A stretch of 64,000 bases of DNA from Lysinibacillus pakistanensis (GTDB taxonomy: Bacteria; Bacillota; Bacilli; Bacillales_A; Planococcaceae), in the NCBI RefSeq assembly GCF_030123245.1, contig NZ_CP126101.1, forward strand, positions 122,501 to 186,500. The letters run 5' to 3'. The position numbers and the translations under genes were made by a program. Below the pieces are notes generated by a model. The model had not been told where the DNA came from. It did not search any database and was given only the letters and a program-made list of their open reading frames with translations. This document shows positions 1-64,000 of this stretch, in pieces (the stretch's first letter is position 1; the number at the start of each line of letters is the position of its first letter).

Positions 1-227
1 TAGGCTCCACCAATCATTTGTTCTTTGAAAACTGGATAAAACGACATTGAAATTGTAACAAACACATTTATTTTTTAAGTTTTTTTATAGGCTTAATAAC
101 ATAATAAAGGTTTCAAGACACGAGCAGTTCTAGGAAGCAATCGAGTGAATGAAGGAGCGTACTTAAGTACGTAACTGATTGAACGAGTGAAGCTGACAAC
201 GAAATGCGATGTGTATTGAAAGCTGCA
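1..227 (+). other. 16S-23S rRNA internal transcribed spacer (3' part)
   Basis: This is the downstream part of the 16S-23S spacer; the 16S gene lies outside the window. The stretch TTCTTTGAAAACTGGATAAA is the usual Bacillales spacer box. No tRNA gene is present in the visible part. From about 110 to 225 there is an additional structured segment containing GTACTTAAGTAC, a perfect 12-bp palindrome, just before the mature 23S start. The operon promoter is not visible here. Confidence 0.85.
18..51 (+). repeat. Left arm of the 23S processing stem
   Basis: This arm is complementary, with few mismatches, to 3169-3203 on the other side of the 23S gene. The pairing brings the 23S ends together as the long double-stranded stalk that RNase III-type enzymes cut during pre-rRNA maturation. 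The pairing is read directly from the sequence; the role is known for Bacillus rRNA operons. Confidence 0.75.
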
Positions 228-3154
<2,927 letters not shown>

Positions 3155-3168
3155 ATATGTTTGAAGCA

Positions 3169-3203
3169 TTCAATGCGCCGTTTATCCAGTTTTGAAAGAA
3201 CAA
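3169..3203 (+). repeat. Right arm of the 23S processing stem
   Basis: Complementary to 18-51, for example TTTATCCAGTTTTGAAAGAA here against TTCTTTGAAAACTGGATAAA there. Together they form the base-paired stalk flanking the 23S transcript. Confidence 0.75.
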
Positions 3204-3220
3204 GAAAGTTTAAAAAAGAC

Positions 3221-3248
3221 TTGCATTTATAACAAGATATGTTATAAT
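3221..3248 (+). promoter_or_regulatory. Possible internal sigma-A promoter before 5S rRNA
   Basis: TTGCAT at 3221-3226 is followed after 16 nt by a perfect TATAAT at 3243-3248, about 20 nt upstream of mature 5S. An A-rich stretch (AAAAAAG) lies just upstream, like an UP element. The -35 hexamer matches only 3 of 6 positions, so this could also be AT-rich spacer without activity. Confidence 0.4.
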
Positions 3249-3268
3249 AATTCTTGTCCTTAAAATAG

Positions 3269-3384
3269 TCTAGTGATGATGGCAAAGAGGTCACACCCGT
3301 TCCCATACCGAACACGGAAGTTAAGCTCTTTAGCGCCGATGGTAGTTGGGGGCTTCCCCCTGTGAGAGTAGGACGTCGCTAGGC
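3269..3384 (+). rRNA. 5S ribosomal RNA
   Basis: About 116 nt with the conserved core CACACCCGTTCCCATACCGA, the AAGCTCTTTAGCGCCGATGG segment, and complementary ends (TCTAGTGATG against GTCGCTAGGC). It follows the 23S gene by 114 nt as the last gene of the rRNA operon; no tRNA cluster follows it. Confidence 0.96.
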
Positions 3385-3390
3385 AATAGT

Positions 3391-3420
3391 AAAACCAGAG
3401 TTTATTTCTCTGGTTTTTTC
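3391..3420 (+). terminator. rRNA operon terminator
   Basis: The inverted repeat AAAACCAGAG ... CTCTGGTTTT followed by a T-rich run gives a classic Rho-independent terminator immediately after 5S rRNA. Confidence 0.9.
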
Positions 3421-3516
3421 TTTTTTATTAAATATGAAAAATTAAAATTTATAAAATTGTGTAATTCCAACAAAGTTCAAACAAAAACATAAAATTTGAA
3501 TTATTCAATTGATATA

Positions 3517-3575
3517 CTCTCTATTAGGTAAGCAGATAACAAACAAAATCTGTCTACCTAATAGGGAGTTTTTTT
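3517..3575 (+). terminator. Large two-part hairpin with U-run, no gene before it
   Basis: A 14-nt arm (3517-3530) pairs with 3555-3568, an inner CAGAT pairs with ATCTG, and the right arm runs into a T7 tract. It ends any plus-strand transcript that passes the 5S terminator, or closes an unannotated short RNA starting near 3425-3500. No coding frame with a ribosome binding site lies in front of it. Confidence 0.7.
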
Positions 3576-3576
3576 A

Positions 3577-3773
3577 GATCAATGTAAACATCTAATGGAA
3601 ATAAAACATAAGCTATCATATGACTACTTTAAGATGAATTATTTTTAGTTCTATTAATCATCTAAAATGATTCAACAGCCTGAATCCATTGAAAATCAAG
3701 ATTCAAATGGGGCTAAAAATATTTCTTATGGTTCTACTATCAAAGCCTCAAATCAATGATACATGTGCTCGAA
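3577..3773. other. AT-rich spacer without recognisable gene
   Basis: Between the hairpin and the stop codon of the LytTR gene I see no start codon with a usable ribosome binding site and no clear repeat or structured element. Confidence 0.6.
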
Positions 3774-4445
3774 TTAGAACTCTAGAGCATTTCGAAGATT
3801 ATTTAAATAAGATTGACTAACGGGCAGTTCGCTTCCATCCTTTAGGGTAATTATAAAATTGGAAGTAAGATCACGCGCCATTTTTTTTATGAAATGAATA
3901 TTCACAATATAGGATCTATGAATTCGAATAAAGAATGAGGGTAGACGCATCTGTAGCTCCTTTAATGTGATACTAGTTTTGAATTGATCTCCGTCCACAT
4001 AAAACCACGTTTTCTTCTGTAGACTTTCAATATGAGATATCTTATCAATAGCCACAGGATTCCATTCCTCCTCATGCTTCCCTGTTAAGAATTGAAATGG
4101 CTCTAATTTCTTTTCTGTAAAGGCTGAAGGCAATACTACAACAAGTGCTGCGGGTACATCTAAAATGTGTATTGGATAGCCTATACCATAATAGGGTGTT
4201 TCAAATAGGGAACTATCTAATATTGCATCTGTCCGTTTTCTTGTACGTATCACCTGCTCTGCAATGCTACCAGGTTGGACTTGTTGACCTACTTCCAAGT
4301 TGATGTTTTGGTGTCCAGAATGAAAATAGATATAGGAGTTTTCGACAGCAATTGCAATGGAAGAATAGGCTGGGATCCAGTCCTTTAGTATTGAAATAAA
4401 CTGTTGTGAAATATCTTTTGATGAAGAAAAAAACTCATTATTCAT
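3774..4445 (-). CDS. LytTR-family transcriptional regulator beside the glyoxylate shunt
   Basis: A 223-residue regulator. The C-terminal third (about 128-220) is a LytTR DNA-binding domain, recognisable by the IRIHRSYIVNIHFI segment and the terminal PVSQSYLNNL. The N-terminal ~120 residues look like a GAF/PAS-like sensor fold but have no receiver aspartate, so this is not a two-component response regulator. The start at 4445 is chosen because AAGGGGG sits 8 nt upstream; a longer frame to 4481 lacks a site. It is divergent from isocitrate lyase, 215 bp apart, which suggests it controls the aceA-aceB genes, perhaps sensing acetate or a related metabolite. That target is an inference from position. 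Confidence 0.85.
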   Translation of the reverse strand: MNNEFFSSSKDISQQFISILKDWIPAYSSIAIAVENSYIYFHSGHQNINLEVGQQVQPGSIAEQVIRTRKRTDAILDSSLFETPYYGIGYPIHILDVPAALVVVLPSAFTEKKLEPFQFLTGKHEEEWNPVAIDKISHIESLQKKTWFYVDGDQFKTSITLKELQMRLPSFFIRIHRSYIVNIHFIKKMARDLTSNFIITLKDGSELPVSQSYLNNLRNALEF

Positions 4446-4477
4446 TGTGAATATCCCCCTTGTTTGTAAACAGATTA

Positions 4478-4522
4478 CCAAATTTTGTCGCTGAAAAACC
4501 TGGTTTTATCATTAAAATTTGG
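4478..4522. promoter_or_regulatory. Nested inverted repeats between the regulator gene and aceA
   Basis: CCAAATTTT at 4478-4486 is mirrored by AAAATTTGG at 4514-4522. Between them sits a second dyad, AAAAACC-T-GGTTTTA, centred on 4501. The two concentric palindromes fall in the divergent promoter region and are good operator candidates for either gene. No consensus known to me matches them exactly. Confidence 0.5.
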
Positions 4523-4596
4523 CCTTTTATCTAAAAATAATGAAAATTCAGATGTTCTGTTATATATTAATTTACAACAAATAAACCTGTTATGGA

Positions 4597-4605
4597 ACAG
4601 TTAAT
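4597..4605 (+). promoter_or_regulatory. Candidate LytTR-type half site
   Basis: ACAGTTAAT fits the general LytTR repeat pattern [TA][AC][CA]GTTN[AG][TG]. A weaker GTT-centred copy lies 11 bp upstream (GTT at 4589) and another 12 bp downstream (4612). LytTR proteins usually bind imperfect direct repeats of this kind, but short AT-rich matches arise by chance. Confidence 0.3.
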
Positions 4606-4660
4606 TAAAAAGTTTTTTAACAGAGTGAATTGTATACAAAGGGGAAGGTGGAATTTCAAT

Positions 4661-5944
4661 ATGTCAACACGTCAAGAAAAAATTCAAGCACTAGAAAAAG
4701 AATGGGCGGAGAACCCACGTTGGGCAGGCATTGAGCGCTCTTATTCAGCTGAAGAGGTTGTAAAGTTACAGGGGTCTGTTGTGCTTGAACAAACTTTAGC
4801 AACTAAAGGTGCTGCACGACTTTGGAAGTCTCTACATCAGGAACCATTTATTAATGCATTAGGTGCATTAACTGGTAATCAAGCTGTACAACAAGTAAAG
4901 GCAGGATTACAAGCAATTTACTTATCAGGCTGGCAAGTAGCCGCTGATGCAAACCTTTCTGGTCAAATGTACCCTGACCAATCTTTATATCCAGCGAACT
5001 CTGTACCAGCAGTAGTAAAGCGTATTAACCAAGCTTTACAACGAGCTGATCAAATCGATCATGCTGAAGGACGTGTAGATCAATTTGATTGGTTTGCTCC
5101 AATCGTAGCTGATGCTGAGGCTGGCTTCGGTGGTCCTCTAAATGTATTTGAACTTGTAAAAGGAATGATTGAGGCAGGAGCTGCTGGTGTTCATTTAGAG
5201 GATCAATTAGCTTCTGAGAAAAAATGTGGTCACTTAGGTGGTAAAGTTTTACTTCCAACACAAAATGCTGTTCGTAACTTAGTAGCTGCTCGTCTTGCAA
5301 CAGATGTAATGGGTGTAGATACAGTTTTAATCGCACGTACAGATGCAGATGCAGCAGATATGGTAACATCTGATATTGATCCACGCGATGCTGAATTTAT
5401 TACAGGTGAACGTACACCAGAAGGCTTCTTCCGTACAAAACCAGGTATTAAACAAGCAATTGCACGTGGTTTAGCTTACGCACCATATGCAGATTTAATT
5501 TGGTGTGAAACATCTAAGCCATCTCTTGACGAAGCTCGTGAATTTGCAGCAGCAATTCATGCTGAATTCCCAGGTAAAATGCTTGCGTATAACTGCTCAC
5601 CTTCATTCAACTGGAAGGCTAACCTTTCAGAAGAAGAAATCGCTGAGTATCAACGTGAACTTGGTAAACTGGGTTATAAATTCCAATTCGTTACATTAGC
5701 AGGTTTCCATGCATTAAACCACTCTATGTTTGAGCTTGCGCATGATTATAAAGATAATGGTATGGCTGCTTACTCTAAGCTACAACAAGCTGAATTCGCT
5801 TCTGAATCAAAAGGTTATACAGCTACACGCCATCAACGCGAGGTTGGTACTGGTTACTTTGATGAAGTTTCTCAAGTTATTTCTGGTGGTACTTCTTCAA
5901 CAACAGCAATGGCTGGCTCTACAGAAACAGAACAATTTGTTTAA
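4661..5944 (+). CDS. aceA: Isocitrate lyase
   Basis: Splits isocitrate into glyoxylate and succinate, the first glyoxylate-bypass reaction, allowing growth on acetate and fatty acids. The 427-residue protein is full length for the Bacillus type. The catalytic loop KKCGH lies at residues 187-191 with the active cysteine at 189, and [14 protein letters not shown] Mg/substrate motifs precede it. An upstream in-frame ATG at 4592 would add 23 residues, but GGGGAAGGTGG stands 8-9 nt before the ATG at 4661, so the shorter form is preferred. It is followed 112 bp later by malate synthase, completing the shunt. Control is probably through the divergent LytTR regulator and the palindromes in the shared intergenic region. 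Confidence 0.97.
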
Positions 5945-6056
5945 TTCTAAATTAATTACGCGTATATCCTAAATTCATAATCATAGATAGTCTCCTCCGC
6001 TCCTCCTAAGGCGGGGGATGACTCAACTAAATTCACAAAGGTGGGGGAAACTACTA

Positions 6057-7655
6057 ATGGAACAAGCAACAACAGGTAAGCTTAAAATTGTTGGGGAACA
6101 AAATGAGCAAACAAAAGAAATCTTAACACCAGAAGCCCTTGAGTTTGTTCTTGCCCTGCACGAAAAATTTGATGCTCGACGTAAAGAACTGCTAACAGCA
6201 CGTCAAGAACGTCAAAAGCGACTTGATGCAGGTGAGAAGCTTGATTTCTTACCAGAAACAAAGCATATTCGTGAGGGAGATTGGTCAATTGCACCACTTC
6301 CAGCCGATTTGCAAGATCGCCGTGTTGAAATTACAGGACCGGTGGATCGTAAAATGGTTATTAATGCATTAAACTCTGGTGCAAAAATGTTTATGGCTTG
6401 CTTTGAGGATGCATCATCCCCGACATGGGAAAACATGATTGGCGGCCAAATTAATATGCGTGATGCTATTAATAAAACAATTGAATTTACTCAAGCATCC
6501 AATGGAAAGACGTATAAATTAAACGAGCAAACGGCAGTGTTATTAGTTCGTCCACGTGGTCTTCATTTACTTGAAAAGCATGTCCTTGTGGATGGAGAAC
6601 CAATTTCAGGTAGTTTCTTTGACTTCGGCTTGTATTTATTCCACAATGCAAAAAATGCATTGTCACAGGGTACGGGTCCGTACTTCTATTTACCAAAGCT
6701 TGAAAGCCATTTAGAGGCACGACTATGGAATGATGTCTTTGTGTTTGCCCAAGATTATATTGGCATTCCACAAGGTACAATTAAGGCTACAGTTTTAATT
6801 GAAACAATTTTAGCTGCATTTGAAATGGATGAAATTTTATATGAACTACGTGAGCATTCAGCTGGATTAAATTGTGGTCGTTGGGATTATATTTTCAGCT
6901 ATATCAAGCGTCTACGAAACCAGCCTGATGTCATTTTACCTGACCGTGGGCAAGTTACAATGACAGTACCATTTATGAAGGCGTATACATCATTATGTAT
7001 CCAAACATGTCATAAACGTAATGCACCTGCGATGGGTGGAATGGCAGCCCAAATTCCAGTTAAAGGTGATGATGAGGCGAACGCTATAGCATTTGCAAAG
7101 GTTGCTGAGGATAAGCGTCGTGAAGCAACAGATGGCCATGACGGTACTTGGGTTGCACACCCAGGCATGGTTGCTACGGCGATGGAGCAGTTTGATGCGA
7201 TTATGACAACGCCAAACCAAATCCATAAAAAACGTGAGGATGTAAATGTTATAGCTGAAGATTTAGTAGCTGTCCCAGAAGGTACAATTACTCTTGATGG
7301 ACTTCGTATAAACTGTAGTGTAGGTGTTCAATATATTGCCTCATGGTTACGAGGAAACGGAGCTGCACCTATTAATAACTTGATGGAAGATGCTGCAACT
7401 GCGGAAATCTCTCGTACACAAGTATGGCAATGGATTCGACATCCTAAAGGTATTTTAGATGATGGTCGTGGCATTACATTGGCATTCGTATTAGAAATCT
7501 TGGAAGAAGAGCTTGTGAAAATTAAAGAAGCTGTTGGGGAACAAGCCTATAACAGTGGTCGCTATGATGAAGCTGCCGAGCTGTTTAAATCTTTAATTGA
7601 GCAGGATGAATTTGCCGAATTCTTGACACTTCCAGGTTATGGAAAATTAGCGTAA
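6057..7655 (+). CDS. aceB: Malate synthase A
   Basis: Condenses glyoxylate with acetyl-CoA to malate, the second glyoxylate-bypass step. The 532-residue length is that of the A isoform. Family motifs include GPVDRKM near 98, [13 protein letters not shown] near 115-127, [14 protein letters not shown] near 211-224 and [17 protein letters not shown] near 422. The start at 6057 has AAAGGTGGGGG nine bases upstream; the earlier ATG at 6018 has its purine tract abutting the codon and is less likely. The short gap after aceA has no strong terminator, so the two genes are probably co-transcribed. Confidence 0.97.
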
Positions 7656-7847
7656 TCAATAGCAATCTACTAAACGAACATATCCAACTTTCCTAAAATA
7701 ATTGTGGACTGAACTCGAATGCAGTCCACCCAATTCCACTATTGAAATGAGCAGGGTCTGTTCCCCTGTTCTTTCCTAAACGAAATGAGCGCGTTTTTGT
7801 AATAAAAAGGGGTCTACTATAAAAGTAAAGAGATTTAAATGGGGTGT

Positions 7848-7893
7848 AAGATGTCTTGCAAGCTTAGATGGGGGGCTTGTAGGACATCTTTTT
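7848..7893 (+). terminator. Hairpin with U-run downstream of aceB
   Basis: AAGATGTC-TTGCAAGC pairs imperfectly with GCTTGTAGGACATCTT and is followed by TTT. It is probably a backup terminator for the aceA-aceB transcript. Confidence 0.65.
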
Positions 7894-7944
7894 CGTAATT
7901 AGGGAAACTAAACACTCTAGAGAACCAGTCAAGAAGCCTTTTCA

Positions 7945-7980
7945 GGGAGATGTCTCAGTATTTATGAGACACCTCTTTTT
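7945..7980 (+). terminator. Terminator between convergent genes
   Basis: GAGATGTCTCA ... TGAGACACCTC followed by TTTTT. The U-run is on the plus strand; the hairpin may also stop the convergent methyltransferase transcript, though no U-run follows in that direction. Confidence 0.7.
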
Positions 7981-7981
7981 A

Positions 7982-8647
7982 TTATTTAACGATCGCTAGC
8001 ACAAAGCCATCGTACCCCTTAGTACCAACCGTTTGTATAGCTGTTGACTCAATTTGTGTTTCTTCTTTTAATAAATCCATAAATTGTCGCACACCTTGTA
8101 CCCGTTCATCTTCACTATTTTCATCTATTACTTCGCCATTGCGCACTACATTATCAGCGACAATTACAGCTCCTGGGTTAGCTAATTGTATAGCCCACTT
8201 TAAATAGTCTGGATTATTAGGCTTGTCTGCATCGATAAAAATGAAATCGAAAGCTGGAGCTGCATTTTTCAGAGTAGGTAATGTATCTAATGCATTACCT
8301 ACAATTATTTCCACTTTATTTTCATAACCAGAATCTTTAATATTTTGCTTTGCTAGGGAGGCATACTCTGGATTAATTTCAAGAGTGTAGACTTTTCCTT
8401 CTTTTGGAAGAGAGCGTGCTAACCATAAACTACTGTATCCACCAAGAGTTCCGATTTCTAAAATATTCTTTGCACCTTTGATCTTGGCCAATAAATATAA
8501 CAGCATGCCTTGAGTTGGTGAGACATCGATTTCGGGAATACCTGCTACTTTATTTGCCTGTAATACAGCTTCTAGTTTTCTATCCACCGGTATTAACTTT
8601 TCCAAAAAATACTCATCTACATGATTCCAAACAGTTGAATTGGTCAT
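7982..8647 (-). CDS. SAM-dependent O-methyltransferase, catechol/caffeoyl-CoA type
   Basis: A 221-residue class I methyltransferase of the O-methyltransferase 3 family (YrrM-like). The SAM-binding glycine loop LEIGTLGGYSSL lies at about 62-73 and the metal-binding IFIDADKPN segment at about 134-143; VVADNVVRNG follows, as in cation-dependent catechol methyltransferases. The start at 8647 has GGAGAAG seven bases upstream; a longer frame to 8689 has none. It is divergent from a LysR regulator 128 bp away, a common pairing of a regulator with its target. The small-molecule substrate cannot be read from the sequence. Confidence 0.88.
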   Translation of the reverse strand: MTNSTVWNHVDEYFLEKLIPVDRKLEAVLQANKVAGIPEIDVSPTQGMLLYLLAKIKGAKNILEIGTLGGYSSLWLARSLPKEGKVYTLEINPEYASLAKQNIKDSGYENKVEIIVGNALDTLPTLKNAAPAFDFIFIDADKPNNPDYLKWAIQLANPGAVIVADNVVRNGEVIDENSEDERVQGVRQFMDLLKEETQIESTAIQTVGTKGYDGFVLAIVK

Positions 8648-8674
8648 CAAATCTTCTCCATTTCCACATTTTCT

Positions 8675-8690
8675 CTTGCAAGCTTGCAAG
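8675..8690. promoter_or_regulatory. Perfect 16-bp palindrome in the methyltransferase leader
   Basis: CTTGCAAGCTTGCAAG is a perfect palindrome 28-43 bp upstream of the methyltransferase start. Its first 11 bases recur in the hairpin at 7856-7866. It could be an operator or the start of a hairpin in the mRNA leader. Confidence 0.45.
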
Positions 8691-8741
8691 TTAAGTGTAT
8701 GTTAGAATAAATCATAATAAAAATATATTATTGTTATTAAT

Positions 8742-8760
8742 CCATAACTTTTGATTATGG
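8742..8760. promoter_or_regulatory. LysR-type T-N11-A box
   Basis: CCATAA-N7-TTATGG forms a dyad with the T-N11-A pattern characteristic of LysR recognition sites. It ends 15 bp before the lysR start, as expected for autoregulation, and lies within the shared promoter region of the methyltransferase. Confidence 0.65.
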
Positions 8761-8775
8761 GTACGAGGTGAAACC

Positions 8776-9663
8776 ATGAATATTCATGCATTGAAGTTAT
8801 TTTATCAAGTTGCTACAACTGGTAGCTTCACAAAGGCAGCAGAGTTACTCTGTATTAGTCAACCAGCCATCTCAAGTCAAATTAAAAAATTTGAGCATGA
8901 AATTGGTGTTCAATTATTCAAACAGCAAGGAAGAGGTGTAATATTAACTGATTTTGGAGAAGCCTTAGCAGAAAAAGCGAGAAACCTTGTTGCACTTGAA
9001 GAGCACATTGAATCATTTATTGAGGATTATCTATTTGCAAAAGCTGGTACGATACATATTGTTGCAACTTACTTACCAGCCAACTTTCTAATTCCAAAAT
9101 GGGCAGCTACCTTTAAAGGAGCACATGAAGATGTGAACTTAGTCATTACAACAACTAATACGAAAGATGCCTTTGAACAGCTAATTCACTATAAAGCTGA
9201 TATTGCCATTTATGGTGGAGGGATTTCAGAAAGGCCGGAGGAAATAGCTTGGGAGGAGCTTTTTGAAGATGAATTATGGTTTGTTGTTTCACCTGCCCAT
9301 CGCTATGCAAATCAAAGCATTGCACTTGCTGATATGATGAAGGAACCCTTTATAATGCGGGAGGAGGGTAGCTCTATGAGGGAGCATCTTTTTTCTTTAT
9401 GTCAAACCTATCAAGTGAAACCGCCAAAAATAGCTCTTCAATTCAATGGCATTAATGAAACCATTCGTTCCGTTATGGCGGGCTATGGTGCAAATTTTAT
9501 TTCATCATTAGCAGTTCGCGAGTATGTGGATAGCGGTCAATTGGCAAGAGTCTATGTAAAGGATATTCATATTAAACATAAAATTGCTATATGTACGAGA
9601 AAGAATGGAAGGCAAAGTATACTTGTACAAAAATTTATAGAAACGGTTAAGAGCTCTCTATAA
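8776..9663 (+). CDS. LysR-family transcriptional regulator
   Basis: A 295-residue LysR regulator of normal length. The winged helix-turn-helix is at residues 1-60 (FYQVATTGSFTKAAELLCIS, then QPAISSQIKKFE) and the periplasmic-binding-like effector domain covers about 90-295. The start has GAGGTGAAACC directly upstream. Divergent orientation from the O-methyltransferase and the T-N11-A dyad in between suggest it regulates that gene and itself. The C-terminal domain resembles the CysL/YwfK-YtlI branch only in general; no inducer can be named. Confidence 0.92.
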   Translation: MNIHALKLFYQVATTGSFTKAAELLCISQPAISSQIKKFEHEIGVQLFKQQGRGVILTDFGEALAEKARNLVALEEHIESFIEDYLFAKAGTIHIVATYLPANFLIPKWAATFKGAHEDVNLVITTTNTKDAFEQLIHYKADIAIYGGGISERPEEIAWEELFEDELWFVVSPAHRYANQSIALADMMKEPFIMREEGSSMREHLFSLCQTYQVKPPKIALQFNGINETIRSVMAGYGANFISSLAVREYVDSGQLARVYVKDIHIKHKIAICTRKNGRQSILVQKFIETVKSSL

Positions 9664-9687
9664 CTTTTCTTTATGCATAATAATCAA

Positions 9688-9718
9688 ATATTTGTTATAT
9701 TATTTGTATAACAAATAT
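9688..9718. promoter_or_regulatory. Palindromic operator of the GntR gene (12-7-12)
   Basis: ATATTTGTTATA, 7 nt, then TATAACAAATAT: a perfect inverted repeat 13 bp before the gntR start. The core TTGTTATA-N7-TATAACAA recurs at 30968-30990. Placement suggests autorepression by the GntR protein. Confidence 0.8.
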
Positions 9719-9731
9719 GGAGATGATTGAA

Positions 9732-10127
9732 ATGTATATTCAAATTGAGCCTCAATCTGACGTTCCTATTTATGAACAGGTAACACGTCAAATTATTGAA
9801 GGGATTGCAAGAGGAGAAATGAAGCCTGGTGACACCTTGCCATCCGTGCGTAATTTAGCGGCTGATTTAGGTGTTAATATGCATACAGTCAATAAAAGCT
9901 ATCATGAGCTAGAAGAGAAGGGAATTATCACAATAAGAGCCAAATCAGGAGCTATTATTCGTTCAGCTGAAGAGCGAGCCTTAACACCTAAACAATTACA
10001 GCAGATTGAAAAAAATTTAAAGCCTGTTGTGGCAGAAGGAATGGTGCTTGGTGCAACAGCAGAGCAGATTGAGCACATGATGAAAAAGGTATTCGCTGAT
10101 TTGCAAATATCAGTAGAAGGGGTATAG
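9732..10127 (+). CDS. GntR-family regulator, YtrA/YhcF subfamily
   Basis: A 131-residue repressor with the GntR winged helix at about 10-78 (PIYEQVTRQIIEGIARGEMK, LPSVRNLAADLGVN) and only a short helical tail, as in the YtrA subfamily that usually controls ABC transporters. The start at 9732 is chosen because GGAG lies 9-10 nt upstream; the upstream in-frame ATG at 9717 falls inside the operator arm and has no site. It is followed after 4 bp by a DUF1648 membrane protein, so the two form an operon. The same operator core stands before the YxlEFG-like ABC operon at 31 kb, making that a predicted target. Confidence 0.92.
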   Translation: MYIQIEPQSDVPIYEQVTRQIIEGIARGEMKPGDTLPSVRNLAADLGVNMHTVNKSYHELEEKGIITIRAKSGAIIRSAEERALTPKQLQQIEKNLKPVVAEGMVLGATAEQIEHMMKKVFADLQISVEGV

Positions 10128-10131
10128 AGAG

Positions 10132-11226
10132 ATGCTACTTGGTGTTTTTATCACAATCTACATCATAAATTTAGCTTTACAAGTTTTTATTCCCTATATC
10201 GTACGAGAAACAATTATCTTTGGTGTTACTGTGCCTGAGCAGAATGTAAAACATCCTACATTAAGGAATATGAAAAAGCATTATGCACAAATAGTAGGAA
10301 TATTCGGGATTGTGTTTTTAATAGTTATGATTGTAGGCTTTTCTTTTGTACAATCTACCTTCATTCAAGGGAATTTACTACTGGGGTGCTTTTTTGCTAT
10401 GCTTGCGGTGAGTATGGCACTATATTGGATGAACCATCATAAAGTTTTAAAACTTAAAAATCAAGAGCAATGGGGCTTGCATATCAAGCAAGTACGCTCT
10501 GTTGATTTAACAGCACGTAGCAGAGATGAAATGCTGCCATGGCCATTTTATGTAGCACCTTTAGGAGTAACAATCTTTTTAATCATCTTTACTTTGCTAC
10601 ATTACGAACAAATACCAGATAAAATAGCTGTTCATTGGGGGCCAAGAGGTGAGGCAGATTCTTGGAGAAATAAATCGTATTTTACAGCCTTATCTTTACC
10701 ATTGATTATGCTAATGATGCAATGTATGATGTGGGGAGTTGTTGATTCTATAAAGCGTTCAGCGATTAAATTAGCTGTTAATCGTAAGGAGGAATCGTTG
10801 GAGGATCAACTGAAAAGTCGAAAATATATGAGTTGGAGTATTATGCTAATAAGCTATACGCTAACAATTCTATTTACGGTGCTACAGCTTAGCAATATTT
10901 ATCCTTCAATAGCTGAAGGCAATAAACTTTTACCGTTATTTATTTTTTATTTAGTAATTATTCTAGGCTCTCTACTTGCTTATGCATGGAAAAAACGTCA
11001 GTTGCGTGTGAAGTTTGAAGAAAATTCCGATTCTAAAGTAATGGATTTGGATGATGACCGCTTTTGGAAAGGCGGATTAATCTATATGAATAAGCAGGAC
11101 CCTTCTGTTTTTGTAGAAAAACGCTTTGGCATAGGCTGGACGATGAATCTTGCAAATCCAAGAGGCTATATTGTCATTGGATTACCACTTCTTATTATGC
11201 TGTTAATTTGTATCTTTGCACTCTAA
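10132..11226 (+). CDS. DUF1648/DUF5808 integral membrane protein
   Basis: A 364-residue multi-span membrane protein. About eight hydrophobic segments are seen. The DUF1648 signature IAVHWGPRGEADSW lies between segments near 165, and the C-terminal DRFWKGGLIYMNKQDPS and KRFGIGWTMNLANP are typical of DUF5808. Some DUF1648 relatives (SdpI) give immunity to a secreted toxin or act as signal transducers, but this protein's role is unknown. It lies 4 bp after the GntR gene and presumably shares its regulation. Confidence 0.85.
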   Translation: MLLGVFITIYIINLALQVFIPYIVRETIIFGVTVPEQNVKHPTLRNMKKHYAQIVGIFGIVFLIVMIVGFSFVQSTFIQGNLLLGCFFAMLAVSMALYWMNHHKVLKLKNQEQWGLHIKQVRSVDLTARSRDEMLPWPFYVAPLGVTIFLIIFTLLHYEQIPDKIAVHWGPRGEADSWRNKSYFTALSLPLIMLMMQCMMWGVVDSIKRSAIKLAVNRKEESLEDQLKSRKYMSWSIMLISYTLTILFTVLQLSNIYPSIAEGNKLLPLFIFYLVIILGSLLAYAWKKRQLRVKFEENSDSKVMDLDDDRFWKGGLIYMNKQDPSVFVEKRFGIGWTMNLANPRGYIVIGLPLLIMLLICIFAL

Positions 11227-11229
11227 AAA

Positions 11230-11299
11230 CCTCTCGCTGTTGCAGGAATGTAATGCAAACATTTTGCATTGCACCTGCATAAAATAGGGGAGTTTTTTT
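11230..11299 (+). terminator. Probable terminator of the gntR operon
   Basis: GCAGG...CCTGC with inner ATGCAA/TTGCAT form a hairpin, weakly extended by CCTCTC/GGGGAG, and a T7 run follows at 11293. Confidence 0.6.
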
Positions 11300-11363
11300 G
11301 TCTCCAAAAAGTAACATATGATAAATTTTAAGGAGCGTAAGGAAAAATGGAGGGTCAAATTAT

Positions 11364-12035
11364 ATGAAAATTCTTGTTGTGGATGACGATGTGCACATCT
11401 TACAGCTTGTGAATATATATCTTACAAAAGAGGGCTATCAGGTTTTACAGGCGGAAAATGGACAGCAGGCACTACAATTACTTAAGGGGAGCTTACCTGA
11501 TTTAGCAATTGTAGATGTGATGATGCCTGGAATGGATGGTTTTACACTTACGGAGATTTTGAGTCAAGATTACGATATTCCTGTTTTGCTGTTAACTGCA
11601 AAAGGAGAGCTTGAAGATAAGGAACGAGGATTTTTAGCAGGCTCAGATGACTATGTTGTGAAACCTTTTGAACCAAGGGAATTGTTATTTCGTATAGCGG
11701 CTATATTACGTAGATTAGATAAAAAAAATCAAATTACTATCCAAGTAGGTAGGCTAATCATTGACCGTCGAAGCTTTGAGGTTGTCATTGGAGAAGATAC
11801 ATTAGTTTTGCCATTAAAGGAATTTGAGCTACTTGCTTTACTCGCCTCACGTCCAAATCAGGTATTTACACGTAGTTTCATTATGGCACAAGTGTGGGGC
11901 TATGATTATGATGGTGATGAGCAAACGTTAAATACGCATATGAAGCGCATTCGAGAGAGATTGCACCACTATATAACAGATGTTGAGATTACAACAGTGC
12001 GTGGTGTTGGTTATAAGCTTGAGGTTATTACATGA
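11364..12035 (+). CDS. hssR: Haem-response regulator HssR-like (OmpR family)
   Basis: A 223-residue response regulator: receiver domain at 1-118 with acidic D7-D9, phosphoacceptor D51 and the KPFEPREL switch near 102, then an OmpR winged-helix domain at about 128-222 ending TTVRGVGYKLEV. Its stop overlaps the start of an HssS-like kinase by 4 bp. Assignment to HssR rests mainly on the partner kinase and on an HssR-type direct repeat at 13412-13431. In Staphylococcus and Bacillus, HssR activates the haem exporter hrtAB; no hrtAB is in this window. Confidence 0.8.
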   Translation: MKILVVDDDVHILQLVNIYLTKEGYQVLQAENGQQALQLLKGSLPDLAIVDVMMPGMDGFTLTEILSQDYDIPVLLLTAKGELEDKERGFLAGSDDYVVKPFEPRELLFRIAAILRRLDKKNQITIQVGRLIIDRRSFEVVIGEDTLVLPLKEFELLALLASRPNQVFTRSFIMAQVWGYDYDGDEQTLNTHMKRIRERLHHYITDVEITTVRGVGYKLEVIT

Positions 12036-13405
12036 TGAAAACATTATATAGTAAATTTGTAATCACAACGATGCTTGTTATGATTGGTAGCTTGTGTATA
12101 GGCTTTCTAGCGACAAATACTTATTATCATCAAGTTGTAAAGGAAAAAAATGATGCTAAAAATGTGAATATTGCGCGGGAAATTGCGAGCTATCTAGAGA
12201 CCACAAAGCCTGAAGACCTTGATAAATATTTCACAACTTTAGGCGGAATTGGCTACCAAATCTATGTTACAGATGGTGATGAAGGGCAATTTTTTGGTGG
12301 TGAATACCGTGATAAATCACTGTCATCTAAGGTAGTTGATCGTGTTATAGGTGGGGAAATTTATCATGGTATGCGTGAATTTCCTAAAGAGACATTTGTG
12401 ACAGGCTTTTTTGCGAATGAGCTTATTAATACGATAGGTGTACCATTTACAATTGAAAATAAGCATTATGCATTGTTTTTAAGACCTGATATTCGATTAT
12501 TATTCTCTGAGGTTCATACAATCCTAGCGGGGCTTATTTTAGTAATGACGATCCTTAGCTTATTAGCCATGCTATTATTTGCTAAAGCATTAATTCGCCC
12601 CATCACAAAGCTAACTGAGGCCACACATCAACTAGCCCATGAAAAATTTGATACGTTATTGAATATTGATCGTGCAGATGAGATTGGGCAGCTGGCAATT
12701 AGCTTTAATGTCATGACAGAAAAATTACAGGAAAATGATCGCATGCGTAAGGAATTTATTAGTAATGTATCACATGATTTTCAGTCACCATTGCTAAATA
12801 TTCAAGGTTATATAGATTTATTAAAGAATCCTTCGCTAACAGAACAGGAGCGGCAGGAATATACAATGATTATTGAACTGGAAACAAAGCGCCTTTCTAC
12901 ATTAACGAAGCAGTTACTTTTGCTGACTTCATTGGATCAATCTACAAGATTATTAAAGTGTGAACCTTATCGCTTAGATGAGCAATTGAGGGAGACTGTT
13001 AGCAAGTATCGCTGGCAACTTGAGGAGGCAAATATGCAATTAACCTATCAGCTTGTGCCCCTTATTTATAGCGGTGATGCAGGACTGCTACAAAATGTTT
13101 GGGATAATTTGTTGACCAATGCTATTAAATATAATGTCGAGAACGGAGAAATTCATATTCGTTTACAGGAGCAATCGACCTATGTTGAGGTACTAATCGA
13201 GGATAGTGGTATAGGAATAACGACTAATCAATTACAGCAAGTATTTGATCGTTTTTATCGAGTAGATGCTTCAAGAACAAAGCAAGGGACTGGGCTTGGG
13301 CTAGCTATTGTTAAACAAATTGTAGAACTACATGAAGGCTCAGTTCAGATGGAAAGTGTTATTCATTCTGGTACAAAGGTTTTTATCCGTTTACCAAAAT
13401 TGTAA
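12032..13405 (+). CDS. hssS: Haem-sensor histidine kinase HssS-like
   Basis: A 457-residue membrane kinase: TM1 at about 10-30, an extracellular sensor of about 130 residues, TM2 near 165-190, HAMP at about 190-240, then HisKA and HATPase domains. The sensor carries FFGGEYRDKSLSS and EFPKETFVTGFFANE, which recall Staphylococcus aureus HssS (GEPFREDTLS, ALFVTGFFDN). The phosphoacceptor box is SHDFQSPL with H248, a slight variant of the usual SHELKTPL. N box NLLTNAIKYN, G1 DSGIGI and G2 GTGLGLAIV are intact. Translationally coupled to hssR. Confidence 0.82.
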   Translation: MMKTLYSKFVITTMLVMIGSLCIGFLATNTYYHQVVKEKNDAKNVNIAREIASYLETTKPEDLDKYFTTLGGIGYQIYVTDGDEGQFFGGEYRDKSLSSKVVDRVIGGEIYHGMREFPKETFVTGFFANELINTIGVPFTIENKHYALFLRPDIRLLFSEVHTILAGLILVMTILSLLAMLLFAKALIRPITKLTEATHQLAHEKFDTLLNIDRADEIGQLAISFNVMTEKLQENDRMRKEFISNVSHDFQSPLLNIQGYIDLLKNPSLTEQERQEYTMIIELETKRLSTLTKQLLLLTSLDQSTRLLKCEPYRLDEQLRETVSKYRWQLEEANMQLTYQLVPLIYSGDAGLLQNVWDNLLTNAIKYNVENGEIHIRLQEQSTYVEVLIEDSGIGITTNQLQQVFDRFYRVDASRTKQGTGLGLAIVKQIVELHEGSVQMESVIHSGTKVFIRLPKL

Positions 13406-13411
13406 TAAGGA

Positions 13412-13431
13412 GTTCATGTAAAGTTCATGTT
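13412..13431 (+). promoter_or_regulatory. HssR-type direct repeat
   Basis: GTTCATGTA, 2 nt, GTTCATGTT. This is the architecture of the HssR box described for S. aureus hrtAB (two GTTCATATT units 2 nt apart), with one change in the left repeat beyond the shared A-to-G. It sits between hssS and the next gene, 49-68 bp upstream of its start. Confidence 0.7.
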
Positions 13432-13479
13432 CCCCCAATAAACTACTGATAGTTGAAAAAGCTTAGGGGGAATAATCGA

Positions 13480-13884
13480 ATGGAACAAAAATGGAGTTTA
13501 CGTTTAATACGCCTTGCTGCAATTTTTGCGTTGTTTGGAACGTATTTGGGTTCACATATGTCCGGTTCAGGAAGTTATCAATTTAGACCAATACATGCAC
13601 ACGTTTTACTAGTAGGCTGGTTAAGTATGTTTGCATGGGGAATTTTTTACCGTGCGTTCAAAGTGAAATCTCAAAAATTGGTAACTATACATGGCTGGAC
13701 AGCTATTTTAGGTGTTTTTGGCTTAACGTTAGGGATGTGGTTTTACAATTTAAACCCATTCAATTTTAGCAGTACATTTACATTAATTTTCTTTATTGTA
13801 GGTGGGACAACCTTGTTAATAAGCTTTGCATTATTTATCGTTGTAACATTTATGATTCAACAAAAAGAAGAAATGAAAATGTAA
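13480..13884 (+). CDS. Small four-helix membrane protein resembling a haem-copper oxidase subunit I fragment
   Basis: A 134-residue protein with four predicted transmembrane helices. The second contains RPIHAHVLLVGWLSMFAWG, like the His-rich helix of cytochrome oxidase subunit I families; other histidines occur at the end of TM1 (SHMSGSG) and before TM3 (TIHGW). It may bind haem. The start at 13480 has TAGGGGG nine bases upstream; a TTG at 13453 would lengthen it but has no site. The gene lies 74 bp after hssS and directly behind an HssR-type repeat, so haem-dependent induction is likely. Function is not established. Confidence 0.75.
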   Translation: MEQKWSLRLIRLAAIFALFGTYLGSHMSGSGSYQFRPIHAHVLLVGWLSMFAWGIFYRAFKVKSQKLVTIHGWTAILGVFGLTLGMWFYNLNPFNFSSTFTLIFFIVGGTTLLISFALFIVVTFMIQQKEEMKM

Positions 13885-13889
13885 GGCTA

Positions 13890-13928
13890 ATACCGTGTCA
13901 CATTTAGGCTAGTAGGTGACACGGTATC
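13890..13928. terminator. Hairpin between convergent genes
   Basis: ATACCGTGTCAC and GTGACACGGTAT form a perfect 12-bp stem with a 15-nt loop. No clear U-run follows on either strand, so termination is inferred from the convergent layout. Confidence 0.5.
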
Positions 13929-13941
13929 CTCGCTTAATTGG

Positions 13942-15894
13942 CTATTCTTTTATATTTTCGAGAGACATCTTTAGCCATTTTGTTGCCTCATTATAATCTT
14001 GAGCAACACCCAGCCCCTTTTTATACAGCATACCTAGCTGAAATTGGGCCTTTTGATGGCCTTGATTAGCAGCTAGACGATAAAGTTGAGCGGCCTTTAC
14101 AAAATCCTTAGGGACACCCTGTCCATGACAATGCATTTGAGCTAATTGATATCGTGCTTTAGCATGCCCCTGTGCTGCAGCCTGTTCAATCCATTTCGCA
14201 GCCTCAGTATAATCCTGTTCGACCCCTTTTCCTTTATCAAATAAATTTCCAAGCTGGTATTGAGCACCTGCATGCCCTTGAATGGCTGCTAGCCGATAAC
14301 AGCGCCGTGCCTCTTCTAAATCTTGTTCAATTCCTAAGCCCTGTTCATATAAAAGTCCCAATTGGTATTCTGCTTGAATATGAGACTGATCCGTGGCTGC
14401 CCTCCACCATTTCGCAGCCTCCCTATAATTTAATGTGCCACCAGCTTCATTTACATATAATAATCCAAGCTCGTACTGGGCATCGGCATAGCCTTTTTCT
14501 GCGGCTTTTTTAAAATAAGGTAAGGCTTTGTCAGACTGCTCAAGCTGATATACATACATACGCCCAAGCTCGAAGCCTGCACTTATATGTCCATGACTAG
14601 CGGCGAGCTGCAACCATTTTTCAGCTAAAGCTATATCTTTTTCCTTTTGATACAGTAGACCGAGACAATATTGAGCATTTGTATGCCCACTATGTGCCGC
14701 AAGCTTAAACCACTTAATAGCCTCTACTTGGTCCTGAGCAATACCTTGACCTGTGTTATAGAGCATCGCTAATTGAAATTCTGCATTCGTGTGGTCTTGG
14801 AGTGCTGCCATGTGGAACCATCTAGCAGCTTCTTCAAAATTTTGTGTGATACCACGACCTTTTAGATACATGTAGCCGAGATTATACTGGGCACTTGCAT
14901 CACCTGCTAAGGCGGCCATTTCAAAATAGGTCACCGCCTCTTCATAGCTTTGCTCTACACCTGTTCCGTTATGATAAAGAAATCCAAGGTTATTTTGAGC
15001 ACTTGTATTGCCTTGATTGGCTGCAGAAATATACCATTTTGCTGCCTCAAAAAAATCTACAGGTACACCTAGTCCTTGATTAAAAAGTACGCCTAAATTA
15101 TACTGAGCATCAGCATTTCCTAAATTCGCAGCCTCTTTATAGTAATGAGCTGCTTTCTCATAATCTTGCGAGACACCCTGTCCTAAATGATAAAGTACTC
15201 CTAAACTATATAAAGCATTTACATCTTTTTGCTCCGCAGCTCTCTCATACCATTTTCTTGCTAGAATATAATCTTTTTTGACACCGCGACCGTGATTATA
15301 AAGCACCCCTAAATTATATTGGGCGCTTGGATTGCCCTGTTTTGCTGTCATCTCGAACCAGTCTGCTGAATTTTTATAGGCCTCTACTGACTGATGCTCT
15401 TGATGTAGTATATTGCCATTTAAAATGGATGTTAAATCTTCAAAATTAGAGCTTTTACTTGGTAATTTGGCCTTGAAGCTTCGATCGTAGCGTTTAAGAA
15501 ACCACTCTACAATATCACTTAAATAATCAAGAACAATTTTCGCAGCCTTTGCCTCGACAACCTCATTGCTTTGACTGGAGGCCATTTTATTCACAAGGTT
15601 CATTAGTAAATAGATACGGCGTGGATGTATTTTAGCAACAAAATTACGTTGATTAAGTAAAGAATGTACGCTTTTTACCCTAGGTTCCACTTGCATTTCT
15701 AATTTATAAATTTCATATAAAATTTCCTCTAGTACGAGAAGTGATTTATGTAGGGATAGAGCTGGCTTCGAAATAGCGAATGCATTTGCATCCTGTAAAT
15801 TTTCAGCTAAATTTAGGAAGGATAGTGCTCTTACTTTCTTACATTGATCTTGTAGGATTTCCTCTTGCCTGACGATTGTCCTCACCTCTTTCAT
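13942..15894 (-). CDS. Sel1-repeat (TPR-like) protein with helical N-terminal domain
   Basis: A 650-residue protein with 13 consecutive Sel1-like repeats from about residue 185 to the end, each of the form ...AQYxLGxLYxxGxGVxxDYxEAxKWYxxAAxQG, making an alpha-solenoid for protein-protein contacts. The first ~165 residues are helical and lack repeats; the pattern of LVLEEILYEIYKLEM and VLDYLSDIVEWFL resembles a degenerate DUF4145/HEPN-type bundle, but no RxxxxH motif is present. No signal peptide or membrane segment, so it is cytoplasmic. The ATG at 15894 has only a weak AAAGAGA upstream. The partner is unknown; neighbours give no clear hint. Confidence 0.85.
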   Translation of the reverse strand: MKEVRTIVRQEEILQDQCKKVRALSFLNLAENLQDANAFAISKPALSLHKSLLVLEEILYEIYKLEMQVEPRVKSVHSLLNQRNFVAKIHPRRIYLLMNLVNKMASSQSNEVVEAKAAKIVLDYLSDIVEWFLKRYDRSFKAKLPSKSSNFEDLTSILNGNILHQEHQSVEAYKNSADWFEMTAKQGNPSAQYNLGVLYNHGRGVKKDYILARKWYERAAEQKDVNALYSLGVLYHLGQGVSQDYEKAAHYYKEAANLGNADAQYNLGVLFNQGLGVPVDFFEAAKWYISAANQGNTSAQNNLGFLYHNGTGVEQSYEEAVTYFEMAALAGDASAQYNLGYMYLKGRGITQNFEEAARWFHMAALQDHTNAEFQLAMLYNTGQGIAQDQVEAIKWFKLAAHSGHTNAQYCLGLLYQKEKDIALAEKWLQLAASHGHISAGFELGRMYVYQLEQSDKALPYFKKAAEKGYADAQYELGLLYVNEAGGTLNYREAAKWWRAATDQSHIQAEYQLGLLYEQGLGIEQDLEEARRCYRLAAIQGHAGAQYQLGNLFDKGKGVEQDYTEAAKWIEQAAAQGHAKARYQLAQMHCHGQGVPKDFVKAAQLYRLAANQGHQKAQFQLGMLYKKGLGVAQDYNEATKWLKMSLENIKE

Positions 15895-16070
15895 TCTCTT
15901 TTTTCATATATCGGGAAAATATCTATATTATTGATATGTTTAATGGGATTCATCAGTTGAATTGTCATCGTTACATGATACTATGTGATATAAGGGAGAA
16001 ATTCAAAAAGAATTGTTAAAAAGTTCATCTGCCAAAGCTTCATTTTAGTGCCGTCCGGAGGATAGAAATA

Positions 16071-16784
16071 ATGAAAAATATTGCAGCCATTATTCCAGCA
16101 TTTAATCCACAATCTTCATTAATAACATATGTACATCAGCTTTTAACAACAACGATTTCACAAATTATTATCGTTAATGATGGTAGCGATGATAAATATG
16201 CAAATATTTTCGAAGAGTTGAAGAGCATTAATTGCTGCCGAGTGTTAGAGCATGATAAAAATATTGGAAAGGGCGGCGCATTGAAAACGGCATTTTCTTA
16301 TATATGGTCTCAAAAAAATCAGTTTCAAGGTGTAATAACTGTCGGTGCTCACAATCAACATACAGTGCAAGATGTAAAATTGGTATTAACGATGACAAAG
16401 GTATTCTCAGAAGGGATTGTGCTAGGGGTACGTAATTTTCATTCATCGGACAGTACCCTTTTATCTTACTGGGGAAATCGCGCAACAAGCTTGTTTTTTG
16501 AGCTTCTTTACCATAAAAAGCTAATGGATACTCAGACTGGCCTAAGGTATATCTCTATAAAAGAACTTCCATGGTTGCTGCGAGTAAAGGGAGCACGTTA
16601 TGATTATGATACAAATATGCTAGTTGCTGCACTTAAAAGAAAATGTCCAATTTTTGAGGTGGAGATTGGGCAATTACGTTTAAAGAAAAACACCATTATT
16701 CAATATGATGAAATAACAAATGCAGGAACAATTATTACTAAAATGCTTATGAATTATTTAAAACCAAGGGACAATAATCAATAA
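16071..16784 (+). CDS. GT2-like glycosyltransferase fold without the DxD motif
   Basis: A 237-residue protein with the family 2 nucleotide-sugar fold: IIPAFNPQSSL at the start, IIIVNDGSDD near 33-42, and NIGKGGALKTAF near 62-73, as in dolichol-phosphate mannosyltransferase-like enzymes. Where those enzymes have LDADGQH, this protein has VGAHNQH (about 91-97): both metal-binding aspartates are replaced while the rest is conserved. It may be inactive, use another mechanism, or be a regulatory paralogue. GGAGGA precedes the start. It has no membrane anchor and stands alone, 59 bp before the CsoR-family gene. Confidence 0.8.
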   Translation: MKNIAAIIPAFNPQSSLITYVHQLLTTTISQIIIVNDGSDDKYANIFEELKSINCCRVLEHDKNIGKGGALKTAFSYIWSQKNQFQGVITVGAHNQHTVQDVKLVLTMTKVFSEGIVLGVRNFHSSDSTLLSYWGNRATSLFFELLYHKKLMDTQTGLRYISIKELPWLLRVKGARYDYDTNMLVAALKRKCPIFEVEIGQLRLKKNTIIQYDEITNAGTIITKMLMNYLKPRDNNQ

Positions 16785-16849
16785 GTTTATAAATAAAAAA
16801 CAATAATTACTCAAGAACGTAGCGAGTATGGAAAAAAGGAGCAATGATG

Positions 16850-17110
16850 ATGGAGTATTCAGATCAGGTAAAAAATCGTGTTAAACGTATGGAAGGCCAG
16901 CTACGTGGTATTTTGAAAATGATGGAGGAAGAAAAGGATTGTAAGGCAGTCATTACCCAATTGTCTGCAGTACGTTCAGCAGTAGATCGTACGGTAGGGG
17001 TGATTGTAAGTACAAATCTTTTAGAATGTGTACAAAATGCTGAAGGGGATGGCGAGAAAATGAATGAAGCTATTCAGGAAGCCGTGAATTTAGTAGTAAA
17101 GAGTCGTTAA
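16850..17110 (+). CDS. CsoR/CstR-family thiol-type repressor
   Basis: An 86-residue all-helical repressor (DUF156). Numbered from the ATG at 16850, Cys31 and Cys60 are present and the position four before Cys60, a Cu-ligand histidine in CsoR, is Asn56. Two cysteines at 31 and 60 without the histidine is the arrangement of CstR, which senses persulfides, rather than copper-sensing CsoR. AAGGAG stands 8 nt before this third of three consecutive ATG codons. No rhodanese, persulfide dioxygenase or copper ATPase gene is adjacent, so its targets lie elsewhere. Confidence 0.85.
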   Translation: MEYSDQVKNRVKRMEGQLRGILKMMEEEKDCKAVITQLSAVRSAVDRTVGVIVSTNLLECVQNAEGDGEKMNEAIQEAVNLVVKSR

Positions 17111-17125
17111 ACTTATGGTAAAAAT

Positions 17126-17163
17126 ACCCACTAAACTCACTAATTTAGGTGGGTTTTTATTTT
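17126..17163 (+). terminator. Terminator after the CstR-like gene
   Basis: ACCCACTAAA and TTTAGGTGGGT pair with one bulge and are followed by a T-rich run. Confidence 0.8.
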
Positions 17164-17341
17164 TGCAAAAATATAGTTTATTTCGGTGCTAATACAGAAA
17201 AAGTGGGGATTTTAACCTATGGAATTTTATGGTTTCTTTAGTTAAAAGTCATAGTTAGTGAACTTGTACGATAGATTTATAGTTACTTTTTCTGTTATGC
17301 TAATTATTAAGAAGATTACCATAAATGGGAAGGTGATTATT

Positions 17342-18496
17342 ATGAAAAAATGGCTGATAGGTGGAGTAGCTATATTGATGTTAAGTCCAACAGCAGCTCT
17401 TGCTCAAAATACAGATACTCATCCAGAAAATACTTCCCCAGTGATTGCTTATAATGTAGTAGCTAATTCTAAAGTAACGACATGGGATCAATTCACTGCA
17501 GAAATCGTCAAGCAATTAAATAATTTCACACCAGAAATTAAAATTACATATAGTGGTTCAATGACTAATTTTAAAGATAAATTTATGGATGCCTATGATA
17601 AGGCTCAGAAGCAAGCCGTCTATGCGAGTGGTCATTTGGAAAGTACCGCTATATCTGCGGATTCATCTGGTAATGTGACGTTTAAAGTCAAATATTTCAC
17701 AAACCAATCACAAGAAGTAGCTGTACAAAAAAAGATTGATCAAGTATTAAAAACAATTATTAAGCCTTCTATGACAGAATTTGAAAAAGTAAAGGCCATT
17801 AATGATTATATTGTATCGAATAGTGAGTATGGTACAAAGACAAAGGCTAGTCCTCATAGTGCATATGCGCTGCTAATGGAAGGGCAGGCTGTTTGTCAAG
17901 GTTATACGCTAACGGCTTATAAAATGCTGGAGCAAGTAGGGATCGAATCGAAATATGTTGTTGGCTTTGTTAACGGCAATGAGGACCATGCATGGAATTT
18001 AGTGAAGATCGATGGCAAATGGTATCATTTAGATACAACATGGAATGATCCTTTACCAAATCGTGTAGGTGTTTCTTCATACGATTATTTTTTAGTAACA
18101 GATGCACAGCTAAAAAAAGATCATACTTGGATAACGTCAGATTATCCTGCTGCAACAAGTACAACATATAGTTATATGCAAAATGTTCATTATGCTTATC
18201 AAGATAAGAACACATTATACTTTAGCAATACAGCAGATAATGATAAGTTGTATAAGCTTGATTTAGCAAGTGGTAAGAAGACTAAAATTATTGATAAGCG
18301 TGCCCTCTATATTACTGGTGCGGACAACTTTTTGTACTTCAGTGACTTCAGCAATAGCGGTTACTTAACGAAACTAAATCTAAAGACATTAAAAATGGAA
18401 GTGCTAGTAAAGCAATCCGTTTCTGATTTAAGAATTAGTGATAACCATTTAGTTTACAATATGAATAAGAAAGAACAAAAACTTAAAATAAACTAG
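17342..18496 (+). CDS. Secreted transglutaminase-like cysteine protein, first of two
   Basis: A 384-residue exported protein. Residues 1-24 form a signal peptide ending AALAQ. The transglutaminase-like core has the complete triad: Cys185 in AVCQGYT, His216 in DHAWNLV and Asp231 in HLDTTWNDP. The C-terminal ~110 residues (NTLYFSNTADNDKLYKLD, FLYFSDFSNSGYLTKLN) are DUF5050-like beta-propeller blades. Such proteins are thought to act on cell-wall or surface proteins as protease or cross-linking enzymes; the substrate is unknown. GGGAAGGTG precedes the chosen ATG; a longer frame from 17258 lacks a signal for translation. A paralogue follows 140 bp downstream. Confidence 0.87.
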   Translation: MKKWLIGGVAILMLSPTAALAQNTDTHPENTSPVIAYNVVANSKVTTWDQFTAEIVKQLNNFTPEIKITYSGSMTNFKDKFMDAYDKAQKQAVYASGHLESTAISADSSGNVTFKVKYFTNQSQEVAVQKKIDQVLKTIIKPSMTEFEKVKAINDYIVSNSEYGTKTKASPHSAYALLMEGQAVCQGYTLTAYKMLEQVGIESKYVVGFVNGNEDHAWNLVKIDGKWYHLDTTWNDPLPNRVGVSSYDYFLVTDAQLKKDHTWITSDYPAATSTTYSYMQNVHYAYQDKNTLYFSNTADNDKLYKLDLASGKKTKIIDKRALYITGADNFLYFSDFSNSGYLTKLNLKTLKMEVLVKQSVSDLRISDNHLVYNMNKKEQKLKIN

Positions 18497-18555
18497 GATT
18501 CTAAAAAACATAAAATTTAGGACCTCTTAAAATTAAATATCTGTAAATAAAATGT

Positions 18556-18596
18556 AAGCACAAAGGAGCTCTCAAGTGAGTTCTTTGTGCTTTTTT
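18556..18596 (+). terminator. Terminator between the transglutaminase paralogues
   Basis: AAGCACAAAGGAGCTC pairs (with G-U pairs and one bulge) with GAGTTCTTTGTGCTT and runs into T6. The two paralogues are therefore probably separate transcription units. Confidence 0.85.
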
Positions 18597-18636
18597 GTAT
18601 ATAATAAAAAGAGGAAGACGGTTGGAGGTGAGGATT

Positions 18637-19932
18637 TTGTGGAAAAAATTAGCCATTATCGTAATAATCGTTATATTTATTGACCCAATTTATACGACTG
18701 GAAAAGCAGTTGTCCAACAAGTAATTACTTGGGCAAATAATGATGAAATTGAAACCATGCTGCTCTCAACAAAGGAAAAAATTGTAGATGTCACTGCCAA
18801 ATTGTCAGAGAATACCTCTATTGAAACAGCCACACCTCTAGAAGAGGAACCAGAAGCAAGGGTTGCTGTGACAGCTCCTACGGCTCCGAAGCCTGACGCA
18901 AAATTAGTTGTAACAAATGCAAAGGAAATGGCTGATGCAATGTATGCCTACTACAGTAGTTTTTCACCAACGTTTGAGATTCAATATAAAGGGAGTACAC
19001 AACGAATTGAACAGATTGTGGAAGAAGCCTATGACAATGCTATTAAACGAGATGACTATGTATATGGACATATTAGCAAACACTCAATCAGGTTTGAATA
19101 TGGTAGAAAAACAGCCACAATTTATGGTAAACAAAGCTATTTGATGACACCAGATCAAGCAGCATATGTGGAAACAAATATTCAAGATATAGTTGCCTCT
19201 ATTCAACAAAATTCTTTAAATGATATAGAGAAGGTAAGGGCTGTTAATGACTTTATCGTTGCTAACACAGCTTATACTGATCAAACATCTTCAAGCCCAC
19301 ATAGCGCATATACTGTACTGGCTGAGCATGGAGGGGTTTGTCAAGGATATGCATTGTTAGCACATTCGATGCTCCAAAAGCTAGGTATAGAAACAAAATA
19401 TATAGTGGGCTATGTTGGACAGGAAGGACATGCTTGGAATTTAGTCAAGCTGGATGGCCAATGGTATCATCTTGACACAACATGGAATGACCCAGTCCCT
19501 GATCGTAAAGGGGCGGTGCGGTATCAATACTTTTTAGTGGATGATCGAACGATGGCAAAAGATCATACATGGATCGCTGAAGACTATCCTAAAGCGACGA
19601 GTACTAAATATAACTATTTTCATAATATAGACTTTCCGGCTCAGGTAGGGCAGCAAATTTTTTATAGTGATGTTACTGATGATAATAAACTATATATGCT
19701 TGATTTGAAAACGGGTCAGTCAATGCGTATTTCAAACTCTCGAGCCCAATATATCGTGTATGCAGATGGCTGGCTCTACTTTAGCAATTATTCGCATGGC
19801 GCGTATTTAACAAAAATTCGTCCTGACGGAAGTGGGGAACAGATCCTCAATAGAGAGGATACGAGGGATTTATTTGTAAAAGACGGCTATTTATATTTTA
19901 CGACAGATGGATTGAAAAAAATGGCGCTCTAA
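18637..19932 (+). CDS. Membrane-anchored transglutaminase-like protein, second of two
   Basis: A 431-residue paralogue of the preceding gene. A single N-terminal hydrophobic segment (WKKLAIIVIIVIFIDPI) without an obvious cleavage site suggests a membrane anchor, followed by a ~75-residue acidic and Pro/Ala-rich linker. The transglutaminase core has Cys235 (GVCQGYA), His265 (GHAWNLV) and Asp280 (HLDTTWNDP), then DUF5050-like blades (KLYMLDLKTGQSM, WLYFSNYSHGAYLTKIR). The TTG at 18637 is chosen because GGAGG lies 8 nt upstream. Identity with the first copy is high around the catalytic sites and low at the N terminus, consistent with tandem duplication followed by a change of anchoring. Confidence 0.87.
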   Translation: MWKKLAIIVIIVIFIDPIYTTGKAVVQQVITWANNDEIETMLLSTKEKIVDVTAKLSENTSIETATPLEEEPEARVAVTAPTAPKPDAKLVVTNAKEMADAMYAYYSSFSPTFEIQYKGSTQRIEQIVEEAYDNAIKRDDYVYGHISKHSIRFEYGRKTATIYGKQSYLMTPDQAAYVETNIQDIVASIQQNSLNDIEKVRAVNDFIVANTAYTDQTSSSPHSAYTVLAEHGGVCQGYALLAHSMLQKLGIETKYIVGYVGQEGHAWNLVKLDGQWYHLDTTWNDPVPDRKGAVRYQYFLVDDRTMAKDHTWIAEDYPKATSTKYNYFHNIDFPAQVGQQIFYSDVTDDNKLYMLDLKTGQSMRISNSRAQYIVYADGWLYFSNYSHGAYLTKIRPDGSGEQILNREDTRDLFVKDGYLYFTTDGLKKMAL

Positions 19933-19948
19933 ATCAAGTATATAAAAG

Positions 19949-19982
19949 GCCTATGACATTATAAATTGTCATAGGCTCTTTT
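19949..19982. terminator. Bidirectional terminator
   Basis: GCCTATGACA and TGTCATAGGC form a 10-bp stem with U-runs on both strands. The stop codon of the minus-strand kinase gene lies in the loop, so the stem's right arm is coding sequence. Confidence 0.88.
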
Positions 19983-20906
19983 TGTACGCTCTATAATGTA
20001 ATAAATAGGCTGATGATGGCATAAGGAAACCTCAATTTGTGGATACATGGATTTCATTTCCTGAGAGAAGGTTTTAAAAATAATTGGGTTATGCTTAATA
20101 GCACCACCGTTGCAATAAAGGGTAAATGCGCCACCATTATAGCCAATTTTTTTCAATACTGCACAAGCTAAAAGCACTAATTCATGGGCAGCTTGCATGG
20201 ATATTTGAATGGCACAAGGATCCTTTTTAGTTACTGCATCTGCCAAAAATGCGCCCATTTTTGCGAGCTGTGCATTTGTATAAGATGGATTGAACAGCCA
20301 TGCAGCTAGTTCCGTAACATTTTGAATGCGTAAATAATGATAGACTGCATTTTTTAGGATGGTTGGTTCCCCGCGTCCGTCCTCCATCTTGAAAATAGCA
20401 CGAATTACTTCTTGTCCTAACCAATAGCCGCTACCTTCATCCCCTGCGCGATGTCCCCAACCACCAGCGCGTGCAATTTTAGAGCCATCAAAGGCATACG
20501 CAATGGCACCCGTGCCTGCAATGAGTAAAGCACCTGCTTGTTCAGCAGTGACCCCTAGTAAAGTAGCTTGTGCATCATTTTCAATAATAAGTGTATCGAC
20601 TTGCAATGAAGTAGAGGAGATGGCCTGTTGAACAATAGCTGATACAATTTCATGATCTTTAGAAGAATCAATCCCAGACAATGCAAAGGTCGCTACCTCA
20701 ATTTTTGAATCCTCTTGTTTTTGTAAAAAATCATATACATTTGCTAGTAAGGATTGCAATACTGCTGTAGCTGATTCAGTACCAATTGCTTGATAGTTGG
20801 AGCCCTTTGTGGAATTTGAATATTTAATTTCACCAGATTCGGCATGTACGACTGCACAAGCCGTTTTAGTAGCACCACCGTCAACAATAAGGAGCCATTT
20901 CGTCAT
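19959..20906 (-). CDS. BadF/BadG-type sugar kinase (N-acetylglucosamine kinase-like)
   Basis: A 315-residue ASKHA-fold kinase. The phosphate-1 loop DGGATKTACAVV is at 9-20, the adenosine/phosphate-2 region LLIAGTGAIAYA near 127-138 and WGHRAGDEGSGYWLG near 149-163 is typical of bacterial N-acetylglucosamine kinases and relatives. Its start overlaps the stop of the upstream lyase gene by 4 bp (ATGA), so they are translationally coupled. In this operon it probably phosphorylates the product released by the lyase or a co-imported amino sugar; this is an inference. Confidence 0.85.
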   Translation of the reverse strand: MTKWLLIVDGGATKTACAVVHAESGEIKYSNSTKGSNYQAIGTESATAVLQSLLANVYDFLQKQEDSKIEVATFALSGIDSSKDHEIVSAIVQQAISSTSLQVDTLIIENDAQATLLGVTAEQAGALLIAGTGAIAYAFDGSKIARAGGWGHRAGDEGSGYWLGQEVIRAIFKMEDGRGEPTILKNAVYHYLRIQNVTELAAWLFNPSYTNAQLAKMGAFLADAVTKKDPCAIQISMQAAHELVLLACAVLKKIGYNGGAFTLYCNGGAIKHNPIIFKTFSQEMKSMYPQIEVSLCHHQPIYYIIERTKRAYDNL

Positions 20907-22417
20907 TGATTCCAGTCCTCTAAAAATACAGTTAATTGTTTTTCTGCCTCAATGATTTTTGTCTCCTTTGCATGAATCCAGGCATAAAGATCTTGAGCTT
21001 TTACCTTAGATTTTTCAAGCGACGCCTTCATTGTTTCTGGTGCTGGGCCACCAGGCAATGTACGAACACCTACAAAAGTTTCTGGTTTTAAAGTGTTATA
21101 AAAATCCTCTTCAGAAATATTTAACGGTTTACCAGTAATTAACTTAGATTGTGTATTCGCTAATCCCCATGTAAGGCTTACTAAAGATTCCTCACCGTGA
21201 GCAAGCAGTACTTTTATGCATTTGCTGACAATGCTATGTGATTGACGGAAGGATATCCCCTCTGACCGTACCAGGGTATCAGCAAGCTCTGTTACATTGG
21301 CAAAGCTATTTTCTGCTCGATTTTTTAATTTTTTCTTGTTCACATTCATTGTCACAACAAGTGAACCAAATAGTTTGTAAATACCTAGTAAACGATCAAT
21401 AGCACGCCATAAATAGGGTTGCATATCATCTTCTGTGTCTACGATATCTCCAAACGGTGTATTATGTACCATTTGTAATACTGTACTAGCATCCCCAACA
21501 ACCGCTGAGAGTAATGAACGAGTATGCTCGATTGAAACAGGGTTACGTTTTTGTGGCATGATGGAGCTAATTTGTACATATGGACTTGCTAGTGTAAAGG
21601 CATTGAACTCCTGCGTAGCCCACAGTAAAAAGTCCTGTGATGTGCGACCAAGATTAAGTGCCGCAAGCTGTACAATGCTTGCTGCCTCAGCAATATAATC
21701 TGCACCTGCAACAGCATCCCAGGCATTTTCGATAATTTCATCGAATGCCAATAAATCACGCATACGCTCTCGACTAATTTTGAAGCCTGTTGTTGTTAGT
21801 GCTGCTGCCCCCATACTGCTACGGTTAACTGTTTTGTAGACATGCTGCAAACGTTCGAAATCCCGTTCTAACTGATCAATAACAGCCTTCAAATAATGAG
21901 CAAAGGTTGTTGGCTGTGCCTGTTGAGTATGGGTATAGCCAATCATAATAGTATCAACATGCTCCTCTGCAGCTGCGATTAAATCATCATGTAATGTTAA
22001 TAATTCACGCATAAGCAATAATAATTTTTTTCTTAGTGTCATGCGATAAATGGCAATACCCATGTCATTACGACTTCTGCCAATGTGAAGATTTCCGGCA
22101 ACATCACCAGCCAATTCTATCAATTTATTCTCAATACGGAAGAATAAATCCTCATATCTTGGGCTGTAATCCTCTAAGCGATAGTAGTTTAAATCTAGCT
22201 TTTTAAGTGCGACACCAATTTGTTTTGCCTCTTCTTTTTTTATGAGACCTTGTTCTTCCAGCATTTTCAAGTGTGCAATATTAATTTGTAGCATGATTGA
22301 TAAAAAGTTTTTCTTTGCTTCATCATAGGCCGGTTGTAAGACAATTTTGCGATAAATATTAGAAGGGAAAATCATCCCATCTTCTTGCTGTGTTTTGTTG
22401 CGGAAATCTTCAAACAT
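20903..22417 (-). CDS. Fumarase/argininosuccinate-lyase family C-N lyase
   Basis: A 504-residue member of the argininosuccinate lyase family: GNLHIGRSRNDM near 106-117, GYTHTQQAQPTT near 155-166, and the superfamily signature SSIMPQKRNP at about 284-293. It is about 40 residues longer than housekeeping ArgH, with an unusual C terminus, and has no argG neighbour. It sits between an ABC permease and a sugar-type kinase in one minus-strand operon, so a catabolic lyase acting on an imported N-substituted amino acid fits better than arginine synthesis. EDDS lyase, a degrader of aminopolycarboxylates, is a precedent within this family. The start at 22417 is chosen because AGGAGG lies 8 nt upstream; an ATG at 22423 is too close to it. 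Confidence 0.82.
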   Translation of the reverse strand: MFEDFRNKTQQEDGMIFPSNIYRKIVLQPAYDEAKKNFLSIMLQINIAHLKMLEEQGLIKKEEAKQIGVALKKLDLNYYRLEDYSPRYEDLFFRIENKLIELAGDVAGNLHIGRSRNDMGIAIYRMTLRKKLLLLMRELLTLHDDLIAAAEEHVDTIMIGYTHTQQAQPTTFAHYLKAVIDQLERDFERLQHVYKTVNRSSMGAAALTTTGFKISRERMRDLLAFDEIIENAWDAVAGADYIAEAASIVQLAALNLGRTSQDFLLWATQEFNAFTLASPYVQISSIMPQKRNPVSIEHTRSLLSAVVGDASTVLQMVHNTPFGDIVDTEDDMQPYLWRAIDRLLGIYKLFGSLVVTMNVNKKKLKNRAENSFANVTELADTLVRSEGISFRQSHSIVSKCIKVLLAHGEESLVSLTWGLANTQSKLITGKPLNISEEDFYNTLKPETFVGVRTLPGGPAPETMKASLEKSKVKAQDLYAWIHAKETKIIEAEKQLTVFLEDWNQ

Positions 22418-22444
22418 GTTCATTGCCTCCTAGTAGATGAGCAG

Positions 22445-24166
22445 TTAGATGGCCGAGCCAGCACTGCCCTTAGATAACTTCTCAGAAATAATCAGTACAA
22501 TTAAAATTAAACAAATTTGTAAAACACCATAAGCACAGGCAGTTCCAAATTTAAATGAATATAGTTTTTGGAATATAGCGACGGACAGTGGAATAGTAGA
22601 TGTACTGTAAATAAGAATGGATGCTACAAACTCACCAATGCTTTGGACAAGCGCTAATAATGTTCCTGCAAGAATTCCAGTAAAGGTAAGCGGTACTACG
22701 ATTCGACTAAACGTATACCACCAAGTGGCACCTAGGCCTCGTGATGCTTCTTCAATAGACTGATCTAATTGTACAAGTGAAGCGGATGTCGAGCGAAAGA
22801 CAAGCGGTAAATGTCTAATAAAGTAAGCTAATGGCAAAATCCAGAACGTCCCAATAAGCACCTGATTAAAAGCAAAGACGTTTTCAGTACTAAAGGCTGC
22901 AATTAAGTTAACAGCAACAACTGTCCCTGGCAATGCCCATGGTACCATAATTAGTATATCAAGTAATGTTTTACCTTTGAAGTTTAATCGTATCATAGCG
23001 TAAGCAGCTGCAACCCCAAAAATTATATTACCAATCGTTGCAACAACACCCATCTGTATAGAATTCCAAATGGGTCGCCATGTGCGTTCATCTGTAAACA
23101 GTGCTACATAATGACTCATTGTGTATTCAGTTGGGAGAATTTGCGTTTTCCATGCACCATCCACGGAAAATGAAATTAATACAAGCACGATAATGGGTAA
23201 AATCAAAATTAAGGTACCAATGAACGATGCAGTAGTGGCAGCTATTTTCATTCCCTTTGAAGATACTTCTGATCGATGGATACTGACGCCTTTGCTTAGA
23301 TTTTGATAGTTTCGGCGATTTTGATACCAACGCATTAGCAACAGAAAGGAGATAGACACAAAGGATAAAATCATAGATTGTGTCGCTGCCATATCTAAAT
23401 TGCCATTCGTACGAGATAAATAAATTTGCATTGTCATGGTACGCTCTACACCGAACATTAATGGTGCCGTGTAGGATGCCATAGATATCATAAATACTAA
23501 CAATGAGGATGCCACTATTGAGGGGGTCAGCATCGGTAATATAACCTTTGTCCATATGCGGATACGTCCAGCGCCAAGGCTCGTAGCTGCTTCCTCTAAT
23601 GCTGGGTCCAGCCCCTTTATAGCTGCAGAGGCAGTCAGATAGAAATAGGTATACATCGTGAACGTATGGACAACGATAACTCCCCAAATTCCCTTTAATG
23701 AAAAGGGTACTTGATCCAATCCAAATAAATACTGGAAGGCGCGTGGAAAGATACCGCTTTCCCCATATAAAAATGTAAAGGACAACACACCTACTAACGG
23801 TGGAAGAGCCATGGGTACTAATATTAAAATTGATAGCAGCCGTCTTCCAGGAAAATCATAACGTTCCAGTAAAAATGCCATTGTCACACCGACAATTGCA
23901 CAGCATATAACACTGATGACTGAAATATATAGACTAGTCCATAATGCTTCTAAATTGGCGGGGCTAGCCAGATCAAAAAATTTTTTATAGGAGAAAAATG
24001 GATCATCACCTGAAAAACTCTGTAAAAAAGTTTGATAGAAGGGATAAACCACATAGGCAAACAATACTAAAAATAATGGCGCAATAAGGATATATACAAA
24101 CCCATTTGAATACATAATTCGTGACCATATATTTTCTTTAGGAGAGTTGATGGGCGTTTTGTTCAT
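22445..24166 (-). CDS. ABC transporter permease, fused double-domain (Fe3+/thiamine/AEP type)
   Basis: A 573-residue inner-membrane protein made of two binding-protein-dependent permease domains, one about residues 20-290 and one about 305-570. Each carries an EAA loop: EEAATSLGAGRIRIWTKVIL in the first and EEASRGLGATWWYTFSRIVV in the second, the contact sites for the ATPase. Fusion of both permeases is typical of FbpB-, ThiP- and 2-aminoethylphosphonate-type importers. A strong GGGGGG tract precedes the start. It lies 12 bp after the ATPase gene and 27 bp before the lyase. Confidence 0.92.
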   Translation of the reverse strand: MNKTPINSPKENIWSRIMYSNGFVYILIAPLFLVLFAYVVYPFYQTFLQSFSGDDPFFSYKKFFDLASPANLEALWTSLYISVISVICCAIVGVTMAFLLERYDFPGRRLLSILILVPMALPPLVGVLSFTFLYGESGIFPRAFQYLFGLDQVPFSLKGIWGVIVVHTFTMYTYFYLTASAAIKGLDPALEEAATSLGAGRIRIWTKVILPMLTPSIVASSLLVFMISMASYTAPLMFGVERTMTMQIYLSRTNGNLDMAATQSMILSFVSISFLLLMRWYQNRRNYQNLSKGVSIHRSEVSSKGMKIAATTASFIGTLILILPIIVLVLISFSVDGAWKTQILPTEYTMSHYVALFTDERTWRPIWNSIQMGVVATIGNIIFGVAAAYAMIRLNFKGKTLLDILIMVPWALPGTVVAVNLIAAFSTENVFAFNQVLIGTFWILPLAYFIRHLPLVFRSTSASLVQLDQSIEEASRGLGATWWYTFSRIVVPLTFTGILAGTLLALVQSIGEFVASILIYSTSTIPLSVAIFQKLYSFKFGTACAYGVLQICLILIVLIISEKLSKGSAGSAI

Positions 24167-24178
24167 GTTATTCCCCCC

Positions 24179-25249
24179 CTATTCCCCTAAAAAATACAAT
24201 GCATCATACGGAATATTTAACGTAATATCCTCACCAATCTTTTTTAATGAATCGCTTGAATTAACAATCATAACTTTTAGCGAAAATTCATGAAAATCGA
24301 CAATATAATTCACGCTAATTCCAGTAAATTCAACAAAAGAAATTTTACCAGTCAAAGTATTGTCACCTTTATCAAGATGAATCGATTCTGGACGAATAGA
24401 GATAAACACTTTGTCTCCAATCATATGCGATAAAGTTAGAGGGCTTTGGTGCTTTCGCCCGGTGAGAACAAGGCCATTTGCTGTTTTTGCTTGTATATAC
24501 TCGTCATCAATAGCATCAATAGTTGCTTCGATTAGGTTTGTTTCACCGATAAAATTTGCAACGAAGCGGCTTAAAGGGCGATGATAAACTTCCTGAGGGG
24601 AACCAATCTGCTTGATATAGCCATTTTCCATCACCATAATGCGATCAGACATGGCCATGGCTTCCATTTGATCATGCGTCACATAAATAGTTGTAACACC
24701 AAGCTCGCTTTGAATTCGTTTTATTTCAATTCTAGTTTCCTCACGCAATTTTGCATCTAAATTCGATAAAGGCTCGTCAAGTAGTAAAATATCTGGCTCA
24801 ATCACAAGAGCTCTTGCCAATGCGACCCTTTGCTGTTGGCCGCCTGATAGCTCATTGATTTTTCGGTTTCCATATGGATCTAGATGAACAAGCCCTCGAA
24901 TTCGATCGACCTTTTGTTTTATTTCACTTTTGGTAAGTTTTCTAACCTGTAAACCAAAGGCTATATTTTCATCAACCGTCATATGGGGAAATAGAGCATA
25001 GTTTTGAAACACCATACCGATATTCCGTTTATTGGGCTGAAGCCGAGTCACATCCTGATCATCAAATAGAATTTTCCCCGCTGTTGGGTAGTAGAAGCCG
25101 GCAATCATTCTCAAAGTGGTTGTTTTACCACAGCCACTCGGACCAAGAAATGTAAAAAACTCCCCAGCTTTAATATCAAGACTTAAATTTTTTACACCAT
25201 GCACCTGACCAAATTGCTTAGAGACATTCTCTATTTTGACACTTCTCAA
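24179..25249 (-). CDS. ABC transporter ATP-binding protein (PotA/FbpC type)
   Basis: A 356-residue importer ATPase with Walker A GPSGCGKTT, Q-loop FQNYALFPHM, signature LSGGQQQR, Walker B LLLDEP and H-loop YVTHDQMEAMA, followed by a C-terminal TOBE regulatory domain (about 240-356). The TTG at 25249 is the preferred start because AAAGGAG lies 7 nt upstream; reading from an upstream ATG at 25297 would put this site inside the gene. It powers the fused permease next to it. A promoter with an 18-bp palindrome over its -35 lies about 90-125 bp upstream, so it may be transcribed apart from the binding-protein gene. Confidence 0.93.
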   Translation of the reverse strand: MRSVKIENVSKQFGQVHGVKNLSLDIKAGEFFTFLGPSGCGKTTTLRMIAGFYYPTAGKILFDDQDVTRLQPNKRNIGMVFQNYALFPHMTVDENIAFGLQVRKLTKSEIKQKVDRIRGLVHLDPYGNRKINELSGGQQQRVALARALVIEPDILLLDEPLSNLDAKLREETRIEIKRIQSELGVTTIYVTHDQMEAMAMSDRIMVMENGYIKQIGSPQEVYHRPLSRFVANFIGETNLIEATIDAIDDEYIQAKTANGLVLTGRKHQSPLTLSHMIGDKVFISIRPESIHLDKGDNTLTGKISFVEFTGISVNYIVDFHEFSLKVMIVNSSDSLKKIGEDITLNIPYDALYFLGE

Positions 25250-25339
25250 AAAAGTGCTCCTTTCTCGCAGAAAGTTAGAATACATGAAGGCTTTCAAATA
25301 AGAAATTCTGTTATCCTTTCGGTGAGCAATAGGTGGTCA

Positions 25340-25368
25340 TTTATACAAAAATAGCAAACTAGTGATAA
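25340..25368 (-). promoter_or_regulatory. Promoter of the ATPase-permease-lyase-kinase genes
   Basis: Reading on the minus strand, TTATCA (25368-25363), a 17-nt spacer, and TATAAA (25345-25340). The -35 falls inside the ACTAGTGATAACACTAGT palindrome, which would make that palindrome a repressor site. Hexamers match consensus at 4 and 5 of 6 positions. Confidence 0.5.
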
Positions 25369-25387
25369 CACTAGTCATAGTGTTGAA
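25345..25387. repeat. Left arm of the outer inverted repeat, containing an 18-bp palindrome
   Basis: Contains ACTAGTGATAACACTAGT at 25358-25375. The surrounding ~43 bp matches the reverse complement of 26079-26122 with scattered mismatches. It is both a likely operator and one end of an 0.8-kb nested inverted-repeat island. Confidence 0.7.
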
Positions 25388-25436
25388 AAACTAAATGGTC
25401 AAGGATACCTTTGTGAATATTTAGTCAAAATGAAGA

Positions 25437-25600
25437 TGATTTCCGTTCCAGGCTACTCGCTTTGTTGCTGACGCTTCGCTTTCGCACAGAGCAAAGCTTC
25501 CTGTGGGCGAGCGACGAGCCGCTTCCTGCGCTGACGCTCCGTGCAGGGTCTCATCTGTCTCGCTATCCCACGGGAGTCGAGTAGCCTTGCACTCCAATCA
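25437..25600 (-). repeat. Dispersed Bacillaceae-type intergenic repeat, copy 1
   Basis: On the minus strand it begins TGATTGGAGTGC, contains GACTCCCGTGGGATAGCGAG, AGATGAGACCCTGC, GAAGCGGCTCGTCG and ends GGAACGGAAATCA. This is the layout of the widespread GC-richer intergenic repeat of Bacillus-like genomes (TTGGAGCG ... GGTGAGACCCCGC ... GAGGCTCACCG ... GCGGAAATCAA). It has no coding capacity and is much richer in G+C than its surroundings. Recognition is from memory of the family. Confidence 0.7.
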
Positions 25601-25895
25601 GCAATAGTGTAGAACTTTAAATATTTTCTTCCCTCAAAAGTAAAATAAAAACATGTTACTCACCATCATTAAATGGATAGAATAGTGGTACAATTCTATA
25701 GCTGTCAACCTACATTCTATGCATAAAACTACTTTTTCACTTTACATAAAAAGCCACTTATTACTGTCGCTCTGCATTCACATAGAAAAATGTTATCAAA
25801 GCTCCATTTTTGCACAATATAGTGATGGCTAAGACTTCAAATTTATCACTATTAATTTGTGTGAAATGCCAGAAGAAAATACTATGAGCAGTGGT
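25601..25895. other. Spacer between the two repeat copies
   Basis: AT-rich, no gene with a ribosome binding site, no obvious structure. It forms the unpaired centre of the nested inverted repeats. Confidence 0.5.
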
Positions 25896-26013
25896 TGATT
25901 GGAGTGTAGACTGAGTGACTCCTCGGGGATTCAGCGTCACAGATGAGACCCTGGAGCGAGTGAAGCGGCTCATCGGACGCCCCCAGGAAAGCACTCAGTC
26001 GGAACGGAGATCA
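25896..26013 (+). repeat. Dispersed Bacillaceae-type intergenic repeat, copy 2
   Basis: Begins TGATTGGAGTGTAGACTGAG, contains GACTCCTCGGGGATTCAGCG, AGATGAGACCCTGGAGCGAG, GAAGCGGCTCATCGGACG and ends GGAACGGAGATCA. It is the same family as 25437-25600 in the opposite orientation and about 45 bp shorter. Confidence 0.7.
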
Positions 26014-26078
26014 ACCCCTCGTTTTGAAAAAGGACTATACTTTTAATTTGTCACCTTGATTTCATTGACATAATAGTA

Positions 26079-26122
26079 TTTCAACAACATGACTAGTGAT
26101 AACACTAGTAAGCTATTTTCTA
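26079..26122. repeat. Right arm of the outer inverted repeat
   Basis: Contains the same ACTAGTGATAACACTAGT palindrome (26092-26109) as the left arm, with flanks TTTCAACAACATG and AAGCTATTTTCTATC mirroring the left arm. It lies 17 bp beyond the stop codon of the substrate-binding-protein gene. It lacks a U-run, so it is unlikely to be a simple terminator. Confidence 0.65.
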
Positions 26123-26138
26123 TCATTAATGAGAAATG

Positions 26139-27230
26139 TTATTTACCACGTCCTTTAATATTATTATCCCAGTATTCCATCCACTCGGCTTCTTTTTCCG
26201 ACATAAGCTGCCAATCAATATCAAAAGTTTTTAAATCTAGCTCTTGGAACCATTCAGGCATTGTTGCTTTATCGATATCAGAACGTGTAGGAATCTGATA
26301 ATAATCATTAGCTAGTTGCGTGACCATACCCTTTTCAAATAGGAATTCAACGAACAGCTTTGCATTTTCTAAGTTTTTCGCATTGTTGACAACAGCTACA
26401 CCATCTACTAAAATTGGTGCACCACTTTTTGGATAAATGTAGTCAAAAGGATAATCTGTCGTATATTTTTTTAATAAAATATCTTGCAGATTCCATAACG
26501 AAACACTGCCCTCCTGACGAGTAAGCTTTAAATAAAGTGCATTTGGATCTTGTGTATATTCTTTTGTATTGGCATCTAATTGTAATAGCCAATCATAGCC
26601 CTTTTCAGGGGAATCATCACCTTGACGTACAATCATCGAGGAATAAATAGTCCGCATAGTTCCAGATGCTAAAACACCACGAATTAAAATTTTATCCTTC
26701 AATTTAGGATCTAATAAGTCATCCCAATCCTGTGGTCCAGATTCTTTCGTTAATACATCACTGTTAATCATAATTACTTCGGGTAGAAGCATTTCACCAA
26801 ACCAACGTCCTTCTGCATCTTTATGCGCAGTATTGATGGAATCGATAAAACTTGGCTTCCATGCATGAAGTAAATCCTCATTGGCCCCAACAATAAGCGC
26901 TGATTGTGTACCACCCCACCAGAAATCAGCCTGTGGGTTTGCCTTCTCACCACGTAGACGCTCTAAAATTTGCTGAGCCCCCATTGTCAAAAACTCTACC
27001 TCAATGTCTGGATACTTTTCATTAAATTGATCGATTACCTTCTGTACCATCTCCTCATCGCGACCAGTATAAATAACTAACTTGCCTGATGGTGATGTTT
27101 CAACATCAGCCTTTTCAGGATTTGGCGTTTTGTCATCATTTGTAGAATTCTTGTTGTTATCACTACTACATGCAGCTAAGACAATGAGCATTAGCACAAG
27201 GAAAAAACCGAAAATACGCGATTTTTTCAT
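26139..27230 (-). CDS. Extracellular solute-binding lipoprotein (family 1, FbpA/AEP-like)
   Basis: A 363-residue lipoprotein with a type II signal peptide and lipobox LAAC (Cys21), then a Ser/Asn/Asp-rich linker and a periplasmic-binding fold: KLVIYTGRDEEMVQKVIDQF near 47, FWWGGTQSAL near 104, and the typical closing segment FLFEKGMVTQLA near 300. This family binds Fe3+, thiamine, 2-aminoethylphosphonate and similar ligands for double-permease importers, matching the downstream permease. GGAGAAGAGG precedes the start at 27230. It is separated from its ATPase by an 890-bp region holding the nested inverted repeats, and has its own dyad upstream at 27298-27320. Confidence 0.9.
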   Translation of the reverse strand: MKKSRIFGFFLVLMLIVLAACSSDNNKNSTNDDKTPNPEKADVETSPSGKLVIYTGRDEEMVQKVIDQFNEKYPDIEVEFLTMGAQQILERLRGEKANPQADFWWGGTQSALIVGANEDLLHAWKPSFIDSINTAHKDAEGRWFGEMLLPEVIMINSDVLTKESGPQDWDDLLDPKLKDKILIRGVLASGTMRTIYSSMIVRQGDDSPEKGYDWLLQLDANTKEYTQDPNALYLKLTRQEGSVSLWNLQDILLKKYTTDYPFDYIYPKSGAPILVDGVAVVNNAKNLENAKLFVEFLFEKGMVTQLANDYYQIPTRSDIDKATMPEWFQELDLKTFDIDWQLMSEKEAEWMEYWDNNIKGRGK

Positions 27231-27297
27231 CCTCTTCTCCTTTCTCCAATTGAGTAACTTGCATATAGCAGTATAATACGGAGGTAACACAATAATG

Positions 27298-27320
27298 TTA
27301 GAATTATTAAAAAATTCTAA
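27298..27320. promoter_or_regulatory. Dyad upstream of the solute-binding protein
   Basis: TTAGAATT, 7 nt, AATTCTAA, a perfect 8-7-8 inverted repeat 68-90 bp before the start codon. It is a likely operator for this gene and differs from the ACTAGTG palindrome downstream. Confidence 0.5.
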
Positions 27321-27378
27321 TTGCCCTCATCATAAACTAAGTAAATATTGGTTATCAACGCCATCATTACAAAATTCG

Positions 27379-27416
27379 AAAAAACTCCTTAAAAAGGGCT
27401 AACCATTTTTAAGGAG
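27379..27416 (-). terminator. Terminator of the GNAT-EamA operon
   Basis: On the minus strand, CTCCTTAAAAA and TTTTTAAGGAG form the stem and TTTTTT follows at 27384-27379. Confidence 0.88.
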
Positions 27417-27427
27417 CTTCATTTAAA

Positions 27428-28354
27428 TTATGCGTTTTTATTGTTAATTGGTTCTAAAAAAGTGTCTTTTTGTCGACGTTGGGTAAGAATTGTAGGAAGC
27501 ATCATCCCGACAATGACAAGAATTATACCGATTATTTGTATAGTAGTTAATGGTTCATGTAGAACAATAACGGAAACTGTAACTGCTACAGGAAGTTCTA
27601 TCGCACTTAATATGGAGGCAAGGGCACCACCAATTTTCGGAATGGCTATTGAAAATAAGTAAATTGGCAAAATAATGCCCAAAAGCCCTAAAGCTAATCC
27701 ATACTTCCATAAGCCTTGAACAAATAATTTTCCATTCCATATAATTTCAGGGTTCAGGACGATACTAATTAAAATAAGTGCAACGAAGGATACAATTAAC
27801 ACACGGGCAGTAGTTGTAATACCTTCCACAGGTCGTGAGTTAAATTGAATAAAACAAGCAAAGCTAAATGCAGCAGCAAAGCCAAACAGCCACCCTTTTA
27901 TTGGGATGCCACTTAGATCCACATTTAACACACCAGCGGCTAAAATGGTTCCTGCAAATAAAATAATAAGAGAAATCACTTCTGGACGACTTGGTAACCG
28001 TTTATGTAATGCACAATCTAACAGTAGACCAATCCAGGTAAATTGAAAGAGCATCACTACTGCTAAAGAAGCAGGTAGATATCTTAATGATTCTCCATAA
28101 ACAATACCTGTAGTTCCAGTAAGCAGTCCTGCGCAAACCAAAATAGCTAGCCCGCTTTTCGATGGCTTGGGTAATTGTCTTTGTGTTATTAAAAAAATAG
28201 TGAGGACTAGTAAGAAGCCAATAATATATTGACTTGATACAGCCTCCCCTGATGTAAAGCCATGTTGCATAGCTACTTTGACAATTGTCGACAGTACTCC
28301 ATAGCTACTAGAGGCAATAACAATCAGTAGAGGATATAGTAAATTAGTTTTCAT
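27428..28354 (-). CDS. EamA/DMT-family transporter
   Basis: A 308-residue membrane protein with ten predicted helices arranged as two EamA repeats (about 5-140 and 155-290), ending in a short charged tail. Family members export amino acids or other metabolites; no substrate can be assigned. The start is uncertain: the ATG at 28354 has AGGAAGTGA about 11 nt upstream, while a GTG at 28369 abuts that tract. It follows the GNAT gene almost directly (about 20 bp) and probably shares its transcript. Confidence 0.88.
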   Translation of the reverse strand: MKTNLLYPLLIVIASSSYGVLSTIVKVAMQHGFTSGEAVSSQYIIGFLLVLTIFLITQRQLPKPSKSGLAILVCAGLLTGTTGIVYGESLRYLPASLAVVMLFQFTWIGLLLDCALHKRLPSRPEVISLIILFAGTILAAGVLNVDLSGIPIKGWLFGFAAAFSFACFIQFNSRPVEGITTTARVLIVSFVALILISIVLNPEIIWNGKLFVQGLWKYGLALGLLGIILPIYLFSIAIPKIGGALASILSAIELPVAVTVSVIVLHEPLTTIQIIGIILVIVGMMLPTILTQRRQKDTFLEPINNKNA

Positions 28355-28372
28355 ATTTTTGCGATTCACTTC

Positions 28373-28936
28373 CTAAATTTGCTTCACCATATGATGAAAA
28401 GGTTCATCAATAATTGACCATGGTTCTGTAATGACGAAGCCTAAACGTTCATACAAACGACGTGCATTTTCTTTTTGAGTTTCAACATTTAACGATAGTT
28501 TTTTAAAGCCTCGCTGCTTTGTTAGTTCCTCTGCATATTGAAGCAGCAATGTACCAATTCCTTTACCACGAGCCTCAGATGTAACACATACTGTATCAAT
28601 ATAGTACTCGTCCTCGTGAGCCTCTTGATCAATGATAATAGAAGGTGCATTTTTAGATTTCAGCCATTTTACAAGGTTAGCATCCATCTCAATAGCCTGC
28701 TCGCCATTGTAATAAACAAGAATTCCTAATACGTGTTCATCCTCAATGGCTACATAAGTATTTAAATAAGAATGTCGATTATCTTCACGTTTGAAAAGGT
28801 TTGATAATTCTCGTTTAACAGCTTCCTCTGTCTGTTCACCAGTTAAACGATTGGCAATATCACCAATAGCATCCATTATTAATGGAACAACGGCATGGGC
28901 ATCCTGTGGTTGCGCTTGTCGAATTGTTATACTCAT
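28373..28936 (-). CDS. GNAT-family N-acetyltransferase
   Basis: A 187-residue acetyltransferase with the acetyl-CoA pyrophosphate loop VTSEARGKGIGTLLL near 119-133 and the closing NARRLYERLGFVI near 157-169. The insertion between strands 3 and 4 is long (IDQEAHEDEYYIDTVCV). AAAGGTAGGG lies nine bases before the ATG at 28936. It forms a two-gene unit with an EamA exporter, a pairing seen where a compound is acetylated or exported to limit toxicity, but the substrate is unknown. Confidence 0.85.
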   Translation of the reverse strand: MSITIRQAQPQDAHAVVPLIMDAIGDIANRLTGEQTEEAVKRELSNLFKREDNRHSYLNTYVAIEDEHVLGILVYYNGEQAIEMDANLVKWLKSKNAPSIIIDQEAHEDEYYIDTVCVTSEARGKGIGTLLLQYAEELTKQRGFKKLSLNVETQKENARRLYERLGFVITEPWSIIDEPFHHMVKQI

Positions 28937-29038
28937 TGTCAAAATCCCTACCTTTCTATAGGCAAGTATAACAAAGATAGAAGATGACTCAAGTTTTAAG
29001 TCAAGGATGCTCGCATTCCTATTCTTCAGAAAACTTTA
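28937..29038. other. Spacer upstream of the GNAT gene
   Basis: AT-rich DNA carrying the promoter region of the minus-strand GNAT-EamA unit; I see no definite hexamers. Confidence 0.4.
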
Positions 29039-29200
29039 ACTTCTTTCAGCGGAAATCTCCCATCTCTATAGGTGGTGAGATGAATTCGAATCTAAGCTAC
29101 TTTTCAGAGGGTCCAAACACCCGTTGAAATAGAGGAACTCAGTCTAAGAACGCAACGTCCTGTGGCAATTTATCTGTGCGAAAGCGAAAGGAAGTTAATA
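29039..29200 (+). ncRNA. Structured segment resembling the RNA-coding end of an IS605-type (TnpB) element
   Basis: Two adjacent hairpins are seen: 29055-29081 (ATCTC/GAGAT with inner CCA/TGG) and 29102-29129 (TTTCA-GGGT / ACCC-TGAAA). They are followed by an unpaired-looking conserved-type stretch, GAACTCAGTCTAAGAACGCA, then CGTCCTGTGGCA near 29157. The layout recalls the 3' end of tnpB-type elements where the guide (omega) RNA scaffold is encoded. No tnpA or tnpB frame is present, so this would be a remnant or a stand-alone RNA. Recognition is from memory and uncertain. Confidence 0.35.
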
Positions 29201-29206
29201 AAGGAT

Positions 29207-29354
29207 GTTAGCCTAAAATCATCGCATCCATGCGATAACGGCTAACTGACCTGCGTTACGCGGGCCTAAACACAAAGCCGATTCCAGACGCAATTATGCC
29301 GAGGCATAATTAATACATAAGCCCACCACTATGGAGGATTAAGGAAAGGCGTCT
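29207..29354. repeat. Cluster of GC-rich hairpins upstream of the PfkB gene
   Basis: GTTAGCC/GGCTAAC (29207-29246) encloses ATCGCAT/ATGCGAT; CCTGCG/CGCGGG follows at 29250-29264; AATTATGCC-GA-GGCATAATT sits at 29292-29311; AGACGC at 29286 pairs with GCGTCT at 29349. The whole could fold into a multi-branched RNA ending about 75 bp before the kinase start. It may be a dispersed Lysinibacillus repeat, a leader RNA, or both. I could not match it to a known riboswitch core. Confidence 0.5.
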
Positions 29355-29427
29355 TCATGAAGTTTCACTTTATGCGACAACTATTTTCATGTTAATCTAT
29401 AATGAATAGACTTTTGGGAGGACAACA

Positions 29428-30375
29428 ATGACAAAGGATGAGAAGGATTTTATATTAGTCTATGGAGATGCTTTTATCGACTATATTGCTGATGATGTAA
29501 CAAATACATCTTTTACTAAATATATGGGTGGGGCGACTGTAAATGTGGCAGCGGGTATTAGCCGTATTGGTGCGCCATCTGCATTAATTACCATTACTGG
29601 GGATGACGAGGGCTCACAATTTGTGAGAGATGGACTTGCGCAAGAAGGGGTGACCCTGGATTATGCAGTTTTTAACCCTGCAAAACGTGTTAGCGGTGTC
29701 TATGTGCATTTAACTGAAGCATGTGAGCGAATTTTTAAAGATTATGTCGATGAGACGCCAGATTTACAAGTAGAAGCGTCCCAATTGAATGAAGAAGCTT
29801 TTAAACATGCCTCTGCGTTAACTGTTTGTTCAGGTACAATGTTCCATCCTACAGCACTTGAAACAACACGTGCTGCAGTAGAAATGGCTAAGGAAAAAGG
29901 GGCCATTATTGCGATGGATGCAAATATAAGACCTCTACGCTGGAGCAGTGAGGAAATCTGCCGTGAAACAGTCACATCTTTTTTTGAACAGGTAGATATT
30001 TTAAAGGTCACAGATGATGAACTTTTCTTCCTCACAGAGACAACAAATTTGGCAGAGGGAATTGAGCATTTAAACAGCTATCTAGTGCCAATTATTTTAG
30101 TTACTGTTGGTGAAAACGGCACATATGCAGTATTAAACGGTGAGACGGTTCATGTACCAACAGAGAAGGTAGTGCCAGTGGATACTACAGGTGCCGGGGA
30201 TGCTTTTATGGCTGGTGTATTACGTGATGTTCATTACAATGGCTTACCTACAACAGAAGAGGAGCTTATTCGTTGTGTAAGCTTTGGCAATAAACTAGGT
30301 GCTTTAGCGGCAACAAAAGCGGGGGCTTTAACAGCTCTTCCTTATTATGATGATATTAAGCATTTGCTTAAATAA
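29428..30375 (+). CDS. PfkB-family carbohydrate kinase (fructokinase-like)
   Basis: A 315-residue ribokinase-fold kinase: GDAFIDYIADD at the N terminus, YMGGATVNVAAGISRIGA near 32-49 (signature 1 region) and DTTGAGDAFMAGVL near 252-265 (signature 2, with the catalytic aspartate and anion hole). Overall similarity is to fructokinases and 2-keto-3-deoxygluconate kinases; the substrate is not certain. GGGAGG precedes the start. A Cys-based phosphatase gene follows after 19 bp, so they are probably one operon. Confidence 0.88.
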   Translation: MTKDEKDFILVYGDAFIDYIADDVTNTSFTKYMGGATVNVAAGISRIGAPSALITITGDDEGSQFVRDGLAQEGVTLDYAVFNPAKRVSGVYVHLTEACERIFKDYVDETPDLQVEASQLNEEAFKHASALTVCSGTMFHPTALETTRAAVEMAKEKGAIIAMDANIRPLRWSSEEICRETVTSFFEQVDILKVTDDELFFLTETTNLAEGIEHLNSYLVPIILVTVGENGTYAVLNGETVHVPTEKVVPVDTTGAGDAFMAGVLRDVHYNGLPTTEEELIRCVSFGNKLGALAATKAGALTALPYYDDIKHLLK

Positions 30376-30394
30376 TCATGTGGAGCGTGTATAA

Positions 30395-30826
30395 ATGGAG
30401 AAGAACTATGATGTGTTAGTGAAGGATCGATTATTTTTCGGTGGGGCAAAGGATGCTGAAGCGGCTTTTGAGCATGAGTCCGTTGATATTGTAATAGATG
30501 TTCGGGTAAATGGCCTTACCCCAGAAGAACAGAATGAGTCTGCATATCTGTACAAGCATTTACCGATAGCTGATGATGATTTAGAGGTAGCACCATCTAT
30601 AAAAAAGGTAGCCGATGAAATCATTTCTGCCTATGAGAATGGCCAGAAGGTATACTTTCATTGCGGAAGTGGCGGTGGACGAGCAGGTGTTGCAGCCACA
30701 GCTGTATTGATGGAGCTTGGATTTGCTAGCTCTCTAGAGGTGGCTGAAGCGGCTGTAAAGGAGGCACGACCACAAGTAACAATCCGTCCAAAAATGGCGG
30801 ATGCTTTGCGAAAACTATATAAATAA
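30395..30826 (+). CDS. Dual-specificity-type protein phosphatase
   Basis: A 143-residue protein with the HCX5R phosphatase loop HCGSGGGRAG (His89, Cys90, Arg96) and a general-acid candidate in ADDDLEVAPS near 56-65. The size is that of a bare dual-specificity/tyrosine phosphatase domain. It may act on phosphoproteins, but similar small enzymes dephosphorylate sugars or inositol phosphates; pairing with a PfkB kinase allows either reading. GGAGCG precedes the ATG. Confidence 0.85.
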   Translation: MEKNYDVLVKDRLFFGGAKDAEAAFEHESVDIVIDVRVNGLTPEEQNESAYLYKHLPIADDDLEVAPSIKKVADEIISAYENGQKVYFHCGSGGGRAGVAATAVLMELGFASSLEVAEAAVKEARPQVTIRPKMADALRKLYK

Positions 30827-30836
30827 TAATTAGGGG

Positions 30837-30868
30837 AGTACCATAAATTATTTTGGTACTTCTTTTCT
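30837..30868 (+). terminator. Terminator after the phosphatase gene
   Basis: AGTACCA and TGGTACT form a 7-bp stem followed by TCTTTTCT. Confidence 0.7.
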
Positions 30869-30939
30869 ATAAAATGGTCCTTTTTAGCAAAAAACATAAC
30901 TAAATAGATTTGTATTTCCTTATAATGGAGTTTCCTTAA

Positions 30940-30966
30940 TTTTGTTCTATACATATTAGAACAAAA
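30940..30966. promoter_or_regulatory. Inverted repeat 10-7-10 upstream of the ABC operon
   Basis: TTTTGTTCTA, 7 nt, TAGAACAAAA. The geometry and core (TTGTTxTA-N7-TAxAACAA) match the GntR operator at 9688 with one substitution per arm. It lies directly before a second copy. Confidence 0.65.
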
Positions 30967-30967
30967 T

Positions 30968-30990
30968 TTGTTATAGTAGTGGTATAACAA
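30968..30990. promoter_or_regulatory. Second operator copy, identical arms to the GntR operator
   Basis: TTGTTATA, 7 nt, TATAACAA: both arms are identical to those at 9692-9714. It ends 18 bp before the first gene of the YxlEFG-like operon. Two adjacent sites suggest cooperative repression. Confidence 0.7.
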
Positions 30991-31008
30991 TAAATTGAGG
31001 TGATCAGT

Positions 31009-31212
31009 ATGATAGAGCAGTTAGGGAGTATTCCATGGGCAATCATAGCACCACTAATCATCGTACAATTAATTTTAATGATTGTAGCTCTATTTGACTT
31101 ACGAAAAATTCACGCTACGAATGGTCCTAAGATTTTATGGGTTTTAATAATTGTTTTTGTTAATCTACTTGGACCCATTGCATACTTTATTGTTGGGAGA
31201 AAACAAACATGA
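31009..31212 (+). CDS. PLDc_N-domain small membrane protein (YxlE-like)
   Basis: A 67-residue protein with two transmembrane helices and the PLDc_N pattern, ending NLLGPIAYFIVGRKQT. In Bacillus subtilis the comparable YxlE precedes an ABC ATPase (YxlF) and permease (YxlG) in the sigY operon; the same three-gene order is present here, but sigY and yxlCD are absent. GAGGTGA stands before the ATG at 31009; a GTG at 31000 falls within this site. Its stop overlaps the next start by 4 bp. Confidence 0.85.
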   Translation: MIEQLGSIPWAIIAPLIIVQLILMIVALFDLRKIHATNGPKILWVLIIVFVNLLGPIAYFIVGRKQT

Positions 31213-32102
31213 CAATATTGCTTAAAGTAACAGGTCTGACTAAGCAATTTGCAGAAAAAGTTGTAGTGGATGATATTGATTTCACACTAGAAGAAAATAC
31301 ATCAACAGCTTTGATTGGACCGAATGGTGCAGGGAAAACAACAACTTTATCGATGTTAACCGGCCTTTTAAAGCCAACTTCCGGAAGTGTAAAGATGCAG
31401 AATGGTGAGGTAAGAGACAACATTGGTTTTTTACCACAATATCCACAATTTCATCCTTGGTTAAGTGCGATAGAGTTTACAGAAATGGCTGCTAAATTAA
31501 ATGGAGTCCCTGCTAAGAGCGCTAAAAAAGATGCACAAAAAACGCTTGAATTTGTTGGATTGGGTAATGATTTAAATAAGAAAATTGCCACATTTTCAGG
31601 TGGTATGAAGCAACGTCTTGGCATTTCCCAGGCAATTGTGCATAAGCCTAAATTACTGTTATTAGATGAGCCTGTTTCTGCTTTAGATCCAGTAGGACGA
31701 AGGGAAGTTCTTGATTTATTAAAGGGCTTACAGCAAGAAACGACTATTTTATATTCCACACATATTTTAAATGATGCAGAGGAAATGACAGATCAGCTAT
31801 TATTTTTACGTGATGGCAAATTAGTAGAGCAAGGAACATTGCGAGAGGTACGCCAGCGCTTTGATGAGCTCCATTATGTCGTAGAATTTAGCTCCGAAGA
31901 AGAGGCAAAACATTTTACTGATCAATATGAGCCAAAAGGCAAAGTCAAGGGCTGTTTTGTTTATATAGCAATTATTGATGAGGGGCCAAGTATGCAGCAG
32001 CTACTGAAATATTTAAGTGATACACCTTATAAAATTCGAAAAGTTGAAAGACAAACGGCTTCACTTGAAGAAATTTTTATGAAGGTGGCGAAAAGAATAT
32101 GA
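31209..32102 (+). CDS. ABC transporter ATP-binding protein (YxlF-like)
   Basis: A 297-residue exporter-type ATPase: Walker A GPNGAGKTT at 37-45, signature FSGGMKQRLG near 132, Walker B LLLLDEP near 154 and H-loop STHILND near 181, with a C-terminal extension as in CcmA/BcrA-type ATPases. Start and stop overlap its neighbours by 4 bp each, indicating tight coupling with the PLDc_N protein and the permease. Substrate unknown; related systems export antimicrobial peptides or lipids. Confidence 0.9.
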   Translation: MTILLKVTGLTKQFAEKVVVDDIDFTLEENTSTALIGPNGAGKTTTLSMLTGLLKPTSGSVKMQNGEVRDNIGFLPQYPQFHPWLSAIEFTEMAAKLNGVPAKSAKKDAQKTLEFVGLGNDLNKKIATFSGGMKQRLGISQAIVHKPKLLLLDEPVSALDPVGRREVLDLLKGLQQETTILYSTHILNDAEEMTDQLLFLRDGKLVEQGTLREVRQRFDELHYVVEFSSEEEAKHFTDQYEPKGKVKGCFVYIAIIDEGPSMQQLLKYLSDTPYKIRKVERQTASLEEIFMKVAKRI

Positions 32103-32881
32103 GAGGATTTAACGTACTACTGCATAAGGAATTTAGAGAAGCTTGGCGAAGCAGGAAGTTCTTATGGATACCTCTTGTATTCGCATTACTAGGTATGAGT
32201 GATCCACTGACGAACTATTATATGATAGATATTTTAAATGCTGTTGGAAATGTACCAGAAGGATTTGAAATGTTGTTACCAGAGTTAATGCCCGTTGATT
32301 TATTACAGGCTTCTATTGGACAGTTTCAAACAATAGGGTTATTAGTAATAATGGCTACTTTCGTTGGATCAATTAGTAAGGAGCGCGCAAATGGAATGGC
32401 GACACTCTTATATGTTCGTCCAATTTCATTTGCTGCATATTTTCTAAGTAAGCTTACGGTTTTAAGTGTTATAGGTTTGGTAAGTATTATAGCAGGCTTT
32501 ACAGGTAGTGTTTATTACACAGTAATTTTATATGGTTCATTTGATGTAGCAACACTTCTAGCAAGCTTTTGTACTTATTATGTTTGGCTGGTATTTGTAC
32601 TAGCGGTCACACTTCTAATGAGTGCAGCATTTAAAACAACTATTGCTACAGCATTTACGTTCATTGTCATTTTTGTTGGACAGATTATAGATGCATTGGT
32701 GGGCTCATTTTGGACCATATCACCGTGGAAAATGCCGGCATATGGTGTACAGCTTATCCGTGGTACGATGGAAATGTCGGATTATTGGTGGAGTATACTA
32801 ATTACGGTTGTACTACTTATAGCTTGTATCGTTTTAGGAATATGGACCATGAAGAAGAATGCTGCAATGACAAAGATTTAG
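32099..32881 (+). CDS. ABC transporter permease (YxlG-like, ABC-2 type)
   Basis: A 260-residue membrane protein with six predicted helices of the ABC-2 permease type. The cytosolic N terminus NVLLHKEFREAWRSRKFLW is typical for the family, and STGSISKERANGM-like sequence (GSISKERANGMATLLYVRPI) follows TM2. It forms the channel for the adjacent ATPase. It is the last gene of the operon and is followed by a terminator. Confidence 0.88.
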   Translation: MRGFNVLLHKEFREAWRSRKFLWIPLVFALLGMSDPLTNYYMIDILNAVGNVPEGFEMLLPELMPVDLLQASIGQFQTIGLLVIMATFVGSISKERANGMATLLYVRPISFAAYFLSKLTVLSVIGLVSIIAGFTGSVYYTVILYGSFDVATLLASFCTYYVWLVFVLAVTLLMSAAFKTTIATAFTFIVIFVGQIIDALVGSFWTISPWKMPAYGVQLIRGTMEMSDYWWSILITVVLLIACIVLGIWTMKKNAAMTKI

Positions 32882-32904
32882 AGCAATTTAAAAAATGGTG
32901 AAAT

Positions 32905-32935
32905 GGCTAGCAAAATAAAGTGCTAGTCCTTTTTT
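32905..32935 (+). terminator. Terminator of the YxlEFG-like operon
   Basis: GGCTAGCA and TGCTAGTCC form the stem and a T6 run follows. Confidence 0.88.
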
Positions 32936-33012
32936 GTTGTATAGTATATAGTTTTTTAATGGATTTAAAAATACATATTGATGCACAGCTTGAATGAATA
33001 GGGAGGTGTGAG

Positions 33013-33306
33013 ATGGCATCCATTATCTATTATATAGTACAGCTGGGGAACAGCTATTATCACGGGTCAGATGAAGATTCTATGCTTACTACAGATGAAG
33101 AGCAGGCATTTGCTTTTACGAATAGTGATACAGCGGAGCAATTAGCCACCAAGGTTAATGGAACTGTTTTGACAAGAGAGGTCAGCTTTGAAGAACTAGA
33201 GGAACTTTCAGCAGACCATTGGACAGAATATAATGCACTGCCAAAAGATGAACGTGACATAATTGAATCCTTTTGCAGCAAACTTAAACTAGGCAAAGAT
33301 GAATAA
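33013..33306 (+). CDS. Small acidic protein of unknown function
   Basis: A 97-residue soluble protein preceded by an ideal GGGAGGTG site. I recognise no domain. The sequence is acidic (many Asp/Glu around 20-80) with no signal peptide or membrane segment. It stands alone between two terminated units, 131 bp after the ABC operon. Its codon use looks like that of neighbouring genes, so it is probably real. Confidence 0.65.
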   Translation: MASIIYYIVQLGNSYYHGSDEDSMLTTDEEQAFAFTNSDTAEQLATKVNGTVLTREVSFEELEELSADHWTEYNALPKDERDIIESFCSKLKLGKDE

Positions 33307-33349
33307 ATTTCAGGTGAGTCGATCATTTTATCCCTTCAAATAATGTAAA

Positions 33350-33397
33350 TTCACAAACTGTTCAATGAAAGCGTTTTGAATGTGAACAGTTTGTGAA
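33350..33397. repeat. Perfect 15-bp inverted repeat
   Basis: TTCACAAACTGTTCA at 33350-33364 and its exact complement TGAACAGTTTGTGAA at 33383-33397, with an 18-nt loop. No U-run follows on either strand (AAACCTC follows), so this may be a two-half-site operator, or a stable RNA hairpin at the end of the preceding gene. Confidence 0.7.
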
Positions 33398-33539
33398 AAA
33401 CCTCACATAATGCTTTTCTTTTGAAAAAATCGGAGTAGAATAGGAATCAAGTTAGAAGTTGTTATAAAACAGATGGATAAAAATATTACCAATAGCTTAA
33501 TTGTTATAATACAAAAACAAATTGATGGAGGATTTTACT

Positions 33540-33662
33540 ATGTGGGTTATTACAGTATTTGAGCAAAAAGATGTTCGTATTTTTGAATATACAAACAAGA
33601 AGGAAGCAACACAAGCACTTCAGCATTTTAAGAAAAACGCAGTATTGTCTTATACAAAATAA
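33540..33662 (+). CDS. Forty-residue conserved-type small protein
   Basis: A 40-residue frame starting MWVITVFEQKDVRIFEY and ending NAVLSYTK, with GGAGG seven to eight bases before the ATG and a strong terminator right after the stop. TTATAAT lies about 35 bp upstream. The alternation of hydrophobic and charged residues and the good translation signals support a real gene; similar short proteins occur in Bacillus genomes as I recall. Function unknown. Confidence 0.75.
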   Translation: MWVITVFEQKDVRIFEYTNKKEATQALQHFKKNAVLSYTK

Positions 33663-33666
33663 TCTT

Positions 33667-33704
33667 AACCCTTAGCTATCTCAAAACGTAGCTAAGGGTT
33701 TTGT
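33667..33704 (+). terminator. Terminator of the small-protein gene
   Basis: AACCCTTAGCTA and TAGCTAAGGGTT form a perfect 12-bp stem followed by a T-rich tract. Confidence 0.92.
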
Positions 33705-33884
33705 TCTTTTATACAAACAACAACAGGAACTATTCATTTATTGTTAATTCTATCTTCTTTCTTCGCTTCATCTGTACCTTTTCTTGGAATCTTAGTCATT
33801 TAGGCATATAATGTAGCTATAACTCGAAATTTGTCAAATAACTCGGAAAATATGAAAACTAACATGTGAAGGAAGGTTAGTAAA

Positions 33885-34589
33885 TTGACAATACAAAATT
33901 CCGATCGTTTTCTTACAGCATTTAATCGGATAGATCATAGGTTAAGAGATATTGTGGGTGCCAAAGATTTCATGCCCTTTTACCGACTGATTGATCAAGC
34001 AAAGAAGAAGGATGTACTAGTGCGGAAATACGAAGATGATTTGAGGTCCTATGCAGACCTGAGAAATGCCATTGTACATCATCGAACATCGATGGAATTT
34101 GTGATAGCTGAGCCACATCTTGATGTGGTTAAAAGAATTGAGCATATTGATTCAACTATTGCTAAGCCTACATTGGTTGGACAAATGTTTCGCAAAAAAG
34201 TGCTTGTTTTTCAGGAAAGAGATTCCTTAAGGCATGTGTTGAAGGTTATTCGTCAACGTAAATTCACACAGTTTCCTGTATACCATAAAGATCAATTTAA
34301 AGGATTAGTGACGACAGTTGGCATTACTAATTGGCTAGCTACGATGATGGGAGGCAATCAAATTCCAAAGCAGATTCCAACCCTACATGATATTTTAATG
34401 CATGAAAAAAACCGAGTGAATTACAAATTTGTGAGTAGATACATAACGATTTATGAGGCTGAAGATATTTTTAAGCAAGGTGTGGAACGTGGTCGACGAT
34501 TTGAGGCATTGTTAATAACTGAGCATGGGAAGCCGCAGCAAAAACTAATTGGCATTATTACACCATTAGATATTGTGAAAATTGATTAG
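33885..34589 (+). CDS. HEPN-like domain fused to a CBS pair
   Basis: A 234-residue cytoplasmic protein. The N-terminal ~95 residues are helical and contain YADLRNAIVHHR with Arg60-N-A-I-V-His65, the RxxxxH motif of HEPN ribonuclease/toxin-like domains. From about 100 onward come two CBS motifs (FTQFPVYHKDQFKGLVTTVG and FEALLITEHGKPQQKLIGII), which usually sense adenine nucleotides. A nucleotide-gated RNase or a regulator of nucleic acid metabolism is possible but unproven. The TTG start has GGAAGG eight bases upstream. It stands alone and converges with the DUF421 gene. Confidence 0.8.
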   Translation: MTIQNSDRFLTAFNRIDHRLRDIVGAKDFMPFYRLIDQAKKKDVLVRKYEDDLRSYADLRNAIVHHRTSMEFVIAEPHLDVVKRIEHIDSTIAKPTLVGQMFRKKVLVFQERDSLRHVLKVIRQRKFTQFPVYHKDQFKGLVTTVGITNWLATMMGGNQIPKQIPTLHDILMHEKNRVNYKFVSRYITIYEAEDIFKQGVERGRRFEALLITEHGKPQQKLIGIITPLDIVKID

Positions 34590-34606
34590 CAAGACAATAC
34601 AAGCTG

Positions 34607-35326
34607 TTAAGGGCTTGATCGTCTTGCTTTATCCTTAAGACTGATATATAACGATCCATTTGCTTGAACTTGAGCAAAATAGACATCTTCAACGGATTGG
34701 ACATTCTGCTTTTTCAGCTTTTTCAATAGCCAGTCTTCTGTTAATTCAAGTTCAACTAGGTTTTCATAAATAAGCTGTCCATCTGAAACCACTTCGGTTG
34801 GAATATAGCTTGGCGGAGTAACATCGGCCTTCACATCCTGCTTAGTTGCTGGTTGTTCGGCGGGCTTTGGAAGCACACTCAATTTACCAGTAGTTTCAAG
34901 CAACGCATATTGAACATCTTGAACAGAGAAAACAGCCTGTTCTCGAAGCATCATTGTTAGCTCATCCATATGCAATCGATTTTTCTTTAAGGCAGATTCT
35001 AAAATAAGACCGTTTTGAATAACAATGGTTGGTTTGTCATCGATCAATACTCGAGCCTTTTTAGACTTAATAGTAATAATCGTCATTAAATAGGTTAACA
35101 CACTCCACCAAATTAATGCGATAAGACCATCTGTAAAGGGCGTCTCTGCTTGTGCTGCTATTTCAGAGGCGATGGAACCAAATGTAATACCTGTTGTATA
35201 ATGGAAGAATGTGAGCTGTCCAAGCTGCTTCTTCCCAAGAATACGAGCTAAAATGAGTAATGCAAAAAAGGAAAGTGTAGCTCTTAGAATCATTTCCCAA
35301 AAATTAACTTGAAAAAAACCGTCCAT
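34607..35326 (-). CDS. DUF421 (YetF/YrbG-like) membrane protein
   Basis: A 239-residue protein with three N-terminal transmembrane helices, the family signature RILGKKQLGQLTFFHYTTGI near 27-46, then a cytosolic two-lobed DUF421 domain (RVLIDDKPTIVIQNGLI). Between the lobes is a low-complexity linker (PKPAEQPATKQDVKADV). Family members are associated with spore or envelope functions in bacilli. The ATG at 35326 has GGAG nine bases upstream; other starts at 35332 and 35335 are too close to it. Confidence 0.88.
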   Translation of the reverse strand: MDGFFQVNFWEMILRATLSFFALLILARILGKKQLGQLTFFHYTTGITFGSIASEIAAQAETPFTDGLIALIWWSVLTYLMTIITIKSKKARVLIDDKPTIVIQNGLILESALKKNRLHMDELTMMLREQAVFSVQDVQYALLETTGKLSVLPKPAEQPATKQDVKADVTPPSYIPTEVVSDGQLIYENLVELELTEDWLLKKLKKQNVQSVEDVYFAQVQANGSLYISLKDKARRSSP

Positions 35327-35439
35327 ATTCATCAACTCCTAACACTGCTGTCGGAAATTAGCTTGTGCAAAAAGAGCAAGAATATGCGATAATCATTTAT
35401 TATCGTAATTTGAGAAAATTTAGAAAGTGGGTGTGCAGC

Positions 35440-36645
35440 ATGAACAATTCAGTAGAAAAAATAAATAATCCAATCTATCCAATTATGATTGCAATAGCTG
35501 TTGCCCACCTTATTAATGACACGATGCAGGCGGTAATACCAGCGATGTTCCCGATATTCAAGAGTGATTTAGGTTTAACCTTTACACAAATTGGACTTAT
35601 TTCATTTGTTTTAAATATGTTCGCCTCTGCATTACAGCCAGTGGTGGGTTTTGTTAGTGATAAAAAGCCCATGCCCTATGCTTTGCCAATCGGTATGATA
35701 AGTTCATTCATAGGTATTGCAATCATCGCGTTTACAACCCAATATTGGGTAATTATTATAGCGGTATTATTTTTAGGCTTTGGCTCTGCTATATTTCATC
35801 CAGAAGGCTCTCGTGTTTCATTTATGGCAGCAGGCTCTAAAAGAGGGCTAGCACAATCGATTTATCAAGTGGGTGGTAACTCAGGTCAAGCGCTTGCACC
35901 ATTGATTAGTGCCTATATTTTTAGTGTTTTTGGTCAACGTGGTGCCGCAATGGTATTAGTAGTAGCAGCTATTGGTATTGTTGTATTAAGTAAAATTGCT
36001 ACATGGTATAAAAAGAGGTTAGAGCAGGAACGTTTAGCAAAGAAAAAGCGTGTATTAGTATCCACCTTACCACCATTAACAAAAAATCAAGTGGGTATTG
36101 CACTGACTTTATTATTTACTATTATTTTTGCACGATCATTTTATACAACCAATATTACAAGTTTTTATGTATTTTATTTGATGGATCATTATGATGTCAG
36201 CCTTCGACTCGGACAAATTCTTATTTTCAGCTTTATGGCATTTGGTGTTGTAGGAACATTTTTCGGTGGTTCATTATCTGATCGAATTGGTAGAAAGAAT
36301 GTTATACTGTTATCTGTTGTTGTACCGATGCCGTTTTGTCTGGCACTTCCATATGTTCCATTATGGGCAGCTATGATATTCCTAGTGATTATTGGTACAC
36401 TCATTATGATTAGCTTTTCGGTGACAGTTGTATACGCCCAAGAGCTAGTCCCATCAAAAATTGGTACAATGGCTGGTTTAACTACGGGCTTTGCTTTTGG
36501 TATGGGAGCAATTGGAGCGATGGTCATTGGTGTTTTAATGGATCATAAGGGAATAGATTTTACGATGATGGTCGTTTCCCTATTGCCTTTATTGTTATTA
36601 GTAGCCTTTTTCTTACCAAAGGATAAACCTTCATCAGCAGTATAA
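35440..36645 (+). CDS. MFS exporter, fosmidomycin-resistance (Fsr) family
   Basis: A 401-residue transporter with 12 helices. The cytosolic loop FHPEGSRVSFMAAGSKRGLA and QSIYQVGGNSGQALAPL are hallmarks of the Fsr-type subfamily, and GSLSDRIGRKNVILL is the central MFS motif A. Likely a proton-driven drug or metabolite efflux pump; the true substrate cannot be read from the sequence. The start at 35440 is preceded by AAAGTGGGTG. It diverges from DUF421 with about 110 bp between. Confidence 0.88.
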   Translation: MNNSVEKINNPIYPIMIAIAVAHLINDTMQAVIPAMFPIFKSDLGLTFTQIGLISFVLNMFASALQPVVGFVSDKKPMPYALPIGMISSFIGIAIIAFTTQYWVIIIAVLFLGFGSAIFHPEGSRVSFMAAGSKRGLAQSIYQVGGNSGQALAPLISAYIFSVFGQRGAAMVLVVAAIGIVVLSKIATWYKKRLEQERLAKKKRVLVSTLPPLTKNQVGIALTLLFTIIFARSFYTTNITSFYVFYLMDHYDVSLRLGQILIFSFMAFGVVGTFFGGSLSDRIGRKNVILLSVVVPMPFCLALPYVPLWAAMIFLVIIGTLIMISFSVTVVYAQELVPSKIGTMAGLTTGFAFGMGAIGAMVIGVLMDHKGIDFTMMVVSLLPLLLLVAFFLPKDKPSSAV

Positions 36646-36651
36646 AAAATT

Positions 36652-36716
36652 AAACGCGTCTCAAAATTTGAATGAACCTGCGAAGGACATTTAAAATTTG
36701 AGAACGCGTTTTTTAT
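36652..36716. terminator. Bidirectional terminator between convergent genes
   Basis: AAACGCGTCTCAAAATTT pairs with AAATTTGAGAACGCGTT (one bulge) around a 24-nt loop, then T6 on the plus strand. The minus-strand Usp gene ends at its edge. Confidence 0.85.
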
Positions 36717-37399
36717 TGACGTAATGGTGATAAAAACTCTGCTGGTAGATTTTCTTTATCTATAACGTAGCCCTCTGATATATGAACTTCATGCATTTTA
36801 TCGTTATAGGTAAATTTAAAAATGCCATTGTCAAAGTCGGTGCCAATTTCTTTAAAGAAAATGCCCTCAATCGATACATATTTCGGACATGTAAATCCTA
36901 CTTTAAAGCTTTCGTGCTCTTTAATTAAATATGCGCGTACACCCTTCTCATATATGTCATTCGCATCATCATCTGTTGGACGCTGAACAGCAACAATATG
37001 GAAATCGACAAAGGGAACCTCTTTTAACAATACGTTTAAGAATGAGCCTTTTGTGATCTCTTCCCAACGACTCTGCGCACTTTGACCTACAATTATTTGT
37101 GAAATTCCAAAATTCTTTGCTACTTCTGCGATAACTTTTTGTATAGGGCGTTTTTCATCATCTAATAAAATGAATTTTTCAACATCTAGCTCATCCGATA
37201 GCTTTTTCCATTGCTCAATGTAGCTAGATTTTTCTGCATCAAATGCATCAAGGGGCTGTGAGTCTACCGAAAGAATATAGAGCGGGCAATCTAACATTGT
37301 AGCCATTTTATGTCCACGGCGTATTAAGCGTTCCCCATTAAGACCGTAATAAACACAAACTAAAATACTTTCGTCTAAACGCCCTTTCACATGCTTCAT
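36713..37399 (-). CDS. KdpD-type Usp-domain protein
   Basis: A 228-residue cytoplasmic protein. Residues 1-140 form a universal-stress-type domain closest to the one in sensor kinase KdpD: ESILVCVYYGLNGERLIRRG near 10-29, QIIVGQSAQSRWEEITKGSF near 98-117. The C-terminal ~85 residues are unassigned. There is no histidine-kinase or membrane part. In KdpD this domain can bind c-di-AMP and controls K+ uptake; here it stands divergent from the Mrp Na+/H+ antiporter operon, so a role in ion homeostasis is suggested by context only. Confidence 0.78.
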   Translation of the reverse strand: MKHVKGRLDESILVCVYYGLNGERLIRRGHKMATMLDCPLYILSVDSQPLDAFDAEKSSYIEQWKKLSDELDVEKFILLDDEKRPIQKVIAEVAKNFGISQIIVGQSAQSRWEEITKGSFLNVLLKEVPFVDFHIVAVQRPTDDDANDIYEKGVRAYLIKEHESFKVGFTCPKYVSIEGIFFKEIGTDFDNGIFKFTYNDKMHEVHISEGYVIDKENLPAEFLSPLRQ

Positions 37400-38123
37400 A
37401 AAAAATTACACCTCTTATCTTGTTGTTATTTTGTTATTTTCACTGTCAATTTTGAAAAAATTATCCTAAAACAGCTAAAATCGATGCTGTTACAGTGCAT
37501 TATGCTCATTTATATTGTATACTTAAAAATGTATAAAAGTTAATGACAATATATCGAGAAATCCTTGAGAAATTAGGTTTATTTCTATAACTCACACATA
37601 TTTTATTTATGCATTTTGCGCATTTAAACGAATTGTCTCTATATGCCACACTATTATGCAGTGAGTTAAATAGATAGTCAAGTCTCTCGGTATTCCTTAG
37701 TAAGATTGCGTTTAATTTTAATAAGCTTTCAATTTTAAAATACTTTAGTTACCAGCTCTAAGTCCCTCTAGTTTTTTCTTACAGCACTATCATAAAAAGC
37801 TTACTGACTCATAAATTAAGTTGCAATAAAAATCCTTTTATCTCACTTTTAATTCATCATACATGATATCTTCTAAAACCCCTTAAGGATTATTCGAAGG
37901 AATTTCTGATATATTCGTTTAGCTTTACTATATTCATATTGGCGTTTTTTTGGTAGGTAATGAGTACTAGCTGAAATAAATAAAGTGTCCTCAACAACGT
38001 AGTTAATTTTTTTTTGCTATGAAATAAAGCATACTATCTTCATTAAATTTGGGAATACTTTATTGGCATCATTAAAATCAAACAACTGTCTGTAGGGCGA
38101 AATCGAAAGTAGGAGGTTTTCAT
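37400..38123. other. 724-bp AT-rich divergent intergenic region
   Basis: No open frame with a ribosome binding site is seen until AGTAGGAGG before mrpA. The region must carry the promoters for the Usp gene and the mrp operon. I find no clear hexamer pair, riboswitch or repeat. An imperfect CCTTAAGG sits near 37881. Confidence 0.5.
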
Positions 38124-40535
38124 TTGGTTACAGTTCTTATTGCGATACTTTTTCCATTTGTCTGCGCTGCGCTTATTCCACTTCTTTATAGGCGACTAAG
38201 GCGTGTTTCACATCTTGGCTGGTTTGTGTTAGCCGTTCCATTCATCTTGTTTCTTTTACTCGCTCGCTATATTCCTCAAATTGCCGAGGGTAAAACGTTT
38301 ATTCATACATATGAGTGGATTCCCTCTTTTAATATAAATTTCACAACATACCTAGACGGTCTCAGTATGATATTTGGCTTACTGATTACTGGTGTAGGTA
38401 GTTTGGTTATTTTATATTCTATTTTTTATTTATCAACGAAAGAATCTCTTCATCATTTTTACTGCTATCTATTACTATTCATGGGCGCTATGCTTGGCGT
38501 CGTTTTTTCAGATAATTTAATGGTATTATACACGTTTTGGGAATTAACGAGCGTGTCCTCATTTTTATTAATAGCATTTTGGCATCATCGAAAGGCATCT
38601 CGAGCTGGTGCGAGAAAAGCCATGACGATTACAGTTTTTGGTGGACTATCTATGCTTGCTGGTTTTTTAATGCTTTTTGTAGCATCAGGGTCATTTAGTA
38701 TTCGTGAGATTATAGCTAATGTAGAGGTAATACGTGATCATACACTATTTACGCCAGCATTAATCCTTATATTAATTGGTGCTTTTACAAAGTCAGCACA
38801 ATTCCCATTCCATATTTGGCTACCTGATGCAATGGAGGCACCCACTCCAGTCAGTGCTTACTTACACTCCGCGACTATGGTAAAGGCAGGAATCTATTTA
38901 GTTGCACGTTTTTCCCCTGTATTTGGCGGCGAGGCCATTTGGTTCTGGCTTGTTAGTGTGATTGGTCTTGCAACATTATTCTGGGGTTCATTTAATGCGG
39001 TACGCCAAACAGATTTAAAAGCATTATTAGCATTTTCAACAATAAGTCAGCTTGGCTTGATTATGAGTTTATTTGGACTAGGGTCGGTTGGTCATTATTA
39101 TGGCTATGCTGAAAATACTATTCTTTATACGCAGGCAAGTTTTGCAGCATTATTTCATCTTGTGAATCACTCCACTTTTAAAGGTGCGTTATTTATGATG
39201 GTCGGTATTGTCGATCATGAAGTAGGTACCCGTGATATACGACGTCTTGGTGGCTTAATGGCATTGATGCCTGTAACGTTTACAATTGCCGTAATTGGTG
39301 GTTTTTCGATGGCTGGATTACCACCGTTTAATGGTTTTTTAAGTAAAGAAATGTTCTTTGCTGCAATGCTAGCTATTCGTAATGTAGAAGCCTTTTCAAT
39401 TACTGAGGTTGGGCTTTTATTTCCGATTATCGCATGGGTGGCGAGCATTTTTACATTTGTCTACAGCTTAATTTTAATAAGCCGTACATTCTTTGGAAAA
39501 TTACAGCCGGATAAAATAGATAAAAAACCACATGAAGCGCCAATTGGTATGCTAATTTCGCCAATTATCCTAAGCATCCTTGTAGTGGGAATCTTTTTCT
39601 TTCCGAATGTGCTAGGACATTATATTTTAGAGCCTGCAATGGCAAGTATATATCCAACTTTCCCATCGACAAGTGAGCTTACACCGCATATTCATGCATG
39701 GCATGGCATTAATGCAGAGTTGTTAATGACACTAGGAGTTATCATTATTGGGGCTATTTTATTTAAAACGTTAAAAAGCTGGAAGCCTTTATATCGAATA
39801 TTCTCACAAAAGTATACTTTTAATACGTATTACAATCGTCTTATCGAAATGAGTGAAAATGGTTCAGCAAAGCTAACTAATCGCTATATGACAGGGAATT
39901 TAACTCATTATTTTATCTATATATATGTATTTTTTGTTGCGCTTATTGCCGGCTACTTTATTTGGTCAGATGCAATTGTATTTGATTTTGCTAAGGATTC
40001 CACTTTTGAATCCTATGAGCTAATTCTAGTGTTTGTAATGGTGTTCGCAGCAATATGGATGATTTTTGCAAAGGGTCGTGTGACGGCCATGTTGTTAAAT
40101 GGTGTACTTGGTTATTCAATTGCCTTTTTCTTTGTTATTTTCCGTGCTCCTGATTTAGCCTTGACGCAATTAGTTGTTGAATCTGTAACGACTGCTTTAT
40201 TTCTTCTATGTTTTAAATATTTACCTGATTTAATGCCAGAATCAGCCCATAAAAGGATCCAATGGTCAAATGCCACTATATCTATTTTAGTTGGTGCTAC
40301 CGTTACTTTGATAGGCTTAGCTGTAGTTCATTTTGATCGCTTTGAGCCTGTTTCTACTTACTTCAATGATGCCTATGAGCTTGCAGGAGGCTCTAATATT
40401 GTAAATACGATACTGGGGGATTTTCGTGCATTTGATACGATGCTAGAGGTTGTCGTTCTTCTAATTGCTGGCTTAGGCGTGTATACACTTACGAAGCTCA
40501 AGCCACGAAAGGAGAAGACTGACCATGAAAATTAA
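38124..40535 (+). CDS. mrpA: Na+/H+ antiporter subunit MrpA
   Basis: An 803-residue membrane protein, the largest subunit of the Mrp cation/proton antiporter, related to complex I NuoL. The proton-translocating antiporter module spans about 60-470 (FWELTSVSSFLLIAFW, LPDAMEAPTPVSAYLHSATM with the key lysine and glutamate environment), followed by MrpA-specific helices and a C-terminal MrpB-like region to 800. The TTG start is supported by GTAGGAGG eight to nine bases upstream. First of seven genes, overlapping mrpB by 11 bp. The complex exports Na+ and supports pH homeostasis. Confidence 0.97.
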   Translation: MVTVLIAILFPFVCAALIPLLYRRLRRVSHLGWFVLAVPFILFLLLARYIPQIAEGKTFIHTYEWIPSFNINFTTYLDGLSMIFGLLITGVGSLVILYSIFYLSTKESLHHFYCYLLLFMGAMLGVVFSDNLMVLYTFWELTSVSSFLLIAFWHHRKASRAGARKAMTITVFGGLSMLAGFLMLFVASGSFSIREIIANVEVIRDHTLFTPALILILIGAFTKSAQFPFHIWLPDAMEAPTPVSAYLHSATMVKAGIYLVARFSPVFGGEAIWFWLVSVIGLATLFWGSFNAVRQTDLKALLAFSTISQLGLIMSLFGLGSVGHYYGYAENTILYTQASFAALFHLVNHSTFKGALFMMVGIVDHEVGTRDIRRLGGLMALMPVTFTIAVIGGFSMAGLPPFNGFLSKEMFFAAMLAIRNVEAFSITEVGLLFPIIAWVASIFTFVYSLILISRTFFGKLQPDKIDKKPHEAPIGMLISPIILSILVVGIFFFPNVLGHYILEPAMASIYPTFPSTSELTPHIHAWHGINAELLMTLGVIIIGAILFKTLKSWKPLYRIFSQKYTFNTYYNRLIEMSENGSAKLTNRYMTGNLTHYFIYIYVFFVALIAGYFIWSDAIVFDFAKDSTFESYELILVFVMVFAAIWMIFAKGRVTAMLLNGVLGYSIAFFFVIFRAPDLALTQLVVESVTTALFLLCFKYLPDLMPESAHKRIQWSNATISILVGATVTLIGLAVVHFDRFEPVSTYFNDAYELAGGSNIVNTILGDFRAFDTMLEVVVLLIAGLGVYTLTKLKPRKEKTDHEN

Positions 40536-40947
40536 TGACGTTATTTTACGTACTGTAACTAAAGCAGTCGTATTCATTATTTTAACCTTAGGCGTTTATT
40601 TGTTCTTTGCAGGGCATCACGCTCCAGGTGGAGGCTTTATAGGTGGTCTTGTACTTGCCTCGGGTATTGTTCTGTTGTATTTAGCCTATGATATAGAAAC
40701 CGTGCATAAAGGAATGCCATTTGATTTTAAAAAAATGGCAGCGTTAGGAGTATTGCTTGCTACGGGAACAGCTATCGGATCACTATTTTTTGATGTCCCA
40801 TTTTTAACACAGGCACACACCTATATTGATGTTCCGATATTTGGGGAAATGGGCTTTTCGACTGTCACCATTTTTGAGGCTGGTGTAGCGTTAACCGTCG
40901 TAGGTGTTGTAGTGACAATTATTTTAAGTATAAGTGAGGATGAGTAG
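40525..40947 (+). CDS. mrpB: Na+/H+ antiporter subunit MrpB
   Basis: A 140-residue four-helix membrane subunit. GHHAPGGGFIGGLVLASGIVL-type sequence at about 28-48 is the MnhB family signature. GGAGAAGACTGACC precedes the ATG, which lies inside the 3' end of mrpA. It probably takes part in the ion path of the complex. Confidence 0.96.
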   Translation: MKINDVILRTVTKAVVFIILTLGVYLFFAGHHAPGGGFIGGLVLASGIVLLYLAYDIETVHKGMPFDFKKMAALGVLLATGTAIGSLFFDVPFLTQAHTYIDVPIFGEMGFSTVTIFEAGVALTVVGVVVTIILSISEDE

Positions 40948-40950
40948 CCA

Positions 40951-41289
40951 ATGGAATCTTTAATACTTGTATTAGTTGGTGTATTAGTAGCAGTTGCGAC
41001 GTACTTAATCCTCTCGAAACAGTTATTACGCGTAATTTTAGGAACTGCAGTTTTATCACATGCAGCCCATCTCCTAATTTTAACAATGGGCGGGCTGAAA
41101 AAAGGGGATGTCCCACTTTTAGGAGAATCAGAAGGTCCCTATACCGATGCATTGCCTCAAGCATTAATTTTAACTGCAATTGTTATTAGCTTTGCAGTGA
41201 CAGCATTTGTGCTTGTTCTTGGCTATCGTGCCTATAAAACAAATGGTTCAGGGAATTTTGACGAAATGAGAGGTACGCCAGATGAGTAA
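40951..41289 (+). CDS. mrpC: Na+/H+ antiporter subunit MrpC
   Basis: A 112-residue three-helix protein homologous to complex I subunit NuoK: LRVILGTAVLSHAAHLLILT near 25-44 and DALPQALILTAIVISFAVTA near 66-85. It lies 3 bp after mrpB and overlaps mrpD by 8 bp. Confidence 0.96.
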   Translation: MESLILVLVGVLVAVATYLILSKQLLRVILGTAVLSHAAHLLILTMGGLKKGDVPLLGESEGPYTDALPQALILTAIVISFAVTAFVLVLGYRAYKTNGSGNFDEMRGTPDE

Positions 41290-42787
41290 TATGATAGTTT
41301 TACCATTAATCGTACCCGTTATTACGGCAATTTTACTAGTTTTTTTACGTGAACATATTACCCTGCAGCGCATTATTAGTGTATTAACATTAAGCTTTGT
41401 GGTTTTAATTAGTATCGTATTATTATTAGGCATTCAGGAGCAGGGTGTGTTACGAATCGATTTTAGTGGCTGGGGGCCACCCTTTGGTATTCTATTTGTT
41501 GCGGATTCATTTTCCGTTTTACTTGTTTTAATAGCGAATATTGTCGCTGTAATATGTGTCCTATATGCCTTGTTTACGATTGGCAGTAGCTATGAAAAAA
41601 TGTATTTCTATCCATTCGTATTACTCATGGTAGCAGGAGTCAATGGTTCATTCTTAACAGGGGATATATTTAATCTGTTTGTGTGCTTTGAGGTAATGTT
41701 ACTGGCCTCATATGCGCTCATAAGTTTAGGTGGCGATAAGATTCAGCTTCGGGAGGCATTAAAATATGTCCTTATCAATATTGTTGCCTCTTGGATTTTC
41801 CTAGTAGCATTAGCCTTTTTATATGGAACTGTTGGAACATTAAATATGGCACATATTTCTGTCCGTGTAATGGAGGCTGGGGCAGATCCAGTTATTACAA
41901 CGGTTGCTCTTATTTTTTTAATAGTCTTTAGTTTGAAGGCTGGTTTATTATTGTTCTTCTGGTTACCAGGCTCATATAGTGTTCCACCTACAGCGATTGC
42001 TGCACTTTTTGCTGCATTACTAACAAAAGTTGGCATTTATGCGCTTGTCCGTACCTTTACCTTGCTATTTCCAAACAATCCAGAGGTTACACATGTTGCA
42101 CTCGGGATTATGGCAGGATTTACGATAATTGCTGGTTGTATGGGCGCATTGGCAGGGCGAGATGTACGAACTATTGCCTCTTATAATGTCCTTATTGGTG
42201 TTGGATTTATAGTTGCTGGTCTTGCGATTGGTACAGAGTCAGCGCTACAGGGAGTAACTTATTATTTAATGCATGATATGGTAGCGAAAGCTATGTTATT
42301 TTTGGCAGTAGGTATGATGATTTATGTTACGGGTGAAACGTTAATTGATAATATGAGTGGGCTAATTCGGAATTATCCACTTTTCGGCTGGTTATTCTTT
42401 ATTGTAATGTGTTCACTTGCTGGTATACCTCCATTAAGTGGTTTTTTAGGGAAGGTGTTAATTGGACAAGGTGCAATTGAGGGTGGGAATTTTATCCTAT
42501 TAGGTCTAGGATTTTTATCAAGTTTAATTGTCTTGTATTCCCTTCTACGAATCTTTCTTTCCTCATTCTTTGGAGAAACAATTATTAGTCTAGAAGATGA
42601 GAAACCATTACCGAAACGCATTGTCTTGCCATTAGCATTATTGGCCGTTTGCACAATTGGTTTAGGGATTGGCGCTGAGTGGATGGCGCCATTTGTAACA
42701 GATGCAGCAGAAACACTTTATACGCCATCGATTTATATTGATGCTGTGTTAGATGGAGAAGTATGGCAGGGTGAGGTGAGTAAATAA
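41282..42787 (+). CDS. mrpD: Na+/H+ antiporter subunit MrpD
   Basis: A 501-residue antiporter-like subunit related to NuoM/NuoN with about 14 helices. NLFVCFEVMLLASYALISLG near 130 contains the conserved membrane glutamate, and FFWLPGSYSVPPTAIAALFA near 220-239 and KVGIYALVR mark the proton channel. It overlaps mrpC by 8 bp and mrpE by 1 bp, so the genes are translationally coupled. Confidence 0.97.
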   Translation: MSNMIVLPLIVPVITAILLVFLREHITLQRIISVLTLSFVVLISIVLLLGIQEQGVLRIDFSGWGPPFGILFVADSFSVLLVLIANIVAVICVLYALFTIGSSYEKMYFYPFVLLMVAGVNGSFLTGDIFNLFVCFEVMLLASYALISLGGDKIQLREALKYVLINIVASWIFLVALAFLYGTVGTLNMAHISVRVMEAGADPVITTVALIFLIVFSLKAGLLLFFWLPGSYSVPPTAIAALFAALLTKVGIYALVRTFTLLFPNNPEVTHVALGIMAGFTIIAGCMGALAGRDVRTIASYNVLIGVGFIVAGLAIGTESALQGVTYYLMHDMVAKAMLFLAVGMMIYVTGETLIDNMSGLIRNYPLFGWLFFIVMCSLAGIPPLSGFLGKVLIGQGAIEGGNFILLGLGFLSSLIVLYSLLRIFLSSFFGETIISLEDEKPLPKRIVLPLALLAVCTIGLGIGAEWMAPFVTDAAETLYTPSIYIDAVLDGEVWQGEVSK

Positions 42788-43269
42788 TGGCAATGCAATT
42801 TATTCTAAATTTATTTATCGCAACCCTTTGGTTATTGTTACAGGATGAGGTGGTTCCACAATTTTCTACATTCTTAATTGGCTTTATTGTAGGTATTGGG
42901 ATTTTGTATGCGTTGCATCGTTTTTATGGCACACAATTTTATTTAAGACGTGTGTTTTCCATTATTAAATTACTATGGCTCTTCAATTGGGAGCTACTAT
43001 TATCAAGCTACAGCGTATTAAGACAAATAACTACGCCAAGACTTCAAATTACTCCTGGCATATTTACGTATAAAACAGTACTAAAGGGAGATTGGGAAGT
43101 AACAGCACTTGCATTACTGCTCACACTTACTCCGGGATCAGTAGTGATGGAGGTTTCTGAGGAGGGCGATGTGTTCTATATTCATGCAATGGACATTGAG
43201 CAATCGAAGGATGCTGTTATTCGTTCTATAGGAAAATTCGAACAAGCAATAATGGAGGTGACACGTTAA
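42787..43269 (+). CDS. mrpE: Na+/H+ antiporter subunit MrpE
   Basis: A 160-residue subunit with two or three N-terminal helices and a cytosolic C-terminal domain; ALLLTLTPGSVVMEVSEEGD near 109-128 is the MnhE signature. Stop-start overlap (TAATG) with mrpD and mrpF. Confidence 0.95.
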   Translation: MAMQFILNLFIATLWLLLQDEVVPQFSTFLIGFIVGIGILYALHRFYGTQFYLRRVFSIIKLLWLFNWELLLSSYSVLRQITTPRLQITPGIFTYKTVLKGDWEVTALALLLTLTPGSVVMEVSEEGDVFYIHAMDIEQSKDAVIRSIGKFEQAIMEVTR

Positions 43270-43553
43270 TGATTGAAAATATTTTACTCTTAGCCTTAGC
43301 TTTATTTAGTGTTTCCATTGCGCTGTCACTGTATCGTGTTATTCGGGGACCGTCTATGCCAGACCGTGCCATTGCTCTTGATACTATTGGTGTAAATTTA
43401 TTGTCAGCAATCGCCATCGTATCGATCGTATTGAAGACAAAGGCATATTTAGAAGCAATTTTGATATTAGGGATATTAGCATTTATCGGTACAATCGCTT
43501 TTACAAAATATATCGAAAGAGGTGTGATTGTTGAACGTAAATCAAATGATTGA
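43269..43553 (+). CDS. mrpF: Na+/H+ antiporter subunit MrpF
   Basis: A 94-residue three-helix subunit with RVIRGPSMPDRAIALDTIGV near 23-42, the MnhF signature. It overlaps mrpE by 1 bp and extends past the mrpG start by about 22 bp. Confidence 0.95.
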   Translation: MIENILLLALALFSVSIALSLYRVIRGPSMPDRAIALDTIGVNLLSAIAIVSIVLKTKAYLEAILILGILAFIGTIAFTKYIERGVIVERKSND

Positions 43554-43890
43554 ATGGGCGGCTGTCATCCTCATTTTGATTGGCTCCATTGTTAGTGTTA
43601 TTAGTGCATATGGGATGATTCGTTTACCTGATGTATACACACGCTCCCATGCTGCAACGAAAAGTTCTACGTTATCGGTATTAACATGTTTATTAGGTGC
43701 ATTCATTTATTTTTGGGTGCATGATGGCTTTGTAAGTGTACGGCTAATATTAGGTATCCTCTTCGTCTTTGTAACCGCACCTGTAGCAGGGCACTTAATC
43801 TGCCGAGCAGCCTATCGCTCCCGGGTTCCATTAGCACAAGGCTCTGGTGAGGATGAGCTGAAGCCTAAGCTATTTCCAGAAGAAAAATAG
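43531..43890 (+). CDS. mrpG: Na+/H+ antiporter subunit MrpG
   Basis: A 119-residue three-helix subunit; GMIRLPDVYTRSHAATKSST near 29-48 is the MnhG signature. Two TTG codons stand in tandem at 43528 and 43531; GAGGTG fits the second better. Last gene of the operon, followed by a terminator. Confidence 0.94.
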   Translation: MNVNQMIEWAAVILILIGSIVSVISAYGMIRLPDVYTRSHAATKSSTLSVLTCLLGAFIYFWVHDGFVSVRLILGILFVFVTAPVAGHLICRAAYRSRVPLAQGSGEDELKPKLFPEEK

Positions 43891-43894
43891 AGGG

Positions 43895-43926
43895 AAGACT
43901 GTTTGCCAAAGCAAGCAGTCTTTTTT
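43895..43926 (+). terminator. Terminator of the mrp operon
   Basis: AAGACTGTTTGC and GCAAGCAGTCTT pair around CAAA and lead into T6. Confidence 0.92.
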
Positions 43927-44132
43927 GTATTGGTGGATGGAGGCTTTAAAGTGCTTGATAGTCATGCTGAATTAGTGGATTAAACCTCCGAAATGGTGGA
44001 TAGAAACGCAAAATGAATGGATAGTGTTATTACGATTATGAATGAGATTTTTTGGGAATTAAACAATTGTAGGATAAAAGCTGATGAAACGGAAAATAGT
44101 AAAGGTACATCGGAATAAATATTAAAAATAAA
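43927..44132. other. Spacer with GTGGAT motifs at 21-bp steps
   Basis: GTGGAT occurs at 43933, 43975 and 43996 with ATGGAT at 44017 and a weaker CTTGAT at 43954, i.e. multiples of 21 bp. GGAGGCTTTAA (43939) also pairs with TTAAACCTCC (43979) with one bulge. No gene is seen. Confidence 0.35.
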
Positions 44133-44161
44133 TTGACTTATCAGAAAATTATGTTTATAAT
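44133..44161 (+). promoter_or_regulatory. Sigma-A promoter of the amino-acid ABC operon
   Basis: TTGACT (44133-44138), a 17-nt spacer, and TATAAT (44156-44161): 11 of 12 consensus positions with ideal spacing. It gives a leader of about 160 nt before the first gene. Confidence 0.85.
44136..44150. promoter_or_regulatory. CodY-like box
   Basis: ACTTATCAGAAAATT matches the CodY consensus AATTTTCWGAAAATT at 13 of 15 positions and overlaps the -35/spacer of the promoter. Repression in rich medium would follow. Confidence 0.6.
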
Positions 44162-44326
44162 ATTTGGCTAAAAATTATTCACTTTAGCTTGATTATTATT
44201 TCAAAAGAGTATATCTTAATTAGCAGATAGATTTTTTATTCTTTTGAATGAATAATTATCCATTCGACTATTTTCGAGAAATACATTTCTCATACACAAT
44301 AAAATATACTTAAAAGGAGATCTTGG

Positions 44327-45130
44327 ATGATGAAGAATAAATTTTTCTTGCTTATGCTTGTTCTAGTAATTGGTGTACTAGCTGCATGTGGCGCAAAAGA
44401 AAATAAAGACAATAGTGCAAATTCAAATGCAGATGGGGCTACAGAGCAAAAGCAAGTATTAAAAGTAGGTACTTCTGCTGACTATGCACCATTTGAGTAT
44501 GTGGATGCTGCAAAAGGTGAAGATATTATCGGGTTTGATATAGATTTGATCAAATTAGTTGGTGAAAAAATTGGTGTAGACATGCAAGTGCAGGATATGG
44601 ATTTTAACAGCCTAGTACCAGCATTACAAGCAGGTAAAATTGATGTAGTTATTTCTGGTATGACGCCAAACCCAGAACGTGAACAAGTCGTTGATTTCAC
44701 GGATAAATACAATGAGACAGAACAAGTAATTATCGTGAAAAAGGAAAGCGGTATTAAAAAAGAGGCTGATTTAGCTGGCAAGAAAATTGGTGTGCAAACA
44801 GCTTCTATACAAGAAAATTTAGGGAATAATATTGCAAAAAAAGTAGATGCAACTGTTGAAGGACGTACTCGAATTCCTGAAATCATCCAGGATATGATGT
44901 CTAAACGTTTGGATGCCGGAGTTTTAGAAGGCGGCGTTGCCAAAGGTTATCTCAAAACTAATGATAAATTAGCTGCTTTCCCTGTTGAAGAGCAACCAGA
45001 AGATTTCAAAGCAATCGCTGTTCCAAAAGGAAGCGACCTAAAAGATAAAATTAACAAAGCATTAAAAGAATTAGCTGATGAAGGTAAAATTCAAGAGCTA
45101 GAAGAAAAATGGTTAGAAAAAGTTGAATAA
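44327..45130 (+). CDS. Amino-acid ABC transporter substrate-binding lipoprotein
   Basis: A 267-residue lipoprotein: signal peptide with lipobox LAAC (Cys21), Asn/Ser-rich linker, then a family 3 binding domain with VGTSADYAPFEYVD near 46, GFDIDLIKLVGEKIG near 67, and MTPNPEREQVVDFTDKY near 108, the signature for polar amino acids. GGAG lies seven bases before the start. First gene of a three-gene importer operon; ligand probably a polar amino acid such as arginine, glutamine or cystine. Confidence 0.93.
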   Translation: MMKNKFFLLMLVLVIGVLAACGAKENKDNSANSNADGATEQKQVLKVGTSADYAPFEYVDAAKGEDIIGFDIDLIKLVGEKIGVDMQVQDMDFNSLVPALQAGKIDVVISGMTPNPEREQVVDFTDKYNETEQVIIVKKESGIKKEADLAGKKIGVQTASIQENLGNNIAKKVDATVEGRTRIPEIIQDMMSKRLDAGVLEGGVAKGYLKTNDKLAAFPVEEQPEDFKAIAVPKGSDLKDKINKALKELADEGKIQELEEKWLEKVE

Positions 45131-45215
45131 ATAAATGGACTGCGATAGCTCTATTTTGGGCTATCGCTTGTGCTTTTCATATTCTTAACAGAAATCAAGA
45201 AAGGAGGGAGATGCT

Positions 45216-45875
45216 GTGAATTTAGATTTTTCAGCTATCGTTCCCTCTATTCCTTATATATTAAAAGGAATAGGTGTTACACTTCAAATTGCAATTGGTG
45301 CCTCGATTATCGGTTTTATCGTAGGGGTGCTACTCGCATTATGTAAAATTGGTAAAGTGCGTATTTTACGTTGGTTTGCAGATTTTTATACATCCATTTT
45401 CCGAGGTACACCACTTGTCCTACAATTATTAATTATTTACTATGCAGTACCACAGCTATTTGATATTCAAATCGAACCAATTCCAACAGCGATTATGGCT
45501 TTCGGCTTAAACTCTGGTGCTTATATTTCAGAAATAATTCGCGCTGGTATTAATGCAGTTGATAAAGGCCAGATGGAAGCGGCACAAGCACTTGGAATTC
45601 CCTATACAAAAATGATGAAGGATATTATTATCCCACAAGCAGTAAAAAATATTTTACCATCTTTAGTCAATGAATTTATTACATTAAATAAAGAAACAGC
45701 AGTAGTAACAGTTATTAGTGCCTTAGATATTATGCGTCGTGCTTATATTGTTGGGGGTTCGACATATCGCTACCTTGAGCCATTACTCTTCGCCGGTGTA
45801 ATTTATTACATCATGACGCTTGTTTTAACGTTCCTTGGTAAACGAATCGAGAAAGGAATGAGAAAAAGTGATTAG
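45216..45875 (+). CDS. Amino-acid ABC transporter permease (His/Glu/Gln type)
   Basis: A 219-residue permease with five helices, the HisM/GlnP-type N terminus ([20 protein letters not shown]) and the EAA loop [20 protein letters not shown] near 127. A GTG start follows AAAGGAGGGAG. It overlaps the ATPase gene by 8 bp. Confidence 0.94.
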
Positions 45876-46590
45876 AATTGAAGATCTTCATAAGTCATAT
45901 GGACAAAATGAGGTACTTAAAGGAATCTCAACTGAAATTAAAGAAAAAGAGGTTATTGCCATTATCGGTCCATCCGGCTCGGGTAAATCAACATTTCTTC
46001 GCTGCTTAAATCTATTAGAAGAGCCAACGAGTGGAAAAATTACTATTGCTGGTGATGTTCTAACAGATAAAGGGACAAATATTATGAAAATACGTGAAGA
46101 AGTCGGCATGGTTTTTCAGCATTTTCATCTTTTTCCTCATAAAACAGTACTAGAAAATTTAACATATGCACCCATAAATGTGAAGGGAATGGACAAGTCG
46201 GCTGCTATAAAAAATGCAGAGGAGTTACTAACAAAAGTGGGGCTATTTGAGAAGCGCCATGAGTATCCTAACCGTTTGTCTGGTGGGCAAAAGCAACGTG
46301 TTGCCATTGCTCGTGCCCTTGCAATGGATCCAAGGGTAATTTTATTTGATGAGCCTACCTCTGCACTTGATCCAGAAATGGTTAAAGAGGTTTTGGCGGT
46401 TATGAAAAATCTTGCAGATACAGGGATGACGATGTTAATCGTTACACATGAGATGGGCTTCGCTCGTGAGGTGGCAGATCGCATCCTATTCCTCGATGGC
46501 GGGAAGCTAATTGAGGATGCTCCACCAGAACAATTTTTTACAGAGCCATCTACTCAGCGTGCAAAGGATTTCTTAGAGAAAGTGCTATAG
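45868..46590 (+). CDS. Amino-acid ABC transporter ATP-binding protein
   Basis: A 240-residue GlnQ/HisP-type ATPase: Walker [10 protein letters not shown] near 33-41, Q-loop [13 protein letters not shown], signature LSGGQKQR near 138, Walker [15 protein letters not shown] and H-loop [11 protein letters not shown] start eight codon positions inside the permease end; coupled translation. Closes the operon. Confidence 0.95.
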
Positions 46591-46644
46591 TTTAATACTG
46601 CATCATAAAAAACAATAGCTATGCCAAGCGGATAAGGCAATAAA

Positions 46645-46692
46645 GCACGGTGATTGTTAGATAAATTTCTAATAATCATCGTGCATTTTTTT
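46645..46692 (+). terminator. Terminator of the amino-acid ABC operon
   Basis: GCACGGTGATTGTTAGA pairs with TCTAATAATCATCGTGC with few mismatches, then T7. It also separates this operon from the convergent gene starting at 46694. Confidence 0.9.
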
Positions 46693-46693
46693 A

Positions 46694-47761
46694 TTAAGAA
46701 AATTCTTCTATTAATGAAGAAAACGTAAAATGTTTCTTTATTGTTTCGATGGTAAACAATTCCTCAATATGATAGGCTCCTGCTGGGTGATGATGTTCAA
46801 GTAATTCAGTAGCAATAGTTGCTGCAATTTTAGCTGTTACCATTGATTCGTCATGCTCCAAAAATGTTATTGCTACAGCTCTCTCCTCAAACTGATCCCT
46901 ACCAATCGCCTCTACCTTAATGCCACATACATCAGAACCAATTTTTATTTTTTGAATAGCTGATGCAAGTAGTTTTTGTACCTTGTCCAATTTTAGCATA
47001 TAGGATAGACGACTTTTTTGTAAAAACGAGACGAATCGATTGAGCGACTCTACATCAAAGCCCATTCTCGTAACGATTTGACTAGTTGAGAAATGCTTGG
47101 TTAATGTATGTTGATCAGAAAAATTAAATTGATAGAGACTACGCTTTCCAACACCCTTAAATTGAACAACTCTCCTATTTGTAAAGTTAGTGATGGTCTG
47201 CCTTTTATGCTGATAATTAAGGTGGTAGGGCTGATTCAGCTGGTCCAAAATCCATAAAACTGCCGCAGTGCCATGAGTATCACCAGCTCCAAGTAAAATT
47301 GAGATATGAAGCTGATCGATAGTAGTTAATTGCTGTGCAGCATGCATCGCCATTAAATTAGTTAATCCTGGTGCCATACCAACACTGTAAACGATTGTAG
47401 AATGATGTTGTTCAGCAATTGGATGAAGATCCTCTAATTTTTTTAGAAAGGCATAGCTGGCAGTAATATCAATATACATAATGCCCTCCCTCAAGCAGAG
47501 CTGAGTAAATGCAGTATCTTGTTGCTCTAAACACATAATCACAAGCGCTACACCTTCTAATTGCTGTGGGTTTACAGTCTTTGACACATCCATCTGTATT
47601 GGGGTTGCAAGATGATTGCAGCGAGCGCAAAATAGCTTAGCCTTTTCTATATTTCTACCAGCGATCACTATTCTATTCGGGTAGCTTCGTAGCAGAAGTT
47701 TTGCTATTTTTCCACCGACTTCACCATAGCCTCCAACAATTAAGATATTCTTTTTATTCAT
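46694..47761 (-). CDS. Saccharopine-dehydrogenase-like NAD(P)-binding protein
   Basis: A 355-residue protein with an N-terminal Rossmann fold (ILIVGGYGEVGGKIAKLLL at 6-24, VIAGRNIEKAK near 32) of the saccharopine dehydrogenase/lysine 6-dehydrogenase class, and the GMAPGLTNLMA segment near 129-139 characteristic of the family. The C-terminal half is variable. It overlaps the upstream methyltransferase gene by 4 bp. The pair may make or modify an amino-acid-derived metabolite; the reaction is unknown. Confidence 0.82.
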   Translation of the reverse strand: MNKKNILIVGGYGEVGGKIAKLLLRSYPNRIVIAGRNIEKAKLFCARCNHLATPIQMDVSKTVNPQQLEGVALVIMCLEQQDTAFTQLCLREGIMYIDITASYAFLKKLEDLHPIAEQHHSTIVYSVGMAPGLTNLMAMHAAQQLTTIDQLHISILLGAGDTHGTAAVLWILDQLNQPYHLNYQHKRQTITNFTNRRVVQFKGVGKRSLYQFNFSDQHTLTKHFSTSQIVTRMGFDVESLNRFVSFLQKSRLSYMLKLDKVQKLLASAIQKIKIGSDVCGIKVEAIGRDQFEERAVAITFLEHDESMVTAKIAATIATELLEHHHPAGAYHIEELFTIETIKKHFTFSSLIEEFS

Positions 47762-48462
47762 ATAAAATCTTCTCCCTTAATAGCTACTAATGCGTCAATC
47801 ATATGTGTTTTAAAATAGGGAATGATTGTTGTAAAGCCGACCTCCTGCAACAAAACAATAAGTGATTCGAATCTAATCGGATGTGTTGTAATGCTAAAGG
47901 ATTGTTCAAAACGTTGCCAATGATTTTCAGAAATTCCGTTATGGAGCATAGAGCTTCGCCAATAGAGGAGCTGATGCTTGAGTGCTGAGGAATTTAAATC
48001 AGCATTTATAGATGATATAAATAACACACCATTTACCTTCAAGCTTTCTGCTATTTTTTGAAGCATGGCTTTCTTTTGATCAACATCTTTCATAAAATGT
48101 AAAACTAAATGACAGGTAGCTACATCAAATAAGTCTTTTACATTTAATGTTAGTAAATCTTTTTCAACCCATTCAATATTAAGTACATATGGTAGAATAT
48201 TAATTTGTTTAGCTGCTAGCTCTAGCATTACATGGGATGTATCAACTGCGGTGAAATGAGCAGAAGGTAATGATTCACCTAATGTTAGTAGCTCTTGTCC
48301 GCCACCTGCGCCTACTACTAAAATTTTATGTTTTGTAGGAAAGCTATGAAGTATATTTACCATCATGTCATAAATAAGATCGTAGCCAATAATCTTCTGA
48401 CGAATGGATTGTTGGTATGCAAAAACAGAAGAGTCATCCCAATTGTGTAATGATTTGGTCAT
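47758..48462 (-). CDS. Class I SAM-dependent methyltransferase
   Basis: A 234-residue methyltransferase with SAM motif I ILVVGAGGGQELLTLGE near 47-63, acidic end of strand 2 (FTAVDTSHVMLELA) and VATCHLVLHFMKD near 114 as motif IV. AGGAGG precedes the start. It is translationally coupled to the saccharopine-dehydrogenase-like gene and divergent from a LuxR-type regulator across a 320-bp region, suggesting that regulator controls the pair. Confidence 0.85.
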   Translation of the reverse strand: MTKSLHNWDDSSVFAYQQSIRQKIIGYDLIYDMMVNILHSFPTKHKILVVGAGGGQELLTLGESLPSAHFTAVDTSHVMLELAAKQINILPYVLNIEWVEKDLLTLNVKDLFDVATCHLVLHFMKDVDQKKAMLQKIAESLKVNGVLFISSINADLNSSALKHQLLYWRSSMLHNGISENHWQRFEQSFSITTHPIRFESLIVLLQEVGFTTIIPYFKTHMIDALVAIKGEDFI

Positions 48463-48782
48463 TTAAATACCTCCTAAATTTTTGTGGGTAGTAGATGAAT
48501 AGTGTAACTGCTTCATCTTTAAGCAATCATTCTTATGATAGATTGCTGACTGTCTTGTGAAGTCACCTAAGATTTGGCTTGGGCTGTTCCTTAAAATAAG
48601 TATTCGTACTTCCGTTTCCCATGTAATAAGCCTTTAGTTGATGTGACAGCAAGATGTTCGGAAAAATGGCTGGTGATTTTGGTGCGCTAATTGTTGCCTT
48701 GAATTCAATTAAGAATTATTCTCAATTATAAAGTCTCAGAAAAAAAGAACTATCCCATATTTCTGGGGGGAGGTAAGTTTTT
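48463..48782. other. 320-bp divergent regulatory region
   Basis: No gene is seen. It carries promoters for the methyltransferase pair and the LuxR gene and the 10-1-10 palindrome at 48707-48727, described separately. Confidence 0.55.
48707..48727. promoter_or_regulatory. Fur-like 10-1-10 palindrome
   Basis: AATTAAGAAT-T-ATTCTCAATT: arms complementary at 9 of 10 positions. The inner 7-1-7 core (TGAGAAT-A-ATTCTTA on the minus strand) matches the Fur/PerR-type TGATAAT-N-ATTATCA at 11 of 14. It lies 56 bp before the LuxR start. Confidence 0.45.
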
Positions 48783-49835
48783 ATGAAGGATACACAATAT
48801 TGGCGAAGAAAATCTGAACAATGCTTAAAGCACAGCGAAAATTCATTTGAATACCGCCAATTAATGATAGAAGCTCTACGAACACAAATAAATTTTGATG
48901 CTTATTGCTGTACTTTAACGGATGCACATACACTTTTTTCGGTAGGTGCAGTTACTGAACATTCAATAGAGGCTATTCATCAGGAGATTATGGAGTTGGA
49001 ATATACTATTGAGGATATAAATAAATATGAATTCTTAGTACGTAGTGGTCAACACATGGGTAGGCTAAGCGATTCGACAAGTCAAAGCTTCCGCTATAGA
49101 GAAGTGTTAAAGCCTAATGGATTTAGTGATGAAATACGAGCTGCATTAATTTATCAAGGACAATGCTATGGTTTTTTAACATTGTTCAAAAGAGCGGAAA
49201 GTGAGCTGCCCTTTTTTCAAGATGAAGATCTAGCACTGATAGAAATAGTGATGCCAATTATGGGGGAAAGGTTAAAGGAGTTCCATCATTATATTATTGA
49301 GGAGCGGCTTCCAACTGTAGAGGGAGAACAAGGCATTGTAATTATTGATAAAGAGCTAAGAGTACTATCTAGTAATACAAAGGCTTACGAATTGCTATCA
49401 ATTTTAAGAAAATATGAAAGCTTAACGGAATGGCAAGTACCTAAGCCTATTCAAGCAATATGTGCAAACCTACTTGCTGACAATTACAATACCAATACTT
49501 CTTTAATAGTGCCTATTAAGGATACAGGTTATATTGCTATTCGTGCATCACTCATGCTGACAAGCCTTCAAGAACAGCAAATTGCTTTATTAATAAATGA
49601 GGCATCATCGAGAGAAATGCTAAACTTTTTAATAATGGCTTACAACCTTACGCCGAGGGAAAAGGAAGTGGTATTTGAAATTATTAAAGGAATTCCAACA
49701 AAAGAGATTGCTTATAATCTTGGTATTTCACATTATACTGTACAGGATCACTTAAAGGTTATTTTTCAAAAAGTAAATGTCTCAAATCGAAATGAGCTAG
49801 TGTGGAAGATCTTTTCTCGATTCCAATTAGATTAA
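48783..49835 (+). CDS. LuxR-type transcriptional regulator with GAF-like sensor
   Basis: A 350-residue regulator. The C-terminal ~62 residues form a LuxR helix-turn-helix (NLTPREKEVVFEIIKGIPTK, YNLGISHYTVQDHLKVIFQK). The N-terminal ~270 residues contain no receiver aspartate or ATPase motifs and look like a GAF/PAS-type ligand-binding region. GGGGAGGT lies nine bases before the ATG. Divergent from the methyltransferase/dehydrogenase pair, its probable target. Confidence 0.85.
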   Translation: MKDTQYWRRKSEQCLKHSENSFEYRQLMIEALRTQINFDAYCCTLTDAHTLFSVGAVTEHSIEAIHQEIMELEYTIEDINKYEFLVRSGQHMGRLSDSTSQSFRYREVLKPNGFSDEIRAALIYQGQCYGFLTLFKRAESELPFFQDEDLALIEIVMPIMGERLKEFHHYIIEERLPTVEGEQGIVIIDKELRVLSSNTKAYELLSILRKYESLTEWQVPKPIQAICANLLADNYNTNTSLIVPIKDTGYIAIRASLMLTSLQEQQIALLINEASSREMLNFLIMAYNLTPREKEVVFEIIKGIPTKEIAYNLGISHYTVQDHLKVIFQKVNVSNRNELVWKIFSRFQLD

Positions 49836-49845
49836 TAATGTGGAT

Positions 49846-50178
49846 TTAATAAAAGAATCTACTAAAATAATAGCAGATTCTTATCATTGATAAACGGTCT
49901 TTTTGATGAAATAATAGCTCATAACCAAAGCCTAGTACATTTAAAATTTTGGCATGATTCTCAAAAATGGATTCTAATTTTTTCCTGAGATTACTGATAT
50001 GAACCTTTGTTGCTTGGGTTTGTCCGATACTGTCCTCTCCCCAAATCAATCTATAAAGCTCAGATGGATGAAAAATTTGCCCAGGATGTGACAAAAGAGT
50101 TATATCGAACTGATAAAAATAATGTGACAACATTAATCGGAGCATCCGAATGGGATTACGCAATTTTGAATCGCACAC
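49846..50178 (-). pseudogene. Truncated OmpR-type winged-helix domain
   Basis: The 110-codon frame encodes a recognisable C-terminal response-regulator DNA-binding domain: TLLSHPGQIFHPSELYRLIW near 30-49, KVHISNLRKKLE near 58-69 and ILNVLGFGYELLF near 78-90. The receiver domain that should precede it is missing; similarity stops near 50120, where unrelated plus-strand coding-like sequence begins. No ribosome binding site fits the start. Reads as the remnant of a response regulator cut by a rearrangement. Confidence 0.6.
49852..49884. terminator. Weak terminator after the LuxR gene
   Basis: AGAATCT and AGATTCT pair around a 14-nt loop; only a short U-rich stretch follows. Confidence 0.5.
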
Positions 50179-50237
50179 ACGAATACGATGTTATGGACAA
50201 TGCTAAGAAAAAATTAACGACAGGAGGAGAGTGTTAA
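50064..50237 (+). pseudogene. C-terminal gene fragment of unknown family
   Basis: A frame that is open from further upstream but whose 5' part is antisense to the winged-helix remnant. The plausible genuine portion begins near 50085 and ends DNAKKKLTTGGEC. Its stop lies just before the ATG of the next pseudogene, whose AGGAGGAG site overlaps it, the spacing of a former operon. I do not recognise the family. Confidence 0.4.
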
Positions 50238-50239
50238 AA

Positions 50240-50635
50240 ATGGCAACTTGGACTTTTTCGTTAATGCTAACAAATTGCAACAGATTGTGAATTAGAAGTT
50301 TTTCATAAGCAGCTAGATTGGGGTATTTGGAATACAGAGGATATTGAAGACAAGGCGCCTCTTAATGTTCCGCCTAATACAACTATTCAGGCATTAGGCA
50401 TAAAGGCTTCAACTGGACCAAATGGCTATGAATGTTCTTGCTCTTGGCGAGATAAGGTACCATCAGGTGAAAAATCTTATGGCACCATCTCGTTATCATT
50501 AAATGTCCCGCAAAAAAGAAAAATAGAGCTGAATGCTTAGCTGATCATCAATTTCATATAGATGGCTGGTGGGACTTACCAGAAAAGGGTCATAACTTTG
50601 TGCGATCCATCATTGTAATCACTAAAGATTTTTAG
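50240..50635 (+). pseudogene. Frameshifted ~131-residue beta-rich protein gene
   Basis: A strong GGAGGAG precedes ATG 50240 (MATWTFSLMLTN), but the frame ends at 50290. Reading continues sensibly if one T near 50275-50276 is removed (ATDCELEVFHKQLDWGIW), then fails again at 50540 unless one A is restored in the A-run near 50519-50523; it then runs to the stop at 50635 (HIDGWWDLPEKGHNFVRSII). The two shifts cancel. The restored product has many Trp and Gly residues and beta-strand patterning, vaguely like small secreted beta-sandwich (aegerolysin-type) proteins. Function unknown. Confidence 0.6.
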
Positions 50636-50654
50636 GAGAGATTGGAGCGATAAG

Positions 50655-51116
50655 ATGAGAGTAGAGCTTAAGCCTATTACGAAAGATGATGAGCCATTTC
50701 TCTATGAAGTCTATGTTTCTACTAGAAGAAAAGAAATAGATTCATGGGGATGGTCTGCTGAACAAATACAGCACTTTTTAGAAATGCAGTGGTGCGCACA
50801 GCAAACTTCATATAGGAAGCAATTTCCAGATGCAAGTCATTGTATTATTCTTTCAGATGATAAATATGTAGGTCGGTTGTTAACAGAAAACCTACCAGAA
50901 CATCATCATCTTATTGATATCTCTATTTTGCCAAGTTTCCAAGGTAAAGGAGTAGGAACGTTTCTAATTACTCAACTTCAGCAGAAAGCAAAAGAAGAAA
51001 ATAAATCAGTGATATTGCAAGTTTTTCAGACAAATCCTGCAAGAGACCTTTATGAGAGACTAGGATTTCAAGTAATGTCAGCTGATGAAATATATTTGAA
51101 AATGAGATGGCAATAA
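50655..51116 (+). CDS. GNAT-family N-acetyltransferase
   Basis: A 153-residue acetyltransferase with acetyl-CoA loop ILPSFQGKGVGTFLI near 91-105 and NPARDLYERLGFQVM near 125-139. The N-terminal PITKDDEPFLYEVYVSTRRK is the usual first helix. GGAGCGA precedes the start. It follows the frameshifted gene by only 19 bp and may have been co-transcribed with it. Substrate unknown. Confidence 0.87.
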   Translation: MRVELKPITKDDEPFLYEVYVSTRRKEIDSWGWSAEQIQHFLEMQWCAQQTSYRKQFPDASHCIILSDDKYVGRLLTENLPEHHHLIDISILPSFQGKGVGTFLITQLQQKAKEENKSVILQVFQTNPARDLYERLGFQVMSADEIYLKMRWQ

Positions 51117-51257
51117 AAAGAGGATGAACTTAGGAAATAAATATAGGCAAATGAATTTGATATAGACTATTTGAGTATTCTAAGTGCATGTACTTTGTTT
51201 TTTGCTTATAATAGGAGAGTCAGAATTATTCTGAACAAGTAGCCACAGGGTGAGCGA

Positions 51258-52073
51258 TTGCGATTGAAAAAATTATTATATGTAGTTATCTTTTTTGTTT
51301 TTATAGTCATTTTTTTGTACGTAAACAATCACTGGCTGGTTGTCAGCAAGCATGTATTCGAATCGGAAAAAGTGCCTGCTAGCTTCGACGGGCTACGCAT
51401 TACCCAAATAACAGACCTTCAGGATGCTCTCTTTGGTGAACAGCAAGAGAAACTCATAGCAAAGGTGAAGACAACAAATCCCGACCTGATTTTTATTACA
51501 GGTGATTTAATTGACAGTAATCGCTATGATTTGGAGCGTAGCTTGCAGGCTGTTAGAGGATTAGTGAAACTAGCGGATGTCTACTATGTACTTGGAAACC
51601 ATGAGGTAGCTACTAATAAGGTAAGTGAAATTTATGAGGTGCTTTCATCGTTAGGTGTACATATATTAGCCAATGAATCGACAGTTATTGAGCGCAACGG
51701 GGAGCGCTTAGCGATTGTTGGTATAGAAGATCCGTTAATGGGTAGAACAACAGAAGACATGCTAGAGATGGTAAATGTACAACCGGATGTTTTAACCATT
51801 TTATTAGCACATCGACCAGAAGTGTTTAATACGTATGTAAATTATGAAATTGACTTAGTGTTTGCAGGACATGCTCACGGTGGACAGGTCCGTATTCCCG
51901 GTATTGGTGGTATCTTTGCTAGAGGGCAGGGATTATTCCCAAAATATACAGCAGGTGTATATGAAGAAAATTCTACAACGATGGTCGTTAGCCGAGGACT
52001 AGGGAATAGTTCTGTACCTTTTCGAATTTTTAATCTACCGGAAATTGTCGTAATGGAATTAAAGAAAAAATAA
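51258..52073 (+). CDS. Membrane-anchored metallophosphoesterase (YkuE/YaeI-like)
   Basis: A 271-residue protein with one N-terminal transmembrane helix and a calcineurin-type phosphoesterase domain. Metal-binding motifs are present in order: a variant first motif TQITDLQDALFG (D-L-Q in place of D-x-H), GDLIDS near 90, LGNHE near 113, AHRPE near 187 and GHAHGGQVRIP near 209. The family hydrolyses UDP-linked lipid or other envelope phosphodiesters in some members. The TTG start follows AGGGTGA. The replaced histidine in the first motif could affect the metal site. Confidence 0.85.
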   Translation: MRLKKLLYVVIFFVFIVIFLYVNNHWLVVSKHVFESEKVPASFDGLRITQITDLQDALFGEQQEKLIAKVKTTNPDLIFITGDLIDSNRYDLERSLQAVRGLVKLADVYYVLGNHEVATNKVSEIYEVLSSLGVHILANESTVIERNGERLAIVGIEDPLMGRTTEDMLEMVNVQPDVLTILLAHRPEVFNTYVNYEIDLVFAGHAHGGQVRIPGIGGIFARGQGLFPKYTAGVYEENSTTMVVSRGLGNSSVPFRIFNLPEIVVMELKKK

Positions 52074-52102
52074 AGCACTGCGTCTTTACTGCGCAGTGCT
52101 TT
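52072..52102. terminator. Shared terminator of convergent genes
   Basis: AAAGCACTGCG and CGCAGTGCTTT form an 11-bp stem overlapping the 3' end of tatC. Short U-runs occur on both sides. Confidence 0.75.
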
Positions 52103-52931
52103 CTATTTGTTTCCGTTCAATACGTTTCACAAGATATATACTTATTTCATATAAAATAACCATTGGAACTAGTACAAGCAGCTGACTGATAAAATCAGGG
52201 GGGGTAATGACAGCCGAACCGATACCCATCGCAATATAAGACCAGCCACGGATTTTTTTCATAGATTCAGCTGTGAGTACACCAATGGATGATAAAAATA
52301 GGGCGACAATAGGTAACTCAAATAGTAGTCCAAGGGGAACTGTGGTCATAACTAAGAAGTGCATATATTCACTTGCTGACACCATTACATCAAAGTTTTT
52401 GGCTCCAATGCCTACAAGGAATGTGTAGCTAAGTGGATTTACAACAAAATAACCGAAGGCTACACCCATTAAAAAGAGTACAAGCATGACAGGTGCATAG
52501 AGTCCAAGAAAGCGACTTTCTTCCTCCTTTAAACCTGGCTTTACGAAGATCCATAAAAAGTGAACTAGAAATGGCATCGAAAGACCAAAGGCAAGTGTGG
52601 TAGAGATTGTCATGTAAAATTTGACTACCTCTAATGGACCTAAAATAATAAGTGAATGACCCCTAGTTACATAAGGGAACCAAATATTAATGGTAGAGAA
52701 TACAACAATAAAAAATAAAATAAATACGACAAGTCCTTTAATAATTTGCTTTCTTAATTCTGTAATATGCTCAAATAATGAAGCCATTGGAAAGAGTGGT
52801 TGATCCGTCACTGACGCCTGATCAGTTTCAGTTGGAGTTTCAACAAAAGCCTCCACAGGTGTGAGAGGCTTAGCTTCTTTCTTATCAAGAGGACTTAAAT
52901 ATTTTCTTTTTCTGTCTTCATATGGATCCAT
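52086..52931 (-). CDS. tatC: Sec-independent protein translocase TatC
   Basis: A 281-residue membrane protein with six helices. The core family begins with FEHITELRKQIIKG near 53 and contains FLVHFLWIFVKPGLKEEE near 122-139, the conserved cytosolic glutamate loop, and VNPLSYTFL. An N-terminal cytosolic extension of about 45 residues, Pro/Thr-rich, precedes it. It recognises twin-arginine signal peptides with TatA. GGAGG lies before the start. It ends an operon with tatA and a Tat-dependent dehydrogenase, which suggests a dedicated TatAC pair. Confidence 0.95.
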   Translation of the reverse strand: MDPYEDRKRKYLSPLDKKEAKPLTPVEAFVETPTETDQASVTDQPLFPMASLFEHITELRKQIIKGLVVFILFFIVVFSTINIWFPYVTRGHSLIILGPLEVVKFYMTISTTLAFGLSMPFLVHFLWIFVKPGLKEEESRFLGLYAPVMLVLFLMGVAFGYFVVNPLSYTFLVGIGAKNFDVMVSASEYMHFLVMTTVPLGLLFELPIVALFLSSIGVLTAESMKKIRGWSYIAMGIGSAVITPPDFISQLLVLVPMVILYEISIYLVKRIERKQIESTAQ

Positions 52932-52942
52932 AGGAACACCTC

Positions 52943-53146
52943 CTACGAAGCATCAGATTTTTTTTCTGCTTTTTTTGGTTGCTCATCATCGTCATCTATA
53001 AGCCCCTTTGTGGACTTTTTAAACTCTGCAAACGTTTTACCAACAGCTCCGCCAATTTCCGGTAGTTTTTTCGGGCCAAATACAATTAAAACAATAACTA
53101 AAATAATAATTAGTCCAGGTACTCCAATTGCTCCAAGTCCTCCCAT
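52943..53146 (-). CDS. tatA: Twin-arginine translocase subunit TatA
   Basis: A 67-residue protein: one N-terminal helix ([20 protein letters not shown]), the FGPKKLPE hinge, an amphipathic helix ([14 protein letters not shown]) and an acidic/lysine-rich tail. AAGGAGACGAGACT precedes the start. It oligomerises to form the translocation path with TatC, encoded 11 bp downstream. Confidence 0.95.
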
Positions 53147-53176
53147 AGTCTCGTCTCCTTTAAATTAGTATATTTT

Positions 53177-54889
53177 TTACACCAATGAACCGCCTGATTT
53201 GCTATATTTCACAACACCCTCTGCACATCGATATGCTAGTGCACCTAATGTACCAGTAGGGTTATAACCGCTATTATGAGCAAAGTTTCCTGCGCTCACA
53301 GCAAATAGATTCTCTACATTCCAATGCTGAAGATAATTATTGACAACCCCATCCTCTGGCTTTGAGCTCATAACAGTTCCGCCAGTGTTATGTGTTGTTT
53401 GATACGGTACAATATTGTAATCAGTGATTTCAGCATTTGGAACAACTGTTTTTGCGCCCATTTCCTTCATAATGTCAGCCGCACGAGCCGAGATAAATTT
53501 ATGAAGTGCTCGATCCTGATCTGTAAAATTGTACGTTAACTGTATTAAAGGTAAACCGTAAGCATCCTTATAGGTCGAATCAAGAGATAAATAATTTTCT
53601 TTATGTGGCATGGAAGCACCTTGAGCACCGATACCGAATGAGCGTGTATAGTAGTGAATAGACTGCTTTTTAAACTCGGGTCCCCATGTGGGTGTATCAG
53701 GGGGAGTTGGATTTGAAACAATAGGGCGTGTGCCTGTTTGCGTCAGTGCTATATTTCCGCCATGAATAAAATCTAAGTCGCTATGGTCGAAATTATCTCC
53801 ATTATAGTCATCAACACTCACCCCAAGTGAGCCTGCCCCCATAAATGTGTTAAACTGCTCGTCAAAGAATCCTGCAGCACCAGGAAGTATTTGATAGCAA
53901 TAATTTCTTCCAAGTGTTCCTTTTCCCGTTGCTGGATCATAACGCTCTCCAATATTAGAGACCATCAATAGCTTGGCGTTATTAAAGACATAACTTGTAA
54001 GAACAACGACATTTGCAGGTTGTATAAATTCTTCTCCAGATATCGTATCGATATATCTAACACCAGTTACTTTATTGCCTTTCTTGAGGATTTCTACAAC
54101 GTTGGAGTTATAACGTAAATCAAAATTACCTGTTTTTAAGGCAGTTGGTACAACCGTTATTTCTGCAGATGACTTTGCCCCATATTCACAGCCGAAGCGC
54201 TCGCAAAAGCCGCAATATTGACAAGCATTAATCGTTTCACCATCAGGATTCTTATAAACCTCTGATACATTTGCAGAAGGAACCATATAGGGTGATAACT
54301 TAAGTTTTTTTGTCGCCTTTTCAAATTGCTGAAGCATTGGCGTCATTTTCATAGGACCCGTAGGATAAGGATTTGAGCGTTTTCCACTAAATGGGTTTTT
54401 GCCATCGCCAGAAATACCTGCTGTTTTTTCGAATTTGTCGAAATAGGGCTCCAGCTCATCGTATGTTAATGCCCAATCTTGAATTAGATAGTCAGGTCCG
54501 AGTTTATTTGGGCCATAGCGCTTGTCCGTTAATGTTTTAATTTGAAAATCGTAGGGCAAGAAGCGATATGTCATACCGTTCCAGTGTGTGCCAGAACCCC
54601 CAAGCCCCTCGCCAAGTAAGAAGGAGCCAAGCTGTCGCATAGGTAATGCCTTCATGTTGCGATTGTTTCGGAAACTGATTGTCTCTTTTGAAAGGTTTTG
54701 CATTATATCATATCGAATTGCATAACGATACTCGTCATGAATACTCATAAAATCTTCTGTCCCTCGTTTTTGCCCACGCTCTAAGCCAACGACCTTCAAT
54801 CCAGCCTTCGAACATTCTGCAGCGACAATGCCTCCAGTCCAACCTACACCGACTGTCACAACGTCTACGCTCGGTAATGTTGTTGCCAT
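53177..54889 (-). CDS. GMC-family FAD oxidoreductase (gluconate/sugar dehydrogenase large subunit)
   Basis: A 570-residue flavoenzyme. The FAD-binding Rossmann motif is slightly altered (VVTVGVGWTGGIVAAECSKA near 10-29), GEGLGGSGTHWNGM near 92 follows, and the C-terminal GMC_oxred_C has HNTGGTVM near 497 and NPTGTLGALAYR near 545 with the catalytic His region. A CxxCxxCx4C group in CQYCGFCERFGC (about 221-232) recalls the iron-sulfur hinge of three-subunit sugar dehydrogenases. It has no signal of its own, so it is probably carried across by its partner subunit. AAAGGAGG precedes the start. Confidence 0.9.
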   Translation of the reverse strand: MATTLPSVDVVTVGVGWTGGIVAAECSKAGLKVVGLERGQKRGTEDFMSIHDEYRYAIRYDIMQNLSKETISFRNNRNMKALPMRQLGSFLLGEGLGGSGTHWNGMTYRFLPYDFQIKTLTDKRYGPNKLGPDYLIQDWALTYDELEPYFDKFEKTAGISGDGKNPFSGKRSNPYPTGPMKMTPMLQQFEKATKKLKLSPYMVPSANVSEVYKNPDGETINACQYCGFCERFGCEYGAKSSAEITVVPTALKTGNFDLRYNSNVVEILKKGNKVTGVRYIDTISGEEFIQPANVVVLTSYVFNNAKLLMVSNIGERYDPATGKGTLGRNYCYQILPGAAGFFDEQFNTFMGAGSLGVSVDDYNGDNFDHSDLDFIHGGNIALTQTGTRPIVSNPTPPDTPTWGPEFKKQSIHYYTRSFGIGAQGASMPHKENYLSLDSTYKDAYGLPLIQLTYNFTDQDRALHKFISARAADIMKEMGAKTVVPNAEITDYNIVPYQTTHNTGGTVMSSKPEDGVVNNYLQHWNVENLFAVSAGNFAHNSGYNPTGTLGALAYRCAEGVVKYSKSGGSLV

Positions 54890-54905
54890 GTGCTAACCTC
54901 CTTTT

Positions 54906-55652
54906 TTAATGACCGCCTAATGAACTAGGCTCAATTTTTTGGAATTTCGGATCTTCAATTTGTGATATATATGCCATTTGATGACCAGGGAAATTCTTCA
55001 TACGCCAGCCATCCATATTTTTGTTTCCACCATACATAGGGTCAGAATATGCCCCCTCTAATGTTGCTGCACGCAATAAAGTAAAGAAGAATGCAGAGGT
55101 GACTCCACTCATTTGTACTTCACCTTTCTGGAAGGCTGTCAAAATTTCATCCATTTGTTTGCCATCTAAATCATTGAAGCTTTTTTTGTAGCGCTTCTGA
55201 GCTTCAGATTCAAATTTTTGGATTCCTTGCTTAAAAATCTCTCCGCGTGTTAGGCGACTTTGGTAACCCTGAGTTGGGGCCCCCTCAGCAAACGGACCGT
55301 GCATGTATTCTTTGGAATTACTTCCGTATTGTCCTGCGAGCTGATGATCAATGAAATAAGGGACATCTAAACCTTTTGCTCCTGGACCTAAATCATCTTC
55401 TGGAAAAATACGTTCAGTAGCATTAGATAAAATATTGAAATCTCTCTGATTCATAAAGAACATTTTTGCTTTTGGTGAGCCAAGCGCTTCATTCGTAGTG
55501 CCATGCTGACCATGCTCTTGTGTGGAAGTTCCCTTGCCTGGTAGGTTATAGCCTACAAGTCCTCCGATTATTCCACCACCGACTAATGTACCTGCTGCAA
55601 TCCCTGTTGTTTTTAAAAAATCTCGTCGTGAAACATTATTTTCTGAACTCAT
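54906..55652 (-). CDS. Gluconate 2-dehydrogenase subunit 3-like protein with Tat signal
   Basis: A 248-residue small subunit. A twin-arginine signal SRRDFLK (residues 8-14) precedes a hydrophobic Gly/Ala-rich segment (GIAAGTLVGGGIIGGLVGY); the rest is the GNAT-unrelated Gluconate_2-dh3 domain (RIFPEDDLGPGAKGLDVPYF near 77-96). It is encoded 16 bp before the GMC subunit and upstream of tatA-tatC, so the folded complex is likely exported by this Tat pair, with the small subunit's signal serving both. GGGGAGG precedes the ATG. No cytochrome c subunit gene is adjacent, so the electron acceptor is unknown. Confidence 0.92.
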   Translation of the reverse strand: MSSENNVSRRDFLKTTGIAAGTLVGGGIIGGLVGYNLPGKGTSTQEHGQHGTTNEALGSPKAKMFFMNQRDFNILSNATERIFPEDDLGPGAKGLDVPYFIDHQLAGQYGSNSKEYMHGPFAEGAPTQGYQSRLTRGEIFKQGIQKFESEAQKRYKKSFNDLDGKQMDEILTAFQKGEVQMSGVTSAFFFTLLRAATLEGAYSDPMYGGNKNMDGWRMKNFPGHQMAYISQIEDPKFQKIEPSSLGGH

Positions 55653-55939
55653 GGAAATCCTCCCCTCAAATGTATAGAAACTTTCCTATCTTTTATAATC
55701 AGCAAAAAAAATAAATTATAATCAAACTTATTGGAAGAAATTTTATTTCTATCCAATTATAAAAACCAGTCCAATGTAATTAAGAAAATAAGTGAGTAAT
55801 ATGTTCAGAAATGTAAACACTATTAAAGTAGTGTAAATACCATTATTAAACAAATATTATTCTTATTGGAAAAGTTTTGTTGACTTCTTCTTTTTGTGAC
55901 CTTACTCTGAAGAAGAAGGACAAAAAAATACTAAAAAAG
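55653..55939. other. Divergent spacer before the chemoreceptor
   Basis: AT-rich promoter region for the dehydrogenase-Tat operon (minus) and the chemoreceptor (plus). An imperfect dyad ACACTATTAAAGTAGTGT occurs near 55816-55833. No convincing -35/-10 pair could be fixed. Confidence 0.4.
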
Positions 55940-57970
55940 ATGTTAAATATGGGAGATGTGAGAAAAAAGAATATGTGGATTAAGGGTATAGGTGGTAAAC
56001 TAGTTGTCGCAATTATAGCTCTAGTATTTGTAACGTGTGGAACGCTTGGTGCATCTACCATGATTAGTAGTACGAAAGCAGTGGATGAGCAGGTTGAATC
56101 CAATTTAGTATCTAGGGCAGCAGATGTGTCAAAATACATAGAGGAGCACTTCCAATTAACTTTAGTGGAGGTAGAGGCAATTGCTGAGCAGGAAGTAATT
56201 CGTAGTATGAATTTTGAAGATCAAAAGAAATATTTAACGAAGCGCCTTGCAGATAATGAGAATTATTTAGGGTTTGGGATTATTACTGCTGATGGTGTTG
56301 CCCATTATTTAGATGATACTATAGCTGATTTAGGGGACCGTGCCTATGTGCAGGAAGGTTTTACAGGTAAATCCGTAATGTCCGACATAACAATTAGTCG
56401 GGTGACAGGTGAGCCAGTTATTCTAATTGTTTCTCCTATAGATACAGTGACAGGCGAAAAGGCTTTATTGTTAGCTCGTATCGATGGCTATTATTTATCA
56501 AAAATTGTAGAGGATATTAAAGTTGGAGAAAGTGGCTATGCCTTCATGCTAGATGGAAAAGGTACGATTATTGGTCATAACAACCATGATTATGTAAAAG
56601 AGCAATATAACCCAATAGAAGCGGCAAAAGAAACAGGAAAAGTGACGGGGAGGGCATTAGCTGCTCAAGAAATGATTGATCATACGCAAGGATATTTTTC
56701 CTTTCAAAATGATGAAACAGGTACAAATCTTTTAGGTTATCACACTTTAGAGAATGGCTGGAAAATGGGTGTTATTGCGCTAGAGGGTGAAATGATGTCA
56801 GGTCTTTCACGTTTAAAAGTCAACTTCATCATTACAACAGTTGTTGTCACTATATTAGGCTTGCTTATCTCATTTGCAATTTCACGATCTGTCAGCAGAC
56901 CGCTACGTCATGTTTTACGCATTACTGAGGGGCTATCTGAAGGTGACTTTACTCAGGAAATCCCCGAAAAATATTTAAAACGACATGATGAAATGGGGAC
57001 AATGTCAAAAGCTTTAGACCAAATGACGGACAATATGCGGGAAATGATTTCACAGGTGGGACAAGAAGCTACTGCCGTTAATGAAGCCTCATGCGATTTA
57101 ATGGAAGATGTGCATGCTGTAACAAAACAATCTAAGCAAATAGCAGGGGCAATAAATGAGGTCGATCGTGGTGCGCAAAGTCAAACAGCGATGGCAGAGG
57201 AAAGCGCGTCAGCTATGGAACAAATGGCTTTAGGGGTTCAGAACGTTGCAGAGGTGGCTTCCACAATTGCTACAAATACACAATTTATTTCCCAGAAAAT
57301 TAGCGAAAGTAACAAAGCTGTTCAACAATCCATTACACGAATGAATGAAATTCAACAGGGGACTTCGTTGGAAATAGAAAACATTCGTAAACTGGAACAA
57401 GAGTCCGAAGAAATTAGTTTAATTTCAAAAATGATTACGGATATTTCTGACCAAACAAATTTATTGGCACTAAATGCATCGATTGAAGCAGCACGCGCAG
57501 GAGATGCGGGCAAAGGATTTGCAGTTGTCGCTGAAGAGGTTCGCAAGCTATCCGAGCAAACAGCTGAATCAGCAACGAAGATTAATGTACTTATAGAAAG
57601 AGTACAATCCTACACATTAGAAGTAGTAAAAGCAGCTGAAATGGGAGAGGAAAATGTTGAACGTGGATTAGTATCTATTGAAACGTTGGGTGAGCGTTTT
57701 GATGAAATGGTACATGCAGTAGGTGAAATCTCTAGTCAGATTGATGAAATGAATGCTTCAGCTGAACAAATGTCTGCGAACACAGAGGAAGTGTCAGCCT
57801 CGATGGAGGAGATGGCGGCAACGGCTCATGCAGCAAGTGACTACGTGCATGATGTGACAGATGCTACAACAAAGCAAACGAAAACAGTGCAAATGATGAA
57901 CGATCAAACTGTTAAACTTTCTGAAATGGCAAAACGATTGTATGGGGCTACCCAGAAATTTAAACTTTAA
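55940..57970 (+). CDS. Methyl-accepting chemotaxis protein
   Basis: A membrane chemoreceptor of about 676 residues: TM1 near 18-42, a dCache-type extracellular ligand domain (about 45-285, with [16 protein letters not shown]), TM2 near 295-315, HAMP (about 316-370) and the cytosolic signalling helices. The conserved tip is present as [20 protein letters not shown] near 505-525. It senses a small molecule and controls the CheA kinase. The start is uncertain: in-frame ATG codons at 55940, 55949 and 55973 and a TTG at 55877 all lack a strong site. Confidence 0.9.
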
Positions 57971-57979
57971 AAGATAAAG

Positions 57980-58007
57980 GAGCTGTCGTTGATTAGACAG
58001 CTCTTCT
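57980..58007 (+). terminator. Terminator after the chemoreceptor
   Basis: GAGCTGTC and GACAGCTC with an 8-nt loop, followed by TTCTTAT. It lies between convergent genes. Confidence 0.7.
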
Positions 58008-58021
58008 TATGTTTTAAAAAG

Positions 58022-59206
58022 TTAAATAAGCACATCTTGCATGGCTTTAAGGAGTTCCCCCGTAGAGATTAACTGCTCTCCACCGCCCTGAACCATTTGA
58101 TCATTACCGCCACCTTTTCCATTTATGAGCGGTAAAATCTTTGCAGCTATATCTTTCATACTTCTTTCAGCTGCTGCACCTCTTGCTGCAACAAACTGTA
58201 GCTTGTCTTCGTTTTCAGTGACAAGAAGTACGATAGCATCTTTCTGTTCAGTAACAATTATACGTGCTAGCTTTTGTAGCTCCTGCATCGTACGGTTAGA
58301 AAAGGCAGCAGCGATCATGTGGTTGTTATTGGAAATGAGTGCCTTTGCTTCAAATTGGAGCAGCTCGTCTTTTGCATGAGCAAGTGCCTTTTCCGTATTT
58401 TTTTGCGCTGATAAAATTTTAGCAAGTGCAGCAGCGGCTTCTGCTTCAGGTACACTTAACTGTCTTGCCACGTCAGCTAGAACTTTTTTACGCATGGCGA
58501 GCTCTTTTAAAACCCGCTGACCGCAAACAAAGGAGACACGAATATTGCCCTTCATTTTTTCAGTGCCTAAAATTTTAATTGCGCTAACTTGTCCGGTGGA
58601 GATTGGGTGTGTCCCACCACAACCGTTATAATCAAAATTAGGAATAATCACTAGTCGAATATCTCCAGTAACGGCTACATCTTTACGTAGATTATAATTC
58701 TCTAGTTCATTTTCTGTAATCCACGTCGTTTCAATTGGACGATTTTCTAAAATAATATCATTGGCAAGAGCTTCAGCTGCTAAAAGCTGGTCTTCAGAAA
58801 TTGTATCCACAGCTAAATCAATTGTGACCTGCTCACTGCCTAAGTGGAAGCTAACAGTTGGTAGATTAAATAGCTCGACAAAAGCTGCTGTTAATATATG
58901 CTGCCCTGCATGTTGCTGCATATGATCAAAGCGCCGTTGCCAATTTAATTGCCCTTGCACGTCTCCATTCAAAATGGAAACGTCACCCTGAATATAATGT
59001 CGTATTTCATCGCCCACCTTTTCAACATCAATAACCTCAATACCATTTATTGTCCCTGTGTCATGTGGTTGTCCACCACCCGTTGGATAAAATGCAGTAT
59101 TTGAAAGCACGATGAAGTTTCGGCCATTTTCATCAGTTCCTTTACTGATAACAGTCGCATCAAATTTTCGCAGCATCACGTCTTGGTAATATAATAGCTC
59201 CTTCAA
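58022..59206 (-). CDS. AlaX-type alanyl-tRNA editing protein (long form, DHHA1)
   Basis: A 394-residue free-standing relative of the editing half of alanyl-tRNA synthetase. The editing site has HMQQHAGQHIL near 93-103 and CGGTHP near 193, the zinc-binding set; FYPTGGGQPHDTG near 37-49 is the N-terminal signature. A coiled-coil and a DHHA1 domain follow (NGKGGGNDQMVQGGG near 360-374). It would hydrolyse mischarged Ser- or Gly-tRNA(Ala). The TTG start at 59206 has AGGAGG eight bases upstream; the longer frame to 59248 does not. Confidence 0.92.
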   Translation of the reverse strand: MKELLYYQDVMLRKFDATVISKGTDENGRNFIVLSNTAFYPTGGGQPHDTGTINGIEVIDVEKVGDEIRHYIQGDVSILNGDVQGQLNWQRRFDHMQQHAGQHILTAAFVELFNLPTVSFHLGSEQVTIDLAVDTISEDQLLAAEALANDIILENRPIETTWITENELENYNLRKDVAVTGDIRLVIIPNFDYNGCGGTHPISTGQVSAIKILGTEKMKGNIRVSFVCGQRVLKELAMRKKVLADVARQLSVPEAEAAAALAKILSAQKNTEKALAHAKDELLQFEAKALISNNNHMIAAAFSNRTMQELQKLARIIVTEQKDAIVLLVTENEDKLQFVAARGAAAERSMKDIAAKILPLINGKGGGNDQMVQGGGEQLISTGELLKAMQDVLI

Positions 59207-59364
59207 GAAAAAGCCTCCTTTTATGTAGTGTATCCGTAAGAGAAGCATCTCTTTAAATTTATTGTGTCATAATTAAGGATAGGTGTATACGAGTTTTCTA
59301 GTTGACCCATGCTGAATTTGATTTAATATATAAAAGAACAGGTTAACATAAAGGAGCTAGTATG

Positions 59365-59652
59365 ATGGAAATTACACAATTCTCAATGGAAGAAATTTTA
59401 GATCCAACAAACATAATTGAGGGTAAGCGTTACGAGTTTATTTTAGACGTGGAAGTGGACGAAGAAGATGAGCTTTACCACGAAGCAGGTATTAAAATAC
59501 GAGTACTAATCGCTGAAAAAGGTGAAGAGTTATTTATTTTAAACTACTTTATTATGGAAAAGGCAGAGGGCGAGTATTTAGATTTTGCATTAGAGGATGA
59601 AGAGTTAAATGAAATTTTAGCCTTCTGCAAAGAGGAATTAGCAAAAGCTTAA
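59365..59652 (+). CDS. DUF6509-family small acidic protein
   Basis: A 95-residue soluble acidic protein. EEILDPTNIIEGKRYEFILD and VDEEDELYHEAG in the N-terminal half match what I recall of the Bacillales DUF6509 family. AAGGAG lies 8 nt before the second of two consecutive ATG codons (59365); the first at 59362 is also possible. No known function; followed by a terminator, so monocistronic. Confidence 0.78.
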   Translation: MEITQFSMEEILDPTNIIEGKRYEFILDVEVDEEDELYHEAGIKIRVLIAEKGEELFILNYFIMEKAEGEYLDFALEDEELNEILAFCKEELAKA

Positions 59653-59671
59653 TATTCCATTTAAAGGAGGG

Positions 59672-59718
59672 GGCTGTCCGCAAAGTTGATGTAGATCGAC
59701 TTTGCGGTACAGCCTTTT
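59672..59718 (+). terminator. Terminator after the DUF6509 gene
   Basis: GGCTGT-CGCAAAGT pairs with ACTTTGCG-ACAGCC, then TTTT. Confidence 0.88.
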
Positions 59719-59731
59719 CATTTTTGTATAC

Positions 59732-59798
59732 AAAAAAGCCTTTGAAGGAATCTTGTTAAAAAGGACAGAATACGTCCTTCAGATTCAACCTCAAAGGC
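59732..59798 (-). terminator. Large three-tier hairpin terminator (minus strand)
   Basis: Three nested stems: GCCTTTGA/TCAAAGGC, GAATCT/AGATTC and AAGGAC/GTCCTT. On the minus strand the outer stem runs directly into T6 (59737-59732). It would end the transcript of the small membrane protein gene upstream on that strand. It is unusually long and elaborate for a terminator. Confidence 0.75.
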
Positions 59799-59914
59799 TG
59801 TATGCTAGTAGTAAATCCGTCATACCAAAAGTGGCTGAATAAAAGTCATAAACAACTTGGTAGCTACTTCTCAAATTCCGAGTGTAGTTTAATTGCAGTC
59901 ATATACAAACTGTT

Positions 59915-60327
59915 TTATTCACTTTCGCTTTTTAAATTATTAAAAATGCTTAACATGAATGTTAAACCTGCAACAATTCCAATGAAATTCGAACTTATGG
60001 CTTTATTAAACCATATACCACCTATGGGTAAAGATAATGGCAAAAATGTAGCTAATGGCACATATAGCGAAAAGAGAAAACAAGGAAGGAATACACAAAT
60101 AAGTAAGGGCAAATTAATTTTAATGGTCCATTTTTTTATAAAAATAAGTGATAAATAGACACCCCACATAAAGAGAATAATAAAATTAGCCCAAAAAACA
60201 GGAACTATACTATATGTTGTAGCTGAGATAACCTTAATTTGATATTTAATATCATAACTGATGATTGTTAATAAAAATAACCCAATAACCCAAATTAATT
60301 TCCAAAAAAAGATGACCATTTTTTCAT
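59915..60327 (-). pseudogene. Small four-helix membrane protein with a probable frameshift near its start
   Basis: The open frame to 60319 encodes 134 residues with four hydrophobic helices and no recognised domain, but its ATG has no nearby ribosome binding site. A better start is ATG 60327 with GGGGGGG eight bases upstream; it reads MKKWSSFFGN and stops. Adding one T to the seven-T run (60310-60304) would join it smoothly as MKKWSSFFWKLIWVIG. So this is a slipped homopolymer: a decayed gene, a phase-variable switch, or a sequencing error. Function unknown. Confidence 0.6.
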
Positions 60328-60890
60328 GAACAACCCCCCCTTAGAAGTTTAATTTATAATTATTAATACGTTCCGATATTCAAAAAGTCCCCAAATAGTC
60401 CATATATAATAAATTATACCTTTAAATTACTACTGTTAGATACTTATTTCATCATGTAAAATCCAATGACTGTTGCCTACGCTACATGAAGCTCATTTTT
60501 AAACTGTTCAATTTGCTAAATTACTTTTAATTTTTTTTTGCAATATGTATGGTGAAATTAAAGGCTTGTCGTATAAACAAGAAATAAATACATAACATTC
60601 GCTTGTGCACTAGATTTTAGCCGCAATGAAATCGAGGCTTTTTTAAAGTACGTAAAAATTGACCAACAATGGCTGTATAGGAAGAATTTTTTCTATTGTC
60701 ATCTCAGTAACTGTACTTCAAAGAGGTTGAATTTTACTGTCTGTTGTTTCTCATGATAAAGTTTTTGAATTGTTATTTGTAATTGATTTAAGAATTATTT
60801 AAGATTACTGAAATAGTAGTGTTGTGCTCAAAGGGTAGACTAAATCTTAGCGTTAGGTTTAACGGGAATTTAAAACGAAGAGGTGCTTTT
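60328..60890. other. 563-bp AT-rich region without an intact gene
   Basis: No complete frame with a ribosome binding site. A short frame near 60603-60755 (ALDFSRNEIEAFLKYVKI...) reads like degraded coding sequence, but I cannot assign it. GAGGTG near 60879 serves the next gene. Confidence 0.45.
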
Positions 60891-62036
60891 ATGTCTTTAT
60901 ATACACAATCGATTATGGTGGCTTTTCTTATAACCATTTTTTTATCCTTTGCTTTGTTTATACCTTGGCTAATTTATACCTATCGAAAGTACGGTTATTT
61001 ATCAATATCTAAAACGATTATTATGTTCTCCTTTATTTTTTACTTTTTATCAGCATTATGTTTAGTCTTATTACCGTTTCCTCCAACACGTGATACTTGT
61101 TCGTTACAAGCTGCAGATACTGTTCACTATAATTTACGCCCATTTCAATTTATTAGGGATATTTTAAAGGATAGTGGAATCGCTCTAACGAGTCCCTCAG
61201 CATGGCTTTATATAACGAAGCAACCAGCCTTTTTTCAAGCATTTTATAATTTCTTATTACTTATGCCATTTGGGATATACTTGCGTTATTTTCTTAAAAA
61301 AAGAGAGTACTGGAAACGTGCATTTATCATCAGCTTTTTGCTAACATTGTTTTATGAGGTAACTCAAGTTACAGGAGTTTATGGCATCTTTAATTGTGCG
61401 TACCGTATTTTTGATGTAGATGATTTAATGCTTAATAGCGCTGGTGCATGGCTTGGGTTCTTTTTAGCACCTATTGTATGGGCGTTGTTTCCTTCTCATG
61501 AGGCAGTGCAGGCAAAGGCAGCAGAAATTGCAAAAAATGATATCGTCAAACCACTATCTATATTACTAGCCATCATTATTGATTTATTTATTGCGCAGCT
61601 TATTTTGGTTGTAGTGGGGGCTGTAGTACCTAATAATAGCATTTTTGAATTTTTTATAAAGTTCATAATGTATATATTGCTATTTGGTCTAGTTCCGACT
61701 ATTACAGGTGGAGCAACTATTGGTATGAAGGTTTTACGCTTTACGATGACAAGTGTAAAGGGCAACGGTATTATTCAGAAAACATGGCGACGCTGCTTCG
61801 CGATATTAGCAACGATTAGTCTATTAGAGATGATTGCTATTTTAGGGCAAATTAAGCTAAATATGGATTCGCCCTTCTATGTGCTACAAATAGTAATTAC
61901 ATTAGTAGCATTTATGGCTGCACTGCTTATTAGACTTATAATTGTCATACATGTAGCTCGTGTCTTAATAAGTGGAGGGAAACGCCATCTGTTTATTGAT
62001 GAGTATGCTGGGTTGGTGGCAACGAGAAAAAAATAA
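60891..62036 (+). CDS. VanZ-like / RDD-domain membrane protein
   Basis: A 381-residue membrane protein. Residues about 10-190 are a VanZ-like domain (NLRPFQFIRDIL, NFLLLMPFGIYLRYF, ALLFYEVTQVTGVYG-like region) and about 205-375 an RDD domain (PLSILLAIIIDLFIAQLIL, TIGMKVLRF). VanZ in enterococci gives low-level teicoplanin resistance; RDD domains occur in transporters and sensors. The fused form is common in Bacilli with no proven role. The start at 60891 is preceded by AGAGGTG. It lies 13 bp before the flavoprotein gene. Confidence 0.85.
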   Translation: MSLYTQSIMVAFLITIFLSFALFIPWLIYTYRKYGYLSISKTIIMFSFIFYFLSALCLVLLPFPPTRDTCSLQAADTVHYNLRPFQFIRDILKDSGIALTSPSAWLYITKQPAFFQAFYNFLLLMPFGIYLRYFLKKREYWKRAFIISFLLTLFYEVTQVTGVYGIFNCAYRIFDVDDLMLNSAGAWLGFFLAPIVWALFPSHEAVQAKAAEIAKNDIVKPLSILLAIIIDLFIAQLILVVVGAVVPNNSIFEFFIKFIMYILLFGLVPTITGGATIGMKVLRFTMTSVKGNGIIQKTWRRCFAILATISLLEMIAILGQIKLNMDSPFYVLQIVITLVAFMAALLIRLIIVIHVARVLISGGKRHLFIDEYAGLVATRKK

Positions 62037-62049
62037 GGGGGATTGTTGA

Positions 62050-63384
62050 ATGAAATACGTAATCATCGGGGGAGATGCTGCAGGAATGTCAGCAGCAATG
62101 GAGATATATCGAAATGTACCAGGCGCAGAGATAACATCTTTAGAGCGTGGATTTATTTATTCATATGGGCAATGTGGATTGCCCTATGTAGTGGATGGAC
62201 GTATTTCATCGACAAAGCGGCTTATTGCAAGAGATGTAGAAACATTTCGTGATAAGTATGGCATTGATGCACGAGTAGGTTATGAAGTAAATGGAATAGA
62301 TGTAGACAAGCAGCTTGTTTTTGGTACACAGGCATCTGGAGAAGCCTTTGAACTCCCTTATGATAAACTTCTTATCGCAACGGGTGCAGATCCGACGATG
62401 CCAGTGAAAAAAGGTGCGCATTTAGCAGGTATACACACGGTGAAAACAATTCCTCAGCTAGAGGATTTACTAGCCGATTTAACACCAGATATAGAAACTG
62501 TCACTATTATAGGTGGCGGCTATATTGGTCTAGAAATGGCTGAAACGATTCATGCATGTGGTAAAAAGGTAAGATTAATTCAGCGAAGTAGCTATGTTGC
62601 TAGAATTTTAGATGAAGAATTTGCCCAGCATGTTCATGATGAGGCAAAAAAGAATGATATTGAACTATTGTTAAATACAGATGTAGAGGCGTTTGAAGGT
62701 CAGCACCGTGTGGAACAAGTGTTGACAGATAAAGGTGCCCTCCAAACAGATTTAGTGATTATGGCTGTAGGGATTAAGCCGAATACACAATTTTTAGAGG
62801 GAACAGGTATAACAATGTTGAAAAATGGTGCAATCATTGTTAATCGCCATTTAGAGACCTCTATCGAAAATATTTACGCTGCTGGTGATTGTGCTACGCA
62901 TTTCAATATTGTCAAGGAACGCTTAGATTATATACCGCTGGGTACCACTGCTAATAAACAAGGACGGCTGGCTGGACTTAATATGTCTGGTAAATTTGCA
63001 CCGTTTCGTGGCATAGTGGGTACTTCTATTTTAAAATTTTTCAATTTAACAATTGCTACAACGGGTATTAATGAGCAGAAGGCAAAAGAGCTGGGATTTG
63101 ACTATGAGGCTTTTAAATTATCGGCTCGCCATATTGCAGGTTATTACCCTGGTGCTCAACGAATGTACATTAAAATTATTGTGAGAAAGCGAGATCAACT
63201 GTTGTTAGGTGCTCAAATTGTGGGACCTTCTGGTGTTGATAAGCGTATTGATGTTTTTGCGACAGCTTTATACAGTAAAATGACACTACCTGATTTATTA
63301 GATTTAGATTTAGCCTATGCGCCGCCATTTAACGGTGTTTGGGATCCATTGCAGCAGATTGCAAGAAAGAATGGACGTTTATAA
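62050..63384 (+). CDS. CoA-disulfide reductase / NADH oxidase-like flavoprotein
   Basis: A 444-residue FAD- and NAD(P)H-dependent pyridine nucleotide-disulfide oxidoreductase. FAD loop VIIGGDAAGMSAAM at 4-17, single redox cysteine Cys42 in SYGQCGLPYV, NAD(P)H loop TIIGGGYIGLEMAE near 158-171, second FAD motif AAGDCATH near 279. One active cysteine (not a CxxxxC pair) and the two C-terminal dimer tyrosines region (RHIAGYYPG) fit CoA-disulfide reductases. GGGGG precedes the ATG. With the glutathione-peroxidase gene 15 bp downstream it suggests a thiol-redox/oxidant defence operon. Confidence 0.9.
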   Translation: MKYVIIGGDAAGMSAAMEIYRNVPGAEITSLERGFIYSYGQCGLPYVVDGRISSTKRLIARDVETFRDKYGIDARVGYEVNGIDVDKQLVFGTQASGEAFELPYDKLLIATGADPTMPVKKGAHLAGIHTVKTIPQLEDLLADLTPDIETVTIIGGGYIGLEMAETIHACGKKVRLIQRSSYVARILDEEFAQHVHDEAKKNDIELLLNTDVEAFEGQHRVEQVLTDKGALQTDLVIMAVGIKPNTQFLEGTGITMLKNGAIIVNRHLETSIENIYAAGDCATHFNIVKERLDYIPLGTTANKQGRLAGLNMSGKFAPFRGIVGTSILKFFNLTIATTGINEQKAKELGFDYEAFKLSARHIAGYYPGAQRMYIKIIVRKRDQLLLGAQIVGPSGVDKRIDVFATALYSKMTLPDLLDLDLAYAPPFNGVWDPLQQIARKNGRL

Positions 63385-63399
63385 ATAGGAGGTAGAGAA

Positions 63400-63876
63400 A
63401 TGAGCATTTATGATATTAACGTAACCTTAGAGGATGGTACTATCTATAGCCTGGAACGATATAAGGGAAAGCCTATGCTAATTGTCAATACAGCCTCAAA
63501 ATGTGGCTTTACACCGCAGTTTGAGGAATTAGAGGGTCTCTATGAGAAATACCAGGAGGAAGGTCTTGTTGTCCTTGGATTCCCGTCAAATCAGTTTAAG
63601 CAAGAGCTCGCGACTGCAGAAGAAGCGGCATCACAGTGTCGACTGACATATGGAGTGACGTTCCCAATGCATGAGATTGTCAAGGTGAACGGTAAAGAAG
63701 CGCATCCTATTTTTGATTATCTCACTTCTCACTCAAAAGGATTTTTAGGCAACAGCATTAAGTGGAACTTTACAAAATTCCTTGTCAATCGTGATGGTGA
63801 GGTTGTTGGACGTTACGCATCAGCGGATAAGCCACATAGCTTTGAGGTTGATATTAAGAAAGTCTTAGCACAATAG
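63400..63876 (+). CDS. Glutathione peroxidase-family thiol peroxidase
   Basis: A 158-residue enzyme of the Cys-type glutathione peroxidase family (BsaA-like). Peroxidatic Cys35 in NTASKCGFTPQF, glutamine in GFPSNQF near 67-73, and tryptophan/asparagine in IKWNFTKFLV near 125-134 complete the catalytic tetrad. Bacillales lack glutathione, so thioredoxin or bacillithiol/CoA is the probable reductant. TAGGAGGTAG precedes the start. It shares an operon with the CoA-disulfide-reductase-like gene. Confidence 0.93.
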   Translation: MSIYDINVTLEDGTIYSLERYKGKPMLIVNTASKCGFTPQFEELEGLYEKYQEEGLVVLGFPSNQFKQELATAEEAASQCRLTYGVTFPMHEIVKVNGKEAHPIFDYLTSHSKGFLGNSIKWNFTKFLVNRDGEVVGRYASADKPHSFEVDIKKVLAQ

Positions 63877-63883
63877 TTTAGGG

Positions 63884-63919
63884 GAATTCATGCACAATCT
63901 GTGTGTGAATTCTTTTTTT
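63884..63919 (+). terminator. Terminator after the peroxidase gene
   Basis: GAATTCA ... TGAATTC with inner TGCACA/TGTGTG-type pairing, then T7. Confidence 0.82.
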
Positions 63920-64000
63920 ATGTCGATATTTATTAAAAATTGGGCGATAAAAGAGGGAAATGTTTCGATAAAACATATTAACTTTTCGACAAACGATTGA

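Follow-up and report, generated by a model that had tools for sequence, protein, structure and literature searches.

A small oxidase-module-like membrane protein behind hssRS in Lysinibacillus pakistanensis, very probably a member of the HssR regulon

In the available portions of the literature, HssRS is presented mainly as a switch that controls a single exporter. In the S. aureus sensor kinase HssS, the accessible text reports that the haem pocket residues F25, R94, F128 and R163 matter and that Arg163 takes part in haem sensing (PMC11237747). For B. thuringiensis, the parts of the report at hand describe hrmXY as encoding membrane proteins that are regulated by HssRS and independent of HrtAB (PMC10179345), while in the excerpts of two reviews HsmA of C. 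difficile is a haem-binding or haem-storing membrane protein that does not export haem (PMC12670364; PMC11442138). HssRS of B. anthracis is described, in the available text, as being in cross-talk with HitRS, a system that answers envelope stress and uses a related repeat (PMC3968170). HssRS/HrtAB is present in L. sphaericus, and the accessible part of that report does not mention the gene considered here (PMC5467902), which encodes a small membrane protein of 134 residues with the working name SM. Likewise, the available portions of the literature on HssRS in connection with Lysinibacillus, hrmXY, small membrane or oxidase-like proteins, MMPL and HsmA describe no SM gene in an HssR regulon.

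The locus and its two-component system

The window, a stretch of 64,000 nucleotides of the L. pakistanensis genome (contig NZ_CP126101.1, positions 122,501 to 186,500), carries the following features, given in window coordinates:

11364..12035, + strand: HssR-like response regulator of the OmpR family, 223 aa, with Response_reg and Trans_reg_C domains; 47.7% identity to the annotated S. aureus HssR at 99% coverage
12032..13405, + strand: HssS-like sensor kinase, 457 aa, with HAMP, HisKA and HATPase domains; 36% to S. aureus HssS
13412..13431, + strand: HssR-type direct repeat GTTCATGTA-N2-GTTCATGTT, recognised from sequence and kept in relatives
13439..13444, + strand: probable -10 element TAAACT, starting 10 bp after the second GTTCAT, in a TAnnnT register common to SM and hrtB promoters
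13465..13470, + strand: probable ribosome-binding site AGGGGG, from sequence
13480..13884, + strand: SM, small four-helix membrane protein, oxidase-module-like, 134 aa
13594..13602, + strand: codons for His39-Ala-His41, proposed haem ligands; H39 and H41 are invariant in 103/103 distinct sequences

The regulator and kinase genes overlap, the repeat begins 6 bp past the kinase stop at 13405, and 48 bp separate it from the SM start codon at 13480. In the window the repeat reads GTTCATGTA-AA-GTTCATGTT; its core is exact at 13412-13428, and it extends to 13431 when the last GTT is counted. Downstream, a perfect 12-bp inverted repeat (ATACCGTGTCAC...GTGACACGGTAT, 13890-13927) separates SM from a convergent Sel1-like repeat gene (13942-15894) and is likely a terminator common to both.

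Among 55 matches of S. aureus HssS (L047) in this genome, the window kinase ranks at the top, with 36% identity over residues 1-452 (E 7.7e-83) against 27% (E 1.1e-45) for the runner-up, and the likeness covers both the sensor and the catalytic part. At the pocket positions it keeps F25, R94 and F128, with R163 replaced by His. The orthology of the window pair to HssRS is thus good, and the haem pocket is mostly, not wholly, retained. The substitution recurs in relatives: at position 163, His is found in 64 of the 68 SM-linked kinases (Arg in 2, Gln in 2) and in 15 of the 36 HrtB-only kinases (Arg in 21), in counts from which shared descent has not been removed. This association of His163 with SM may reflect lineage, an adaptation to SM or a change of ligand; HssRS-HrtBA loci bearing His163 also occur. 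A subgroup of SM-linked kinases (L030, L032, L041-L043, L046) has Glu, Asp or Ser in place of Arg94 and has lost Arg163 too. Since both arginines are lost in this subset, some of the SM-linked sensors may see a different ligand.

The direct repeat and the genes behind it

GTTCATGTA-N2-GTTCATGTT follows the published format of the HssR box. The first-pass annotation had placed a repeat of this format between hssS and the 134-residue membrane protein, where it is indeed found, exact at 13412-13431 and conserved before SM in the genus. Without mismatch, GTTCAT-N5-GTTCAT occurs 3 times in the genome, a single contig of 5.25 Mb, versus 0 for the reversed control pattern, and exact boxes across 32 genus genomes number 123 versus 31 for the control; within the window, 2 boxes with at most one mismatch were found against 0.58 expected. 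The intact SM genes of the genus are preceded by an exact box in 28/30 cases and by a box with one mismatch in 2/30 (L118, L119). Conservation in place and the reversed-pattern controls rule out a chance match. When 63 distinct SM and 24 distinct hrtB promoters having a box with at most one mismatch were aligned on the repeat, TAnnnT was seen to begin 10 bp past the second GTTCAT (T-A at positions 27-28 and T at position 32, counted from the box start), with frequencies of T 0.98, A 1.00 and T 1.00 in SM promoters and of T 1.00, A 0.83 and T 1.00 in hrtB promoters. By its conservation and this register, the box before SM is a real promoter element. As a positive control, the box near the hrtB start was scored at 36 HssRS loci from other Bacilli that have HrtB but lack a nearby SM: it was exact in 16, had one mismatch in 15 and at least two in 5, the Listeria and Priestia loci of the set being among these 5; about 1.5% of random windows of these loci contained a box with at most one mismatch. 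In the scoring around the hrtB start, L290 was counted as a miss, its longest open frame beginning inside the kinase; an exact box lies 3 bp behind its hssS.

The first-pass annotation had also remarked that no hrtAB exporter is adjacent, which is correct at the locus, but hrtBA is not missing from the genome: the pair lies at contig position 4.44 Mb, far from the window locus at 0.136 Mb, and is apparently under the same box. The HrtB homologue (4444522-4445568) has 33% identity to the Listeria protein, the HrtA-like ATPase next to it has 43% to its Listeria counterpart, and a box with one mismatch, GTTCACCCTCCGTTCAT, stands 48 bp upstream of the hrtB start; a genome with no exporter is thereby ruled out. 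HrtB was found in 29/32 genus genomes at 30 loci (E up to 1e-40), and the box before it is exact in 28/30 and has one mismatch in 2/30, the 28 being made up of 27 from upstream flanks and L083, whose flank is cut and whose exact box comes from the genome-wide match list. Five genus hrtB promoters (L072-L076) carry four tandem GTTCAT units with an 11-bp period instead of two. SM is intact in 30/32 genomes and dispensable, having decayed in G022 and G023, both of which retain HssRS and the hrtB box (L284, L285). As these two genomes keep the regulatory pair and the hrtB box without SM, and three others keep SM without an hrtB match, SM and the exporter can be regarded as separate outputs.

Gene content was read in 20 regions around exact genus boxes. 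In G009 and G014, which are among the three genomes with no hrtB match, a box with the TAnnnT register precedes a 706-aa MMPL transporter (L294, L295), and MMPL transporters are also found directly behind an HssR-type box next to HssS, with no HrtB nearby, at L255, L257, L275 and L277; these placements suggest that the boxed MMPL transporters constitute an RND-type haem exporter. HsmA (TIGR03987, 178.3 bits versus a cut-off of 78.2) has an exact box upstream in 6/6 genus genomes carrying it (L314-L319), and its promoters also display TAnnnT at +10, which, set against the MarR control of C. difficile, suggests a regulator swap. Because box and register precede hrtB, MMPL, hsmA and SM genes, a single type of promoter seems to be used for two exporters (one of them the presumed MMPL exporter), one known haem store and SM. 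The box before HsmA and MMPL genes in sister species was not foreseen at first pass.

Another class of GTTCAT repeats is found ahead of alpha/beta hydrolases (L004 1501-1517; L060 6484-7605; L301, L302, L304-L309) and, in L304, of a PF00144 beta-lactamase-fold protein. One box of this class in L. pakistanensis lies directly behind another response regulator-kinase pair, in which the kinase resembles HssS at only 27%, and the class probably represents the regulon of that other two-component system, with cross-talk possible. GTTCAT pairs thus serve more than one regulator. The hexamer pair alone is thus not proof of HssR, given that this class precedes hydrolases and that one of its boxes stands beside the other system; the notion that all GTTCAT pairs are HssR sites was rejected, the inspected hydrolase and beta-lactamase-fold boxes being without the TAnnnT register. 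Chance seems to account for the boxes of five of the 20 regions: the one in L298 lies inside a TTGTTCAT-like repeat, those in L303, L311 and L312 precede other genes and lack the register, and no gene follows the one in L310.

Across Bacilli, SM loci were collected by a named-genome scan and by a profile search of 398 genomes, sets that overlap in species and whose counts are kept apart. Of the 41 loci from the former, 21 have an exact box, 7 a box with one mismatch and 1 a box with two; 12 lack it, among them L022, for which only 45 bp of upstream sequence is present. A kinase lies upstream of SM in 35/41 of these loci, and linkage to hssRS, whose absence in relatives would have refuted the first-pass reading, is thus seen in many of them. 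The latter gave matches at E up to 1e-12 in 62/398 genomes, two of the 62 weakly. The box was then counted at 60 loci outside the genus, a set that includes neither six weak matches (E above 1e-14), which were dropped, nor the strong matches with internal stops in G360 and G245:C28; L203, whose orientation is not settled, was left unscored. Among the 29 loci scored as adjoining HssRS, L205 being so scored on a kinase fragment, 9 have an exact box, 6 a box with one mismatch, 2 a box with two and 12 none; a further adjacent locus, L225, has a box with two mismatches. In 8 of these 12 box-less loci SM starts at most 17 bp from the kinase frame or overlaps it, and for this reason SM would need no promoter of its own there; L217, L219 and L222 have 73-91 bp between kinase and SM and no box. 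Non-adjacent loci outside the clade described next (n=18) have an exact box in 1, one mismatch in 2, two in 1 and none in 14.

The clade f15/g25 has the mirror image of the window's layout, with hrtBA beside HssRS and SM elsewhere with a box. Its 11 SM loci without adjacent HssRS carry an exact box 66-68 bp before the start in 9/11 and two mismatches in 2/11, and in the HssS loci of three of its genomes (L288-L290) hrtBA lies directly behind hssS in 3/3, with an exact box in two and one mismatch in the third. Taken together, 119 HssS-like loci, which mix both SM locus sets and are not independent, include 68 with SM nearby (23 with MMPL and 2 with HrtB), 36 with HrtB and no SM, 6 with MMPL only and 9 with none of these. 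Since the box is conserved before SM, hrtB, MMPL and HsmA genes and the arrangement is mirrored in this clade, SM is very probably a member of the HssR regulon.

The small membrane protein and its possible role

The HAH...GW segment described at first pass is present in SM, which has four predicted helices and whose HxH pair (H39, H41) lies near the predicted outer face. The window SM matched nothing in Pfam or NCBIfam at curated cut-offs and gave no hit to PF00115 (COX1) at E up to 1; 5/35 members match PF00115 weakly at E up to 10 (best 7.6e-4). With Foldseek E-values that are not significant (0.4 and higher), the resemblance of the fold to the last, C-terminal third of haem-copper oxidase subunit I is suggestive only, and to that extent the oxidase likeness proposed in the first-pass annotation stands. 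Compared directly by profile, SM and the four full-length oxidase subunits of the genome gave no significant alignment, and a PDB sequence search with the SM profile returned only seipin (E 0.14-0.15), styrene oxide isomerase not being among the matches listed. An oxidase subunit proper was rejected, since SM consists of a single module and scores below the COX1 cut-off, as was an identity with HsmA, there being no TIGR03987 match at E up to 1. The same genome encodes a second small HAH...GW protein (L002 1477-1863; genome 2948915-2949301), 25% identical to SM, which aligns with COX1 positions 334-401 at 27.6 bits versus a cut-off of 34.8 and is nearer to COX1 than SM is; its neighbours, judged by eye, are D-Ala-D-Ala carboxypeptidase-like and ABC transporter-like.

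We lean towards reading the locus as a haem-stress module in which HssRS switches on SM and SM holds excess membrane haem until export. The best reading of SM itself, drawn by analogy, is a membrane haem-sequestering protein analogous to HsmA, though not homologous to it by profile. What we infer is that haem is the signal, that HssR binds the box and that SM binds and sequesters haem, along with any oligomer. HssS would sense haem at the membrane and phosphorylate HssR, which would bind the repeat at 13412-13431, abutting the -10 element, to turn SM on, and would also act on the box before the distant hrtBA. Through His39-x-His41, SM would bind excess membrane haem and keep it less reactive or hand it on, after which an exporter, HrtBA here and perhaps MMPL in sister species, would remove it; SM would thus work like HsmA, built on another sequence family. 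Against this reading stand the His at position 163 and, in some SM-linked kinases, the loss of Arg94, the absent or weak COX1 matches and non-significant Foldseek E-values, the dispensability of SM, the SM loci lacking a box at up to two mismatches (14/18 non-adjacent outside the mirror clade, 12/29 adjacent) and the other class of GTTCAT repeats. A bolder version, in which an SM homotrimer rebuilds a 12-helix oxidase core with haem b on outer-face HxH pairs, as an inducible haem reservoir or detoxifying enzyme, within HssRS regulons of interchangeable exporters (HrtBA/MMPL) and sequestrators (SM/HsmA), seems doubtful.

Other roles for SM can be weighed against sequestration. It is unlikely that SM is a haem-b enzyme of the oxidase or styrene-oxide-isomerase type that clears a toxic by-product of haem stress (a lipid peroxide, an epoxide or NO) in the membrane, since no catalytic residue set can be assigned in SM and the isomerase does not appear among the PDB sequence matches listed for the SM profile. 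A role as exporter accessory, in which SM would deliver membrane haem to HrtBA or the MMPL pump, would agree with the presence of MMPL near 23/68 SM-linked HssS loci (HrtB near 2/68) and with A. pseudofirmus, where kinase, SM and MMPL follow one another and a degenerate repeat precedes the pump; G001, however, keeps SM with no hrtB or exact-box MMPL found, and G022 and G023 keep hrtB without intact SM, so that pairing is not obligate and this role is improbable.

The two remaining proposals concern the kinase. The two-component system might have drifted to another signal, such as another tetrapyrrole or envelope stress, to which SM would respond; the replacement of Arg163 by His in 64/68 SM-linked versus 15/36 HrtB-only kinases, the loss of Arg94 in some, and the envelope-stress response of B. 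anthracis HitRS through a related repeat, as the available text describes it (PMC3968170), speak for such a drift, to which we would nonetheless assign only a small chance, as the window kinase keeps F25, R94 and F128, His163 is also seen in HssRS-HrtBA loci, and the same box stands before hrtB and hsmA. That SM instead modulates HssS, handing haem to the kinase or withholding it, would fit its genetic linkage to the kinase and the association with His163, but SM is unlinked to HssRS in the mirror clade, and HssRS and the hrtB box persist where SM has decayed, which makes this the kind of role we regard as very improbable.

Comparison with known systems

Like the HssRS/HrtBA systems of S. aureus, Listeria and B. 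anthracis, as the available sources describe them, the window has a response regulator-kinase pair with a direct repeat before target genes, and hrtB is under the same box in the genus; it differs in having SM behind hssS, hrtBA elsewhere and His in place of the pocket Arg163. With HsmA of the C. difficile HsmRA system, the proposed sequestering protein would share the character of a small membrane protein of the haem response, HsmA being described as holding haem and having an exact box in 6 sister genomes. In contrast, SM has no TIGR03987 match, C. difficile HsmA is under the MarR protein HsmR, and sister-species HsmA matches Pfam cytochrome b561, which SM does not. The four-helix module of SM resembles the C-terminal third of haem-copper oxidase subunit I (PF00115) and has an HxH pair, but it is a single 134-aa module below the Pfam cut-off in which no copper site is expected. 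Styrene oxide isomerase, for which haem binding is known, differs from SM in having no sequence match listed and in belonging to another pathway.

The nearest published case is hrmXY, alike by description only, as HssRS-regulated membrane proteins. The proposal of a new haem-response effector made at first pass holds for SM as a family, to which hrmXY may be related; were HrmX or HrmY an SM protein, such regulation would already be on record in B. thuringiensis, leaving fold and spread as the novelty. With these results, the SM family of proteins of about 130 aa gains a testable role and, should SM bind haem, it would be a minimal oxidase module carrying a haem-ligand pair. The comparison as a whole points to a modular HssR regulon that keeps a single promoter design and exchanges the export parts and the probable sequestration parts behind it.
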